Below, piece after piece: positions 1 through 64,000 of a stretch of 64,000 bases of DNA (position 1 is its first letter; each line of letters begins with the position of its first letter). The notes below the pieces were generated by a model. The model did no database searches. It was not told the origin of the DNA and was given only the letters and a program-made list of their open reading frames with translations. The stretch is from Nitzschia sp. pyKryTriq1 (lineage: Eukaryota; Bacillariophyta; Bacillariophyceae; Bacillariales; Bacillariaceae): NCBI GenBank assembly GCA_956465555.1, contig OY101120.1:2722001-2786000 (forward strand), written 5' to 3'. A program made the position numbers and the translations under genes.

Positions 1-862
1 CGTCTCTCTCTCTCTCTCTCTAGTAGAGACACCAGATATAGAGCTTCTAGTGGATCTAGAAGCTACGACCTAGTAGGTAGTAGCTAGTAATAGACTCCTC
101 ATTCAGATGGTTCAGAACGACTGTGTGATCTGTCAACTCGACTCGTCGCTCGTCGTGAATGAAAGAAGAGGAAGAAGAATAATCATCATCCGTCCTCGCG
201 ATCATCATCGCATCATCATCTCAATCGACGTCATGAGCGTGAGTGATTGAGAAGAGTGAGTCGTCAGTCATTCGTCGTCAGCTCACATTTGGTCAGAGTA
301 ATCAAATAGAAGACTTCGTGTTCGTGTATTTCCTTCGTAGAGTACTCCGAGTACTGGTACAAGTACTCGAACGGAAATCCCCCCCTTCCAATAAAAATAA
401 ATCGTCGAGAAACGAGACGCCGGACAAACATTCCAAATCTACAGCGACGGACATGAACATAAATTACGGCGTCAGCCGGGCGGCCGAAAATCCCTCCCCC
501 TCACAAAATTAATTGCCAACACCCCGCCGTTGAAGTAAGAGAAATAAATTTCCTCCATCCTCATCCATTTTGGCAAATGGACACGTTCGGGCCATAAATC
601 ACACTTCAAATCCAACATATACGAGAATGAATATATCGGATAGGATTGTCGAGCCAGCAGAGACGAAGATTCTCATGAAATTTCGTCCATCACAAGAAGA
701 AGCCGCCGAGAAAGAAGGAAGGAGCAGCAGCGTCGTTTCCTCGTCCATCACCAGAGTGGGCGGCGATGAATGCTTGAGTATGACACAAACATCCATCATC
801 ATCATCATCATCATCATTCGTTTCTTTGAAAACGAAAATTAGCAACCGCAACAATACTCATC
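1..862. other. Left-edge intergenic stretch
   Basis: No convincing gene is visible. There is a CT dinucleotide run at about 3-20 and a CAT trinucleotide run at about 790-818, and the short reading frames here are low-complexity. An ACGTCA word (bZIP/CRE-like core) lies near 227-233, about 630 bases upstream of the FAS1 start. The last 60 bases are A-rich and end at the ATG of the next gene. Confidence 0.6.
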
Positions 863-2089
863 ATGAAGTTGTTGTTTCGCGTCGTTTCCGCGTTCCTTCT
901 CGTCGCCGGCTTTGCGTCTGCCGGCACGGGAGGGATTCCTGCCTATGATTGTAAAATCTGCCCAGCGGGCTACGAAGTAACCAATTTCGAAGGCGAATTG
1001 GTCCTTCCAGGCCAGCCAACCCGTACATGCCAAGATCTATTGGATGCCAATGAGGCTGGAATGATCGATGAGATTAGCTGCAATCTGTTGACCATGCTGA
1101 CCCCCGAATTCTGCGGGTGTGAGCTGGGTGATATTGTGACTGTGGCAAAAAGTGCTGGAACGTTTAATGTTTTGGTCCTTGCGTTGGAAGCCGCTAATTT
1201 GGTGGAAGCTTTGAGCGAGCCAATGGGACCCTACACTGTCTTTGCGCCCTCGGACTCGGCCTTTGAAGCACTCCCTGAAGGAGTCGTCGACGCCTTGTTG
1301 ATTCCCGAGAACTCTGAGTGGTTGACTCAAGTGCTTCTGTACCACGTTGTTCCAGGGGCTGTCCTGTCGACCGATCTGGAGGATGGTATGACAGTGGAGA
1401 CGCTGGAGGGAAGCTCTGTGAACATTTCAATCTCCACTGAAACGTCTTCCGTCATGATCGACCAAGCGATGGTCGAAGCGGCCGATATCATGGCATCCAA
1501 CGGTATCATTCATGCTGTGAATGATGTCTTGTTGCCCCCAAGCTTTTTGGAAAGTCTTCCAAGCATCCTTGCCAATTTGACTGTCGTTGATGATCCAGTT
1601 GTGGAGGAAATCGTTCCTACTACACGAGGAGCGGCTCCAGTGCTATCCGATATCCCGACGACTCTGGAAGATTTTGGAACGTTCGAGTACCTTCTTGCCG
1701 CGTTGAATGCGACCGGCCTCACTGGGGCATTGTCCGAACCCGAAGGACCCTACACCGTCTTTGCCCCACTCGATTCCGCCTTTGAAGCCTTTCCTCCAGG
1801 CATTGTCAGTCAGTTGTTGACACCCCCCTTCGCTCCTATCTTATCAAGTATCCTACTGTACCATGTCGTAGAAGGAACTTATGCTGCGGGAGACTTGTTT
1901 GATGGCATGAATGTGACGACACTGGGTGGGGAGACGGTCTTGATTTCGATCAATGAGGAGAGCGGATCAGTAAGTGCGAACGAGGCCCAAGTCGTGACGG
2001 CTGACATTTTCGCCTCGAACGGTATCATCCACGCGATTGCCGGCGTGTTGTTGCCACCGAGTTTCGATTTGGCTGATTTGGGTATGTAA
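863..2089 (+). CDS. Secreted protein with two FAS1 (fasciclin) domains
   Basis: This 408-residue protein starts with a clear signal peptide (about residues 1-20, hydrophobic core then ASA/G). A Cys-containing head follows (about 28-90, with CKIC near the start and CGC at its end), a layout seen in front of FAS1 domains in diatoms. Two FAS1 repeats follow at about 92-228 and 265-402. Each has the family signatures: GPYTVFAPSDSAFEALP in the first and GPYTVFAPLDSAFEAFP in the second, then LLYHVV and SNGIIHAV/I near the end. FAS1 domains mediate adhesion at the cell surface or in extracellular matrix, so a secreted or wall-associated adhesive role is likely. The start is the first ATG of the frame, in an A-rich context. 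No GPI or membrane anchor is obvious at the C terminus. Domain calls rest on motif recognition. Confidence 0.88.
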   Translation: MKLLFRVVSAFLLVAGFASAGTGGIPAYDCKICPAGYEVTNFEGELVLPGQPTRTCQDLLDANEAGMIDEISCNLLTMLTPEFCGCELGDIVTVAKSAGTFNVLVLALEAANLVEALSEPMGPYTVFAPSDSAFEALPEGVVDALLIPENSEWLTQVLLYHVVPGAVLSTDLEDGMTVETLEGSSVNISISTETSSVMIDQAMVEAADIMASNGIIHAVNDVLLPPSFLESLPSILANLTVVDDPVVEEIVPTTRGAAPVLSDIPTTLEDFGTFEYLLAALNATGLTGALSEPEGPYTVFAPLDSAFEAFPPGIVSQLLTPPFAPILSSILLYHVVEGTYAAGDLFDGMNVTTLGGETVLISINEESGSVSANEAQVVTADIFASNGIIHAIAGVLLPPSFDLADLGM

Positions 2090-2689
2090 ACGTATGTAAA
2101 CAGAAAACTTTGAGCAAAGACCGTGATGATCACCACCATCGTCCTCGTCTGATAATGGTGGACGACGACGACTTCTTGTTGCTTGAGCAGGACTTGATTC
2201 AGCCCATCATGCTTGTTTGTACTACTACTCCTACATACTAGAAGTAACATATCATAACTTAATGAGATGTTGTATATTGCGTATGACACACTTCGACTCT
2301 AGAGTAGTGTATTGCTCTTGCTAGAGTAGAGTCATAGAAGACAACGTTCTACTGTACTAGTAGCATAGCGCTCGCTTCTGCTATCGCCTACTAACGGACC
2401 AATTCGACTTCTCAGATGGAATCTGGAATCTGCACAAGCATTGCTCCATTCAAGCTTCATTGGTCTCCACGTGTTGACACGGCGTAAAGACTTGAGAATA
2501 TCGCACGCGGCCACAAGGCGAAACGCCGGAGAATCCATTTCTATTGTCGACATGATGCATGTGCGTTTTGTTGTTGTGTCTGTCGTCATTATCTAAAATA
2601 CATACACCTACTGTACGAATAATCATTATACTACAGCTTTGACTATTGTCGTCTTTGTATACAAATACACAATAATACATACAGCCACG
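2090..2689. other. Intergenic, no feature seen
   Basis: About 600 bases between two plus-strand genes. I see no supported gene, RNA or repeat. It presumably holds the 3' end of the FAS1 gene and the promoter of the dioxygenase gene. Confidence 0.5.
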
Positions 2690-4150
2690 ATGATGTACCG
2701 GTATGCAACACGTGTGGCGTTATTGTACTTCTTATGGCTCTTGCCGTCAAGCACCGCGTTTTTTCTTATTCCACAACAAGGTGATCACCACTACCAGCAG
2801 ACAACCACACTATCACGTGCACCACCAGTATGTGTTGCTGCTGCTGCTGCTGCTTCAGCATCTCCTCCTATAGTATTGCCACGACGGGTTCTACTGGTCC
2901 AGCCCCTTGGTATGATTAGCGCCAAAGATTTACTCTACCAAGACCAGCAAGATGCCAATGCTCGTCGCGCAGCGGTGGAGGAGACCTTATTGTACCAAAA
3001 AGAAGAAGGGAAGATTCCAAATCTTGAAGCTCCCAAAATCAAGGCGGCACGCGTTGCCTCGGGCAGCGGATTTGGTGGTGGTAGTGGTGGAGCATCGTCA
3101 GCATCCAATAAGAAGCAGCAAAGCACCAACAAGAAGAAAAGCGCTGGTACTAGTGGTAGTACTACTTCTTCTAAACCAGCACAAGCACCAGCACAAACCA
3201 AGAAGAATAACAACAAAACAAGGAGCAGTAGTCCATTGGCCATCGAGCAGGCCAAGATTGTGACTCGGGATGGAGTATTACGTATTGACAAGGCACTATC
3301 ACCCGCTCTGGCCGATGCGGTCCGAGAACACGTTCTTGAAGAGCAGAGATTAGCCGAAGAGGCAACGTCGAAGAATGCTCATGTATCGAGAGAGTACTAC
3401 GGTGTCGAGAATCGGCGAAAGAAACGTTGCGACTTGCTACTCAGTCTAGTGGCACCAGAGGAGCAAGAGCAGGAGGAAAATAATGCTGCTGCTATCCAGA
3501 GGGAAAACGTTATGCCAAAAGTCTTGAACGAGCTGCTCGGTCAAGACGGAACGCTTCGTCTCATTTACGAGGAGCTCGTCACCACGGAAGGAGAGTTTTA
3601 CGAACTTGCCGCCGTCATTACGGACCCAGGAAGCGATCGCCAGCAGATCCATCCCGATTTACCTTTTCGTCAAGAGGCACCTCTATACGTCATATTCTTG
3701 GCGCTTCAGGATGTTACGGAAAGCATGGGACCGACGACTTTTCTGCTGGGTTCTCAATCGTACGAACAGCGTGTCAAATTTGATGATCTTTCACAGCGGG
3801 ACGAACTACTGGCCACCGCCAACAGTCGGCTAGCATTACTGAAAAAGGGCGATGCCGTATTGTTTGACGCACGGCTCTTGCATTGTGGAAATGCCAACGA
3901 TGAACTAAATGGAGCCACGCGTGCGATGCTAAACTTTTCCTTCCGAAATCCCAAGGAAACGGGAAATCTTGGATATTGCGGTTCAATGCGGCCAGGATAC
4001 GTAGGCGCCATGACTTTGGGAGACGTCACCGATGCATTACTCCAATATGATATGGGCGATGAAGATCCGTTTGCTAGATATGGGAACGGACTCGTCGTCG
4101 TCGACGCTACCGAAGCGAGGACCACCACGGCTGGTGGTGGTGAATACTAG
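2690..4150 (+). CDS. Phytanoyl-CoA dioxygenase-like 2OG-Fe(II) oxygenase, probably plastid-targeted
   Basis: The frame is open from 2639, but the first true ATG pair is at 2690, giving 486 residues. The N terminus is a signal peptide (ALLYFLWLLPSSTA) followed at once by FF, which resembles the diatom ASAFAP cleavage motif for import into the complex plastid. A low-complexity linker (Ala, Gly, Ser, Lys) covers about residues 60-170. The catalytic fold follows: HPD at H321-P-D323 and H398 (LLHCGNAN) fit the iron-binding HxD...H triad, and R411, 13 residues later, fits the 2-oxoglutarate-binding arginine. GDAVLFD before H398 is typical of the PhyH family. It should hydroxylate or oxidise a small molecule or lipid in the plastid, but the substrate cannot be told from sequence. 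No intron is needed. Confidence 0.78.
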   Translation: MMYRYATRVALLYFLWLLPSSTAFFLIPQQGDHHYQQTTTLSRAPPVCVAAAAAASASPPIVLPRRVLLVQPLGMISAKDLLYQDQQDANARRAAVEETLLYQKEEGKIPNLEAPKIKAARVASGSGFGGGSGGASSASNKKQQSTNKKKSAGTSGSTTSSKPAQAPAQTKKNNNKTRSSSPLAIEQAKIVTRDGVLRIDKALSPALADAVREHVLEEQRLAEEATSKNAHVSREYYGVENRRKKRCDLLLSLVAPEEQEQEENNAAAIQRENVMPKVLNELLGQDGTLRLIYEELVTTEGEFYELAAVITDPGSDRQQIHPDLPFRQEAPLYVIFLALQDVTESMGPTTFLLGSQSYEQRVKFDDLSQRDELLATANSRLALLKKGDAVLFDARLLHCGNANDELNGATRAMLNFSFRNPKETGNLGYCGSMRPGYVGAMTLGDVTDALLQYDMGDEDPFARYGNGLVVVDATEARTTTAGGGEY

Positions 4151-4802
4151 TAGAAGAAGGAATAAAAGGACAACGAGTGCAGCATGTGAATAATGGCACA
4201 ATCACAGCCATAGCGGCTAGCAGTAGTAGTAGTAGTAGTAGTGGCCGCATCATGATAGCAAGGTTGCCCACACTACTGCTGCGGTTCTTGATATGTTGTC
4301 TATTCTTCTGCTCGTTTAGTGCTGCTCGGCGGTAGCAACAAGAAGCCGCCAGAGCAGTGCTACTCTATTTGCTACCGGTAGAGCTAAGTCAGACGATATT
4401 TACTCATGCTGTGCTCTAACGGTAGTAGGCCGCCACTGCTCTACCAGTAGATCACTACCGGTACCGGTATAGGGAGGTCGGAAGATTGACGATTGTTCCT
4501 TGCAATGACTGTCTGTACCGTTACAGTGAGTACAGGTACGAGCTTTCGCAGAGCCAGGGCCGGGAACCAGTACCGGTAGGTGCCAATACAAATAGCAGGC
4601 CACTCAACAACTCTTTACTCTTTGTCTACGTACTGTCATCGTCGTTGCGAGGAGCGGAATATTGCTGGAGGTTCGCGGAGGGAGGTGATGAATGGTCGAA
4701 GCTCGAAGAGGTCGAACAGGACCTGTAGTGAACGAATGAATGAATGAATGAACCGCTTGTTACAGCGCAGCGGTATCGCTTCGACGCGGCAACCGGCCAG
4801 AC

Positions 4803-4818
4803 CGGGGTATGAACCCCG
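4803..4818 (+). repeat. Single copy of the CGGGGTATGAACCCCG motif
   Basis: The 16-base motif is identical to the left arm of the inverted pair at 4970-5009, about 150 bases downstream. A degenerate reverse form (TCATACCCCCC) follows near 4838. It may be the outer arm of a small transposon or a protein-binding site. Confidence 0.6.
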
Positions 4819-4969
4819 TTTTGAGGTTCGACCGTTATCATACCCCCCAACTAACTATTTCAAAAAATTGGCTTTACGTCCCTCGAGAGACCATCCATCA
4901 AGTAGTAACTCAGAAGAAGTAATATTTTAGTAGAGACGATTTTACAAGTTTATGCTTTAGTAACATTCA

Positions 4970-5009
4970 CGGGGTATGAACCCCGGCCCCCGACGGGGTT
5001 CATACCCCG
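4970..5009. repeat. Perfect 16-base inverted repeat with 8-base spacer
   Basis: The left arm CGGGGTATGAACCCCG (4970-4985) and right arm CGGGGTTCATACCCCG (4994-5009) are perfect reverse complements. The GC-rich spacer is GCCCCCGA. The structure could form a strong hairpin, and each arm is itself nearly palindromic (GGGG...CCCC). It lies about 110 bases upstream of the small acidic ORF at 5119. It may be a cruciform, a transposon sub-terminal repeat or a binding site. Confidence 0.8.
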
Positions 5010-5118
5010 GTTTCACAGCTTGTGTGCGCCCATTTTTATGGCGCGGCAATCAAAATTCACGCACTGCCTCCGGTCTTTCGTCTTTCAATCACAACACCAC
5101 AACAATAATCCATCTATC

Positions 5119-5718
5119 ATGTTATCCGACAATGACAACAGCAGTGATGATGGATCAAACTTCAATACGCCTGATCAGGGCGAGGCAATCGAAGTAGAGG
5201 AAGTGACCCACCCAGCAAGGGTCCTCCTTGAGCTACAAGGTAGACGTACAGCAGGAACGGCCGCTACTCGTACTACTCGCAGCCGCACCGCCACCGCCAC
5301 CAGTACTGCCGCTACTGGATCTCGCGTAGCCAGTACCGGTACTGGTACCGCAACGCCACCAGCAGCAGAAGAGAATATTTCGTTTATTTTCAGGTCAACT
5401 GAGCCCTCCAATGGAGTAGCATCCCTTGCTGCCGAGGAAAGGAACAAAGTGTGGGACGGCGAGAGTGACTCGGATGATTCAGAGTTCGCCGATATGCTGA
5501 ACTGTATCGGCGATGATGACGATCACGAAGAAGAGAATAGAGCCGCAGTACTAGAAGAGCCAGTTATCGTCTCACCTCGAGTACTGAAGATTCCCACGCC
5601 CCCTTCCAACTGGAAGCCCGACAAAGTAAAAACTGATCGCGACGAAGTGCCCTTCGACAGGGTCGAGAGTAGAGTAGAGCTTGCTCGTACCACTGGTGCA
5701 GAGAGCTTACTACTCTAG
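5119..5718 (+). CDS. Hypothetical acidic protein, possible N-terminal remnant of a piggyBac-like transposase
   Basis: The frame is open from 5020 but the first ATG is at 5119, giving 199 residues. It has an acidic Ser/Asp head, a Thr/Ala/Arg-rich low-complexity region (about 40-80) and an acidic stretch (about 110-140). A basic segment with PPSNWKPDKVKTDR follows (about residues 160-175). The acidic head followed by a W-K-P and D-x-V-P-F segment reminds me of the region just before the catalytic domain in diatom piggyBac-derived transposases. The catalytic domain itself is absent, because the frame ends in TAG/CTA-rich repeats. Inverted repeats lie just upstream. This identity is weak, and a host gene of unknown function or a chance frame is also possible. 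Confidence 0.35.
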   Translation: MLSDNDNSSDDGSNFNTPDQGEAIEVEEVTHPARVLLELQGRRTAGTAATRTTRSRTATATSTAATGSRVASTGTGTATPPAAEENISFIFRSTEPSNGVASLAAEERNKVWDGESDSDDSEFADMLNCIGDDDDHEEENRAAVLEEPVIVSPRVLKIPTPPSNWKPDKVKTDRDEVPFDRVESRVELARTTGAESLLL

Positions 5719-6541
5719 TATCTACTAGTACAACTACTACTACTACTCTAGAGTACTGTACTACTACTGTACTACTACTCTACTCTAGTACTGTAGAGCT
5801 AGCTCCTACTGCAAAAGGACCGTTCAGGTACTGGTACTCTCTACGGTACTTGTAGTAGAGTAGATGATAGAGACAACACGGCAACTACCGTACCGGGATA
5901 GGAAAACCTTGGAAATTGTGTCAACAATCATTGTAGTCGAAGATACGAATCACAGTAGTCTAAAACATGTACAGGTCTACGTGTTTTGGTACTTATGGTC
6001 TGAATCGGGGGTTCTCACCCCGGTTGCGGGCGCCGTGACGAAGCGATACTTGTACTGTACTGTACCGGTAGTACTACAGTACACGTACCGGCACGTCGTT
6101 ACTCCCGGGTTACAACCCCATCCGTCTGTACGGTACGAACGTACGTTCGGTATTCGTACCAGGTACAGGGAATTCGTACAGTACCGGTACCTACCCTACG
6201 TACCGGTACTTGTACCGGTACCGGTAGACGTAGCGCGTACATCTCGCGCCATTGTCGACGATCCGAGAGAACGGACGGAGGGAACTCCGAACCTCTTCGG
6301 TAGCGTACCACTGTATGAGTACCGTACCAGTACCATGCAAATTGTACACGGTACATACGAGAATTTATTCCGGCGCGGCCAGTCCATGGTCGGGGTCCAA
6401 CAACACAACCCCGCCGCCCTGCTGCATCCCAAGCGACGATCGACGACTGATCGCGCACGATGATGCCATCATTGTTCATTCATTCATTCAACCACCGGAT
6501 ATTCTATCTTCTCAATATCAATACGAATCAACATCAGCACC
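5719..6541. other. Histone upstream region packed with CTA/TAG repeats and GTAC/CCGGTA words
   Basis: 5719-5800 is almost pure CTA/ACT/TAG trinucleotide. 5990-6360 is very dense in GTAC, GGTACC and ACCGGT palindromes, for example ACCGGTACCGGTAG near 6218-6228. Two GGGTTxxxACCCC-like motifs occur near 6006 and 6105. A long reading frame crosses the region but is only a translation of the repeats. The last 100 bases presumably hold the H2A promoter. Confidence 0.6.
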
Positions 6542-7208
6542 ATGTCTGGAAAAGGTAAGCAACATCAACATCAACATTGACAATGCATGCATGATGTGAC
6601 TACCGATGTCTTTGCGTGCTTGCCACACAGACAGTGTTCCGCTCTGCCTCCAATGCCAATACTGTACCTGGTACTTGTACTGTGAATGAATGCTTCGTCC
6701 GTTATTTCGATCGATCCTTGCCCTTGCCCCCGCCATGAATGCAGACGTCTCACCTTCGTCACACCACAATGCTTCCATTCACTCACTCACTCACTCACTC
6801 ACTATCGATATTATTTCAGGAAAAGGAAAGGGAGGTCGCGGAGACAAAAAGGCGGCCACATCGTCGAGCTCCAAGGCCGGCTTGCAATTCCCCGTCGGTC
6901 GTATCGGCCGCTACTTGCGTCAAGGCAAGTACGCTACCCGCATGGGTGCTGGAGCTCCCGTCTACCTGGCGGCCGTCCTCGAGTACCTCTGCGCCGAAAT
7001 TCTGGAACTGGCCGGAAACGCGGCCCGCGACAACAAGAAATCTCGTATCATTCCCCGTCACATCACCTTGGCGGTCAAGAATGACGAAGAATTGAACAAG
7101 CTCTTGGGCAATGTCACGATCGCCAACGGAGGTGTCTTGCCCAATATCCATGCCGTCTTGTTGCCCAAGAAGAGCAAGCTTGGAGGTAAGGCCTCGCAAG
7201 ACTTTTAG
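6542..7208 (+). CDS. Histone H2A.X, two exons
   Basis: Exon 1 (6542-6554) encodes MSGK plus one base. A phase 1 intron (6555-6819, GTAAGC...TTTCAG) follows, and exon 2 (6820-7208) restores [15 protein letters not shown] and the rest, 133 residues in total. The histone fold is complete: [15 protein letters not shown], the [13 protein letters not shown] helix, the acidic patch in [14 protein letters not shown], and the [10 protein letters not shown] docking segment. The protein ends in SQDF, matching the SQ(E/D)-hydrophobic motif phosphorylated after DNA double-strand breaks, so it is an H2A.X-type histone and not H2A.Z. The intron, interrupting the gene after four codons plus one base, suggests replication-independent expression. 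No partner histone gene lies next to it. Confidence 0.94.
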
Positions 7209-7841
7209 AGTGCTTGCTCTATCTGCTTGCCACGTCCATACTGTACTCCCGCGCGCAAGACGTACGGGGCCTGTGGCATGTCCTTTCGGCAACGAAGAAG
7301 ATTGATTACTGCTGTCGTCTGAACATGCGGCCCAAGCCACGAACGTGCGCTCTGTCTGTAAAAACACCATTTCATAGTACGAGTAGTCTACTAGAGATTA
7401 GATGATCATACTGCATTCTTTTCGTTTCGTTTGGTATCGTATATATATATTCCTCCTTGGTAGCCTCCACGACGACGATGATTCCTCGCCCCGGACATGC
7501 TTTATAGTCTATTTGAGAGTACTAGCTACTAAAGCTAGAGTAAAAGTACGAGTAGGTCTCTACAGTGGTACCGGTACGAGCAATGTACCGTCCTCATCCC
7601 CGTCCAATACGGTACTTGTACTGTACCCACTCCTCCATCATACTGTATGCATCGAGTTGCCACAATGGATAGAGGATGCCCAAACTGATGTTCCTTCGTC
7701 AGGAATTTTGAAGAATTCTTGCTATGATTATACTATCACTATCAGTTTTGAAATACCCACAAAGATGGTGTCATGACTGAGTCTACTAGCAGAAGCAGGA
7801 GCAGGACCAGAAGTAGAGTTCGTTTCACTACACTAGTAGTA
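7209..7841. other. Intergenic between convergent genes
   Basis: This holds the 3' flanks of the plus-strand H2A.X gene and the minus-strand acidic protein gene. It has scattered TAG/CTA and GTAC words and an AT run near 7440-7450. No supported gene. Confidence 0.5.
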
Positions 7842-10034
7842 CTACTTGACGGAGTAGCTTCGTTCCAATAGTTGTTCGAATCGAGCGATTTTTCTGCTTT
7901 TGCTGCTGCTGCTGCTGCTTTTGCGAAGGGATGGTGTTCTCGGAGAGGCACTGCTGGCGCGTCGCCGACCCGTAGGCGTTTGTGGGGATATCTTCTGGTG
8001 AATCTCATTATACATATTTGGCAATGACATTTGAGAATGATTGCTTCCACTTACTATACTGAGCTTCTTGTGATATGAACGGCGTAGCTGGTCAAGACGA
8101 CTAGTAGTAGCAGTAGTAGTAGTAGGTGGTGGTGGTAGGGTGCCACCGCCTGGTGCTCTCGGATGCTGCTTTTGTCGGGGCGGAGGCGACGATGTCGGGG
8201 CGACTGGGGGGCGGCGGGGTGATGATCTTGATGGTGACCCTCCTTCACTTGTGAGTGGATTCTGGTGTGTGCCTGGATTTGGCTTGATGGAGTCTCCCTG
8301 ATCGTCGTGCTGGTTAGCATCGTCGTCTCCTGCTGATGTTTTTGCATCCCGAGTTGCCGCTGAGTGAGGACCGGACGAAGGGGACTTTTTTGTTGTTTTG
8401 GTTGACATCTCGTCCTTCTTGTTGAAACTAAATTGGTCTGTGTTGGGTGATTCATTATAAAACTCGCTCCCTGATGATGATGATGATGAGTCGTCACTGT
8501 CAGGAGGCGGAGGCGGAGGAGGTAGAGGTATTTTGTCCGGATCGGCTTCTTCGTTACTGTCTTGTTCTTGGGAAAGAGGACCACTGCCTTTCGCTGGTTC
8601 GACAGAAGGTGGGGCTGGAGGTAGACTCGGCGGCGTTGTTTTTGTTAACACCTCTTTTGTTTTGGGCGATTCATTATAAAACTCGCTCCCTGATGATGAT
8701 GATGATGAGTCGTCACTGTCAGGAGGCGGAGGCGGTGGAGGTGGAGGTAGTTTCTCCGTATCGACTTGTTCGTTACTATCGTGTTCTTGGAAAAGAGGAC
8801 CGCTGCCTTCGGCTGGTTCGACGGAAGGCGGGGCTGGAGGTGGACTCTTCGGATCAGCTCGCAACATCGTGGCTTTGCCTTGTTCGCCTTCTTCATTATG
8901 TCTACCTTTGGGTGAATGCAGACTCCCCTCTTGCTCCGCCTGATTGTCTTCGGTCAATGTATCCAACGGTCCCATCGCTAGTAAATGACCACTCTTTCGT
9001 CGGGAAACACTCGGAGACGAAAAGTTGGAGGTGGTGGAGGGCGGGCCCCGCAGTAGTAGCCCTGCTCCACCACTGTTATTTCGTGTGACGCCCCGTAGCA
9101 GTCCTCCACTATTCTTCCGGGCCACACCTCGGACGACCCCACCACCACTGCCCGATCTTGCCATATTCCCTCGCACAAAGCCTCCACTATTATTTTTCCC
9201 GACTCCCCTTTGTGGCGGTGGTGCTTCGCCTGTGGTACCGATGGTATTGTTCGATGCCTCTCCGAGCAGTAGGTTCTTATCCATGGAAAAGATGGGTGGA
9301 GCAGCAGTATTGTTATTATTTTTATTCGGTGATGACGACGACGGCTCGCCTTGCGCCCCGTGGCGACGGTCGTCATCATCATCGAACAAAGGCCCAAAAC
9401 TTTGTGTCGAATCATAAAATTCGGCCAGTTCATCCCGATAGGCATCCCAATCGAGCGTCAAGGCGCTCATCTGTCTCGATTTGGGAATATCCGGCAACGC
9501 CAATTCAAAGCAAGCATCATTATCATCCATAGCCATGGAATGATCCGAATATCTCCCAATCTCTTGATTGGTTTGACTCGAATCTCGATGCCGTTGTCGT
9601 ACTTCTTCTTCGGTCGGCACTGGTCCAGCATTTGGGTCATAGGCGGTCGAATCATCGTCGAAAGTGTCAGCATCAGCACCAGATCCTTCCGAAGTGGTTT
9701 CTCCTCCTTGCAAGACACCTTCGAATTCTTCGTACTCCTCCTCGTCGACCACGATTTCCTCGATAATGTACTCGTCTTCTTCTTCTTGTTTTTGTTCTGC
9801 TTCCACCAATACTACTTGTTCGTCAATAATATTACTTCTTTTCGCGTCTTTTTTATTTCTTTTCGATGCTGCCGAGTCCTCGCCTTGTTCTTCTTTTTCA
9901 TCATCGTCATCGTCATCGTCATCGAGCAGCTCTCCGTCTGATGACAACTCAATGACTTCTTCAAAATAAGATTCCTCGTCGTCGTCGTCGTCGTCATCGT
10001 CGGAGGAAAAAACAACGTTATCCATCAACGACAT
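7842..10034 (-). CDS. Large acidic, proline/serine-rich disordered protein
   Basis: A 730-residue protein in one exon. The N-terminal third is highly acidic (Asp and Glu runs) with repeated hydrophobic-acidic motifs such as SYFEEVIEL and YIIEEIVVDEEEYEEF. A more ordered patch follows, SALTLDWDAYRDELAEFYD (about residues 185-205). A Gly/Arg/Asn/Ser section has short repeats (RKNSGGLLRG, RNNSGG). Next come two near-identical 73-residue tandem units with polyproline and DSDDSSSSSSGSEFYNESP, then a basic, Ser-rich tail. No catalytic domain is seen. The SALTL patch and the acidic EE(I/V) motifs recur in the protein at 20548, suggesting a family. Function unknown; a scaffold or nucleic acid/chromatin-associated role is only a guess. 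The first ATG is used, but a second lies three codons later. Confidence 0.7.
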   Translation of the reverse strand: MSLMDNVVFSSDDDDDDDDEESYFEEVIELSSDGELLDDDDDDDDEKEEQGEDSAASKRNKKDAKRSNIIDEQVVLVEAEQKQEEEDEYIIEEIVVDEEEYEEFEGVLQGGETTSEGSGADADTFDDDSTAYDPNAGPVPTEEEVRQRHRDSSQTNQEIGRYSDHSMAMDDNDACFELALPDIPKSRQMSALTLDWDAYRDELAEFYDSTQSFGPLFDDDDDRRHGAQGEPSSSSPNKNNNNTAAPPIFSMDKNLLLGEASNNTIGTTGEAPPPQRGVGKNNSGGFVRGNMARSGSGGGVVRGVARKNSGGLLRGVTRNNSGGAGLLLRGPPSTTSNFSSPSVSRRKSGHLLAMGPLDTLTEDNQAEQEGSLHSPKGRHNEEGEQGKATMLRADPKSPPPAPPSVEPAEGSGPLFQEHDSNEQVDTEKLPPPPPPPPPDSDDSSSSSSGSEFYNESPKTKEVLTKTTPPSLPPAPPSVEPAKGSGPLSQEQDSNEEADPDKIPLPPPPPPPDSDDSSSSSSGSEFYNESPNTDQFSFNKKDEMSTKTTKKSPSSGPHSAATRDAKTSAGDDDANQHDDQGDSIKPNPGTHQNPLTSEGGSPSRSSPRRPPVAPTSSPPPRQKQHPRAPGGGTLPPPPTTTTATTSRLDQLRRSYHKKLSIVSGSNHSQMSLPNMYNEIHQKISPQTPTGRRRASSASPRTPSLRKSSSSSSKSRKIARFEQLLERSYSVK
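8449..8886 (-). repeat. Two 219-base tandem units inside a coding region
   Basis: Units start at 8449 and 8668 with the same GATTCATTATAAAACTCGCT sequence and run in parallel for 219 bases each. The length is a multiple of three, so the duplication adds 73 residues in frame. High similarity suggests a recent event. Confidence 0.85.
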
Positions 10035-11012
10035 TATATTATTATTATATTTCTGGACTTTTTGCTATCAGAGTCAGCCAGTCTATCTTGGGCTTTCGTC
10101 TCTTTCCTTACTGCTGATACTATACTTGTGTTGTTTTTGTTGTGGATATGATGTAATAGATCCAGATCTGGTATTTGCGCGATATGATGCGTTTTCTGAG
10201 GAATCATCATCATCATCATCAATCAGCGCGCATCATCAATCGCGATGACTGGACTGAGGGTATTTTTTTAAATGATATGATTAGGGGGGCCGCAGGATGA
10301 CTACTATGAATCTGCAGTTCCCGTCCCACCCCCAAGCAAAACGCAACCACCCTCCTTGCGGGTCATTTTGACAAAACAACAACGAAAGCGGAAGAGCTAC
10401 AGTAGCTATTATTATTGATTCGCCGAATTCTATTTAGAGCTCCACCAAAAAATCCGACGAACGCATGCATCCAACGGAAAATGTCAAATGGCGGGAATGG
10501 AACCATCATAGCCTACACCAGTCGCGCAGTTCAAACAGTACCGTACGTACCAGGTACGGTACTTGTACCGGTACAAGGACCGGTACTTCTACGGTCTTTC
10601 CTGTCCTTCGTACGTTCGTTCGGTTCGCCGAATTTCGGGGGCTCCACCCACCGACCCTCCAGGCGGTGGCGCGTTGTGGCCATCACACATCACATCATGC
10701 ATCGGAGTGTGGAAGGACGGACGATGATGATTCTTGAATGAAATCCTCCGTCCGTGCAGTTTTCGTTCAGTACGAGTATTACCGGTACAGGTATTAGAAA
10801 TCGCCGTTACGAACTAGTAGTAGTAGTAGAGTACTGGTACGAGCAGTGCGACAGGTACTGGTTACTTTTATAACTACAATCATACCGGATACCGGATACC
10901 GGATACGTGTATCGTGGCATTCTAACAACACGACGATTATACCGTATATTCGTGCCAACTCATTGAATTAACAAGAATATATAGACATTGTCTTTTCTTC
11001 ATCACCATCATC
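10035..11012. other. Divergent intergenic region
   Basis: It separates the start of the minus-strand acidic protein from the plus-strand aldo/keto reductase. It contains an ATC run (about 10204-10222), GTAC/CCGGTA-rich stretches (10540-10590, 10770-10870), and a repeated ACCGGAT word at 10882-10905. An ATATA tract at about 10975-10985 is a possible TATA-like element about 30 bases before the reductase start. No gene is supported. Confidence 0.5.
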
Positions 11013-11972
11013 ATGAGCAGCAGCAGCAGCAGCAGTATCACCAGGAGGAGTATCATTAACGCTTCCTCTCGCAACAGCCTCGGGATGCCCTTGGTGGGCT
11101 TTGGTACCTACCAAATGAATCCTGAAGAAGCCGAGAAAAGCGTGGCGGAGGCCCTCAAGGTTGGCTTTCGCCATATTGATTCTGCGGAAGGATACAACAA
11201 TGAACAAGGCACGGGCCGTGCTCTGGCTGCCAGTGGAATTCCTCGCGAAGAGCTCTTTGTGACCACCAAGGTCTTTCCTGGTTATAAAGCATGGGGAGTC
11301 CCGGAGAAAGGATTTGATGAAACCATTGCTGCGTGCCAAAAGTCACTCCTTGAATTGCAGTTGGACTATGTCGATCTCTATTTGATTCACCTTCCTTGTA
11401 CTTCGACTCGGTTGGAGCAGTATAAGGCACTGGTGGAACTAAAAAAGATGGGTCTGGCGAAACATATTGGAGTTTCCAACTACGATGAAAGTCATTTGAA
11501 GGAAATTGAAGACGCTGGACTTCCCACTCCTGAAGCCAATCAGTTGGAGTTCCACCCTCTTTGTGCTCAAAAGAAGATGAATCCCATCCTGTCCTCCAAG
11601 GGGATTGTACCAGTGGCGTATTCGTCACTCGCTACCTTGAGTAGCTGGAGGACCAAAGAAGGGCAGGGAGGAGATGTCAAAGCCGACACCAAGGCAGAAG
11701 CCCAGAAAGTCCAGGCGGAAATTGCGTCCAGGTTAGGTGTCCCGGAAGGCAAGCTCTTGTTGAGATGGGGCATGCAACGTGGCTATGCAGTGTTGACCAA
11801 GAGCTCCACTCCCAGCCGTATCGCTAGCAACTTTGAACTATTCGACTTTGAAATTCCTGCGGAGGATATGGATAAGCTGAATGCCTTGGACAAGGACGAG
11901 CACGTGGCCTGGGCCCAGCAAGGGATGAATCCGCAAGACACGAATGTTCCATTGGCAGCACCAGCATCATAG
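11013..11972 (+). CDS. Aldo/keto reductase (AKR superfamily)
   Basis: The 319-residue length is normal for the family. The AKR catalytic tetrad is visible: D56 and Y61 (HIDSAEGYNNE), K86 (TTKV) and H126 (YLIHLP). The remaining motifs also fit: GLAKHIGVSNY (about 155-165) is the typical strand and helix after the catalytic core, NQLEFHP lines the nicotinamide pocket, and KSSTPSRIASNF near 275 fits the NADPH 2'-phosphate-binding loop, implying NADPH preference. It should reduce aldehydes or ketones to alcohols in the cytosol. The start is preceded by A/C-rich sequence, and the first residues are a Ser run, not a targeting signal. Closest in style to the AKR families of plant, fungal and bacterial reductases that include 2,5-diketogluconate reductases. 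The substrate is unknown. Confidence 0.93.
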   Translation: MSSSSSSSITRRSIINASSRNSLGMPLVGFGTYQMNPEEAEKSVAEALKVGFRHIDSAEGYNNEQGTGRALAASGIPREELFVTTKVFPGYKAWGVPEKGFDETIAACQKSLLELQLDYVDLYLIHLPCTSTRLEQYKALVELKKMGLAKHIGVSNYDESHLKEIEDAGLPTPEANQLEFHPLCAQKKMNPILSSKGIVPVAYSSLATLSSWRTKEGQGGDVKADTKAEAQKVQAEIASRLGVPEGKLLLRWGMQRGYAVLTKSSTPSRIASNFELFDFEIPAEDMDKLNALDKDEHVAWAQQGMNPQDTNVPLAAPAS

Positions 11973-12123
11973 ATAATAATAGATGAGGGCAAGTGAATGT
12001 TGCTAAAATAAGCAGGGGACCAGGGCGCATTATGTTGATCATAATATTGTCGCTCCGCTGAAATATAGACGAGCAACAACAAAGAAAACCTCCTACTATT
12101 AAATAATACAAATACTTGTTGTT

Positions 12124-13989
12124 TTAGGAGCACCGAGAAGCATCTCCTTGAATGCCTAGTAGAGCTTCGGCGTCGGAAACGTTGTTGAGCAAATCCCAGC
12201 TGTCCAAGTAGACCTGTGGGATATCACCTTCAAAACAATTGTCGCTAAACGTTGCGTTCCCAATCAGTAGCCAAGCTTCGCCGTACACTTCGGGCAGAGT
12301 ACCCACCAACCGATTATCGTGAAGGTATAGTTCCTCGAGCTTTGTCCAGCGACTCCACTCGGTTGGCAAGGTACCAGTCAGTTCATTTTGATCCAATGAT
12401 ACAAGTGAGATAGTATCTGACCACGATTCGCCGTATTCGGCAGGAAGACTTCCTGTCAAGCGATTGACTTGTACAAATAGCCGCTCGAGATTGGTCCATT
12501 GACTGTATTCCGTGGGTAGAGTTCCAGTCAAGGCGTTATGATCTAGAGACACCACCGAGATATTTGTCCAGGCACTGAATTCACGAGGCAGGGATCCCGT
12601 GAAGGTATTGTTCCAAAGATACATCTCTTTCATTTGCGTCCATCGGCTCCACTCCACCGGTAATTTGCCAGTAAAGTTGTTCCGAGTAAACGACGCAAAT
12701 TTCATGTTGGTCCACGCCGCATATTCTGTTGGTAGACTTCCACTCAGGCGATTCTCGCTCGTCCGAATATCCTTCAGATTCGTCCATGCCTTCCACTCCA
12801 CAGGTAGGGTACCAGAGAAATCATTCTCCGCCAGGTAGATCTCGTTGAGGTTGGTCCACCTGGCATATTCTGTAGGAAGAGTACCCGTCAAACGATTGGC
12901 GTAGATAAAAAGTTGCTCGAGTTTGGTCCATTGACTCCATTCTCGAGGCAACGTTCCCGTGAGCGCATTTTGATCCATGGCGACACGGACAATCGTGTTG
13001 GACCAGCCAGAGTATTCTGTAGGAAGGGTACCGGTCAATTGATTGCCATAGAGATAAATTTGCTCGAGATTTGTCCACTCCCCCCATTCACTAGGTAAGG
13101 TGCCCGTGATGTTGTTTTGATCCAACGAGACGCCTTGAATTTGTGGCCAGACACCACGACCGCCGTACTCGGAAGGGAGCGTTCCCGTCAATTGATTCTT
13201 TTCAATTTCAAACCATCGAATATTCTGGAGGCCACTAGCACCGCCGAGTTCGGTCGGAAGCGTGCCCGTCAATTGATTTCCCTCCAACACTAGCTCTCTC
13301 AATGCCGGAAGTTTGGCCAGCAGGGTCGGAATTTCGCCCTGAAGATTATTTTGGGGGAGACGGATCGCTTGAATTCTTCCCTGCTCGTCGCAGGCGGTCA
13401 CTCCCACGAGCTGTTCCATGTCGAGGGTTCCGTTCTTTTGGACAATGGCCATTTCTTGTTTCCACTCGCATTCGTGCGTCTCACTCAAAAAGCCGAGTTG
13501 AGATTTCCAATCCGGCCCCGTCGTCTCAAAGTACACCTGAGCGGCCAAGAATCGTTGGACGATTCTCCATTCCGGAGTCTTCTTGTTGCTGTTGTTCTTG
13601 TTGTTGTTGCTGTCGTTTTCTTTCAAGATGCCACTCTTGTCGTCGTTGACCAACCATTCAAAGGTCTGGCGTTGCACAGAATCTTCGGGAACAAAGTCAA
13701 TGACACTTGACAACACGCAGACTGACTCCTTCTTGTTGCTGCTGCTGCTGTTGTCGGTTGTATTACAGGCACAATTTTGTTGTTGTTTGGGCAACAACAG
13801 CACAAGAGCGACAATCAGTCCGATCAAAGAGAGGAGAGCCACGCCGGTGGCGCGTTGAGCTCGGGTCTGAGCCTGCTCCAGGAATTCTTCATCATAGTTT
13901 TTCGTCCCATCGTTATTATTATTATTATTACTTCTCCTCGTCGAGGATTGTTGCTGCTGCTTGGGCCGCTCCACGTCGTCCTCGGTCAT
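12124..13989 (-). CDS. Single-pass membrane leucine-rich-repeat protein
   Basis: The ATG at 13989 is chosen, giving 621 residues. The frame opens further upstream (14151), but those residues are low-complexity and the 13989 start gives the usual diatom layout. A polar N-terminal tail (1-48) precedes a transmembrane segment (about 49-67, ALLSLIGLIVALVLLLP), then an ectodomain. After a Cys-containing cap (CECEW, VTACDEQGR) come about 14 LRRs of plant-like type, each about 24 residues with the core NxLTGTLPTEYxxWTNLexl. The repeats are very regular. A Cys near the end may cap the solenoid. There is no kinase domain. The topology suggests a cell-surface recognition or adhesion role. This style of Trp-bearing repeat is common in diatom LRR expansions. 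Confidence 0.88.
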   Translation of the reverse strand: MTEDDVERPKQQQQSSTRRSNNNNNNDGTKNYDEEFLEQAQTRAQRATGVALLSLIGLIVALVLLLPKQQQNCACNTTDNSSSSNKKESVCVLSSVIDFVPEDSVQRQTFEWLVNDDKSGILKENDSNNNKNNSNKKTPEWRIVQRFLAAQVYFETTGPDWKSQLGFLSETHECEWKQEMAIVQKNGTLDMEQLVGVTACDEQGRIQAIRLPQNNLQGEIPTLLAKLPALRELVLEGNQLTGTLPTELGGASGLQNIRWFEIEKNQLTGTLPSEYGGRGVWPQIQGVSLDQNNITGTLPSEWGEWTNLEQIYLYGNQLTGTLPTEYSGWSNTIVRVAMDQNALTGTLPREWSQWTKLEQLFIYANRLTGTLPTEYARWTNLNEIYLAENDFSGTLPVEWKAWTNLKDIRTSENRLSGSLPTEYAAWTNMKFASFTRNNFTGKLPVEWSRWTQMKEMYLWNNTFTGSLPREFSAWTNISVVSLDHNALTGTLPTEYSQWTNLERLFVQVNRLTGSLPAEYGESWSDTISLVSLDQNELTGTLPTEWSRWTKLEELYLHDNRLVGTLPEVYGEAWLLIGNATFSDNCFEGDIPQVYLDSWDLLNNVSDAEALLGIQGDASRCS

Positions 13990-14570
13990 GATGTTATTAG
14001 TGTGCTGGCTGCTTGTTAGGTTATTATGATCTTGTGGGAGAAATAATGAAGGATAATGATGAAAATGATGCGTTGTCTTGTTGTGTCGTTGGGGGACAGT
14101 AAAAAGTAAGTGTTCTAATTTTTTCCTTCTTGCATCATGCGTCACTACCATCTTCTATCTTGCTGTATTCGAGAAGGTAGTCCCGAATGTGGCGTGGGGG
14201 CATATCATTCTAGCGAAATGAGAGAGAAAAAAACTTCCTCGGAATTAGTATTTTCTCCGAACTCTCGTACTTTTGTAGTACCGGTTGTTGGAGATAAGGC
14301 TTATCATGGGACCGCACCACGGACGGACCATCAGGATGACACGTCGACAATCCAAATCACAACGAACGTCATCCCCGCCGCCGTTCGTTCTTCTAGTGGT
14401 TGAGTAGGAAAACAACAATGAGTATCATCTCTTAATCTCATTGTTGTCTACGAATCTAACGATACGAAGGTTACTGTTACACTGCGTGTTTAGCTTAGAC
14501 TGACTTTGTTATCTTAGTGATACAATAGTCTGGCTTTTCACCGTTGTTTCAACATTCGTAGACAACAAAA
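13990..14570. other. Intergenic region upstream of the LRR gene
   Basis: This includes the likely 5' leader of the LRR gene. It also holds two inverted-repeat structures: a hairpin at 14412-14446 (CAACAATGAG / CTCATTGTTG) and the pair at 14441-14568. No supported gene. Confidence 0.5.
14441..14568. repeat. 15-base inverted repeat next to a retroelement fossil
   Basis: TTGTTGTCTACGAAT at 14441-14455 is the exact reverse complement of ATTCGTAGACAACAA at 14554-14568. The enclosed 98 bases are AT-rich with no coding content. It ends just before the Copia-like fossil and may be its leader or LTR edge, or an independent small element. Confidence 0.6.
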
Positions 14571-15260
14571 ATGCCTGAAGGCAGCGATGGCGCACCAGCG
14601 CCACTCAAGGTCGTGTGCAACGCAGGAACCGTGACCTGCAACAAGAAAGGCTACTTCCGTGATCATCCTGAAGCGGTATGGTATAACCCGGAAGGTGTTG
14701 CCAACATCTTGTCCTGGCACCACGTCAGCAAACACTGCCGTATCCGCTATGATAACGACCAGTCCGCGGATGTCGTCGTCACGCTCAACGATGGCGATGA
14801 GCTGCGCTTCAAGCCATCATCCAGGGGCCTCTATTATCTCGACATTACGGAAGACAAAGGAAACAATCAACAATGGACACTAGTACAGACAGTCAAAGAA
14901 CAGAGGTCAAAATACACCCGTCGCGCACAAATCAAAGCCAACCTCGCAAGGAAGATCCAAAACATCATTGGACGGCCAGGCACCCGACAATTCATGGACA
15001 TCGCCAGCAAGAATCTACTACCACACTGCCCCGTCACTCGATCCGACATCGCGGCTGCCGAGGACATCTATGGGAGCAATTTGGGGTCTCTACGTGGGAA
15101 GACTGTCAGTCGACCCAACGAACATGTGACTACCGGTATCGACGGCGTCCCTCCTGAAATCATGACACTTTATCACGACGTTACCCTCGCCATCGACATC
15201 ATGTTCGTCAACAAAATTCCATTTCTAGATTTTGTGTCAAAATGCGCGTTGACGGCGTGA
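14571..15260 (+). mobile_element. Fossil of a Ty1/Copia-type retrotransposon
   Basis: The translated sequence carries the protease-end to GAG-pre-integrase part of a Copia polyprotein, in the style of diatom and other algal Copia elements: a VCNAGTVTCN start, the NPEGVANILSW motif, RGLYYLDI and an ITRSD-type segment (CPVTRSDIAAAEDIYG). Most of gag, integrase, reverse transcriptase and RNase H are not found nearby, so the element is broken and only a part remains. No LTR pair was recognised. The remaining stretch is still readable, which suggests moderate age. Confidence 0.7.
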
Positions 15261-15514
15261 CCTGCTCTCTTCAGTGGCCCAGTAGTAAGCCAAAAGGGGG
15301 GCTACACCCTCTAAACCACTTCGCCCGTCTGACCCAACGTTTCCGAAAGCAATGTTGCCAGCTGCCATGACCTGATTGGTTGTTTTGCATTGGTGACGGA
15401 TATTGAGCCAAGTAGCAAAATGTGAATCATACCGTGATTCACAAATTAATCCCGTAAGGAGATAGTACAGTATTGAAATTCTTTCCATGAAGGTGTTCGG
15501 GAATGCCGACGTTG

Positions 15515-15618
15515 TATTTCGGACCGCTGTGAGTTCAGACCGCTATGAGAGAAAGGAACGAGGCTTATTTCAAGGCTTTATTTGGGCTATGAACAATTAG
15601 AAGAAGCACGGGACAAGG
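15515..15618 (+). repeat. Dispersed repeat, copy A
   Basis: It is similar to 17478-17588 in the same orientation. The longest shared block reads ACCGCTATGAGAGAAAGGAA and continues through CGAGGCTTATTTCA. Further on, GAACAATTAGAAGAAGCACG here aligns with GAACGATTAGAAGAAGCGCG there. Probably a decayed, non-coding mobile element; family unknown. Confidence 0.65.
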
Positions 15619-15787
15619 TTTCCTTTCTTGTACTCGCACAGGTAAGAGATGATACCGGTACCGAAGTACCGGTACCGGTACTGCACAGGAGCATGCAGTA
15701 GCCATTGAAGGAAGGAAGGCGGGGAACAATCAGTCAGTAACGGTAGTAGATGGCGGCAATTGAACTTCTTCGCATACGGACGCTACT

Positions 15788-16000
15788 ACGTGCGTGTACG
15801 GAAACGCACGTTCTCTTTTTCAATTAAATAATATGTATTTATTATGAATGCATGCATGCATGCACATCATCTATCGCATCCATCATCGATCCATCATCAT
15901 CTGCATGCCGTCCCCGCCCATTATTTTCTCTCCCGACCGATCCATCACCAAGTGCGTGTACGAAACGCACGTTTTTATTATGAATGCATGCATGCATGCT
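15788..16000 (+). repeat. Duplicated hairpin plus ATGCATGC cassette
   Basis: Two copies of a cassette lie about 160 bases apart. Each has a short hairpin (CGTGCGT/ACGCACG arms in copy one, GTGCGT/ACGCAC in copy two), then TTATTATGAATGCATGCATG. Copy one spans about 15788-15862 and copy two about 15947-16000. The sequence between them is CATC/ATC-rich. Function unknown. Confidence 0.6.
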
Positions 16001-16207
16001 TGCCTTCGTCACATTCCCACTCACTATTCCTGACTAAAGTACATGTACATTATGTACTTACTACAGATGATCGATGATGGTCGGTCCTCGCGATGCTGTT
16101 CGGATCGGACCAGCCAGCAGCAAAATGATTTTTCACAATAATCTTCGTCATAAAAAAGTAAAAGCATTGATCAGAACAAGAAAAACAACAACAACAACAA
16201 CAACACC

Positions 16208-16849
16208 ATGTCGCCGTCCTGCTCACTACCACCACCACCAGCATCACCAGCATCATCATCATCTTATGTCTACGATATGACCTATACTTTGCTTGACAGA
16301 TTCCAACAACATCATTCTGATCGTCATACCAATGATCATGCCGCTTGGGTTCTCGAAATCATCGAAAGTGCTCTACAGGTGATCGACTCTACTACCGATG
16401 CAGACATGTTGGACCCGATGATGACGACTTTGGAAGACGACGACGACGATGATACTAGTACAGGCAGTACTACTGGTATCTTTCGCAGTAACTACTACTG
16501 TCAGAGGAAGAATTCTCCCTATGCGATGGCGGCTGTGGGCGGGGGCTACTACTATCATGGCGAGAACTCTCATCCTGCGGTCGTACAAACACCAGGACCG
16601 TCGTATCACCATCGACCATCAGGACGAGCACAAGAAGACCACCATCCTCAAGAACAGCGAAGATCGAGGACCGTGCCTCCAATCACCACCACAGCGGTCT
16701 CAGCAGCGGTCTCAAGTACTACAAGAAGATCATTGTTTGAGGAGGAGGGCAGCACCGCTTCTATTGATGCTACTATAGTACTATCCTCGAGAAATGAGGA
16801 AACGAACGAACGCGGAGAGGAGCGGGTTCATCATCATTCTTCGGACTAA
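16208..16849 (+). CDS. DHxAW protein, copy 1 (unknown function)
   Basis: A 213-residue protein. It starts with a Ser/Pro head (PPPPASPASSSS), then a conserved block of about 45 residues: YDMTYTLLDRF, HH, and DHAAWVLEIIESALQVID (about residues 47-64). The rest is acidic, then His/Arg/Ser-rich and disordered. The block is clearly shared with the protein at 27067 (DHLAWIVGILESAERIVNEAD), so the two are paralogs. The block looks like one amphipathic helix and may bind a partner. An HA-domain gene follows 1.2 kb downstream on the same strand, and the same pairing recurs twice more in the window. I recognise no known domain. Confidence 0.65.
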   Translation: MSPSCSLPPPPASPASSSSYVYDMTYTLLDRFQQHHSDRHTNDHAAWVLEIIESALQVIDSTTDADMLDPMMTTLEDDDDDDTSTGSTTGIFRSNYYCQRKNSPYAMAAVGGGYYYHGENSHPAVVQTPGPSYHHRPSGRAQEDHHPQEQRRSRTVPPITTTAVSAAVSSTTRRSLFEEEGSTASIDATIVLSSRNEETNERGEERVHHHSSD

Positions 16850-17320
16850 GGTAAAGAAAGTACCGCCGTTCCGGCTATGATCATACGATCTCCCCTTTCT
16901 TACTAGTAGTACTGAAGAGAATATATAGAGGATGCTGCTGCTCCCTACGGCACTACTGCTGTATTCGTTTTCGACCTCGCACTTTTACAGCAAGGCTATT
17001 GTTCTTAGTATGCTGCTATGTAGTCTATTAGTGGTGCTTGACATTCATTGAAGTATTCGACCAGCAGCATGGCGATGTCTCGAATGAATCATCCTCACAA
17101 ATCTATCTCAAAAAGAGTAGGCTACAACTTACTACTAGGAGGGTACGTCCTGCCCAATGATACAATAGTAGATCGTCGGAACCCTTCCACCTCTCATCGA
17201 TCGTTCAAAAATGATCCGTCCCTGCCGGCGATTTCAAAAACTACCACCAGTATCGATGACATGCACGAAATCAAAAACAAGCAGCTACTAGTACTAGTAG
17301 TACTAGTAGTATTGAGTACA

Positions 17321-17812
17321 GGAGCCAACAATCATTAAGTATCCATTCTTCGACTCGTTGCGAACTGTATGTAGGCAGGAGCGAGGGAACGTCTCGTCTA
17401 TCATTGTCAGGACATCTACGAATAAAGAGAACAAGCAGCTAGTGGTAGTAGGTTAATTATTGAATTAATGCATTATCGTATTTCGCTCCGCTATGAGTGT
17501 TATTTCGGACCGCTATGAGAGAAAGGAACGAGGCTTATTTCATGGCGTTGTTTTGAGGATGAACGATTAGAAGAAGCGCGGGAAGAGGGAAACCTGAGAG
17601 CAAAGAACAGAAGAATATGCGAACGAAGCACATGAGAACGAGAACGGGCGGTTTCGACCTTTTAGGTTTCGGGGTCCCTACTGCCGCCGAATAAAAGGTT
17701 AATTAATGAATGAATGCATGATCGTTCTATAAAAAGAGTATTGATATTCTTTCGACAGGACACTGCACTCCTGCCTGAGTCGAAGAATGGATACTTATTG
17801 ATTGTTGGCTCC
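17321..17812. mobile_element. MITE-like element with 36-base terminal inverted repeats
   Basis: The left arm, 17321-17356, starts GGAGCCAACAATCATTAAGT. The right arm, 17777-17812, is its reverse complement with one mismatch over 36 bases. The element would be 492 bases with no coding capacity. Its interior contains the dispersed repeat shared with 15515-15618. A related sequence at about 25656-25702 matches the right arm plus some 15 flanking bases, so the right-hand copy may instead be part of a conserved upstream region of HA genes. No clear target-site duplication is visible. Confidence 0.55.
17478..17588 (+). repeat. Dispersed repeat, copy B
   Basis: This pairs with 15515-15618; see that entry for the shared blocks. 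It lies inside the inverted-repeat element 17321-17812. Confidence 0.65.
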
Positions 17813-18116
17813 TTCGCCTGTTAGCATATGTTTAATTAATAAAAAGGAAAAATTAATAAGAACGAAACATGGCATTTGATCTCTTATTTCTTTATTCCGT
17901 TATTATTATTCAATTCATCCGTCCTTTAGCCTGCGCAATTCATCCGAGTTTCGGCAGCACATGAACTTCGCCTATTTCGCGATCATCTTGTGATTTGCAA
18001 AAGTTCCGGCGTGCTTCGCATCCCATAAAATTTGTTCAGGCGCTTCGCGACCTTTGATGCTTTTGCAACAAACTACTCCGAAAGGACGAAGAATAGAATA
18101 TCATACTAACACCACC

Positions 18117-19292
18117 ATGAAGCAAGACTACAACCACAACAGCCTCTCATCCTTCTTCCAGGACGACTTTGTGAGAGTTCTAGACGGTCTGAACAAAGCC
18201 GAGGATGTGCTCCGAACTGATTGTCATGATGAATCGTTCGATCTTTATGATTATCAAGGAGAGGAGCATCCTCTCTTTGATGATTCAGAGCCCTCGTTCC
18301 CCTTGAGCTTGGTGGAGCCGCCTTCCATCGGTCCGAATGGCATTGACTTTGTGAGAGTTCTAGACGTTCTGAACAAAGCCGAGGATGTGCTCCGAACTGA
18401 TTATCTTGAAGAATCGTTCGATCTTTATGATCATCAAGAAGAGGAGCATCCTCTCTTTGATGATTCAGAGCCCTCGTTCCTCTTGAGCTTGGTGGAGCCA
18501 ACTCCCATCGGTCCGAATGGCATCGAGCATGTTGTCTCAAGCAGCAACAGCATTAGCAACAGCATGAACATGATGAATATGCTCAGCTGGATGCCCTCCT
18601 CCTTCACGACTTATTGTTCCAATCAAGCACATGACAACACCAACAACAAGAAGCGCGACTTTGAGAAGACGCATTCGTCCAGCATGATGATGATCCGACC
18701 CTCCAAACGTCAATGCAAGTCGTCATCATCATCATCATCAGCAGCAGATGACCATCTTTTGAATGTTGACGACTCATTCACATCGAACACTATTAGTACT
18801 TGTAGTAGTACTACTAGTACTAACCGATTTCGCCATTACCAAGTCGATCAATGGATAGAACGATTCGACGAATTGATCGAGTTCAAGAATCAATACGGAC
18901 ACTGCTTGGTACCGCACAGCTTTCCCGAGAACAACCAGCTCGCTCAATGGGTCAAGCGTCAACGATACCAGTACAAGCTCAAGACGGCGGGTAGTCATTC
19001 GACCCTGACGGATGAGCGTCAAGTCGAACTGGAAGAGCTTGGCTTTGTCTGGGACAGTCACAAAGCAGCGTGGTCGGAACGTTTCCAGCAGTTGAAAGAG
19101 TTTCGATTGCGATATGGACATACGAATGTATCGTGCAACTATGAAACAGATCGACCACTGGCCGTTTGGGTCAAGTGCCAACGTCGTCAAATGAAGTTGT
19201 TTCGGAAGGGACAGAAATCAACCATGAACCAAGAACGATTTCTTGCTATGGATCAACTCGGTTTCCACTGGAATCCTCGAAATCTCGTCTAG
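18117..19292 (+). CDS. Helicase-associated (HA) domain protein, copy 1
   Basis: The ATG at 18117 is chosen because it sits in a good context (CACCACCATGA), giving 391 residues; an in-frame ATG at 18057 is the alternative. Residues about 17-136 consist of a 60-residue acidic unit (DFVRVLD...SIGPNGI) present twice in tandem. A Ser/Asn linker follows, then two HA domains: RFDELIEFKNQYGHCLVP to LGFVWDSHKAAW, and RFQQLKEFRLRYGHTNV to LGFHWNP. WVKRQRYQYK and WVKCQRRQMKLF are the hallmark segments. The HA domain is a small helical fold, known from bacterial and algal proteins and thought to bind nucleic acid. Diatoms encode many such proteins. There is no helicase domain. A nuclear regulatory role is likely but unproven. 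Confidence 0.85.
   Translation: MKQDYNHNSLSSFFQDDFVRVLDGLNKAEDVLRTDCHDESFDLYDYQGEEHPLFDDSEPSFPLSLVEPPSIGPNGIDFVRVLDVLNKAEDVLRTDYLEESFDLYDHQEEEHPLFDDSEPSFLLSLVEPTPIGPNGIEHVVSSSNSISNSMNMMNMLSWMPSSFTTYCSNQAHDNTNNKKRDFEKTHSSSMMMIRPSKRQCKSSSSSSSAADDHLLNVDDSFTSNTISTCSSTTSTNRFRHYQVDQWIERFDELIEFKNQYGHCLVPHSFPENNQLAQWVKRQRYQYKLKTAGSHSTLTDERQVELEELGFVWDSHKAAWSERFQQLKEFRLRYGHTNVSCNYETDRPLAVWVKCQRRQMKLFRKGQKSTMNQERFLAMDQLGFHWNPRNLV
18165..18524 (+). repeat. Two 180-base tandem units inside a coding region
   Basis: Units start at 18165 and 18345 with GACTTTGTGAGAGTTCTAGA. They are almost identical over 180 bases (60 codons), so the duplication is in frame and probably recent. It doubles an acidic segment of the HA protein. 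Confidence 0.9.
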
Positions 19293-19566
19293 TTCGTACT
19301 CATAAGAAAGACAATAGAACATGCATTCATTCATTCATTTGACCTTCATCCCATGAATCATCATCATCATCATCATCACTTACAAAATAGAAACGTGCTA
19401 CTGCTACCCCTACTACTATCAAACAAACAACTGATGATGGTCTGTAGAAGAGAAACATGTATACCAATATCGTACCACTAGAGCAGTACTTGTTTTAGCT
19501 CGATTCGCCATGATGGCGGGTCGGGGCGGTGTCCTGCTCGAGGACATGCGACTAGTAGTATCATCA

Positions 19567-19813
19567 TCAATCATACTTGATAGTTAATAATAAGGCATGC
19601 TTGGTCGGGTAGTAGAACTTCCATTTCGAAGAAGATCCGTAGTCGGATCTCCGAGAGGAATATATCCCGATCTTTGCTTTGCGCTTTTGATAGACATAGA
19701 GTGCACCCAGGATCAAGACGATAAAGAATACCACCGTCAGGGGACGTTCCTCTTGAAAGACATTATTTGGACGCCGATGTGCTGAATCATTGTTGTGGGT
19801 AGGATTGTAGCTA
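19567..19813 (-). pseudogene. Possible orphan last exon of a single-pass membrane protein
   Basis: On the minus strand an open frame ends at TGA 19569-19567. It encodes a polar stretch (HSYNPTHNNDSAHRRPNN), then PLTVVFFIVLILGALYVYQK and a basic, Tyr-rich tail (KRKAKIGIYSSRRSDY...KWKFYYPTKHA). The hydrophobic core flanked by Lys/Arg looks like a real transmembrane segment with a cytoplasmic tail and not random DNA. There is no in-frame ATG, and upstream the sequence runs into the 183-base repeat, where a CTTCAG/GT acceptor-like site lies near 19826. No upstream exon was found. It is either the last exon of a spliced gene or a remnant cut by the repeat. Confidence 0.35.
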
Positions 19814-19996
19814 TGATGGGTACCTGAAGGTATGGGCTGCTACCCCCGCCCGTAACTTGCAGTTAAGGCTAGGTTCGATAGAGGGGTTAGTTGGTTCGAT
19901 AGAGGGGTTAGTTGGTACCCATCAAGGGGATAAACGATACCCTAGACCCTGAAAAGGGTTAACACCTAAATGCACCGCCCCCAAAACACCCCATTT
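19814..19996 (+). repeat. 183-base dispersed repeat, copy A
   Basis: It is about 98% identical by eye (4 differences) to 33136-33318. It starts TGATGGGTACC, and the reverse complement GGTACCCATCA lies at 19914-19924, so the first 111 bases have 11-base perfect inverted ends. Inside, a 21-base unit (GGTTCGATAGAGGGGTTAGTT) is directly repeated. GGTTCGAT resembles a polymerase III B box, so a SINE-like origin is possible. The A box is not convincing. Confidence 0.85.
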
Positions 19997-20547
19997 GGTT
20001 AGCGCAGTCATAAACTAATAGATATTTATTCGATTCGATGTACTGTACGTACTTTTTCTACCGGGAGTCTACGTACGTAAAGTAAAAACGCGCCCTTTTG
20101 GGTTCTTGGGATCGGGTCATTCGGGTCATTCACTGCTGCATTATGCAGGATGTATGTGACTTCGCAAAATGCACATCCACTTCAACAAGTAGTGTTCGAC
20201 ATAACCCAGCTAACTATCCACCGCACCATAATACGAGAGCAGGTTACAGAAGACTAATACTATTCCATTCGACAGGAGTTGTAAAAGCTCATACGTATTC
20301 GTATTATTATTGCTATTGTTGCCCAGTCGCTGCCGCCGCCATGGCAACAAGAAGAGTTCCAATATATTCATAGTAGTGCGTGGCCTACTGCTGCTGCTGC
20401 TGCTGCTGCTGGTGGTGCTGGTGGTGAGAGGAAGCTCATATCACATCCAAAGAATAATAATCGAGCTCATATCCCCTGCTGTCCATGCACACCGGCAATC
20501 GGTCGTGTCAAGGACGACCTCCATTATTACTACAGTAGTATCGCAGA

Positions 20548-21401
20548 ATGGGATCTTGTGGATCCAAGAAAGCGTGGCCGCCACCGCCGCCACCCCCTCC
20601 GCAATCATCGTCAACCAAGGAACAACAGGAAGCGGAAACAGCAAGAACTCCCAAGACTACTACGAGTATTCACGAGAGGAGTTTCCGGGAAGAACAAAAC
20701 ATTGAGGTGGATGAGGATATTGATGTTGATGATGATGATGATGACCATGAAGAAGTGCTTGTAGAAATAGCTGAAGAAGAAGATGATGATGATGATGAAC
20801 AAGCTTCAGTTCCACCACCATGGCCCATTTCACCCACTTTGACGACGAGGACGGCAGCGTCTTATTCTCCAATGAGAAACAATAACAACAACAACAACAA
20901 CAACAACATGAGCAGTCGATCTTTGTCGTCGGATCATGCGGCTCAATCATCATCATCATCATCATCACCTTTTCCATCCACTTCTACACTTCCACCCCCT
21001 CCGCCGCCTACTAGTGCTGCTACTACTAGAAGACTCCTCGAAGTGCCCGTCAAGAATCCTATCAAGACCAAACTCATAGTGACCGAATCGGATTTCTTCA
21101 ATGACAATAAGTTTGCCGCCGCCGCCGCCGCCATCGACGACGACGACGACGACGACGACGAGGTATTGGAGTTTGATGACTTTGATGATCTTGGTCCAAA
21201 TAATGCGGTGGCAGGACCACAAAACTACGTATTGAATACTGCAACTACCACTACTACTACTGCTGCTGCTGCTAATAGCCAAGAAACACGACATGACCAT
21301 GCTGCTGCTGCTGCTACCTTTGGAGATTCGTTTGCTACTAGTACACGTAGCAGCAACAGTGGGAGTATCGAAGAGACAGTCTTGAAGGATGCTGATCCTG
21401 G

Positions 21402-21435
<34 letters not shown>

Positions 21436-23676
21436 AACAACACGCTCTATCGAAGAAACAATTCATATCATTCCTCGGCCAGTTCGAGTTACGAAGAAAT
21501 TGTGATTGATAGTGACGATGATGAAGAGTTGTTTGAAGTCGAAAGTGTCAAAGAAGGAGAAAATAATAATAGTGACAATGATGATGATGATGATGATGCC
21601 TACGAAGAAGAGGTCATTGATGACGCCACCTATGAGGCCTTTATTCGTGCCCAAGAGGCGTCGCATGGAGCATTGACCTTTGATGACTTTATTGTTCATC
21701 AACATCAACATCAAGAAGAAGAAGAAGGTCATGATACTACTCCCCAATCAGCATTGACTTTGGAAATTTTCAATTCTCCTTCCCAAGCTCATCCTGCTAT
21801 TAGTACATTGACCCTGGATGCCGCGGCGTTTCAACCAACATCTACTACTAGTACTACCACAAATGGTTACGGAGAAGAGGAACAATCGGAAGAAGGGTCG
21901 TCCGACATGATGAAAATGCCCAGCACTTTGGAAATGCATCCACAGCATCACCATGATGATTATCAGCATAATCATCATCAGCATCAGCATCAGCATCAGC
22001 ATGATAACAATGACAATTCGAAGGTGGCATCACCATTGAACGTTTCCGCCCTATCGCCCTTTTCGACCGATAGCGGAACCGCTGGGACTTTTACGGGGAT
22101 GGATTTGGAAGTTATTCAAGGGGAGAATCGCCACCACCATGGTCAAGAGCAAGACCATAGTGGTACTACTACTACTACTACTACTACGGATCAACACGGC
22201 TTTCTCTTCAGCCCGCTTTCTGTAGCGACTACTACTAGAAGTAGTAATACTCCGAGTCAACAACAGCAACAACGCTCCGGACTGACACTCATTGTGGAAT
22301 CCTCTGACTTGCCACCACCGATGATGTCACCCTTGACACTCAAAGGCTTTGATGACCAGGGAGAGCCGAAATTAAAAGTTCCAAAAAGCGGGCGTTCCAA
22401 ATCCAAGGAAAATGACAAGACACGAGACAAGAGACATCGTCATCCTCGTAAAGACAAAAAACGACACGACGATGATCATGGTGACAACAAGGAAAGGACA
22501 AAGAAATCATCCTCTCGGGGGGAAAGAATAAGGTCCAAAGAATCGTCGTCCAAGCTGGAAACGAATGGACGAAAGACTCGTCCCACTGGGCAAAATGGTG
22601 ATGCGCACAAGGAGGCTGAAGAGAAAGAACGCCGCAAACATCGTCGGAGAAGAAAAGATGAGACGAATCCTCCTCCTCGAGCAGCCAAAGAATCTTCGCC
22701 GCCGGGCAAAGACGGTGAAAAACGTGACAAAAAGAAACGAAAAAGCGAGCGGGATAAACGGGGGAAGAGCACCGAATCAACGGGAGAGGACAAGCCAAAA
22801 TTACTTTCATCCTCTGACACTCGTCAACGCGATGCGCCATCCGTGGGCACACATAGTACTGATAGCGGTACGAATAGCCCAATCGTCTTGACCAAGAGTC
22901 AGCGTGATTTGAAGCCAACATCACCCTCCCCCTTGGAAAAACCAAGATCATCAAGAATCATTAAATACGTACCCAGAGGCAGTGGTCCGGATGGAAAGGA
23001 TGAGAAGTCAGTCGATCGTAAATCTGTGACAAGCGGTCGATCTCGCCAATCTGGCCGATCTAGTACTACCAGGAATGGGAGTACTACTACTGGAACGAAT
23101 GGGGAAACGATAGGCAAATCTGTGACAAGCGGCCGATCTCGCCAATCTGGCCGATCTACTACTTCTGCTAGCAGGAATGGGAGTACTACCACTGGAACAA
23201 ATGGGGAAAAGTTAAGCAAATCTGTGACAAGCGGCCGATCTCGCCAATCTGGCAATGGGAGTACTACTGGAACGAAGGGGGAAAAGTTACACAAATCTAT
23301 GACAAGCGGCCGATCTCGCCAATCTGGCCAATCTACTACTAGTAGTAGCAGGAATGAGAGTACTACTGGAACGCACGGGGAAAAGATAGGTGGGTCGGGG
23401 ATGACCACCAAAGAGAAAAGGCCAAGAGACAGTAAATCTCATCGACACAAGGGCGACAAGAGTGGCTCTGGTACTACTACTAGTAAAGGCGATGCAAAGG
23501 CGGTAGGCGAGGGAAAATCTGATCGGGTTAGTAGTAGAAGTGCAGATGAAAAGGGGAAATCAAACTCTAGCAGCAAAAAGAGAAAGGAGGACACCGAAAA
23601 GAGCTCCTCAAAAGAACGAAGGACGAAGAAATCCACCAGCAAAGAGAAAGAATCACGAAGTCGGAGGTCGGAATGA
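20548..23676 (+). CDS. Large acidic/basic disordered protein with an MGSC acylation motif
   Basis: A 1,042-residue protein in one exon. It starts MGSCGSKK: Gly2 with Ser6 fits N-myristoylation and Cys4 fits palmitoylation, so membrane anchoring is likely. Polyproline and acidic runs follow. The middle holds SYEEIVIDSDDDEELFEVESV, ATYEAFIRAQEASHGALTFDDFI, and SALTLEIF/STLTLDAAAF patches resembling the protein at 7842. The last 350 residues are Lys/Arg/Ser-rich (repeated RSKSKE, KKRKSERDKRGK) and contain four or five SVTSGRSRQSG repeats (about residues 825-930). Homopolymers of Asn, Ala, Asp, Thr and His are common. No enzyme domain is present. It may be a membrane-tethered scaffold with an acidic head and a basic tail. 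Confidence 0.7.
23020..23390 (+). repeat. In-frame minisatellite, SVTSGRSRQSG units
   Basis: Four units each carry AAATCTGTGACAAGCGG or a close variant (starts near 23022, 23118, 23217 and 23295), with variable spacers of 75-100 bases made of AGTACTACT and AACGGGGAAA-type words. All preserve the frame of the surrounding gene. Confidence 0.75.
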
Positions 23677-23941
23677 ACCAACCAGGAGCCTTTCTTTTTC
23701 TTGACCGGCCAGACGCCGACTGCCCGCTAAAGGCGACCGCCCGGGGAACCCGGTCATATTGCATGTTTCTCGTAAAGACGATCACTTTGTCGCTCCTTTC
23801 GTACTCCAACTACAGGCAAGTCGCAGACCAATGGAATAAAGTGCCAAGACTAGTAATATGAAGAATGCAACATTAGTATCTGACCAAAAGGAACTCCGTC
23901 ATCTTTTCAACGAAACTGAAAACTTGTTAGTTTGCGCTTAT

Positions 23942-25364
23942 TCATGTAGTTTGCGCTTGTTCTTGTCGCTGGGACCGACCAGACAAGGACTTGCCCAAGA
24001 GATCTTTGTACGATAAGGGGTTGCTGGATCTGGAATTTTTTTTCCAAGCACTCGGATCAAAACAAAAGCTCAGCTTGGCAAGTTTGGCAACGCGGTCCCA
24101 TGTCATGGAACTTAGTTGCTGATTCGGTCCGTCAGCACAGAAGAGCTTGAATTGCCGACGTTCTTGGGAGCGCGTAGTAGAAAAGGAAAGAATACAACAA
24201 CGGTCAGTATGACGAGTCATCAGTCGACGTTTGCTGCTGATGGGATGGCGGCAGGCAGCAGGGACGCAGCAGCTCAAAACAATAAGAGGGGTACTTACGA
24301 CATTTCACCCATGTTGCGAGCTGTGGATTCTCAGAATACTTGGGTGGCACGTCGGCATGACCCTTTTGATGGCGAAATTCATTGACCTCGTTCAATCGCT
24401 CCTCCCAAAATGCGGAATGACTTTCCCATACAAAGCCCACCTCGTTGAGCTTTTCCAGACGATCCGGCGTGAGATTGGAGGATACACCACGTCCTCCTTT
24501 GAGGAGCTTGTATTGATATCGTTGGCGCTTGACCCATTGACTCAGGGCAGGATTCTGTGGCCAGCGAGTGGGGACCATCACATGTCCGAATTCTTTTCGA
24601 AAGTCTTGGAGTTCTTTGAATCGAAGCATCCACACACCACTACTGGAAGATCCTCCTCCTGCTCGAGTGGGACTGGTGCTGCTGTGTGGTTGTACTCGAG
24701 AAGAAGATTCGGACAGGGACGAGGACGACGGAAAGTCGGTTCGATTGCCACGAGGACTAGTAATAGAGCTAGTACCAGAAACAGTCACTGTTGTTGCTGC
24801 CTCATCGTGACAATCTTCCGCTACGACGAAGCCTTGTAGTTGTTGAAGTTCACAGTACCACTGATGGACGTCGTGAGGCGACAGTTCTTGGCTTTCTTGT
24901 TGAATGGGAGGGCTGATGCTGATGCCAATATGGTCATTGAAACAGTAACCTTGTCTTGCTTCTTCATCTGGTAGTACGTTTGCCGCATGTGCTGATCGAG
25001 CAGTAGATGTAATAGTATTGGTGGATACTCTATTACCCATCATAATACTACTAATATGGTCGTTGGTGTTCGTCAAGAACGTCCGTATCATGTCGTGATC
25101 GTCCTCGTGGCTCACTACTTCTTCTTGCCGCCGTCCTCCTCCTTGCTGGGCAAGAATACTGCGTCCAGCCACAGCGGCGCGGCTCGTGAAACTGCTGCGG
25201 CCATCTTCAGGAGAGGGATACGATCCCCACATCATACTTGTTCTCGTCAAAGGCTCGTTGTCCTCCTCTTTCTGGCATATTTCTTTTTCTTCTTCTCTCA
25301 ACGGCCGGGGCTCCAGGGACGGAATAAGAGCCTCGTTCCATACAGGCTCGTCCATATTATTCAT
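23942..25364 (-). CDS. HA-domain protein, copy 2, two exons
   Basis: Exon 1 (25364-24299) encodes a Ser-rich, disordered region then one full HA domain (RFKELQDFRKEFGHVMVP to VGFVWESHSAFW). The second HA domain stops abruptly after WVKC. A donor GTAAGT begins at 24298, and an acceptor (CCCAAG) ends at 24163. Exon 2 (24162-23942) begins AACGTCGGCAATTC. Splicing (phase 1, 136-base intron) gives WVKCQRRQFKLF, exactly the segment of the paralog at 18117 (WVKCQRRQMKLF), and a tail ending in a W-like HA terminus (FDPSAW). The product is 428 residues. Reading through the intron gives an unrelated 31-residue tail. It is transcribed away from the DHxAW gene at 27067 and is likely a nucleic acid-binding regulator. 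Confidence 0.85.
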
Positions 25365-27066
25365 GGTATGCGGGTATAATATGGTGGTGGTGGTGGTGGT
25401 GGTGGTTGAGAATGGGTTTTATGGATGAATTCTGTAACCGGTATGGGAATGGGAGAATGAATCGAGTGGGCGTGGAGCGTGTTTGTATTTTTTGTAGCGA
25501 ATGAACAGTCGATACTTATTGCTGGAAGGGAATGTATCAGCTGGCGAGAGGAGATTGGCATTTGGCACGTTTTTTTCTCTATCATCGTGAAGCCAGTAGT
25601 AGCGCCAAAACTCGAAAACAAACAACGAGAAACCAAAGATGCGGGCATATTATTATATGTGCTAACAGGCGAAGAAGCCAACAATCATTAAGTATCCATT
25701 CTCAGCGCTTACACCAATCGACAGGTTACCACTCACAGAGAGGAGTCCAGGAAGTCAAAGAACTCGCAGGGGTCGACTATATTGTTTCACTACCTTGATT
25801 GGGAAGCTATTCGGCGCCTTCTCGTTGACGGCAGACCCGGTATGACAAGATCTTTTATGAACAAGAAGCGCAACATCATCTACAAACACAACTCCAAAAA
25901 AGAGACCGCAAGAGACAAGCTCAGAAATCCAAAAAGACAACGAATTGCAAGACCCTACGCTACAATTCTACTACGCAAACGAAACAGACAACTTGACAAG
26001 CGATCTATCCCTTTTTTACTTTTAATTTAATTCCCACCCGCCCGCCCGGGCCTTCCAGCTGGCGTCGCTAAGCTCGAAGTCCTAAGGATGTAGAGACCTT
26101 TGGTCGTCTCACGACAGCCATGGTGACCTACTCTGAAAGACTGACAGTCTCCAGTGTGCCCTTGGATCCCCACGGCCATCGGGTGGTCGTACCTATTAAC
26201 CACCACTTTCTTTACCTCATCCACTGTCCCGATAACCTTCGATACGAGCTGTCCATACCTTTTCAGTTATGATACGCACCCATCATTATCCTATAGAACG
26301 TTTCTGATCGGATCGACGAATGGAACATGCTTCGACGGGTGTTTCACTACCTGCTGGTCATTGATCCTAAAACAGCCCCATACCGTGTTCGGATTACGAA
26401 TAGGACCAACATTGAAAATGATTATTATTTATCAGGCAAGAATCGTGATTGACGACACAGAGATCAAGTGCGCGTGCGTGTTTGTATGTTTTGTAGCGAA
26501 TATTTAAAGCAAGTTTAAAGGAGATATGCATTTTGTGTCTCGTCGAAGTAATTTCTACCCGCATCAGATGGAAGTTGTACCTGCTCTTACATATTTAAAA
26601 ACTGGTTTATCTGGCAAGAATCGGACGAACACCAAAGAATACTTATGATTGACGACACATCATGTTCGAAAGCCACTTACATGCTACAAAACGAGAAGCT
26701 CAAAACGCTTCTGAAAATCAACTAGTGTGCAGTACTACAGCTCTGGTAGAGAGGACCTTTTCATTCGAACTACCATTCCCAGCTTGCCCATGGAGTACTT
26801 TAAGTTCTCTGCTGTTCTCTGACTTTAAAGATTGTAGACATCGAGAACGTCTTAGTTCGCTGATACTGGTACAGAGAACCGTTCTCTGTACCAGCTGTTC
26901 TCAGGTAGGCGCTTCTCAAAAGGCAACAAACGCCCACGCTTCCAAGTCGACAGGTGCTAAGTGCTGAAGAATTTCCATCCTGTTGATCCTTGTCCCATAA
27001 AAAATCAAACTTTGTACTACTCTAGTAGCAGATGCTTCGTACAAAAATAATCATACAAAAATAATC
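25365..27066. other. Divergent intergenic region of module 2, decayed repeats
   Basis: This holds a CCA/GGT run (25383-25405), the HA upstream element (25656-25702), and a segment (about 25730-26350) with broken frames that look like an old transposon but match no family I recognise. Two related words occur near 26435 and 26607 (GGCAAGAATCG). A block at 26690-26790 resembles the reverse complement of 44957-45060 in module 3. No intact gene. Confidence 0.5.
25656..25702 (+). repeat. HA upstream element, module 2 copy
   Basis: AACAGGCGAAGAAGCCAACA, then ATCATTAAGTATCCATTCT, matches the reverse complement of 17777-17828 (module 1) over about 45 bases with a few differences. Relative to each HA start codon it lies some 230-300 bases upstream in the same orientation. 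Confidence 0.65.
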
Positions 27067-27471
27067 ATGACTTGCTCACCACCACCACCACCATCATCAT
27101 TATCATCTTTCAGGTATGACAACGATATCACCACCACATTCCTCATGGATGCTGGCAGCAACCACCACCGCACCACGAGGAATCATAGGGACGAGGAGGA
27201 TCACCTCGCCTGGATTGTTGGGATCCTCGAGAGCGCAGAACGGATTGTCAACGAAGCCGATGACTTGTTCTGCTTTGGTGATGATGATCCTCCTCGACCT
27301 CCGTCATCAAAGATGGGAGGACCAGCAGCACAAACAGAAGAAACTACCGGTGGTGCTGAACAACAACAAGCATCATCATCCCCGGAAGAAGACTTGAGGA
27401 CTTCTCTCGGCAGTGCCGGCCGCGGCCAGGGCGAAGAACCAAGAAAGAATCATGATTACAACGAGGACTAG
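27067..27471 (+). CDS. DHxAW protein, copy 2 (unknown function)
   Basis: 134 residues. The order is the same as in the paralog at 16208: MTCSPPPPPSSLSSF head, YDNDITTTFLMDA, HH, then EDHLAWIVGILESAERIVNE and ADDLFCFGDDD. The tail contains PPRPPSSKMGGPAAQTEET and EEDLRTSL. Both segments recur in the decayed copy at 44032-44210. In that copy the DDDSxSSSAS ending directly follows RTSL. Here the same ending (DDDSPSSSASKGGC, TGA at 27514-27516) lies in the same frame just after the TAG stop. A 63-base insertion bearing the stop, or a deletion in the other copy, explains the difference. Function unknown. Confidence 0.62.
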   Translation: MTCSPPPPPSSLSSFRYDNDITTTFLMDAGSNHHRTTRNHRDEEDHLAWIVGILESAERIVNEADDLFCFGDDDPPRPPSSKMGGPAAQTEETTGGAEQQQASSSPEEDLRTSLGSAGRGQGEEPRKNHDYNED

Positions 27472-27827
27472 GACGACGACTCCCCTTCTTCGTCAGCATC
27501 AAAAGGCGGCTGCTGAGGCAAACGGGCGTTCGGCTAGGACCGTGTGCTTGTCGGCTGTTCTTTCGCTGGTCCTCCTCCAGGAGATGATAGACAAGCTAGC
27601 TGAGTATCACAAAAGAAACCATGGCTGGTCGTGATCAAAACCTACTATTGCACCATGCTGCATTCGAAGTAGGATCCTCTATTCTAGAGTTAAGTAATAG
27701 TCATTTTGAGCTATCGATAATCCTTCTTTGAAACTCTACTAGTAGTAGACGAGCAAATAAAAAGTAGAGCGGTCACGCCAGAGTAGTAGTTCGGATGGAG
27801 TAGTTTTCCATCACTTCGTTGCTGCGT

Positions 27828-30800
27828 TTAGCTCTGTTGCGAGTCCTCCGCCTCCGTCTCCGTCTTACTACTAGTATCACCACCAACCTCCTTTCCTGAC
27901 CCAATCACGCTGGTCCATTGACCAGTTGTGACACGGAAGGATCTATGCTCCTTGGTAATAGTGCCGGAGGTTGGTCGGCCAGGTGCGGCTGCATCCCGCT
28001 TGATGGCTCCTCCCTTGGATTTTTTCTCTTCGTCGTCATTTTCTGTGTTTTTAAACTCTTTGGATATTCCTTCAGTAGATGCGGTCGATGCCTCAGCCTC
28101 GGGGGATGACTCCATCGACGAGCCATCTGTGAGCGGCTTCTTGGATGCTTCTTCAACATAGGACGAGGTTGATGCTTTGGCCTCGGGTGATGGTTCCATA
28201 GTAGGAGAAGCCTTTTCAACAGATGAGGTCGAATCTGGCGTCGACAACAGGACCCCGGGTCCAGAGATTGAATGATTTGAAATCCTCAATGCAGAATCAA
28301 CACTCTCGTCACTATCCTTCACACTGAGCTTTCGAAATGACTCGTTGAAGACAAAGACAGTGGTATCCACCGCTTCCTTGAGCTTGCTGATCTCCTTGGT
28401 AAGTTGCTCTTCCGTTTGTTTTTGGGCTTCGCGTGCCCTGGCGAGGCCATCTTCCACCAAATTTCGTACTTCGGTCCGGATCTCGCTCCGTAGACTTAGT
28501 TCTGGCTCGTTGGACCCTTCAAGAGGTTCGTCAGGAGAATCCTTCGGGCCCGTCGAATCAGGCTCTAATTGAGGTCCAATCATCTTTTTATGTTTGCTGG
28601 CAGAGCTCCGGGATCGAACAATCGGAGATAGCAGAGCTCTAAGAATACTGGATTTCCGAGTGGGAGTAGGAGCTCCATCGGTGGAATGGCTGCTTTTCTC
28701 TTCGTTTTCGTCGGGGCCTGCTGTAATAGTTTTTGGTGTTCGAGAAAATAGCGACCGTTTTGAAGGTTGTTTCTCGTCCGAGGAGGTATTATTCCCCCGT
28801 GGCGATAGAAGAAGCGCACTCAGGTTTCGAACTGGATTCGACCGCTTCGAGGACACTGTGTTCTGTTCAGTAGCATCGCCGTCTCCTTCCTCTGGGAGCG
28901 AAGGCACGGAAGTGCCACCAGCATCAGTAAGAGAATCGATGGATTTATTCGATCGCGCGGCCCCTGCTTTGTGAGTACTCGTACTCGTACTATCAGGTTG
29001 ATCGAGCGAGGCAGTCTCATCATCGCCGTCCTTCTCTTTTGCCGTCGGTAGTTGCCTTTGGCTTCGCTGGGACTTGACCTTTGACTTTTTCCTCTTTGGA
29101 GATTTCACTTCACTAAAGTCCATCGTGGACTTTGGTTTTCGCGGAGCCTTTGTTGGAGACTTGGCGACCGAATCAACATCACCATCATCATCACCATCGG
29201 CCAAGAGTGATTTTGAAATTCCACTCAGATCACGTAGCGACGAAGCCTTCCCAAGAGAACGCTTTCCGGGTTTTGGACTCTTCGATTTGGTTCTCTTTGA
29301 GGCTTTGGAGGTATCACTGCTAACGAATGACCGCTTGGAGTCGTCATCGCCTCTAGCAACGCCGTCTAGCTTTGAGTCCAAGGCTGATAAGGCATCATCA
29401 AGAGTCGTTGGTTTTTGTATGGATTTCTTTCGACCCTTTGGGCTCTTGGGACTTTTGGACGAGCGTTTCTTGGAGGATCTGGAAGCATCGTCGCTGAGCA
29501 AGGAACGCTTGGAGTGGTTGTCTTCAGCAGGAGTAGCAGTAGCAGTAGCAGTAGTATCTTCTGCTTCGTCTAATAGTGCTAGTGCACCTCCTAAATCCTT
29601 GACCGACTTGGAAACGGAACTCTTTCGGCCCTTTGGACTCTTGGACGTTCGTTTTCTAGTAGACGATGACTTGCTGTCGACGGTCTCATCTCCGTCCTCG
29701 ACAGGTCTTCGACCTCTTCGAAGTTTTGGTGTGTCATCTCCCGCCGCCGCCGCCGCCGCCACTGGTGTAGAAGATTCATCGTTGTTGTCGTTCTTGGATT
29801 TTCGTTTGGACCTGGAGTTGCTACTTCGTACCGATGACGTGTCATCGTCATTGTGATTTTCGCTGACATCCACCTTGAGTTTTCGTCTTGATTTGGAGCT
29901 GCTGCGAGTTGATTTGTTGTCCGCGTCCTTTTCGGTCCCCTCGCTGCTTGCCGAGCTTTTCGATTTGCGTTTGGATTTGGATTTGCTCCTGACAGAATTG
30001 TTGTTGTTGTTGTTTGTATCCGTCGATGATTCCTCGGGGAGTGCCTTGAGTCGCCTGGAGGATGATTTGGACTTGGATTTTTCGGAACCTGGTTCTTCCG
30101 AGCCGTCCACCTTGCTTTTCCGCTTTGACTTTGTGGGACTAGCAGGAGCGGAGCGGTTGGAAGTTGAGTTATCGATATCGTCGCTCTGTTCCAGGCTAGC
30201 TTGCCGTTTCGGCTTGGACGACGAAGACGACTTTTTGGATTTACTCGTCTTTTCCTTGGGGTTTGCAGTCGTCGTGGAAGAAGAAGAAGAAGTGGTGGTG
30301 TCGCCGGCATTCTTTTTGCCAGAAGGAGGATTGGTAGGAGGATTGCCCGAGGAGAAGGAGGAGGAAGAGGATTCAGCAGCATTCTCTGCCGAGGAGGAGG
30401 ATTTTGAGGATGATTTTCGTTTCTTGCCCTTTTTCCCCAATTTGTTATTCTTTTTGGCGTCTCTCTTCTTTTTCGCTTTGAGCAAGGCCATTCGATTCCC
30501 GCGCAGACTATCGTTGAGATTGTGTTCCTCTTCGTATTCCTTGTTGAGGACTTTGTTTTCGGTAATACTCTTATTGGACGACTTTTTGGACGACTTTTTC
30601 GTTGTTTTGCCTTTGGTTTCATCTCCGCCGGCATCATCATCATCATCATGATGATCATCTCCTGCAAATTCCAGATCCTCATCATCGTTGTCATCGTTGT
30701 TGCCGTCGTTGCCGTCCTTCTCTTGATCGATGCCTTTTGCCTTTCTACGTTCGGCCGCTCGCTGTTTCAATCGCTCCCTTTTCAATAATGATCGAGGAGA

Positions 30801-31610
30801 TCGTGCTGGTTCAGCATCCGGATCGTGATGGTCCGGATCCAACAAGGACATGGAATGGGAGGAATGCCATGATCGTTTATGACTGTCGAGACTTCCCCAA
30901 GACTTGTCGAGGTCGTTACTGTTGTTGTTGTTGTTGTCGTGACCATCAGCACCTTCCTCTTTTAAACTGATACTTCCCTCACTGTGATCATCGTCACCAT
31001 TACCACGATCGCCATCGCCATCGCCATCACCATCGACGACTGATGGTGCTGGTTCGTCTTCTTCTTCTCCTTCGGATATATGTTCCATTCGTGTATAGTG
31101 AGGTCCATAAAAGATGGATTGACTCCAGACTTTTCGAATCGGTGTAATTTTGTCGGGCAATTCAATTTCTTCATAATAAAAATATTCTCCTTCTCCTTCT
31201 TCGTCCTCTCCTTCTTCTCCCTCTTCGTCCGTAATATCATCATCATAATCATCTCGATGATATCCTGCTCCTCCTCCTCCTGCTGCTGCTCCTCCTCCGT
31301 TGGCAGAGGAACCGGTCGATGCGTATTCATACTCCGAAGAATTATGAGAAGTATTATCAATGGAATCAATATCATCATCGTCATCCTCATCGGCTGCTTC
31401 ATCAAATTCTTCAAATTGTTGTTGTTCTTCTTCGTCTTCCTCTTCTTCATCCGAAACCAGTTCATCGGCTTCCAATTGTTTTCTTCGCTTGGTTCGAGGA
31501 GAATCAAAAAAGGATGGTGGTGGTACCGGTACAGGTATCGGTACAGGTATCGGTAATAGGGATGATGATGATGATATTGGATTAGTTGTTGCTGTTGTTG
31601 CTGTTGTTGC

Positions 31611-31670
<60 letters not shown>

Positions 31671-32114
31671 CAGGGCATGATAGTATTCGTCCGCCAAAGG
31701 AGCAGCAGCAGCAGCAGCAGCAGCTGCGGCTGCTTCTTCTTCAAATTCTTCCAAACTGCTGTCCAACAACATGATTTCTTCAATCGTTATTTCTCCGCAC
31801 GATGATGATCCTCCATCATCATCGGTGGTGGTGGTTGCTGCTGCTGCTGCTGCTGCTAATACTAGTAGTTCTTCTTCTTGGGAAGTCACGGAAACTTCGT
31901 CATACGAAATCCCGCTGCCTTGACTGTTGTTGTGGTTGTTGTTATTGCTGTTGTTTTTGCTGTTGTGGCTGTTATTGCTGTTCCTTCGTTGTAGCAACAA
32001 CTTGGAGGGTTGCAGATTCAGATCCTGCTGCTGATCCTGCTCCTCTGTTGCTGCTGCTGCTGTTGCGGCTGCTCCTGATGCGGCTGCTGCAGCCACTATT
32101 TCATCAAACGGAGA

Positions 32115-32145
<31 letters not shown>

Positions 32146-32219
32146 TCGCCGGTAATATCATCACCATCACCAATACCAATACCGGTATTACTGCGATTAT
32201 TGCCCTCTTCTTGCGGCAT
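27828..32219 (-). CDS. Very large disordered acidic/Lys-Ser-rich protein
   Basis: A 1,463-residue single-exon frame. The N-terminal 380 residues are acidic with Ala and Thr homopolymers (a run of about 30 Thr near residues 182-212) and hydrophobic-acidic motifs: SYDEVSVTS, EITIEEIMLLDSSLEEFEEE, YFYYEEIELPDKI. A rarer ordered patch (RKVWSQSIFYGPHYTRMEHI, about 357-377) may be a binding segment. The centre (about 500-1150) repeats basic Ser/Lys units (SKSKRKSK, SSKKRSSKSPKSPKGRKKS, LDDALSALD). A predicted coiled coil lies at about 1243-1297 (RTEVRNLVEDGLARAREAQK and following). There is no enzyme domain. SK(S/R)K-rich repeats with acidic blocks recall cell-wall or chromatin-associated proteins, but there is no signal peptide, so a silaffin-like role is not supported. 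Shares style and motifs with 7842 and 20548. Confidence 0.68.
31582..31672. repeat. (GTT)n / (AAC)n microsatellite coding for poly-threonine
   Basis: About 30 tandem trinucleotides, interrupted by GCTGTT variants at the left end, encode a Thr run on the minus strand. Likely length-variable between alleles. Confidence 0.85.
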
Positions 32220-33011
32220 AATGATGACGATGATGATGATGATGATGCTGGTCTATAATAATATATATCTCCTCTCCTCTTCTCTTCTCTCCTCACAACT
32301 GGAATGAATCAAAACTGACCAACCAACCAACCAGCCAACCAACCAACCGATCAGAAATGGTAGTAGTCGGTAAAGCAAATTGGAGTACCGTAGTACAACG
32401 CAGAGAGAGAGAGAGGTATAGTAAATAAAGAGTAATACTATATATACAAAGAAGGATGGAAGGGGAAGGATAATATCGTATGGATGGAAGGAAGGAAGGA
32501 AAAGGAAGGGACGCATCAACGCGGCGCGCTTCTCCAATACTGTAGTACGCCCCTTCGTCGCGGCGCCGCCATCCTGCATGAATCAATCGAAGTCATCATG
32601 AGATAGAGATCGATGATCAATTATTATTATTTGCTATAATAATAATAATGTCCGTACAGTACTGTAGTTAGTACAGTACATACTCTACCGGTAGCAGGCT
32701 TCGCTCCTCCGTCCCCGGCCGGCGGGTGCTGCATGCGTGTGCATGCGGGCATGGTGACGATGTTATGATGTTATATATGCCTCTCGTCCACCGTGCGTAC
32801 GTACTACTGTGCTAACTGTACGTACGACGAGTGTACTTTTCTTGGCGATGGTGGCGCATCATGGCCGTCGGCCGAAAATGACTGGTCGATCGAACCAATT
32901 ATTGTTCAGGGCGGCATCATGCATGCGCATGCATTACAGTACCATTACTGATTACTGTATGTGTGTACATACATGCAGTGGGGCCGGCCCTGCTGTCGAC
33001 TGACTGACTAG

Positions 33012-33065
33012 ACGTCACGCGCAGACGTCATCTGTCTGTCCGTCTCCGCTCGCACTTTGACGTCA
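33012..33065. promoter_or_regulatory. Cluster of three ACGTCA/TGACGTCA words
   Basis: ACGTCA occurs at 33012-33017 and 33025-33030, and the full palindrome TGACGTCA at 33058-33065. In Phaeodactylum such sites are CO2/cAMP-responsive elements bound by bZIP factors. The nearest downstream start is 1.3 kb away, so which gene it would control is unclear. Confidence 0.3.
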
Positions 33066-33135
33066 TCCGTCTGTATGTGGTCCGTCTCAACCTGACACTG
33101 CGAAGCGTTCCTCCTGTAGATGTGCCGGTATTGTA

Positions 33136-33318
33136 TGATGGGTACCTAAAGGTATGGGCTGCTACCCCCGCCCGTAACTTGCAGTTAAGGCTAGGTTCGA
33201 TAGAGGGGTTAGTTGGTTCGATAGAGGGGTTAGTTGGTACCCATCAAGGGGATAAACCATACCCTAGACCCTCAAAAAGGTTAACACCTAAATGCACCGC
33301 CCCCAAAACACCCCATTT
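33136..33318 (+). repeat. 183-base dispersed repeat, copy B
   Basis: Copy of 19814-19996 in the same orientation, with 4 substitutions and no length change. Structure as described there. Confidence 0.85.
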
Positions 33319-33658
33319 TGCCCTATGCACGAGGTACTAGTCGACAAGAATTCATGAGAACGTTTCTCAACAATCATACATAAATACATACATACTGTAT
33401 CATCATTCATAATATTGTCATCATCTCGAGGCGAGGTCCGTCCATCTCATCTGCCGACCGTCCGTCTGCGTGCATGCGTGGCGGCGGCGTCAAGTTTCGT
33501 TTCGATCATCGCTGCGATGACGTATGCACAACATTCACCCTTTGATTGGTTGTTAGAACACGAAGGAAAGTGCCCTGCCGTTATTATTATCTATGCCCCC
33601 CAAGACAGAAAACAGATGTATTATTGCCTATCGATCGATCGATCGATCGATCATCAGC

Positions 33659-33700
<42 letters not shown>

Positions 33701-34405
33701 TCGATCGAACCAATTTTTGGAATTTGGACCGCAATAAGTTTGGACCTAAAGTGAACGATGATCGCGAGATCGCGAGATGGAGGAGCGGTATGCTGCTGCC
33801 CATGCATGGCCCATGATCATCTGCTACCGGTATGTCCGTTCATCCGCCTCCTCTTTCACTTTGCTAATAATAATAATACAATAGTACAAGTACAAGTAGG
33901 GCATCTGCTGCGCTCATACAACAAGTAATATTCGACCGGTAGTACCGGTAGTATACAAGTCAGTAATTGTAGTACTGTACTTGTTGTAGTAGTGGTGGTC
34001 TACCCCGCTGATGCGGTAGAAGTAGGCAGGAGGCTACTATACTACTATAATATACTGCAGACGGCGACGACGACGACGACTCTGACAAGCGAGGAGGAGA
34101 TTGATGGCCGCGAGGAAGTAAAGTATAGAAGGGAAAAATAATAATTGCATCATCAGTCGCGCGCAGTTTGTTTGTTTTACTGGAAGAAGAAGAAGAAGAA
34201 GAAGAAGAAGCAATTCACAAACGCAAGAAGCAACGCAAGAAGGCAGCAGGCAGCGGGTCGAGTATAAGATTACTGTACGAGACTGTATTCTACCTATACT
34301 ACTACTGCTACTGCTACTGCTACTGCTACTGCTACTGCTACTGCTACTGCTAATACTACTACTACTACTACTGCTACTGCTACTGCTACTAGTATTTCAT
34401 CAACC

Positions 34406-37400
34406 ATGGGAGCTTGCACCTCCAAACTGAACAAGGAGCGGGCGGGAGCAACGAAGAATTCAGTCTACTACCATACAACAACGGCAACGGCAACAACGAC
34501 AACAACCAAAACTCCTCAACAAGCAGAAGAAGAAGGAGTCGTATTCGTTTGCATTCTTTATTCCTCGAGTAGTTGTGCTACTACTGGCGGCAATGTTGTC
34601 AAGGCAGTACTTCCGAAACAATATCGTGTAAGTAAACAACAACAACAACAACAACGCAACAATCATATTATATTGTAGAATCCAAAAAAAAATCAATATC
34701 AATACACCATGCATACTATTGATTGATCATCAATAATATATTGGGGAAAAGAAAAAAACAAAGGAAACTCACTTTATTTTGCCTTTATTGTTCTTGTGGT
34801 TCTTGTTCTTGTTCCTATGTTGACAGAGAAAAAAGGCGACTCCTCGTCTCCAAGCCAAAATTACGGCGGCATGGGCCCAATTATTAGGGGGCAGCAATGG
34901 TGGTAGTGGTAATGGTGGTGGTAATGGTAATTGTGGTGTTGGTGGAGGAGGAATGGTTCTATTATTACCGGGAGGGTTATCATCGTCGGACGAACATGAT
35001 CGCGATGGCAATGGCGATGGTGACGAGTATTATCCAATGATTCATTTGGTGGACAAGAACAACAAAAAGAACAACAACAACAAACGCATCGATCATCATC
35101 ATCATCCTTCTTCTTCTTTCTTCTCGGAAGATTTTATGGCTGCTGAAACAGCAGCAGAGCGCCATCAAATCAGAGTGATTGAAGAGACTGCCTTTTCCAT
35201 CGATACTACTACTACTACTACAGCTGCTGCTGCTGCTGCTGCTATAACTCGAAGATTGGATACTGCATCAGGATCCTCTTCGTATGGTGGAGGAAACTCA
35301 ACGATTGCTTCTTCCGTGACGGGTGATACTAGTGGGGCGAAAAGTACTAAAAGCTACCAAAAAGACGTCATCGTACAAGTACTGATGACGGCGGAGCAAC
35401 CACTCGCACCTCCAAAAGCAGCGGCGGCGGCAGCAGCAGCAGTAGCAGCAATACCATCCACATCGGCATCGCCGACTACTACTGGTGCTTTGCAGGAACA
35501 AAGAACAAAACAGCGTCGCAACAACAACAACAACAACAACAACAAGTCGTCCAAGAATATTAAAACTATCCAGTCAATGGTAGACGACATTATCGATACC
35601 CAAAAACAACAAGAACAGGATCCTCAAGAAGAAGGTGACACAACAATAACAACAACAACAACAAGTCCTTCTTCTCCTTCCAAGCGACAGCGACAGCGAC
35701 AGCGCAGACGACCCTCCCGCAATAATGAATTGCACGAAGACGAAGAATCTTCACCCGCTGATCCTCAACTAAGTCGGCGGCGGCGCCCCTCCAAAAAGAA
35801 ACGGAACGTTCATGAGGAGAACGATGATTACGATATGGAAGAATTACAGCACGAAACAAGAATCAAGCAGCAAACGGATGACACTATTAGTAGCAGTAGT
35901 AGAAGCAGTAGTACCGACGACGAGGAAGCATCAGAAAGTCATCAAACACCGACCCCCTCACCTCGAAAGTCCCCACAGGACTGGCGGCAGCCGCCAACTA
36001 CTACTACTACTACTACTACTACCGGTATCGGTACCTCGAAGGATGATCCAGCCTATACGAATACGCCAAAGACCGCGCCTGGATCCACCAAGGCTTCCAT
36101 CTCGGAATATTCGCCCCGGAACTTTGGCGGACTCGAGAATCTTCCATTGACGAGTCCCACACCGCGTCCTCGAAGAGTTATTGTTCCAGCAGCCATTGGG
36201 AATGATGGAGGACCTGCTTCTGCTTCTGCCGCTGCCATTAGACCACACGAACAAACGCCAGCACGGACCAAGAGACGAGGTTTGATGTTTTCGCCGAAAG
36301 TAGCAGCACACGCTCGAGCCATCCAACAAAAGAAGCCTGAAATCAATGCTGCCCTGCTACTTGGTACACCAAACTCCTCCTCCTCCAACAACAACGACAA
36401 AAACAACAACAACAACAACAACAACAAGCCACCCATTCCAACGTCTAATACCGCCAGCACTGGGATATTTTCTCCGTTGTCGCCTCCATTTTCGGGTGAA
36501 GAAGAGGAAAACGAGGACAATCAAGACAGGATGCAAACTGACGGCGGCGACGACGACAACAACGACAATGACAATGACAATGGGCCATGGTACTTTTCGG
36601 ATATTTCAGACTCCAACTTTCTTCGACTTTGTAGCAAGCTGCGAAAGAAACTGAATCTAGATCCTTGGGACGATTTCAACTGCTTTGACAATCCTGAATT
36701 TACATTTTTTGTGCAATCCAGCCCGCGAACATGCCGGGTCCGCTATCCATTTGACAACTTTACTGGGAAACTATTTCCTCTTTCGGTCCTCTGTACCATG
36801 AGTCCTACCGAGGAAACAGTCCGCGCCACACTGGAAGCTTATCCTCCCGCCCTCCAAGAGTGCGATATTTGGATCGGCACTCCTCTCCACTACGCCTGTA
36901 GCTATCAAGCCAAAAAGTCCGTCATCCGATTCTTGATCCAAAGCAATCCGTCCATGCTGGAACAGACCAATGAATTTGGTCGGACGCCCTTGCACATGGC
37001 TTGTCTTTTCAAAGCGTCAGCCGCAACCATCTCTCCCTTGCTTGATGTCTTCCCGCATGCGGTTGAGATGGCAGACAAGGATGGGTACACTCCATTGCAC
37101 TTGGCGTGCGAGAATGGATCGTCGATCGAAGTCATCGAGGCACTGTTGGAAGCCAGTCCCATGTCGAATTGCACCGTGGGCACCCACGAAAAGGACTCTA
37201 CGCCTCTTCATATTGCCTGTGCCAAGGGTGCCTCCACCAATATCATTCAAGCCCTTCTAGATCACTGCCCCGAGGCCGCGGATCATTTGGACCATGATGG
37301 ACAGCTGCCGCTTCATCACGCAGTGCGGGCGGGTCTCCGCAAGAATAGTATTGAGATCTTGCTCCAGGCCTTTCCGCGTGGAATTGAAATCAAAAACGAA

Positions 37401-37484
37401 CGAGGCCAAACTGCCCATCGGATTGCCAAGAGAAATAAAATGCCCGAGGCAGTTTTGAGTATGCTTGAAGTGCGGAATGGCTAA
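34406..37484 (+). CDS. Ankyrin-repeat protein with an MGAC acylation motif, two exons
   Basis: Exon 1 (34406-34627) starts MGACTSKLNK: Gly2 and Ser6 suit N-myristoylation and Cys4 suits palmitoylation. A 199-base phase 0 intron (34628-34826, GTAAGT...TTGACAG) joins it to exon 2 (34827-37484), which is open from AGAAAAAAGGCG. The product is 959 residues. The middle is disordered, with Asn, Ala, Thr and Gln runs and a Ser/Arg-rich section. The C-terminal third (about 640-950) is ordered: a conserved lead-in (FLRLCSKLRKKLNLDPWDDF), then about six ankyrin repeats with clear TPLHxAC cores (GTPLHYACSYQ, RTPLHMACLF, YTPLHLACENG, STPLHIACAKG, QLPLHHAVRAG). Ankyrin repeats bind protein partners. With the acylated head, a membrane-attached adaptor is likely. 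It is convergent with the WD40 gene. Confidence 0.85.
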
Positions 37485-37727
37485 CAAATAAACTACTGCA
37501 CTAGTAATATACAATAGCACTCTCCGCTATTCGCTACGAGTAGTAGGTAGCTTTTCAAAAGCCTTTTCCTGTTAAGTTTTAAGAGTGAGTACTCCCTGTT
37601 AGCTTTTGCCTGCCCAAGCACGCATCTCCAGTTAGATATGTCGTGGTATTCTTGAGTTGATGTTTGAAGAATATTGAATGATTGGTTGATTGGTTGATTG
37701 AGATTAAGAAGCTACTCTAGCTAGCCA

Positions 37728-39047
37728 CTAGGAGCACTCTCGCAACTGAATGAATCCATCCTTACCAGAGGTAGCCATGATTCGAGGAGCAAAGGAAACC
37801 AGCCTTCCTGGATGAGTCGACAATGGCAAATGATGATGATTCTTGTTGCCTTCGTTGTCGTGGTGGTCGTCACCGTCTTTCTTCGCAATGAGATTTGTCA
37901 AATTCCAAACCGAAATGGTTTCGTCCGATGTTCCGACTGCCAACCTTTTTCCATCTGGGGAAACTCTCATGGTCAAGGCTTCTGACTCGAGTCGAATGAT
38001 TTGGTGGCACTGGAAAATTGAGGAAAATGATTGCCCGGCCCTTGTTCGTTTCGGCTCTCTAGGACCATCATGATCAGTAGTCGCCCCTCGTGTGGACCAT
38101 AACCGCACCGTCATATCGAGAGAGGCAGACACGAGTAGCTGCTTTTGCTGCTGGTAGTGGTGGTGTTGATTGTACGCAGAAGAAGCAGCAGTGTCAACAA
38201 ACGCAACTTCCACAATGGTCATTTCATGACCATCCAGTTCTTGGCAAAAGTCATCATTGGGGGTGTTGTTCATGACTTTTTGCAAATCCCAAACCCGAAG
38301 AATTCGATCGGTTCCCCCAGAAGCTAGGAACTGCCCATCGGGGGATATCGCAATCGAGTAGATAGCGCCCATGTGACCGTGAAGAATCGCTTGCTCCTGA
38401 CTTTTGTTGTTGGTGGAAGATGAAGAAAGAGAACGATCCCAGATTCGGACTGTTGAGTCGGTACTACCGGATGCCAGCAGCTGTCGCTGATTGTTCACAG
38501 TCGAAGAAGAAGGAGAAAAACATATGGAAGTGATGGCTCCTTGATGCCCTCGAAAGGACTGGATACATGTCCCCGAGGCGACATCATAGAGGCGCAAGGA
38601 CTTGCCACAACCATCACATGCCAAAACTCGATTGTCCGGAGAAAAGCACAAATTGCCAAATGCAAATGTCCCCCGACTGGGCCATTCGATTTGCTTTCCG
38701 TCGTTTTGATTCCACAGTTTGATTGTTCCACCCCTGCTTCGACAGGCCAGAGAACTTCCATCCAAACTAAATGCGAGCGATTGGACGCCCAGCGACGATG
38801 TTTGTTTGTTGTTTCCAACTGATAAGCGACCATGAGGCCACGGGCGACTCATTCCGTCCATCGATTGCCACACCTCTCGACAAGTCAATCGCAAGGCATT
38901 CCAAGAGCATCGATCCAGAAACGATCCAACCGATCGACCGATCACGTGGGCCGGAAGAATCGTCACTTGTTCTTCTTGTGTGTTGTTGTTGGTGGTGGTG
39001 GAGCAACAAGAAGCATCCTTGTTGTTGAATATCAATTGAACATCCAT
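37728..39047 (-). CDS. WD40 beta-propeller protein with an F-box-like N terminus
   Basis: 439 residues. An F-box-like segment (about 29-65: LPAHVIGRSVGSFLDRCSWN and following) precedes about seven WD40 repeats. Their hallmarks are visible: GGTIKLWN, KSLRLYD, STDSTVRIWD, GTDRILRVWD, SLDMTVRLWS, TSDETISVWN and the closing GKDGFIQLRE, with GH dipeptides before several strands. If the F-box is real, the protein would be the substrate-recognition part of an SCF ubiquitin ligase. The F-box match is loose, so a plain WD40 scaffold remains possible. Divergently placed from the TPS/TPP gene with 565 bases between start codons. His/Asn/Gln insertions lengthen some loops. Confidence 0.82.
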   Translation of the reverse strand: MDVQLIFNNKDASCCSTTTNNNTQEEQVTILPAHVIGRSVGSFLDRCSWNALRLTCREVWQSMDGMSRPWPHGRLSVGNNKQTSSLGVQSLAFSLDGSSLACRSRGGTIKLWNQNDGKQIEWPSRGTFAFGNLCFSPDNRVLACDGCGKSLRLYDVASGTCIQSFRGHQGAITSICFSPSSSTVNNQRQLLASGSTDSTVRIWDRSLSSSSTNNKSQEQAILHGHMGAIYSIAISPDGQFLASGGTDRILRVWDLQKVMNNTPNDDFCQELDGHEMTIVEVAFVDTAASSAYNQHHHYQQQKQLLVSASLDMTVRLWSTRGATTDHDGPREPKRTRAGQSFSSIFQCHQIIRLESEALTMRVSPDGKRLAVGTSDETISVWNLTNLIAKKDGDDHHDNEGNKNHHHLPLSTHPGRLVSFAPRIMATSGKDGFIQLRECS

Positions 39048-39612
39048 TGCTAGGTTGAATTGTCTTTATTAAAAATACGAGTACTAGACTATTCTAACCA
39101 ATTTGTTTCGAAAGAAAAAAGGTAAGGAAGTGCATCTGGAGCATCGTGGCATCAGCATCATCGCATGGCACGGAGGGAGCACCGATTTTGTGAGGGCAGG
39201 ATATTTATACATCCACGTATCTGAATATTGGAATTGATCGGCCTCCTTTGGAAAATTGCGTCAACGGATCGCGGGGCTTGGTGCACCTCTTACTATTTTC
39301 GTCGAAGGTGAGGAGGCCAGGCGGCGCTCGCTCGAATGAATCGTTCCGACCCCCACGACCCTATCTTGCTTCCATCAAAATCGGTAAAAGGACAGACTCT
39401 GAACCGGCACGTCTGTCCCTCTTACGTCCCCCTTTTGGCTCGATCGTGCGTGCGTGTGTCAATGCGCGAAACCCTTCCCATGCTGGAGCCTCTCCGCGTG
39501 TCTCGCGTGTGCCCGCCGCCATGACAGCGCGGTTTTTTGTGTCAACCTCCCACAAACAAAACAACAAGCAATCAATCACTTTGGATCTATCCATCCATCT
39601 CCCTTCCAAACA
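39048..39612. other. Shared divergent promoter of the WD40 and TPS/TPP genes
   Basis: 565 bases between two start codons. No long repeats are seen. It has no TATA box I would defend. The short frames here are unsupported. Confidence 0.45.
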
Positions 39613-42600
39613 ATGAGTGCCAGTTCCAAGGTTCCGGTAGCGGCCCAAGCTGGTGCGATTGCGTTTGTTAATTTTCGAGTCCGATGTGAAACCTTGGGCC
39701 ATGGTGAAGAAGTGTTTCTGGCGCAGGAAGGGGATACGAAGCGGCAGAAGGTACGTCGTCGCCCGGTGACGCTGGATCCGTGAATGAGGCTCCGTGTCTG
39801 CGTAGACAAGTACCTGGTTTCTACAGAGATGTCACAATTTTATTTTATCGGCACTCCATATCTCTCGTCGGTCGAGGACGACGACGACGACGATGATGAT
39901 GATGACGGTTGACACCACGGCCGCTCCTGTCTCTCACCCCGTTTCCTTCCTCTACATTTATTCATTCCGGTGCAGTTAATGCCCCTCTATACGACAGCAG
40001 CTGAGTATCCCTGGTACAAGACAGCGCAGCCTATCGTCTTGAGCCTTTCAGGCCCAAGCAAAACGCCGTTTGTGGACCCGGACCCCCAGGCGCCCTCGAA
40101 TAATCTCCTGTTCAAGTACCGCTATATCATCCATCGCGCAGGAGTCTTCCATCGGTACGAGGATACCTCGGATTTCTCCCCCGGAGCTGCTGATAGCGAA
40201 GATGCTGGCGGCGACGTCGCCATGGATATCGGGATGGATGACCACAATGCCGGTAGCAACAGCCAGAGCATCGGCCCGTTATTCCACCAAGTTCCACTCC
40301 GCTTATTGGCGAACCGCGAGTCCTATGTGGTCAACGATGTGCTAGGCAAGACCACGGGGCCTCCCGATATAGATCACAACCGGCTGGACGCCTCGGGATA
40401 CGCCGGAAGCGCGGAAGAACAGACCCCGTCGGTCGCCACCATGCACTCCAGGTCGGGCAGTTTTGGAAAGACCTCCAACTTTCAAGTAGTGGGTGGCGGG
40501 GGCAATAAAGTGGGAAGTGGCTCGGCCTTGAATACGGTCGGGGCTAGCGCCACAGCCGCCCGCAAAAAGGCGGTGGGCTTTGCTCCGGCGCCACCGCCCT
40601 ATCATCGGGCCAAGGGCCCCACTGCTGTCCAAGCCGTGCATTTGAATTCGACGGACGGCCTGGTTGTCGTATCGGCGTTTCTACCAGTGGTCTTGCACCG
40701 AAGCGATCAAGGACAGTGGACTGCCGATTGGGATTATGAAGTCTTGTTGAGTATGCAAACGCATTTGCGAGTCACAAGAATTGGAGTAGTCAAGTGGAGA
40801 GGATGGCATGGAAATACGGGCTTAAAAGGAAGTCCCGAAGCAGGCGTCCCTGCAAATGAACACCATCTGGTGGAAGATTGTCTTCGACCCTTTAATTGTG
40901 TACCCGTTTGGATGGACACGACGCTATTTGGAGAAATGTAAGTTTTGTTCCTTGCGTTGCGTTGGTGCAGGTTCGCTCCTATCGTCCTTCGACGGATAAA
41001 GCCCTTCATGAAGTTGGCTAACCGAGCTCTTCTCTCCTGCTTCTTCCAGGTACAACGGATTTTGCAAAGGAGTCTTGTGGCCTGTCATGCATAATGTGAC
41101 ATCAGTCTACACGGCCGAGGCGGAAACGACGACTGGCCCGGGATCGAACAACTCGGGGGCTCGTAACTATGAGGAAGACCAGCAGCAGTTTTCGGAGTAC
41201 AGCATGGACGATTTCGAGCAAGGGCCGATTCATGGTGGACGTGGCCGCGAAAAAGAATTGTGGAGTGCTTACAACACTGTCAACCGAAAATTTGCCGAAG
41301 TCGTCGTTCAATATTTCAACGAGGGGGATCTAGTATGGATCCACGGCTTTCATCTGCTGATTTTGCCTTCGTACCTGACGAGACGAATCCCTATGGCCAA
41401 GGTGGGAATCTTTCTGCATACCCCCTTTCCAAGCTCAGAAATCTTTAGGACACTCTGGTGCAGAGAAGATCTTTTGAGGGGCATGTTGAACGCAGACCAA
41501 GTGGGCTTTCATTTGTTTGAATATGCTCGACACTTTTTGACATGCTGTCGTCGCTTACTTGGTCTCAACTATGGGATGATCCCCGATGCTTCGGGAGGGC
41601 ACACCTTGGCTATTGATACCAACGGCCGCCATGTAGCGGTCACGAGTATCCATGCCGGTATTGAGCCTCCCGTTTTGAATCAAATCTTAAATCATGACTC
41701 TACCATGGCGGAAGCGAACTCGATTCGAAGTCGCTTCTTTGGCCGGACAATCTTTTGTGCCATTGATCGTCTGGAGTCGCTCAAAGGGATCCCATTGAAA
41801 CTGTTAGCTGTGGAACGATTCCTACGACGATGCCCTGAGTGGGTCGGCAAAGTTGTTCTGATTCAAATTGGTATCTCGGCTCATGAACGAGGGGATGACT
41901 ACAAACGAACACGCAACGAAGTCACCGAGACGGTCAATCGAATCAATGAAATGTGGCCTGGCACGATACAATTTCAAGAATGCTCCGAGTCGAGCATGAA
42001 GCTTCAGCAACGGCTCGCCTTGATGCGCGCGGCTGACGTGGCTCTAGTGACTCCTATTCGCGATGGACTCAATCTGACTCCATTGGTACGTATGCCGCCG
42101 CTGTGTCTCGTATTGGATTCCACAATGGGAATATGAAACTTTGCTGGTTCCTCATTTTTTTTCTTTCACTCATTCCTTCGATAACAGGAGTACACCATCG
42201 CCCATCAAGATGCCCTGACACCAAAGGGGAAATCAGACGGGAGACGGCGCGGCCTCTGCATTCTCTCTGAATTTGCTAGCTGTACTCGTGTTATGCGAGG
42301 GGCTCTACATGTCAACCCTTGGAAGATTTCAGAGATTGCCAATGCCATGTTTCAAGCCCTCACCATGACAGACGATGAACGGATGCGACGAATCAGCACA
42401 GCCTGTGAATTTGTCACCCGTGTCACCACACAACGATGGGCGTTGGCTGTCATGTTGGATTTGAAGGGAGTACACAAGAGTATCAATCCGATTCAATATT
42501 CAGGTGCTGGACTTGGATTGGGGTACCGGCTTTTGGGGATGGACGTTGGCTTTGTTTCGTTGGATTTTTCCGCGGTTGCCAAAGCGTTCAAGAACTCGAG

Positions 42601-43873
42601 GTCTCGTTTGATATTGGTCGATTATGGTGGTACCATTGCCAGCAACGATAATGTGAGTATCACAAAGAGCAGAAAGAAATGCAAATATAAAAGCCGGAAG
42701 TGTGCCTCACCGTGTTTTCTTCGCTTTTTTCAGATTGATAACTTGGCAAGATTTCAGATGGTGAAAGAACGCAAGGAACACTCATTGCCCAGCGTTCAGA
42801 TGCTTACTACTCTCAAGGAACTATGTAACGATCGCAAGAACACGGTATTTGTCGTCTCTGGAAAGGAACGGCATTCTCTTACCAAGGTCTTTGGACATAT
42901 TCCACGGCTGGGCCTAGCCGCTGAGCATGGAATGTACATCTCCTGGCCAACTACGAAGAAGGGGGGACGACACCACTGGGAAACACTCGTCCCTATCACG
43001 GATAGATCGTGGCGTTCTCTCACGATGACCATCATGGAAGTTTACACCTCTCGAACCCATGGTAGTTACATCGAGGAGACCGAAATGAAGGTGCTTTGGC
43101 AGTACCGCGACGCGGACCTGGAATTTGGGTATTTGCAAGCCCGCGAGCTCGAAGACCATCTCTCCAACTGTCTTCGGGGCTTTGCGGTAGATATTCTCCA
43201 TGGTGGAATGGAAGAGGGCGGATACGTCGAGGTTCGTCCCAAGGGTGTAAACAAAGGGGTGTTAGCTATGAAGGTGATCAAGAATTTCCCTGCCATTGGC
43301 CAAATCGACAAGGTCGACTTTGCACTAACTTTGGGCGACGACCATTGTGACGAACCCATGCTCTCTGTGATGAGACAGATCGGCAGAAGAGTCCATGATG
43401 CGAGACGGATCAAGCAGGGTGAAGACCCTTTGCCTGATCTTCCCTCGACGATGACTCTAGTGGATGTATCTGGATGCGACGAGTACTTGGCTCCAAATCT
43501 GGAGGTCTTCACCTGTACCGTTGGAAAGAAGCCGAGCGCGGCGGCCAACTATCTTCATGATGTGAATGAAGTTCAAGAGCTCTTGGATGCTCTCGTAAAG
43601 GTGTCCACACGTGACCACAAGTTTTACTCGTCCGTAGATCTTCGCAACTACGCCCAAGACCAGCTGAATCCTGATCGGCGCTTCGATGGTGCTACCGTCA
43701 GTACTGGTTTTGGCTTGCCCAAGTCAATGAGCTTGGATCAGCTCCAACAGCAGAATGTGGCAATGGAAGATCCTGCCGAAAAGAAAGAGGAACGGATTAG
43801 TTCGACCATCGGAGAATACTTGGGTGCGATCCAAGATGAGGAGGACGACGACGATGGCGTGTTCTTCTTCTAG
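39613..43873 (+). CDS. Trehalose-6-phosphate synthase/phosphatase fusion with CBM20-like N terminus, five exons
   Basis: Exons: 39613-39750, 39976-40937, 41050-42085, 42188-42652, 42734-43873, all with GT-AG introns and continuous homology across the joints (for example FGEMYNGFCKGVLWP over intron 2). Product 1,246 residues. About residues 16-105 resemble a CBM20 starch-binding fold (VNFRVRCETLGHGEEVFLAQ ... YRYIIHRAG). A disordered insert follows, then a GT20 synthase domain (to about 740) and a HAD-type phosphatase domain (about 850-1200). The synthase keeps DRLxxxKGIPLK and RDGLN (704 onward), but SNRLP is SAFLP and HDYHL is HGFHL (465-469). The phosphatase nucleophile motif is DYGGT (857-861) where DYDGT is expected. 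The later GDDxxDE motif is intact. Canonically it would convert UDP-glucose and glucose-6-phosphate to trehalose. Here a regulatory role seems plausible. Confidence 0.92.
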
Positions 43874-44031
43874 CTTCGTAGTACTCGGACGGCACAAGGA
43901 TGCATCCGATATTAAAACTATGTAGAAGAATTACGTACTAAAAGAAATACTGACTTCTAATGTATAAATTGGACTAGTCTACGCAGTGTGCAATTTATTT
44001 TGGCGCAGTTGGGAACAAGAAGTCTCCTGTA
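43874..44031. other. 3' flank of the TPS/TPP gene
   Basis: Short spacer between the TPS/TPP stop and the relic of the third DHxAW gene. Nothing notable is seen. Confidence 0.4.
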
Positions 44032-44210
44032 CTAGCCGCCTCTTGACGCCGACGAAGAAGAGGAGTCGTCGTCGTCGAGGGAAGTCCTCAAGTCTTCTGG
44101 TTGTTCAGCCCCGCTGGTTTCTTCTTGTGCTGCTGGTTCTCCCATCTTTGATGACGGAGGTCGAGGGGGATCTTGGAATGGAGAAGTGCTACCACGATCA
44201 TCACCAGCAC
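44032..44210 (-). pseudogene. Relic of a third DHxAW gene
   Basis: On the minus strand, 44210 to the TAG at 44034-44032 translates to RAGDDRGSTSPFQDPPRPPS, then SKMGEPAAQEETSGAEQPED, LRTSL and DDDDSSSSSASRGG. This matches the C-terminal part of the protein at 27067 (PPRPPSSKMGGPAAQTEET, EEDLRTSL), both as DNA and as protein. The conserved DHxAW helix and the N terminus are not found upstream, where the sequence is unrelated or repetitive. So it is a 5'-truncated copy, or a last exon whose upstream exons I could not find. It is head to head with the HA gene at 45428, the same arrangement as module 2. Confidence 0.7.
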
Positions 44211-45427
44211 GGCGGTGCGCAGCCTTGGGGGAGAATTTGGGAGAGAAGGGGCGTCTGACGAGTACCGGTGGTAGCCTTGTCCAACAAGTATTCTGCGAAG
44301 TCTTTTGGTATGTACTGTACTCGTACTCTACTCATAGTACGGTGGTACTCGTCTATGAATGTCGCGTGGCTTTCCGTCCCGCCTGATGGACGATGATGTC
44401 CCAGACGATGATGTCTTCGATCATTAAGTATTCTTTGACGATGATGTCTTCGATCATTAAATATTCTTTGGTGTACCGTACTTGAACTCCAACCCCTAAT
44501 TCGTTCGCACGCACGTAATGAGATGCCCCATGTTCGATGAATGGCAGCGGAGGCCAGGCGGGTTCGCACTTGTTCTCCAAGGGGGCAGAGCGTGGTCCTC
44601 CATACAAGAAGTAGTCACAGGCGAAAGAGAAGAGTTGGTGTTCGCTCTCATTCATCATCCATCATCATTCTCCAAAATGCGTAGTGGTGCGCTCGATCCG
44701 GAAAAAAGCGCATCACAACATCTCTGACTTCCGACGAACACCTTCGGCACCTTCTTGACGACTGGTGGACCACCTACTCGGCAATAATGGTCATTTCAAC
44801 GGGTATGCTGGTACTAGATATGACGGAAGACATGCATATTAGTTCGCACCTTCCTCCGTCCGTCCCTTGCTTTCTACCAGCGAACTTACAGAACGGTCAT
44901 ATCAACAGGGCAAGCTGGTAATACCGCATCAGTGTATCATCCTGGCAGGGTACTACCTGGTACTGTATTCGGAGAAATAATGGACCGATCATTCGAAGGA
45001 AAAAAGGTCCTCTCTACAAGAGCTTTGATACAGAAATGAATTGGGCTTCTAGTTTTCTGAGTACCTGGCAGAGAGATAGCAGAACGACAGTTCAGAGGCG
45101 ATAAAAGGCCTTGGCAGGTGTTCGCTGGCTCTCGCATTCTCCAAACTGTCCATTTCTACGTATGTCTGTACTGTATCGGTACAAGCACAGCAGGTTCGTT
45201 GCAAAAGAGACAAAAAATGCGGCCGGAGAAAGTTCACGTGGTAGGTGGTATTCTCTGTGCTGTACGAAGAACACGAATTTCAAACAATCAACCCCACAAA
45301 TACCGGTAGTGTAATACCGGAAAGTCATCTCGATCCGGCATCAAGAGCATCACAAACTCAAAACGCGGAACTACTATAGAAGCAGAACAGATCCCACAAT
45401 ATCCACAAACACAAAGTAACAATCAAG
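44211..45427. other. Intergenic region of module 3
   Basis: This contains a 33-base tandem duplication (44404-44469) and two related words near 44790 and 44893 (GGTCAT...CAACxGGxxxGCTGG). A block at 44957-45060 has a reverse complement that resembles 26690-26790 in module 2. No intact gene is supported. Confidence 0.5.
44404..44469 (+). repeat. 33-base tandem duplication
   Basis: Two adjacent units, each GACGATGATGTCTTCGATCA followed by TTAA(G/A)TATTCTTT, differ at one base. A partial third unit (GACGATGATGTCCCA) lies just upstream. Confidence 0.85.
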
Positions 45428-46203
45428 ATGACTCCGCCCTCCGCCCAATCCATCCTCTTCCAGCCCATCCTCTTTTATGATGAGGAGGAGCAAAAAGAAG
45501 AAGAAACCTCGCTGCTGTTTTGCTGTCGAGATGAATTGCTGGCCAAGTTTAAAGAAGAATACGGCCATTCTTGTTCTGTGCCAACGTGTTGCTGGCCTCA
45601 GGTAGGTTGCTCGTCAAGAAAGCGAAGGGTGTTTTTTGGCAAAGGCGTGTGTCAGTCAAGTACATGGAAACTAACAACGCGTTATTTCGCTTCTCTTGTT
45701 CTTAGAATGATCAACAACTCGCGCAGTGGGTAGAAATGCTCCGGCGATATCAGCACAAGCAGGAACTGATCGAACAAGGCCAGTTCGTCGACGTTCGAAG
45801 CTTTGTCCTCTCTGGTACAAGCCATGTCGTCCAACAACCACTTCTTACCGCAAATACTGCCAATGCAGGAGCGGTATCATGTGCATTCCTCAACACAACT
45901 CTTGATGTGGTGACGGTGGGTGGTACCTCGTCGTCGCACGATGACTCCGATGGTGTGGAGGAAGCTACTAATAATGGGGGAAACACTCTTCATCGAAACG
46001 AACTTCTCAAGGACAACATGTCGCAATTTTATCAAGATTTGGCCAAGGCACGATTAGGAAGCGATGATCTATCATCCGCCTGCAGCTCGGACGAAGAAAG
46101 CGACTGGGACGAGGAGGAAGAGGAGGAGGACGAAGGTTCCTCATCCTCAGATCTATTCAACTCTTTCAAGAGCCGGTACGGTGGGATATCTGAATGGCCA
46201 TAA
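45428..46203 (+). CDS. HA-domain protein, copy 3, two exons
   Basis: Exon 1 (45428-45601) ends ...CCTCAG, and a donor GTAGGT starts at 45602. The acceptor (TTCTTAG) ends at 45705, and exon 2 runs 45706-46203; the intron is 104 bases, phase 0. The joined protein has 223 residues and one HA domain: RDELLAKFKEEYGHSCSVP, then PQNDQQLAQWVEMLRRYQHK. The second half of that domain exists only after splicing, which confirms the model. The C-terminal half is acidic and Ser-rich with no second HA repeat, unlike the two other copies. Probably a nuclear, nucleic acid-binding protein. Confidence 0.78.
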
Positions 46204-46388
46204 AGAAGAACACCTGGTCTGCCACGCCACATTGTTTTTGCTAACGTCGTCAGCCAACAACAACTTTGCTGCTTCTGGCGCCCTGATATAGTAAGTAGTA
46301 TCTACTAGACCTTTGTACTACACCACAAAATAGGGTAGTGGCAATAGATTTTCGATAAGACGTTCTTCGAAAGCTTCTTGAATATGTA

Positions 46389-48983
46389 TTAGCTGGGCCA
46401 CCGCAGCTCACCATCATCTGACAAGGACGTAGAGTAGTGCAAAAGACGTACAGCTTCCGTGGCGGGTCGTTGTTGCAATGTAGACGAAGAAGAAGACATT
46501 TCCAGCTTAGGAAGAGACCTTGATCGAGCCATCGCCATGAAATGGTCGGAATGAGCCATTGGTGGTGGTCTTGACAAGGCACCGGCAGAATGACGGCTCG
46601 ACATCGCGGACGGATGCTTCTTCCGATTGGGTGGAATGTTGATGGTGGTGGTGGAGGAAGAAGTTGATAGACTAGGTGACACAGCCGTTAGATTGGAAGG
46701 CTGCGGGGCTTCTTGGTTGCGGCCGATGCCGGAATGCAAACAACTCCAGTCATTCAACAAAAGTCGATATAGATCATGGTCACCTCGTTGGTGATGACGG
46801 CTTGAGTAGTCCAAAAAGCTCGCCTTGAGAGTCTCGATGCTATCACTGTCGGAAGGCGATCGCTTATCCGAAGGCGTCAGGAGAAACAGACGCAAGCAAA
46901 ACGCTTCAGCTGCCGTAAGAATGTTGGAGTTGGTACTTGCGGTTTGTCTTTCGATCAAATTGACCATACGACTCAAAATGGGATCGATTTCATCGACTTC
47001 TTCTAGCAACATCAGTGGACTCAAGGGTCGTCTTCCTTTGTCCTCGCCTGATTTCAAAAGAGGCGTCAAGAACGGAATGTGATTCGTCGTCTCTCCTAGT
47101 GTCTGGGAAATCTTCTTGGCGAAAGGGCAAGTCTTGTCGTTCAAAATTGCAGCATCGTTGTGGTCGTCCTCCTCACCGAAGTCGACGTTTGCCTTGATAC
47201 CAATGACTAGCTGCCATGTTGGTTTCGGGGAGTACTGTTCAAGGCTTTTGCCCATGTCATAGACGGATGGTAGGTCCACACTGACATTGGTGGAACTGTA
47301 GAGGACCAGCACCATCCGACTGACGCCATTGCATTTCAGTGGGACGGCTGCCGCCGTTCTGATCCCATGGAGCAAAGCGGGTGCGGCATGGGCATCCGAA
47401 ACAGGATCTAACACTCTCAAATCGTGTTCCCACTGTGCTTCGCCAGAGAGATACACACGACCTGGAAGACCTTTTCCTGGCAGGAAGAAGAGCGACGAGC
47501 AGTTTTCCCCAAAACATTCCATCGATTTTCTTGTTCGTGGAGCGACGTCGTTCCTGCTAATGTACCCAGCATGACAAAGTTGGACTTTCGACGACGGATC
47601 GTTTGGAGAATTTTGAGCGTCATCGATGGAGTACGTTGCAACATTAGTCGTTCGGACCATCGATGGCACCCAGCAGCTAGCGTGCTGGAATGGAAGCTTG
47701 TGCTCTTGCATGTAAAGAGCTATCATGTCCAAGAATGTCTGGCCCTGGTGCCTCGAAGAAAAGGAGAAACCATTAACAGGGCGGACCGAGCCCTCGCATG
47801 AATCATCTTGATCGGAGGAAGAGCCAAAACTAGTTTCTTCCACAAGAGCAGCTGATGTGGAGGTGTTATGTGCATGCGGCTGGTGCTGCCCGATGAGCTG
47901 ATCGAGTAAATGATGATCAAGGTCGTCTTGATTGTTGGAAGAAAGATTTGGACGATAAGGAACCACCATCTCGTCGTCGAAAATTTCCAATTTCAGATCG
48001 TCCTTGTCCAGATGAGAGGAGGAAACTCTCCGCGGCCTCTTGGCGCAAGGCAACGAAGCAAAGTTATTTCGACGACGTTGGATTGCTTTGAGATCCCTCT
48101 GGGCTCGACCGGCTCTTTTCTCGAGCTCTTCCACACTCGATATCCAGTCGCTAGCGTGAAGCATCATCCTGTAGGATCCTACTCCAGGACTATCGCGGTT
48201 TTGTTGTTGTTCTTGTTGAAAAAGTTTCAACAGATAGAATTGCCACTGCATAGAAACGTTGAAGCGGACTTCAAGTGTTGAAATCTCAGATGGTAACGCT
48301 TCCAAGAACTTGTGTTGCAAGGTCGCCAAACATTCCGCAGAATCTTCTTGGTTTTGCAGTCTTGCTGATCCTGCTGATGTTACTGGCTGGAAGGATCTTG
48401 AGCTCAATTTCGCACTCTTCATCTTTTTAGAGAGGCGACTGGCCTTGCACATCAAAATATCGCCCAAAAATTGATTCAATTTCACATTGCTGGGTAGTGG
48501 AAGACATCCATTATCGAACGAGGCAACAAGACGATCCGTGTACTCTACTTCTGCGCTCGTCCAGCGACCCGTTCTTCGAGATGGGCGGTTGGGGTCGCTG
48601 TTGCTGGTGCTGAGAGAGCAGGAGGAAGAGGAGGAGTCGTCCTCCACCACCAAGTTCGATCCAAGTGTGGTAAACCTCGAGTAGACAGCTGCTGCGGCGG
48701 CAGCCGAATCCACAGCTGCTGCGCGATCGGCCCCATCCATCGACAAGGACGACTCCTCGTCCTCTTCGTGGTCCTCGTCACGTCTCGAATGTTTCTTGCT
48801 TGATTTACTTTGTTTTGCCGAGTAGTACGACAACGACGACGAACAATCATCCTCCCAATCGAATCCTCGTCCTCGCGGCCGTCCTCCATGATTCTTCTTC
48901 TTATTCTCCTTCCGCAGCTGAATGGACTTTTCCAAATCTTGAAAATCCAGAGGGATCAGGTACAATTCGGGTCTCAGGACCAA
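46389..48983 (-). CDS. GAF-like sensor/regulator with a GRWT domain; 5' end unresolved
   Basis: At least 864 residues. The frame has no ATG at its left limit: 48983 is a TTG codon, and the frame stays open upstream to about 49079 and encodes FFFECPSCRVGLVLRPELYL. This CxxC segment looks real, so one or more 5' exons are probably missing; a CAG acceptor at 49021-49019 is a candidate. About residues 138-200 hold RTGRWTSAEVEYTDRLVASF and following LPLP...FLGDILMCKASRLSKKMK, a Myb-like helical domain I know from diatom unknowns. A helical region follows (about 220-260). About 412-597 form a GAF-like domain (FFLPGKGLPGRVYLSGEAQW and DPVSDAHAAPALLHGIRTAA), akin to the GAF part of plant NIN-like nitrate sensors. 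The tail is disordered. Likely a ligand-responsive transcription regulator. Confidence 0.72.
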   Translation of the reverse strand: MVLRPELYLIPLDFQDLEKSIQLRKENKKKNHGGRPRGRGFDWEDDCSSSLSYYSAKQSKSSKKHSRRDEDHEEDEESSLSMDGADRAAAVDSAAAAAAVYSRFTTLGSNLVVEDDSSSSSCSLSTSNSDPNRPSRRTGRWTSAEVEYTDRLVASFDNGCLPLPSNVKLNQFLGDILMCKASRLSKKMKSAKLSSRSFQPVTSAGSARLQNQEDSAECLATLQHKFLEALPSEISTLEVRFNVSMQWQFYLLKLFQQEQQQNRDSPGVGSYRMMLHASDWISSVEELEKRAGRAQRDLKAIQRRRNNFASLPCAKRPRRVSSSHLDKDDLKLEIFDDEMVVPYRPNLSSNNQDDLDHHLLDQLIGQHQPHAHNTSTSAALVEETSFGSSSDQDDSCEGSVRPVNGFSFSSRHQGQTFLDMIALYMQEHKLPFQHASCWVPSMVRTTNVATYSIDDAQNSPNDPSSKVQLCHAGYISRNDVAPRTRKSMECFGENCSSLFFLPGKGLPGRVYLSGEAQWEHDLRVLDPVSDAHAAPALLHGIRTAAAVPLKCNGVSRMVLVLYSSTNVSVDLPSVYDMGKSLEQYSPKPTWQLVIGIKANVDFGEEDDHNDAAILNDKTCPFAKKISQTLGETTNHIPFLTPLLKSGEDKGRRPLSPLMLLEEVDEIDPILSRMVNLIERQTASTNSNILTAAEAFCLRLFLLTPSDKRSPSDSDSIETLKASFLDYSSRHHQRGDHDLYRLLLNDWSCLHSGIGRNQEAPQPSNLTAVSPSLSTSSSTTTINIPPNRKKHPSAMSSRHSAGALSRPPPMAHSDHFMAMARSRSLPKLEMSSSSSTLQQRPATEAVRLLHYSTSLSDDGELRWPS

Positions 48984-50656
48984 TCCAACGCGGCAGCTCG
49001 GACACTCGAAGAAGAATCCTGAATCATCATGACCACTGCCACGGCATGCTGTTGTTGCGATTAGACTCGTCGGAGCGCAGAGCTACAGTATGGATGGATG
49101 GATGGATGGGTGTGGGTGATATCCAGCAACAGAGCGAAAAGACAGTGGATAGATGTTGTGAGCGAGACAGAGACAAAGAAGATGCGATCGCGATGAAAGT
49201 TCAAATATTTGGGTGTTTTTTGTGCTTTGCGGATCCATCGCATCCGCATCCGCTCGACGACTAAAATGACGTCATTTTTTTACTTAGTGAACTGCCATGT
49301 CATCACGATTTCTATTTATCGTTCAAAATAAACTTCCTTACATGATGACCCGCCATCAGAGAACATTCCAATCAAAACACATCATTATAGAGGATGGACG
49401 ACCGATGACCGACCGACGAAAACAACAACGTGCCGACGACGACGACGACGACCGATGCATGTACCGGTATCATCCATGGCAATCCGTAAACTCACCGCAT
49501 GAAATGTGCATCCACACCCTGTAATCTGCACCTCCGATCCAATCTGATGGCAAACTCCACATGTTGTTGTGAGGTTGTTATTATTGGGTGGATCATTCAT
49601 TGTCAATGAAGAATGAATGCAGGTGCACTGCCGATCGTTGCTTTTGGCGGGTGCTGCGCGTTGTGTTGTGTTTGTGTGTATTGCTTTTGCTTTTGTGTTT
49701 TGCGTGTATTGTCGTGTTTTGTTCGACTGATCCAGTCCTTGTTGTACGTCCTTTTTATCCAGACAGAGAAAAATAAAGAAGCGTCAAGAATAATAAGCCC
49801 AGCCTCAAATCAAGCCAGGTACATTACATACGCACGTCACGCTCCATCTACCGGTACCGGTACCGGTACAGGATGTGCTGACGTCCTTCCGTCTGTCCAT
49901 CAGGCATCCATGTTGGCTGGAATGAGTCGAATGAATCACTAGATCAAAGATGAAGCATTTTCTGTCCTTCGTGTACCGCGCGGTGTTCGGCGCAGAGGCG
50001 GAGGCAGGGGCGCTCGTGCCCAAAATGTCAATGACCGGTGGTGTTCTTCGAGGGGCTTTGTCGAACTGTGGTTCTTAAATAGATTATACGAGTACATGCC
50101 TCCTTCAAATTGTGGTCCATAAATGCTCGTTTTGTCAATGGAGCTTCTCTCGCTCTCTCAAAGAAGCGCAAGGAAGTCTTTTCTACGCACGGGAAAATAA
50201 TATGGTGGTACGTACAAACGATGCGCTATGCTGTTCTTTCTGCCAGCAGCAGCAGCAGCAGCAGCCGGTCATGATCCCCATCCAATCTGTCGCTGTCCAA
50301 TCAATAATTATTATTTTCTTCGCTTGTTTCCATCTTTCGAAACTGTCTGGTTCTACAGTAATACCGGTAGGAGGGTTCGCGGAAGGCGCGGGCGGGGGGA
50401 TCCGACGGGACCGACGTGGTGTTGCATGCGTACTGTACCTGGTACCGTATGTCGTGGAGGATGATGTTCTATTCATTCATATTTTTTGTAGGTACAATTT
50501 CTGTCTTGATAAAAACAAAAATTGAGAACACCACAACAACAACATCATAATCACAACATCATTATCATCGCATCGACCACATCAACATCATCGCATTCTA
50601 TTGCACTCATTTTAAAGATAGCAAAGTTATATCACACCATTGCGTGTTATCATATC
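48984..50656. other. Intergenic region, with probable 5' exon(s) of the GAF-like gene
   Basis: 48984-49079 continues the reading frame of the GAF-like gene. A GGAT run lies near 49088-49110 and a CGA run near 49435-49455. A perfect 16-base palindrome around TGACGTCA is listed separately. CCGGTA words occur at 49850-49870 and GCA repeats at about 50245-50262. No further gene is supported. Confidence 0.5.
49263..49278. promoter_or_regulatory. Perfect palindrome AAAATGACGTCATTTT
   Basis: A full bZIP/CRE-type site (TGACGTCA at 49267-49274) with four more paired bases on each side. It lies about 190 bases upstream of the open frame of the GAF-like gene (minus), so it is well placed in that promoter. 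In Phaeodactylum the same core mediates CO2/cAMP repression. Confidence 0.45.
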
Positions 50657-51415
50657 ATGATGACGACTCCTCCACCGACGCACAACAACAACAACCACAA
50701 CAACAACAGCAACAGCAGTAAGACTTCGGCACTTTCCCATTTCCTGGGCGAGATTTTGAACAAGTCCTTCCGTACCGCTGGTAATAGCTTTACGAGTTTT
50801 GAAATTCAAAACGATAATGCTCGCTTGCTGGCCGCCGGTGCCTGTTGCACGAAACGAGGACGAAGACAGCAACGACAACATCATCATCATCACAATTCGG
50901 AATTCGAGAATTATAATACCAATGGGTTTTCTTGCATCCTCGCCGCCCCCGTTCCGGACGAAAATAAGGCCAGCGCACGATGGGAAACTCACATTACTAG
51001 TAGTACGAGGAGTGACCACCACCACAACCATCAGAATAACGATTTCATGGTGACAGCACCGCTCCGACGAAAAGTGTACTGTGAACCCGAAAAGATCATC
51101 ATGACTAGTTCGGGAGGTACTTATCAACCACCCATGCGATCCGCACAAATACCCCTCCAACAGTTTGGCAGATTTGCACCTCCTACAACCACTCTTCCTC
51201 CTCCTCCTCCTTCTACTGCTACTACTACTACTACTACTACTACAACAACCACCGGGAGAACAACAAACGAGGACGAGGACCTGCTGTCAGTGTCAGCGTC
51301 AGCGACGTCGCAGTTGGACTGTAAACCTTCTTCGTCGGCAGAACAACAATTGACGACTTCGGACCTTTTGGATGAAGCATTGGATTTACTGTCAGAGGGG
51401 GGAGGAGGAGATTAG
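50657..51415 (+). CDS. Hypothetical low-complexity protein
   Basis: The frame begins at a TTG (50522), but the first ATG is at 50657, giving 252 residues. It has an Asn/Ser head, then SALSHFLGEILNKSFRTAGN (about residues 23-42, a helix-like patch), a His-rich part, VTAPLRRKVYCEPEKIIM, polythreonine, and a C-terminal acidic helix (TTSDLLDEALDLLSE). No known domain is recognised. The two ordered patches suggest a real protein and not a chance frame. Codon use and homopolymers match its neighbours. Confidence 0.5.
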   Translation: MMTTPPPTHNNNNHNNNSNSSKTSALSHFLGEILNKSFRTAGNSFTSFEIQNDNARLLAAGACCTKRGRRQQRQHHHHHNSEFENYNTNGFSCILAAPVPDENKASARWETHITSSTRSDHHHNHQNNDFMVTAPLRRKVYCEPEKIIMTSSGGTYQPPMRSAQIPLQQFGRFAPPTTTLPPPPPSTATTTTTTTTTTTGRTTNEDEDLLSVSASATSQLDCKPSSSAEQQLTTSDLLDEALDLLSEGGGGD

Positions 51416-51687
51416 AAGAACTACATCATGATGTACGTACGTACGTACGTCTTCTTCTTCTTCTGCTAGTACTAGTAGTACTACATGAGTAAATGTGCAG
51501 AAACACTATATTACTGCATCATCATGTATATAATATAATATCACAACAATAATAGAGCGTCTAGAGTAGTACTAGTACTCTCTACTGGTGGATCATGGTA
51601 CCAGAGTAGTGGTTAAACTTACGAGAGGCCGCTCCTACGAGAATGTCCAGACGGCTCTTTTGTGGTCGCACCACGGATGGACGATCT

Positions 51688-52977
51688 TCAAGTGGCAAGG
51701 TCTTTGACAGTCTGTCGACATGTTTCAATGGCGTGTTGGTGCACATTCCACCACGATTGCACGTACGGAGCATGTTCGGAAGTTGTGATCCACTCTTGGA
51801 AGTGCTGCTCGTTGGTAAAATTACTGTGCTCCGGCTTTTTATAAATAGAATCCATGAATGACTTGTGTAATTTTGCATTGCTCCATGCCCATAAGTCTCT
51901 TTGGGCATCGATCCAGAGTAAGTCATTGGGATCCTCGCTAAAAAGACTAAAGCAGCCCAATGTTTTGGAGGCGTGCATCCGCATCTGATTCGCGAGGACA
52001 TGTAGATCGACAATGTACATCTGCATACTGGATGTGTCGTTTTGGCTAAAGCCACGCCTCACGACAGATCTCAAAATCTCCAGCGGGTGTCTCTGGAGAA
52101 AAACGTGCATACAATCGACCTTGGCCTTGCGACAGGCGTTGTAGAGTAGGTTCAGGTCAGGGTAATTCAATGATCTACATTCCCCCCTATAATTCGGATA
52201 TGATACCTCGCCATAGGCCAAAGATCCTTTTGCCTTCGCCGTGTTGAGCGGGAGGGGAAATCTTTGTGACGAGTTGTTCTTCAGCATACCCCGAGCCTTT
52301 TTTTCTATGTCTATCATTTTCTTGACAATTTCCTGCTCGAGTTTGGAAGCAGCTTGGTTGGCGGCACAGTGTGCATTCCAAATGCCCGCTCGGCGATTTG
52401 GGTCCTTTTTTGTGTCGAGATGAGAAAAGAGAAAATTTTGGAGGCTGCCTACTTCTTCGTTCCAAACATGAATGTTCTTGAGTCGCTGGATGGCAGGGGA
52501 TGAAGCCGCAACACCTCCCATCAAATGATGTCCCGTCCCCTCGAGTCCAATTGTAAAAATGAATTGAACTGCGCTGTTGAATTCATACGACATTTGCGAT
52601 CTTTTTCGATAAAAGGTACCGTTGGAAGGTTTGGCAGGAAAATTCCACTCGTGGATTTCTTCGAGTTCAGGTGTTATTCTCTCAGATCCTTTTGAAATTG
52701 GGGTCTCCTTTTCAACGTGGTCTGAACGAGATTGAAGGAGGATGCTTGTGCTTTCCATTTCCAACGCAATCGCGCCAGCCCCGACCATCTCCTTTTCAAC
52801 GTGGTCTGAACGAGATTGAAGGAGGATGCTTGGGCTTTCCATTTCCAACGCAATCGCGCCAGCCCCGACCAAGATCAGCACACCTACTGGCACGGCATAC
52901 CGTCCGAGTCGTCGGCGAAGGCGCGAAGAGTCGTCGAGAGTGACGACAATTACACCCTTCGACATTTTCTTCTGCAT
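51688..52977 (-). CDS. Type II membrane sulfotransferase-like protein
   Basis: 429 residues. A short cytosolic head (KKMSKGVIVV...RRRLGRYA) precedes a hydrophobic anchor (about 28-45, VPVGVLILVGAGAIALEM). A 28-residue stalk unit (VGAGAIALEMESxSILLQSR...) is duplicated in tandem. The lumenal domain has FIFTIGLEGTGHHLMGG (about 139-155), fitting the 5'-phosphosulfate loop that binds PAPS, and HVFLQRHPLEILRSVVRRG (about 289-307), fitting the 3'-phosphate-binding region (R...S). It would transfer sulfate to glycans or proteins in the Golgi. The GLEGTGHH version of the loop is common in protist proteins. Assignment to the sulfotransferase fold is by motif only. No intron is needed, although the 3' end could be longer. 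Confidence 0.68.
   Translation of the reverse strand: MQKKMSKGVIVVTLDDSSRLRRRLGRYAVPVGVLILVGAGAIALEMESPSILLQSRSDHVEKEMVGAGAIALEMESTSILLQSRSDHVEKETPISKGSERITPELEEIHEWNFPAKPSNGTFYRKRSQMSYEFNSAVQFIFTIGLEGTGHHLMGGVAASSPAIQRLKNIHVWNEEVGSLQNFLFSHLDTKKDPNRRAGIWNAHCAANQAASKLEQEIVKKMIDIEKKARGMLKNNSSQRFPLPLNTAKAKGSLAYGEVSYPNYRGECRSLNYPDLNLLYNACRKAKVDCMHVFLQRHPLEILRSVVRRGFSQNDTSSMQMYIVDLHVLANQMRMHASKTLGCFSLFSEDPNDLLWIDAQRDLWAWSNAKLHKSFMDSIYKKPEHSNFTNEQHFQEWITTSEHAPYVQSWWNVHQHAIETCRQTVKDLAT
52706..52873 (-). repeat. Two 84-base tandem units inside a coding region
   Basis: Units start at 52706 and 52790 (TCCTTTTCAACGTGGTCTGA) and differ at very few positions. They add 28 residues in frame just after the membrane anchor. 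Confidence 0.9.
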
Positions 52978-54232
52978 CGTTAAAGATGCATTTTAGAAAT
53001 TAGAAAGAACACAGCACGCACAGCAGGTTCACCAATGCTACTATCGCAAAAAATAATTAGCACAAGTACACGTACGAGTACCTGGTATACCGACCAAGAA
53101 ACGTGAAGTACGAGGTTGGGGGCACCTGGCTGGGGTGCGGGTTACGGGTTATGACGTAGGAAGGGGGAGATGGGAAGGGAGTCCAGGCAGGGATGATGAT
53201 TCTGATTCCATGGTAGCACAGGCAGGCAGGGAGCCGTTGGTTTGTGAAATTGCGTCTGCCGGTAGAGTACAGTTACCAGGATCTCTCTCTACGGTTCATA
53301 TGTGTATCCACATACAGTACCACAGGTGGAGTATTATTTTAGTTTGCGGTAATACGAGTACAGTAAATATTATTATTAATTATTTATTTATTCTTTTTGT
53401 TTGTTCTGACATCCCGAACTTTGGGATTGAAAATTTTTACTTAATCGTGGGACATGGATGTGACAGAACGTTCCCAACCAAACTCTCGAAATTGCAACAC
53501 ATCCGGCACAAGAATTTCGGCGGAGCGGCAGGAGTATGTATTCCAGCAGGTACCCAAGTACTGTACCCTACCGGTAGGCGAAGGTCGATGATGATTGATG
53601 ATGATGCATAAATAATAATACTAATGAGCGATCGGAGTAGTGACGACGATGATGACTCGCTGGCCATATTGAAGATAAGCCGAACTTTCTAACTAATGCT
53701 GGCGGGGCACCGACCGCAATACAACCGGTACCGTACCGGTACGTGGTGCCGGAACCACGGGGTGCGATGGGTGGTTCTGGTTCTCCAGCTTCTTTGGTAG
53801 TGGATTGGGCATCATCTTGCAAGAATACAGTCAGTCAGTACCGGTACCGTAGAGTACGAGTACCCCATTCCACGTAAACATACATACGGAGAATTACACG
53901 AGCGCCAGGCCCGTTCTCAGTTCGCGTCGTTTGTTCGTGTGTTCATTCTCGTCGGCCGGCCGCTACTAGCTCCAGCAGAAGCACGGAGTTTGAAATAATT
54001 TGCATTCCCATCGGCCGCACTATCTCACTTCCCATCCTGCGCCAGAGCTTTTGTCGTGGCAAACCACGCGATAGAAGTACCGGTACGACACACTCATCAG
54101 CCATCTCCAGAACAACGGCCAGCACTCACATATTTTGGGAAGAGGAGCAGACAGATACTGTGGTATTGCTTGCCAACCACATTCCCCTTCTCATAAAACA
54201 ACAACCCAAACAACAGCAAGAACAATACAACC
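52978..54232. other. Intergenic, no gene seen
   Basis: AT-rich patch at 53360-53400, CCGGTACCGTACCGG-type palindromes near 53726-53742 and 53840-53850. A CAACA run precedes the next start codon. No supported gene. Confidence 0.5.
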
Positions 54233-54934
54233 ATGTTGCCTCCACTCAACGAGATTCCTTGCTTGATCGAAAGCTGCAGCCATCAGCTTCCCTCCCCTTC
54301 CTGCTGCTCACAACATGAACACCATCCACAGCAACAGCAGCAAGAATTGGTGATTCGTCCCGTCTTGGCTCAAGGTCACATTACCTTTGATTGGTCGGAC
54401 TTTCCGATCGTCCAACGCGATGCCTTCTTCTTTGCGCCACTAATGGAACAGAAACACAACGACGCTTCCTCTTCCTCCTCCTGCTGCCAGCCGCAGACGC
54501 AAGAGCAACAGCCCGAGTTGATGTCGGCGTGCTCCTCCGACAGTGACATGATGAGCACTTCCAGCAGCGTCATGAGCAACAAACCCGCCCGTCGCAACGT
54601 TTCCTTTGCTCCTACCAAACACGTTCGTACCCATTCTCTCGTGTTGGGAGATCATCCGTGCTGTGCCCAACTCGCGTTGGAACTTGGATGGGATCACGAG
54701 GATGGTTTTGAGTGCATGATGATGGAACAACAAGCACAATCATCGTCGTCGTCATCATCATCGTCACGCCGACGACGACAAGAACCTCGACGACGATCCT
54801 ATTTTGAACGCAAGGCTTTGTTGAAAGAAGTCGGAGGTATGACGGAAGAAGAGATTCGAATGACGACTCTTCGACACTCGGCGCCTTCTTCCCGGGAACT
54901 GTCGGTCATGCAAGGCAGAGGTATTAGTATTTAG
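54233..54934 (+). CDS. Protein with a diatom-type VxxRTHxxVLGDHP domain
   Basis: 233 residues. Low-complexity Gln/Ser/Cys regions flank a conserved block at about 120-155: RRNVSFAPTKHVRTHSLVLG, then DHPCCAQLALELGWDH. The C-terminal part has SYFERKALLKEVGGMTEEEI and an MTTLRHS ending. This combination (V-F-x...V-R-x-H...LGDHP.C...L.LGW, then a helix with xERxxLLxxxGxTxxEI) recurs in many short diatom proteins of unknown function. It is not an enzyme I recognise. The ATG context (ACAACCATG) is good. It may be a small regulator or binding protein. Confidence 0.7.
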   Translation: MLPPLNEIPCLIESCSHQLPSPSCCSQHEHHPQQQQQELVIRPVLAQGHITFDWSDFPIVQRDAFFFAPLMEQKHNDASSSSSCCQPQTQEQQPELMSACSSDSDMMSTSSSVMSNKPARRNVSFAPTKHVRTHSLVLGDHPCCAQLALELGWDHEDGFECMMMEQQAQSSSSSSSSSRRRRQEPRRRSYFERKALLKEVGGMTEEEIRMTTLRHSAPSSRELSVMQGRGISI

Positions 54935-56261
54935 TCTATAATATGACGTACTACACACACATATTAGCTATTCCAATTTTGCTGCTACAACAAACAACAA
55001 CCAAGTCAACTTCTCTACCGTACTAGTAGTAGTAGTTCCGCTCAATCTACTACTAGCTAGTAGTACTAAGCTAATAGTAGTAGTTGCTTGCTGCTACTCC
55101 AACAACACAAGTACTACCGTATGGACTATTCGTAGCTAGTAGTAGTAGTAGTACTACTACTACTAGTTCTCGCTACCGGTACAAGTAGCAGTAGTACCAT
55201 ACTCTAGTCCGAACATAATATACTGTAGACCATTGGTAAAGGTCCCTAGTAGAGTACTGGTACCGGTAGTCTATTCATATAGACGATCATTCTTGGTTCC
55301 TTCAGCAGTAGCTCTACTAGAGTAGAGAGCTCCAATACTAGTAGAGAGGAGAGAGATTGCTATACTGTACGGTAGTACTCATGATCGTCTCCCTCTACTA
55401 ATACTACTTGTACCGGCTACGGAAAAGCGTTCCGAACCAAAAGAAGTGATGGGCGACGAATGCAAAAGCAAGAAGGGGCACTTCTGTGGTTAGTGGTTGT
55501 CGTCGTGTTTTCTTGTTCGGCACGTCGTCCTTTCCATCTTTCCATAAACCCAAACTCTGCCACCTCAGAACAAAAAAGACTGATGAGTGAGTCATCATCA
55601 TATCATAATCATCATCATCCTCTAATCAATCGCGTACTACTGTACTAGTAGCGGTATCGCGGGCGCGCTCTCTCTTTTGCTCGCCAAATGATTTTTTTAA
55701 TGTGTGAGTTCAGAATTCGCATCGTCATTCCCGCCGCGATGATGACGATGATGATGATGGGTCATCATTCTATTATTTTTTGTTCATTCATTCATGGCCA
55801 TCTGTTTTCGGCGAAGGATATCCAATGATGACTGCAACATGGAACGGACGAAATCAGACACTATGACGTAAGCTTTACTTACTTGGACACACCGACGGGC
55901 GGACGACGATGACGTCGACGGCTCCTCGCTCCTCCCTTCTCCCTCCTCCGTCCGTCCGTGCGCCTCGCTCAATCAAGCGGGAGTCAGTCGAGAAAGATAT
56001 TTTTTTATTTTTTTATGTGCTTTAGTTTGTGATTATTTCTCACACCTCGCACACACGATTATCATCATCCATCATTCATCATTCATCATCCATCATCATG
56101 CATCGATGAAATAGAGGATCACCTGCTGAACGTACCATCACCTCCTCGTCTTCTCCGTATCATACTGTACGAGTACTTTAACAACAACGCATCACATCCA
56201 TCCATCCATCCATCCATCCATCCATCCACCCGCATCACCCACCGGTATAATATACTGTATT
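54935..56261. other. Intergenic, TAG/CTA-rich
   Basis: 55020-55340 is dominated by AGT/ACT trinucleotides, including an AGT-ACT hairpin at 55137-55166. ATC and CATC runs occur at 55590-55625 and 56055-56100, and CCAT at 56193-56225. A TGACGTAAGC word is at 55863 and TGACGTCGAC near 55910. No gene is supported. Confidence 0.5.
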
Positions 56262-57422
56262 ATGACGATGATGTTTCCGCGACTACTGCTAGTAGTAGTT
56301 TGCGGCATCATCGTCATTAGGTTTCCTTCGTCGTTGATTTTTGTCGAATCCTTGGCATCTTCATCTTCATCATCTTCATCATCTTCATCATCTTCATCAT
56401 CATCCAGCACTCCTCGTCGATCACCATGGGCACCTGCCACTTGGACACTAACGTTGGATTTGACAGGAACAACAACAACAAGTTGGCAAAGCAGAATTGT
56501 CACGTCCCTGGATGTGTCTATTGAATCCACGTCCCTCAACAACATTACTCCACAACAAAGACAACAACAACAACAACAACAGCAGCAACAACAAGATCCA
56601 TTCTTGGGACCGGGTGCCTCCGCTTTGATTCCGGACCCAATGGGAGCGAAATATAGTACCATCCGAGGCGAACATACGATTCAATTTTCCAATCCAGGCG
56701 CCTGGACTCTTGAATTTCCCCAACAACGACAACCAAAAAAGAGTAGTAGTAGTGGTGGTGGTGGTGGACAAGGTCTCGCATCGACCTTGAGAATGTATAT
56801 GGATTTGAAAACCAATGTCGTATCCAGGAACAACAACAACAACAACAACAAGAATGATGATGATGATGATGACGATAATATAGTACTGCTACCGGCAGGA
56901 GAACGATTGTATTTTGTCGCCAAGGCATGGAGAGAAGACGATTATGAAATTGGATTGCAACGGATGCGACCCATCTATCAAGCCTATCAGCGTGCTCAAC
57001 AAGTATTGGAAGAACGATTGGAACATACCGATGGAGATCGAAGATTGGATGGGACGGATGCTTTGGAAACGATCCAGGCCTATAGAGACATGGCACAATT
57101 AGTATTGGATCGAGATGTCAAACGACAAGCATATCGACAAGCATTGGAACAATATCCATCACCTCTTCCCATCAAAAATAATAACAACAAAAACAACAAC
57201 AATAACAACGTTGGTGAGGACGAAGAGGAATGGCCCGAAGGGCCGTGGCCGGGGGCTCCCGAATGGATGACACTGTCTCAACAAAAGAGTAACAATCCGA
57301 TTTTGGTGGCCCGGCCAAGCAGGAGAACAACAACATTGTTGGGGATAATAGAGTATGATGTCGTGGGATCGTGGACGGCGACTCCTGTTCTGTCGGAAGA
57401 AGACTATGAGCAGTTATTTTAA
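56262..57422 (+). CDS. Secreted or organelle-targeted protein of unknown function
   Basis: 386 residues. A strong signal peptide (about 1-32, LLLVVVCGIIVIRFPSSLIF) is followed by a Ser run. Then comes WAPATWTLTLDLTG (about 62-75), a segment resembling the start of a beta-rich domain found in several plastid-targeted diatom proteins. Gln, Asn and Asp homopolymers interrupt the domain. The C-terminal part is more ordered: AGERLYFVAKAWREDDYEIG, QAYQRAQQVLEERLEH (helical), DALETIQAYRDMAQLVLDRD and a closing TLLGIIEYDVVGSWTATPVL. I do not recognise the family for certain. Confidence 0.55.
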   Translation: MTMMFPRLLLVVVCGIIVIRFPSSLIFVESLASSSSSSSSSSSSSSSSSTPRRSPWAPATWTLTLDLTGTTTTSWQSRIVTSLDVSIESTSLNNITPQQRQQQQQQQQQQQDPFLGPGASALIPDPMGAKYSTIRGEHTIQFSNPGAWTLEFPQQRQPKKSSSSGGGGGQGLASTLRMYMDLKTNVVSRNNNNNNNKNDDDDDDDNIVLLPAGERLYFVAKAWREDDYEIGLQRMRPIYQAYQRAQQVLEERLEHTDGDRRLDGTDALETIQAYRDMAQLVLDRDVKRQAYRQALEQYPSPLPIKNNNNKNNNNNNVGEDEEEWPEGPWPGAPEWMTLSQQKSNNPILVARPSRRTTTLLGIIEYDVVGSWTATPVLSEEDYEQLF

Positions 57423-58081
57423 AGCAGTACTAAAAGTAGTAATACTAATACTATTTTACGCTGCTTTAGCTTAGTACTAGTAGTAGTAGAAACAAAACCT
57501 ACTACTCCGAGTCTAATAGCAACAGAGGGGCTATCTAGCTAGTTTGCTATCTACGTTCAGTGGCTGCTACTCTCTCGCACAAACGACCGCAAGCTTCTTC
57601 TTGAGATATTATATAATAGCAACATGTACTGTTTTTTTCTTTCGTCCTGTAGTAGATGATCTGTGCAGTAGAGTACAGTACAGTACAGTACAGTACCAGG
57701 TACAGTGCAGTGCAGTGCAGTTCATAGTATAGTACTGTCTTGATTCTCTTGTATTGTTCCTGCTTCGTTCCATCCATCCATCCATCCTTCCTTCCTTCTT
57801 CATCCTCATCTTCTTCGTTTCCATCATTTTTACTGACGACTGACGAATCATCGCCTTCCACTAACAATACCACAGTAGCCTCATCCATCAGTCTAATCTT
57901 GTCTTGTCATGTCTTGCCATTTTGTCTGATCTGATCCTATTTTGTGACTCCTTGTATCATTATTATTTCTTTATTTTAATTTATGTACGTCCTCGTACAT
58001 GTCCTCGTATGTATGCATGTATGTATGTGTTTTCTTTCTTCTTTCTTTCTTTTTTCTTTCTTTCTTTCTTTTTCTGTTGTT
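57423..58081. other. Intergenic with pentanucleotide and CTTT repeats
   Basis: GTACA units then GTGCA units at about 57672-57722, CCATCCATCCTTCCTT at about 57773-57797, and CTTT runs at 58030-58072 just beyond the 3' end of the EGF-like gene. No gene is supported. Confidence 0.6.
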
Positions 58082-58875
58082 TTAACAATTTTCGTGATGC
58101 AAGACGGCATGTCCACCCGGACAGATGCATCGGGCCCATCCCTGTACCATTTGACACGAGGCGACGTTGGGAGCACAGGGATTGACACGATCGCCGCCAT
58201 TGTACGTATCATAAGATTGGGTTTGACTATTGTAGGTACCACTTTTGTATTTTTCATGGCACAAGTCTTGACACACACCACGAACCGGCAAAACGGCTTG
58301 TCCTGCCAATTCGGTAAAGTCATTGCAAATACAAACGGCTTTTTTGTTGGGTGGTGGTTGTGATGTAGTGCCCGTAGTACCAGTACCAGTAGTACCAGTA
58401 GTAGTGGGATCCACCTCAATCATACTGCAGATACTGTCGGCAGGACACGAGATGGTAGCACACAATGATGAATCATCATCTCCAGTGTTTTCAGCTTCAG
58501 CTTCTGCTCCTTGCATTGTTGTTGTTGTTGTTTTTAAATGATCGGTAGGACAATCCTTTCCGGCATCGACCAAGAGTCCATTGGGACATTGACATTTGGG
58601 AATCCCACCATAATGTTCGACACATGGCGTCGAATAATGACAAGGTTCATCCATACAAGTCAAGGTAGTAGTAGTAGTAGATGTAGTTGTAGTCATAGCC
58701 GTCGTAGTCGTAGTCGGACCATTGTTGTTGTAGCCTTGCACTTCCGGACATTCATAGTACGGCCTCAAGACTTGACCTCCGGGACAGTGACATTCGGCAC
58801 CTCCGGTATCGGGAGATGGGACACACACCGCCCCCTCATCACAATGGTTGGGAGAACAAGGATCATCATAATATG

Positions 58876-58913
<38 letters not shown>

Positions 58914-59617
58914 CCTTGGCCTTGCGAAACATAAGAAGGAGAAGTTCTTGGTTCCCGGGGACACAAAAATCCGGGAAGTAAGATGAGTTCATCCTGCTCG
59001 TATCCCAAGATGGGAGGGCAGACACATTCGGCACGGGTAGCATCGTTCGTCATGGTCCGACATTCCGCGGCGGGATCACAAAAGTTGGGATCCACGCACG
59101 GAGTACTGTCATGCTGGCCATGTCCGGTCGCACAGACCACGTCCTGCTGGACGACCTTGGGAAGATACTGGTTGGAAATGGGATCGAACTCCTGTTCCGT
59201 GTTGCAAATACATTCGACATATCCCTGCGAGGCATCACACGTACTATCGCCTTTGATACAGTACGCATTGTCCTGGCAAAGATCCTTATCGCCCTGGTTG
59301 TCGTACGCTTGTCCGGCGATGCAAATGTCGGGATCAGCAGTGGGAATGTACCCGTAGTCGCAATCGCAAATGTACCACGGAGGGTTCTTCAACTGCAAGC
59401 AATCGGCATTTTCACACTGGCTGCGGTGCCACGAACAAAAATGATGCGCACAGCCATTTTGGATGTCCGCAGTGTCTTGCAAACACTCGTAGGCAGAGAC
59501 GACATCGCCATCATGAGAACCGGCAATAATAGTCGAAGGAATACAGGAAGCAGCGAGGAGGACGAGGACCGTCGTCAGTGAATGTTGTTGTTGTTGTTGT
59601 TGGAACGAGAACTTCAT
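58082..59617 (-). CDS. Secreted Cys-rich protein with EGF-like repeats
   Basis: 511 residues. A signal peptide follows a Gln-rich start (LTTVLVLLAASCIPSTIIAG, about 14-33). The mature part has seven or more Cys-rich units of EGF-like pattern: ENADCLQL...WYICDCDYGY, NAYCIKGDSTCD...YVECIC, DPCSPNHCDEGAVCV...CHCPGG, DEPCHYSTPCVEHYGG...CQCPNG, and NPCAPNVASCQMVQ...CICPGG. Unit spacing is irregular, and Gln and Thr runs sit between units. Most units lack a clear calcium-binding consensus (D-x-D/N-E), although the first contains TADPDICIAGQ. An extracellular adhesion, matrix or receptor-like ectodomain role is likely. There is no transmembrane anchor. The gene ends at TAA 58084-58082. Confidence 0.75.
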
Positions 59618-60435
59618 CGCGTATTTTATACTCGTATATAATACTCGTATACTTGTAGACTCTCAATACTGCGGTCCTGTAATCGCACTGTCTGCCTGTG
59701 TTTGCTTCTACAGTACTCTTGTAATAAAATAAAATATATTCTTATGATGAATGCGGCGGAAGCATCAGCAATCAGCAGCAAAACCGGAAAAGAAAAGAGA
59801 AAACACAAAGCAGCCTCAGCCGTACAGCATAATATCGCGACGCGATCCAGAGATTAAAAAAAAATCCATTCAGTACACGTACCGCGTACACAACCGGTAC
59901 TGTACCGGCCTTGCCTTTTACGTAGTACATACCGGTAGCTCTGGTACTGAAAAATACGCGCGCTCGCTTTTGGGCCAATCCGAAGCTCCTGATCGTCCGC
60001 ACGCAACACGCGCGACTGTACAGTCAGTACGACTCCTCGGACCGAATTTGTCTTCTTCCACGCAGCGCAGGCAGGCCGGCCGCATACGTCATTCGCCATT
60101 CATCATCATTCATTCCCATATTATTAATAGCGCCAGCCGCCATCACAAAAACCACACCGCCAATAAAGAGCAAGTGTACCATACACTAATAAGTGAAAAG
60201 AGAGAGAAATAAAGATGAGCGAGACAGAACAACGCACATACCGGTATATATGGACCAACAACAAACAAAACACATCAGCAGGTATGGTATGCTCTACGAA
60301 CGCCGACTCTAGAGATTAGTAGTAGTGCATCGATATCTCTAAAAAAGGAAGAACGAGGACGCCATATCATCATCATCGTACACACAAGTACTATTACAAA
60401 GGAGGAGTAGTCTGCAGTCTGCAGGACGAGTGCCA
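59618..60435. other. Divergent intergenic region
   Basis: It lies between the starts of the minus-strand EGF-like gene and the plus-strand fusion gene. GTACCGG words occur around 59876-59940, and an ATAATACTCGTATA-type motif near 59632-59650. No supported gene. Confidence 0.5.
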
Positions 60436-63400
60436 ATGATGTCTCCTCAGAAGAGCCCCACCGATGAGCAGCACAACATCACGGCCACCCCGACGACGAG
60501 CCATCGCAACAACAACATGTCGGCGCAAGGGAACAACCCCAAAGACGTTGTTTCTTCTTCTAGTTCTTCTTCTTCTTCTTTTTCGCCAGTGGGAGTCGTC
60601 GATCCGGTGGTACGAGCCATGAACACCGTGATGTATGGGTTGCTGGTACACTTTGGAACTCTGTGGACGATTCTTCATGGCGATGATGTGAACCATCATC
60701 AGGATAATAGTACTATTATTATTACTAATTCGCTGCAAGAAGAACAAGAAGAACAAGAAGAACAATGGTCTCAGCAGCAGTCCTCCTCCTCCTCCTCCTC
60801 CTTCTGGTGCTCCTCCTGCTGCTGCTGCTACTGGCTCCAGATCCTGTTGTTGCTTCACGGATATTGGGTGTACCTTCAACACGCCAATGTTCTAGCGAAT
60901 CCATTCTGCCAACGTTTGGATCGACAATACGGAATTGCGTTACTCAAATCGAATCAACATTGGGCGATTGCTGGAACCTTGTCGGCCTATTGGTGTCGTG
61001 AAACACTGGGAATGTTTTTGTGTTTGCCATTTCTCTTAGCAGCAACGCCCGGCAAAGAAGGTAGCAGCAGCAGCAGCAGCAGCACTACCCATTATTGGAT
61101 TTTATATTCTCTCATTTATCACACCATCAAGAGTCGAGGAGTACGACAAGATGCCCTTCGTCGATATTCACCGTCCTATGGGATTATGAGAGTCGTCATT
61201 GACAAGTTTTATCTACACACCACACCAGAAACGATTTTGAGTATGGTTCGAATATCACTTCAAGGCCTCGACACTTGGATTCATTATTCCATCCTTCGTG
61301 ATCTACTTTTAACAACAATACAACATCAAGCTTCCATGACGACGAGCCTACCACTACTAGTAGTAGGACTACCACGGAACAACAACGACAACAACAACAA
61401 CTACAACAGTTTGATACTGTTGTTGTGGATGCTGCATGCCGTCTTTGGTCTTTGGGTCGTTCATGCCGCACTGAATCAGTATTTTCGATGCAGTACGGCT
61501 AGCGTCATGGTCCAAGCGTGGTATTCGCTGACGGCACCACGTCGCCAACGACAAGAAGAACAAGAACAAGAACACCAGTCGAAAAGGACGACAAGCACCG
61601 TGAATGATGGTACTACTAATACTCTATTGACGGACGATCTAAATCCTGGAACATCCAGTCCTTCAAAAGAGACTGATGAACACGAAAAAGTCGATAATGA
61701 TAATGATAATAATGACGATGATGACGAGACGGAAGTGGAAAGTGTCTCCAGTACAGAAACGGAAGATAATGATGATTCCAGCAACAAGAACAACAATCAC
61801 GATTCAGCTGCTGCTGCTGATTCTGGGGCGAATGACGACTTGTTCATTGTTCGGAAACTCCTTCGACCCGGTCGAGTGCCAGAGGAACTCCAAGGGCGTC
61901 AAGGGGCGGTCACAGATGGAGTCGATACGGCCGTACGCATTGAGACGGTGCTGGCCATTTTGGCGTCCACATTCCTCTTGGGCTTGGGAACCGTACCCTT
62001 TCGAGCCTTGACGATCATGACGACGACGACAACAACCATGTCGTTGGAGAGAACCTGCTCTCCAGATTGGACTCAGCAGTACTTGGCGATGATTTCCTTT
62101 GCATGGTGGTTATCGGGCTTGCTTTATGGAATTTGGGCCCTCTTCTTGAAAACGTCGACCAGCTCGACCACTTCGAAACGTCAAGAAGCAAACGTTTCCT
62201 CGATGGATGCTTCTTTGTCGTCTACACGTTCTCGACAACGAACCATGGTGAATATTGTGGATCTCATGCTTTTGATCGCAACAGCAACCCAAGTCTTCGC
62301 AAAGGAAGATGGCAGAATCTGTTGGTATCTTGCTGTAGGAGTCACGGTCAAATCCTATCTACAGGCATCTCGAATTCCACGCCCTTACCTCGTCTGGACC
62401 AGTATGCGAGTCTCGGAGTTTGTTGGAAAGCTGATACTCCTTCGGAGGCTACTTCAATTTCTCGAAACCTCCAGTTCGAACGAAATGGCATGGATCGAAT
62501 TGACGATTGCTCTGGCTTGGGCTATCTGGGTGGTCTCAACGCCGATTCCTACCCCTTGTGAGCTCGAGTCTCTAACTGCAAGCTGTACGACTACTGGTAG
62601 CGACAACCACTCTGTCGCCGACGTTGTCTTTTTGGGTCATCCTGCCGAGTTAATCGACTGTTGGGCCCTGTGGCTACTTCCCTACTCACTCCACGAACGA
62701 TGGCAGGGCCCCTGGTGGGCCATTCCGCTCTGGCCTCTGCACTATCTCGTGGGGTGGTATGTCTGCAACTATCGTCGAAAACTCTTTGGGGACAAGGCGT
62801 CCTTCTTTTGTTGCGACAATGTCTCTTACGACGGCATTCAAATGCAGACATGGACGGCTTCTCACTTTGGTCGGCATTTTGTCACCCATCCCTTTCAAGT
62901 CAAACAAAATATCGAGGCTGCCGCCCGACATGCCGAACGCACAGGAGTCAAGGTGCTATGCTTGGGGGCGTTGAACAAGGCCGAAAGCATTAACTCTGGT
63001 GGGGTCGGAGTTGTCAAAGCTCTGGACACCGAGTCTAAACTCTCGGTCATTCACGGTAATCATTTGACGGCTGCGGCCGTAGGGGAGACTACGCTCCAGT
63101 GCTTTGGAGAAAAGGCCAAGGTGTTCTTGACGGGCGCCAGTTCCAAGGTTGGATGGGCAGTTGCCCAAGCCTTGAGAGATCGCCATGGCTTTGAAGTCTT
63201 GTGCCATAGTACCGACCCAGGCCGACGAAAGTTTTTCCAAGAACAGGGCTTTGCAGCTGCTTCGAAGCTATCGGAAGGTACTCATTTTAGCAAGCTTTGG
63301 ATCGTTGGAAAGTACGATCTCGCGGTTCCCCGACTGATTCCTCAGAACGCTACTGCCGTGGTGTTTTCTGTCCCACATGCTTTGGGATCACGGCCCGATG

Positions 63401-64000
63401 TGAGAGTGGTGGAGGCGGGAACGTTGCACATGGATCTATCAAGGCTCGATCGTCCCCGTCAATTCACCAACAAACTCCGGGTTCAAGAGATCTTTGCATG
63501 CCACGCAGCGAGTTGTGTCGCGGCGTTTCGATTGAAACGAGACGGGCTCGACCGCATCGTGGAAACCGGTCCTGTCGATCCCAACACCATGGATACCTGG
63601 TTGGAGGATGCGAAACAGCTTGGATTTCAAGTACCTCGAGTATCGCCCATTCCGTCCACTACGATCAGGAGGAGTCACGAACCACCCATCATCATTGTAG
63701 GTGCTGGCCCTTCGGGATTGGCTGTTGCCGCCTCACTCGCTCGTCAAAATATCCCAAGCCTCATTCTCGAGTCCCAAGAAGATCCCACTCAGTTTGGATC
63801 CTGGGAGCATCATTTCAGTGGTTTGGAAGTCACTTCTCAAAAGAAATGGTGTCAACTGCCTGGCTTTGGCATTTCCGACTTTCCTGGGGACTACATTTCC
63901 GCTCAAGACTATCGTCGCTACCTCCATTTGTATGCGGCTCGATTTGGACTAGAAATTCGTCGCGGTGTCCAAGTGGTTTCTATTGAAAAAGGACACGACG
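60436..64000 (+). CDS. CER1/WAX2-like domain fused to an FMO-like flavoprotein (3' partial)
   Basis: From ATG 60436 one frame is open to the right edge (64000), at least 1,188 codons and no stop. Residues 1-800 are a multi-pass membrane region: several hydrophobic stretches (for example WLQILLLLHGYWV near 137-149, MFLCLPFLLAA near 188-198) split by an acidic linker (about 410-470). I see no clustered His boxes of the fatty acid hydroxylase type. About 800-1070 match the WAX2/CER1/CER3 C-terminal domain: IQMQTWTASHFGRHF, GVKVLCLGALNKAESINSGG and VFLTGASSKVGWAVAQAL. About 1085 on is an FAD-binding FMO-like start: IIIVGAGPSGLAVAASLARQ (GxGxxG at 1089-1094), then FGSWEHHFSGLEVTSQKK. In plants CER1/CER3 make very-long-chain alkanes or aldehydes, and FMOs oxidise substrates with NADPH and FAD. 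A coupled lipid-oxidation enzyme at the ER is likely. Confidence 0.85.
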   Translation, partial: MMSPQKSPTDEQHNITATPTTSHRNNNMSAQGNNPKDVVSSSSSSSSSFSPVGVVDPVVRAMNTVMYGLLVHFGTLWTILHGDDVNHHQDNSTIIITNSLQEEQEEQEEQWSQQQSSSSSSSFWCSSCCCCYWLQILLLLHGYWVYLQHANVLANPFCQRLDRQYGIALLKSNQHWAIAGTLSAYWCRETLGMFLCLPFLLAATPGKEGSSSSSSSTTHYWILYSLIYHTIKSRGVRQDALRRYSPSYGIMRVVIDKFYLHTTPETILSMVRISLQGLDTWIHYSILRDLLLTTIQHQASMTTSLPLLVVGLPRNNNDNNNNYNSLILLLWMLHAVFGLWVVHAALNQYFRCSTASVMVQAWYSLTAPRRQRQEEQEQEHQSKRTTSTVNDGTTNTLLTDDLNPGTSSPSKETDEHEKVDNDNDNNDDDDETEVESVSSTETEDNDDSSNKNNNHDSAAAADSGANDDLFIVRKLLRPGRVPEELQGRQGAVTDGVDTAVRIETVLAILASTFLLGLGTVPFRALTIMTTTTTTMSLERTCSPDWTQQYLAMISFAWWLSGLLYGIWALFLKTSTSSTTSKRQEANVSSMDASLSSTRSRQRTMVNIVDLMLLIATATQVFAKEDGRICWYLAVGVTVKSYLQASRIPRPYLVWTSMRVSEFVGKLILLRRLLQFLETSSSNEMAWIELTIALAWAIWVVSTPIPTPCELESLTASCTTTGSDNHSVADVVFLGHPAELIDCWALWLLPYSLHERWQGPWWAIPLWPLHYLVGWYVCNYRRKLFGDKASFFCCDNVSYDGIQMQTWTASHFGRHFVTHPFQVKQNIEAAARHAERTGVKVLCLGALNKAESINSGGVGVVKALDTESKLSVIHGNHLTAAAVGETTLQCFGEKAKVFLTGASSKVGWAVAQALRDRHGFEVLCHSTDPGRRKFFQEQGFAAASKLSEGTHFSKLWIVGKYDLAVPRLIPQNATAVVFSVPHALGSRPDVRVVEAGTLHMDLSRLDRPRQFTNKLRVQEIFACHAASCVAAFRLKRDGLDRIVETGPVDPNTMDTWLEDAKQLGFQVPRVSPIPSTTIRRSHEPPIIIVGAGPSGLAVAASLARQNIPSLILESQEDPTQFGSWEHHFSGLEVTSQKKWCQLPGFGISDFPGDYISAQDYRRYLHLYAARFGLEIRRGVQVVSIEKGHD

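Follow-up and report, generated by a model that had tools for sequence, protein, structure and literature searches.

The gene investigated here lies at the right-hand end of the window, which is the whole stretch of 64,000 nucleotides that was analysed (C6:2722001–2786000 of the host assembly, whose 40.65 Mb in 20 contigs also served for the own-genome searches). It consists of one frame of 1,520 codons, which extends from window position 60436, the first ATG after an upstream in-frame stop at 60340, to a TAG at 64998, 998 bases past the window (Table 1). The original prediction had described an uninterrupted frame of at least 1,188 codons that runs off the window and fuses a membrane region, a WAX2/CER-type domain and a flavin monooxygenase (FMO) domain, and had called for an extension of the sequence to the right. 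Within the window the (+) strand frame is open for 1,188 codons (60436..63999), and a rightward extension by 5 kb beyond the window showed that it stays open throughout until its completion at 64998. The domain homologies were found in this one frame, and the prediction thus held on each of these points.

The 10-kb stretch carrying the gene contains zero N. As the longest stop-free run was 295 codons in a set of 50 sequences from a first-order Markov model, each 64 kb long, we do not regard the frame as a chance product. A score of codon usage, for which 15 further long frames in the window (not verified genes) served as training set, ranked the gene frame top in 28 of 29 segments of 100 codons. 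The exception was the segment starting at residue 251; the margins were small at about residues 101–300 and 651–850, and three of the 28 top scores were below zero. Two adjacent genes could in principle have been read as one, either because an error in sequencing or assembly, or an intron left unspliced, hides a stop in the stretch from residue 1066 to 1083, or because the true start is internal and excludes residues 1–728. The reading of just a single genome copy, the partly weak coding score and the lack of a convincing relative for residues 1–725 would fit such an artefact, but we consider it very improbable in view of the length of the stop-free frame, its top coding score in all segments except one, and the approximately 16 residues that link the end of the CER homology in frame to the start of the FMO.

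Table 1 Features of the fusion gene, with positions in the window. Intact CER is the CER gene on contig C5 of the same genome; AAR, Synechococcus acyl-ACP reductase.
Feature	Residues	Position	Strand	Basis or remark
Whole coding frame	1–1188 (1,520 aa total)	60436..64000, continuing to stop at 64998	+	
N-terminal membrane region	about 60–400	60613..61635	+	Hydrophobic peaks 122–140 and 326–344
Acidic low-complexity linker	about 400–480	61633..61875	+	Composition
Second membrane region	481–728	61876..62619	+	Occupies the place of the CER1 di-iron hydroxylase
CER1/CER3 C-terminal half, AAR/CER3-type reductase-like	729–1066	62620..63633	+	Homology to intact CER
Rossmann glycine motif TGASSKVG, putative NADPH site	899–906	63130..63153	+	Alignment
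Cys1022 in FACHA	1022	63499..63501	+	Aligned with intact CER Cys580 and AAR C294
FMO domain	1083–1520	63682..64000 (1083–1188), remainder beyond window to 64995	+	Motifs, Pfam

With a 19-residue mean hydropathy of at least 1.4 as the cut-off, the protein contains two hydrophobic segments before the acidic linker, four at residues 496–702, and one each at 730–748 and 1084–1102, the last of which is the FAD-binding strand of the FMO. The Pfam scan of residues 1–728 gave only chance-level rows and no family, and no known relative was found for the N-terminal membrane region. When residues 1–725 were searched against the own genome, the protein itself and five weak matches were recovered (best E 7.4e-4). 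All five fell within residues 326–519, in the neighbourhood of the acidic linker, and were taken to be low complexity.

The tripartite His cluster of CER1 appears to be lacking in the fusion protein. Its sequence contains no HxxHH motif compared to two in the intact CER of the same genome, residues 481–728 include a single histidine, and PF04116 (FA_hydroxylase) was absent from the Pfam scans. When residues 480–728 were aligned with the first 290 residues of the intact CER, which make up its hydroxylase half, the result was no better than with shuffled sequences (z −0.4), in agreement with the earlier statement that the His boxes are not seen. Residues 1–400 reached a local-alignment z of 0.9 against shuffles when compared to the same half. 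A di-iron hydroxylase hidden in residues 1–728 thus has no sequence-level trace, and the hydroxylase fold that the original prediction had proposed to look for in residues 480–800 did not emerge at this level from the part aligned (480–728). An AlphaFold2 model computed from the single sequence for residues 490–1080 was poor (pLDDT 36.5, pTM 0.25).

The region that follows is clearly related to CER proteins. Residues 729–1066 matched the intact CER with E 6e-28 (blastp, 31% over 353 columns), and their alignment to its C-terminal half had a shuffle z of 48.7. The homology begins at CER residue 291, just past the PF04116 match of that protein (133–267), and over the C-terminal half it appears to be of the PF12076 type. 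Because the Pfam model CER1-like_C (PF12076) yielded 13.7 bits, compared to a cut-off of 28.3, the domain is a divergent relative and not a family member by the Pfam rule. It was also absent from the matches listed in three other searches.

The reductase site appears to be kept in this domain. The motif TGASSKVG aligns with the intact CER and, as a profile built from the two sequences (fusion domain and intact CER), with the glycine motifs of SDR proteins; it probably represents an NADPH-binding Rossmann motif, with the cofactor being putative. The intact CER has seven cysteines from residue 501 on, of which only C580 faces a cysteine in the fusion protein, namely Cys1022. AAR was the top PDB match once the glycine motif had been masked, although this match is weak (E 0.18) and not significant alone. 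It places F292-A293-C294 of AAR on F1020-A1021-C1022; these AAR residue numbers were counted from the printed alignment start at 283 and are identical in both AAR chains. Searched alone against the PDB chains at E 10, the fusion domain gave 11 matches, and AAR was not among them. The two-sequence profile matched Synechococcus AAR with positions 104–351 on chain residues 79–335 (E 1.3e-4). With the same profile, SDR-type chains matched over 34–80 positions around the glycine motif (best 60 of 118), and some of them outscored AAR among the matches listed. The AAR family model TIGR04058 was matched only by the second exon of the intact CER (E 3.2e-4, far below the cut-off), and a longer query piece no longer brought it up at E 0.001. 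According to the account given in PMC11020225, CER3 has been modelled as built like cyanobacterial AAR, with C577 of NoCER3A at the place of the catalytic AAR C294, and the equivalent cysteine is described there for CER3 but not for CER1 proteins. By its alignment, Cys1022 would be the counterpart of this catalytic cysteine of CER3/AAR-type acyl reductases, and the retention of a reductase-type cysteine suggests a CER3/AAR-like, aldehyde-forming type for the fused CER part.

The first 106 residues of the FMO (1083–1188) lie inside the window and include the FAD motif GAGPSG at 1089, while the NADPH motif GFGNSA at 1271 and the C-terminal ATGY at 1452 are located beyond it; ATG motifs occur at 1217 and 1452. 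The domain carries the motifs of the two dinucleotide sites of class B flavin monooxygenases (FAD, GxGxxG; NADPH, GxGxSx). PF13738 matched with E 6.6e-17 over model positions 1–185 of 305, the best NCBIfam match was the ArsO family model NF040505 (E 5.4e-20, far below its cut-off), and the closest solved relatives were PDB 4A9W/4C5O with about 100 residues matched. Among 72,556 plasmid records, 58 were matched by the FMO part, all 58 at less than 60% identity and one covering at least 80%. Six of these 58 matches, all six bacterial proteins, were taken into an alignment, in which the FMO shares 24–28% identity with them and one of its histidines is invariant in all seven sequences. As this alignment reaches the ATGY motif and beyond, the C-terminal part of the FMO was judged to be present. 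The fingerprint of class B flavin monooxygenases is FxGxxxHxxx(Y/F), and that of type I Baeyer-Villiger monooxygenases is FxGxxxHxxxW(P/D). In the FMO stretch AKIPFCHTTDL only the histidine of the former is kept, and the latter is not matched. The plasmid relatives include ArsO-type enzymes (among the matches listed), and therefore the fold says little about the substrate.

These features leave room for another view, namely that the CER-type domain has no catalytic role and serves as a partner or, as the C-terminal half of CER1 itself may do, as a lipid-binding scaffold, with only the FMO being active, on a non-aldehyde lipid, sulfur or nitrogen substrate. We regard this as a doubtful but serious alternative. 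It would be compatible with the ArsO-type relatives of the FMO, with the low Pfam score of the divergent CER-type domain and with the finding that this domain alone matches no AAR. Moreover, PMC11020225 describes, where it treats these proteins, the C-terminal cysteine of plant CER1 as not conserved and perhaps one active half per CER protein. What argues against a purely structural role is the selective conservation in the fusion protein, which kept Cys1022 (opposite AAR C294) and the TGxxxKxG pattern but not the six other intact-CER cysteines of this stretch.

Searches of the own genome with the whole protein retrieved the gene itself, the CER gene on contig C5 (in two pieces) and an FMO on contig C8 (E 2.2e-4), and those with the FMO part alone retrieved itself and two weak matches, on C8 (E 1.2e-4) and C7 (E 0.024). 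The intact CER carries two HxxHH boxes, the PF04116 match and C580, and this combination of His boxes and cysteine is what an undivided CER1/3 gene would be expected to show. A homologue of fatty acid photodecarboxylase is arranged head to head with it at a distance of about 1.9 kb, and no frame of at least 120 aa lies between the two. This homologue was recognized as a 140-aa frame with a STGCD...LQxRF stretch and a phmmer E of 4.5e-27 to the solved enzyme.

The domain composition suggests that a single protein could carry out two steps of fatty-aldehyde chemistry. We tentatively propose, as a reading with a little less than even probability, that the gene product is membrane-bound and performs two steps, with a CER3/AAR-type reductase forming a fatty aldehyde that is then oxidized by the fused FMO. 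In the first step, which is proposed because of the conserved residues of the CER3/AAR-type domain, acyl-CoA or acyl-ACP would be bound as a thioester on Cys1022 and reduced by NADPH to the fatty aldehyde. The second step is proposed because of the fusion itself and the known flavin chemistry on aldehydes: the aldehyde would be passed to the FMO inside the same chain, where an NADPH-reduced C4a-peroxyflavin would attack the carbonyl by chemistry resembling that of Baeyer-Villiger enzymes or luciferase. The product might be a formate ester, which would yield a fatty alcohol shortened by one carbon, or an acid; release of the formyl carbon, with a hydrocarbon as product, would be a less likely outcome. 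The membrane regions would keep the enzyme at the lipid surface. It is plausible that the oxygen chemistry is located in the FMO. Bacterial luciferase is presented in PMC8910399 as a flavin monooxygenase acting on long-chain fatty aldehydes, and Baeyer-Villiger reactions of FMO5 are described in PMC10237457.

A more extreme variant would be a one-protein alkane or alkene factory, in which the reductase supplies the aldehyde and the FMO replaces the CER1 di-iron centre as an O2-dependent deformylase. The absence of the His boxes and the joining of an oxygenase to a putative aldehyde-forming domain are in line with this idea, as is the pairing of AAR with a deformylating oxygenase in cyanobacteria that PMC11020225 mentions. 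We nevertheless consider it improbable and favour a Baeyer-Villiger type product over a hydrocarbon, because the intact CER and the photodecarboxylase homologue are already candidates for hydrocarbon formation in the same genome and, to our knowledge, no flavin aldehyde deformylase that yields alkanes has been described. The 'hydrocarbon pathway' of the original prediction found no support and, given these two genes, has to be viewed with caution.

The two-step reductase–monooxygenase reading can be set against its closest known counterparts. Plant CER3 and the ancestral algal CER1/3 proteins (PF12076), compared here via the genome's own intact CER, share with the fusion a homologous C-terminal half, which takes in the stretch preceding the WAX2 domain, as well as the cysteine and the glycine motif. 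The fusion differs from them by the lack of a detectable FA_hydroxylase domain or His boxes, a Pfam score below the cut-off, extra membrane regions and the added FMO. Cyanobacterial AAR (TIGR04058; PDB 6JZQ) resembles the fusion domain in a near-whole-domain profile match and the catalytic cysteine alignment, both of which are weak, whereas it is a stand-alone protein paired with a separate aldehyde-deformylating oxygenase. The small bacterial SMFMO/ArsO enzymes (PDB 4A9W, NF040505) are the best PDB and NCBIfam matches of the FMO part and share its cofactor motifs, but they are encoded by stand-alone genes, show the 24–28% identity given above, and the fusion has kept the fingerprint motif incompletely. 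In the bacterial luciferase system, the LuxCDE fatty-acid reductase supplies the aldehyde to the LuxAB flavin monooxygenase. The succession of reductase, fatty aldehyde and flavin monooxygenase would be the same, although the Lux proteins are separate and their folds are unrelated to those of the fusion. Judged from these comparisons, the protein would act as a CER3/AAR-type reductase plus an aldehyde-acting monooxygenase, but it is neither a CER1, as judged by the His boxes, nor a strict member of Pfam CER1-like_C.

The full extent of this proposal, that one diatom membrane polypeptide combines acyl-thioester reduction with flavin oxidation of the aldehyde to shortened alcohols, formates or hydrocarbons and thereby replaces the di-iron step of CER1, is possible but rather unlikely. 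If true, the coupling partner of the aldehyde-forming CER1/CER3 half need not be a di-iron centre but can be a flavin oxygenase. The fusion would then offer a candidate, amenable to testing, for lipid-oxidation or hydrocarbon steps of diatoms that are so far unassigned, as well as a natural template for processing aldehydes with a single chain.

No relative was detected in viral contigs (three protein or alignment queries and one DNA pattern) or in bacterial and archaeal contigs (two queries). These results say little, given the low sensitivity of the pattern step and the prokaryotic content of the latter set. The CER part had no match among the 72,556 plasmid records at E 1. A CER–FMO fusion was not reported in the titles and abstract openings that were searched, which came largely from outside subscription journals; diatoms may commonly carry the fusion, and an annotation of it may already exist.

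The scan of the gene's surroundings covered 18 of 31 listed window frames with 200 aa or more, together with one frame just past the window. The nearest scanned frames on both sides matched no Pfam family, and a neighbourhood of lipid genes was not apparent there; a PhyH frame and an aldo/keto reductase frame are located about 50–58 kb from the gene. Elsewhere in the genome, the gene content makes a diatom almost certain as the host, an assignment that comparing one light-harvesting protein with solved structures did not sharpen: there are eight frames for silicon transporters, of which the best scored 885 bits, and 72 matches to light-harvesting proteins, some of which are exons.

The genome of the diatom also contains an intact CER gene on contig C5, separate from the gene in the window, and its predicted product combines the CER1 His boxes with the cysteine of CER3. 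Because these features occur together, the protein may, judging from its sequence, be an undivided bifunctional CER1/3. We infer that the gene is interrupted by a single intron of 95 bases. A homologue of fatty acid photodecarboxylase is located head-to-head with this gene, at a distance of ~1.9 kb, and the two (together C5:1671288-1677340) could possibly represent a hydrocarbon-gene pair with a common promoter.

Apart from the fusion gene in the window, the only further FMO match in the genome at an E value of 1e-3 or better was a separate FMO-like domain, which follows a long N-terminal extension in a 773-aa frame. On the roseobacter plasmids of Ruegeria sp. YS9 and Pseudosulfitobacter (stretches L025 and L029), the FMO gene lies downstream of a methyltransferase gene in the same orientation; in L029, the two are separated by a single small gene. 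The Pseudosulfitobacter with this gene order originated from a Skeletonema culture. The methyltransferase and FMO genes of these plasmids may be a conserved pair.

Locations of features in the window and elsewhere in the diatom genome (L003, L015 and L036 are stretches of this genome).
Feature	Location	Strand	Remark
Fasciclin-domain frame	window 863-2086		
PhyH dioxygenase frame	window 2639-4147		after the fasciclin-domain frame
'Helicase associated' (HA) domain frames	window 18054-19289; 24204-25364	opposite	~5 kb apart
773-aa frame with FMO-like domain	L015 610-2931; C8:1947888-1948361 region	minus	
Photodecarboxylase homologue	L036 5289-7438	minus	start codon guessed
Intact CER1/3 gene	L003 3384-5341 (C5)	plus	
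Light-harvesting match pairs	C1:4283352-4323732; C3:3144038-3187064		

The two pairs of light-harvesting matches had identical scores and a spacing of ~40 kb on each of contigs C1 and C3, which suggests that a segment was duplicated or that a haplotype remained unmerged.
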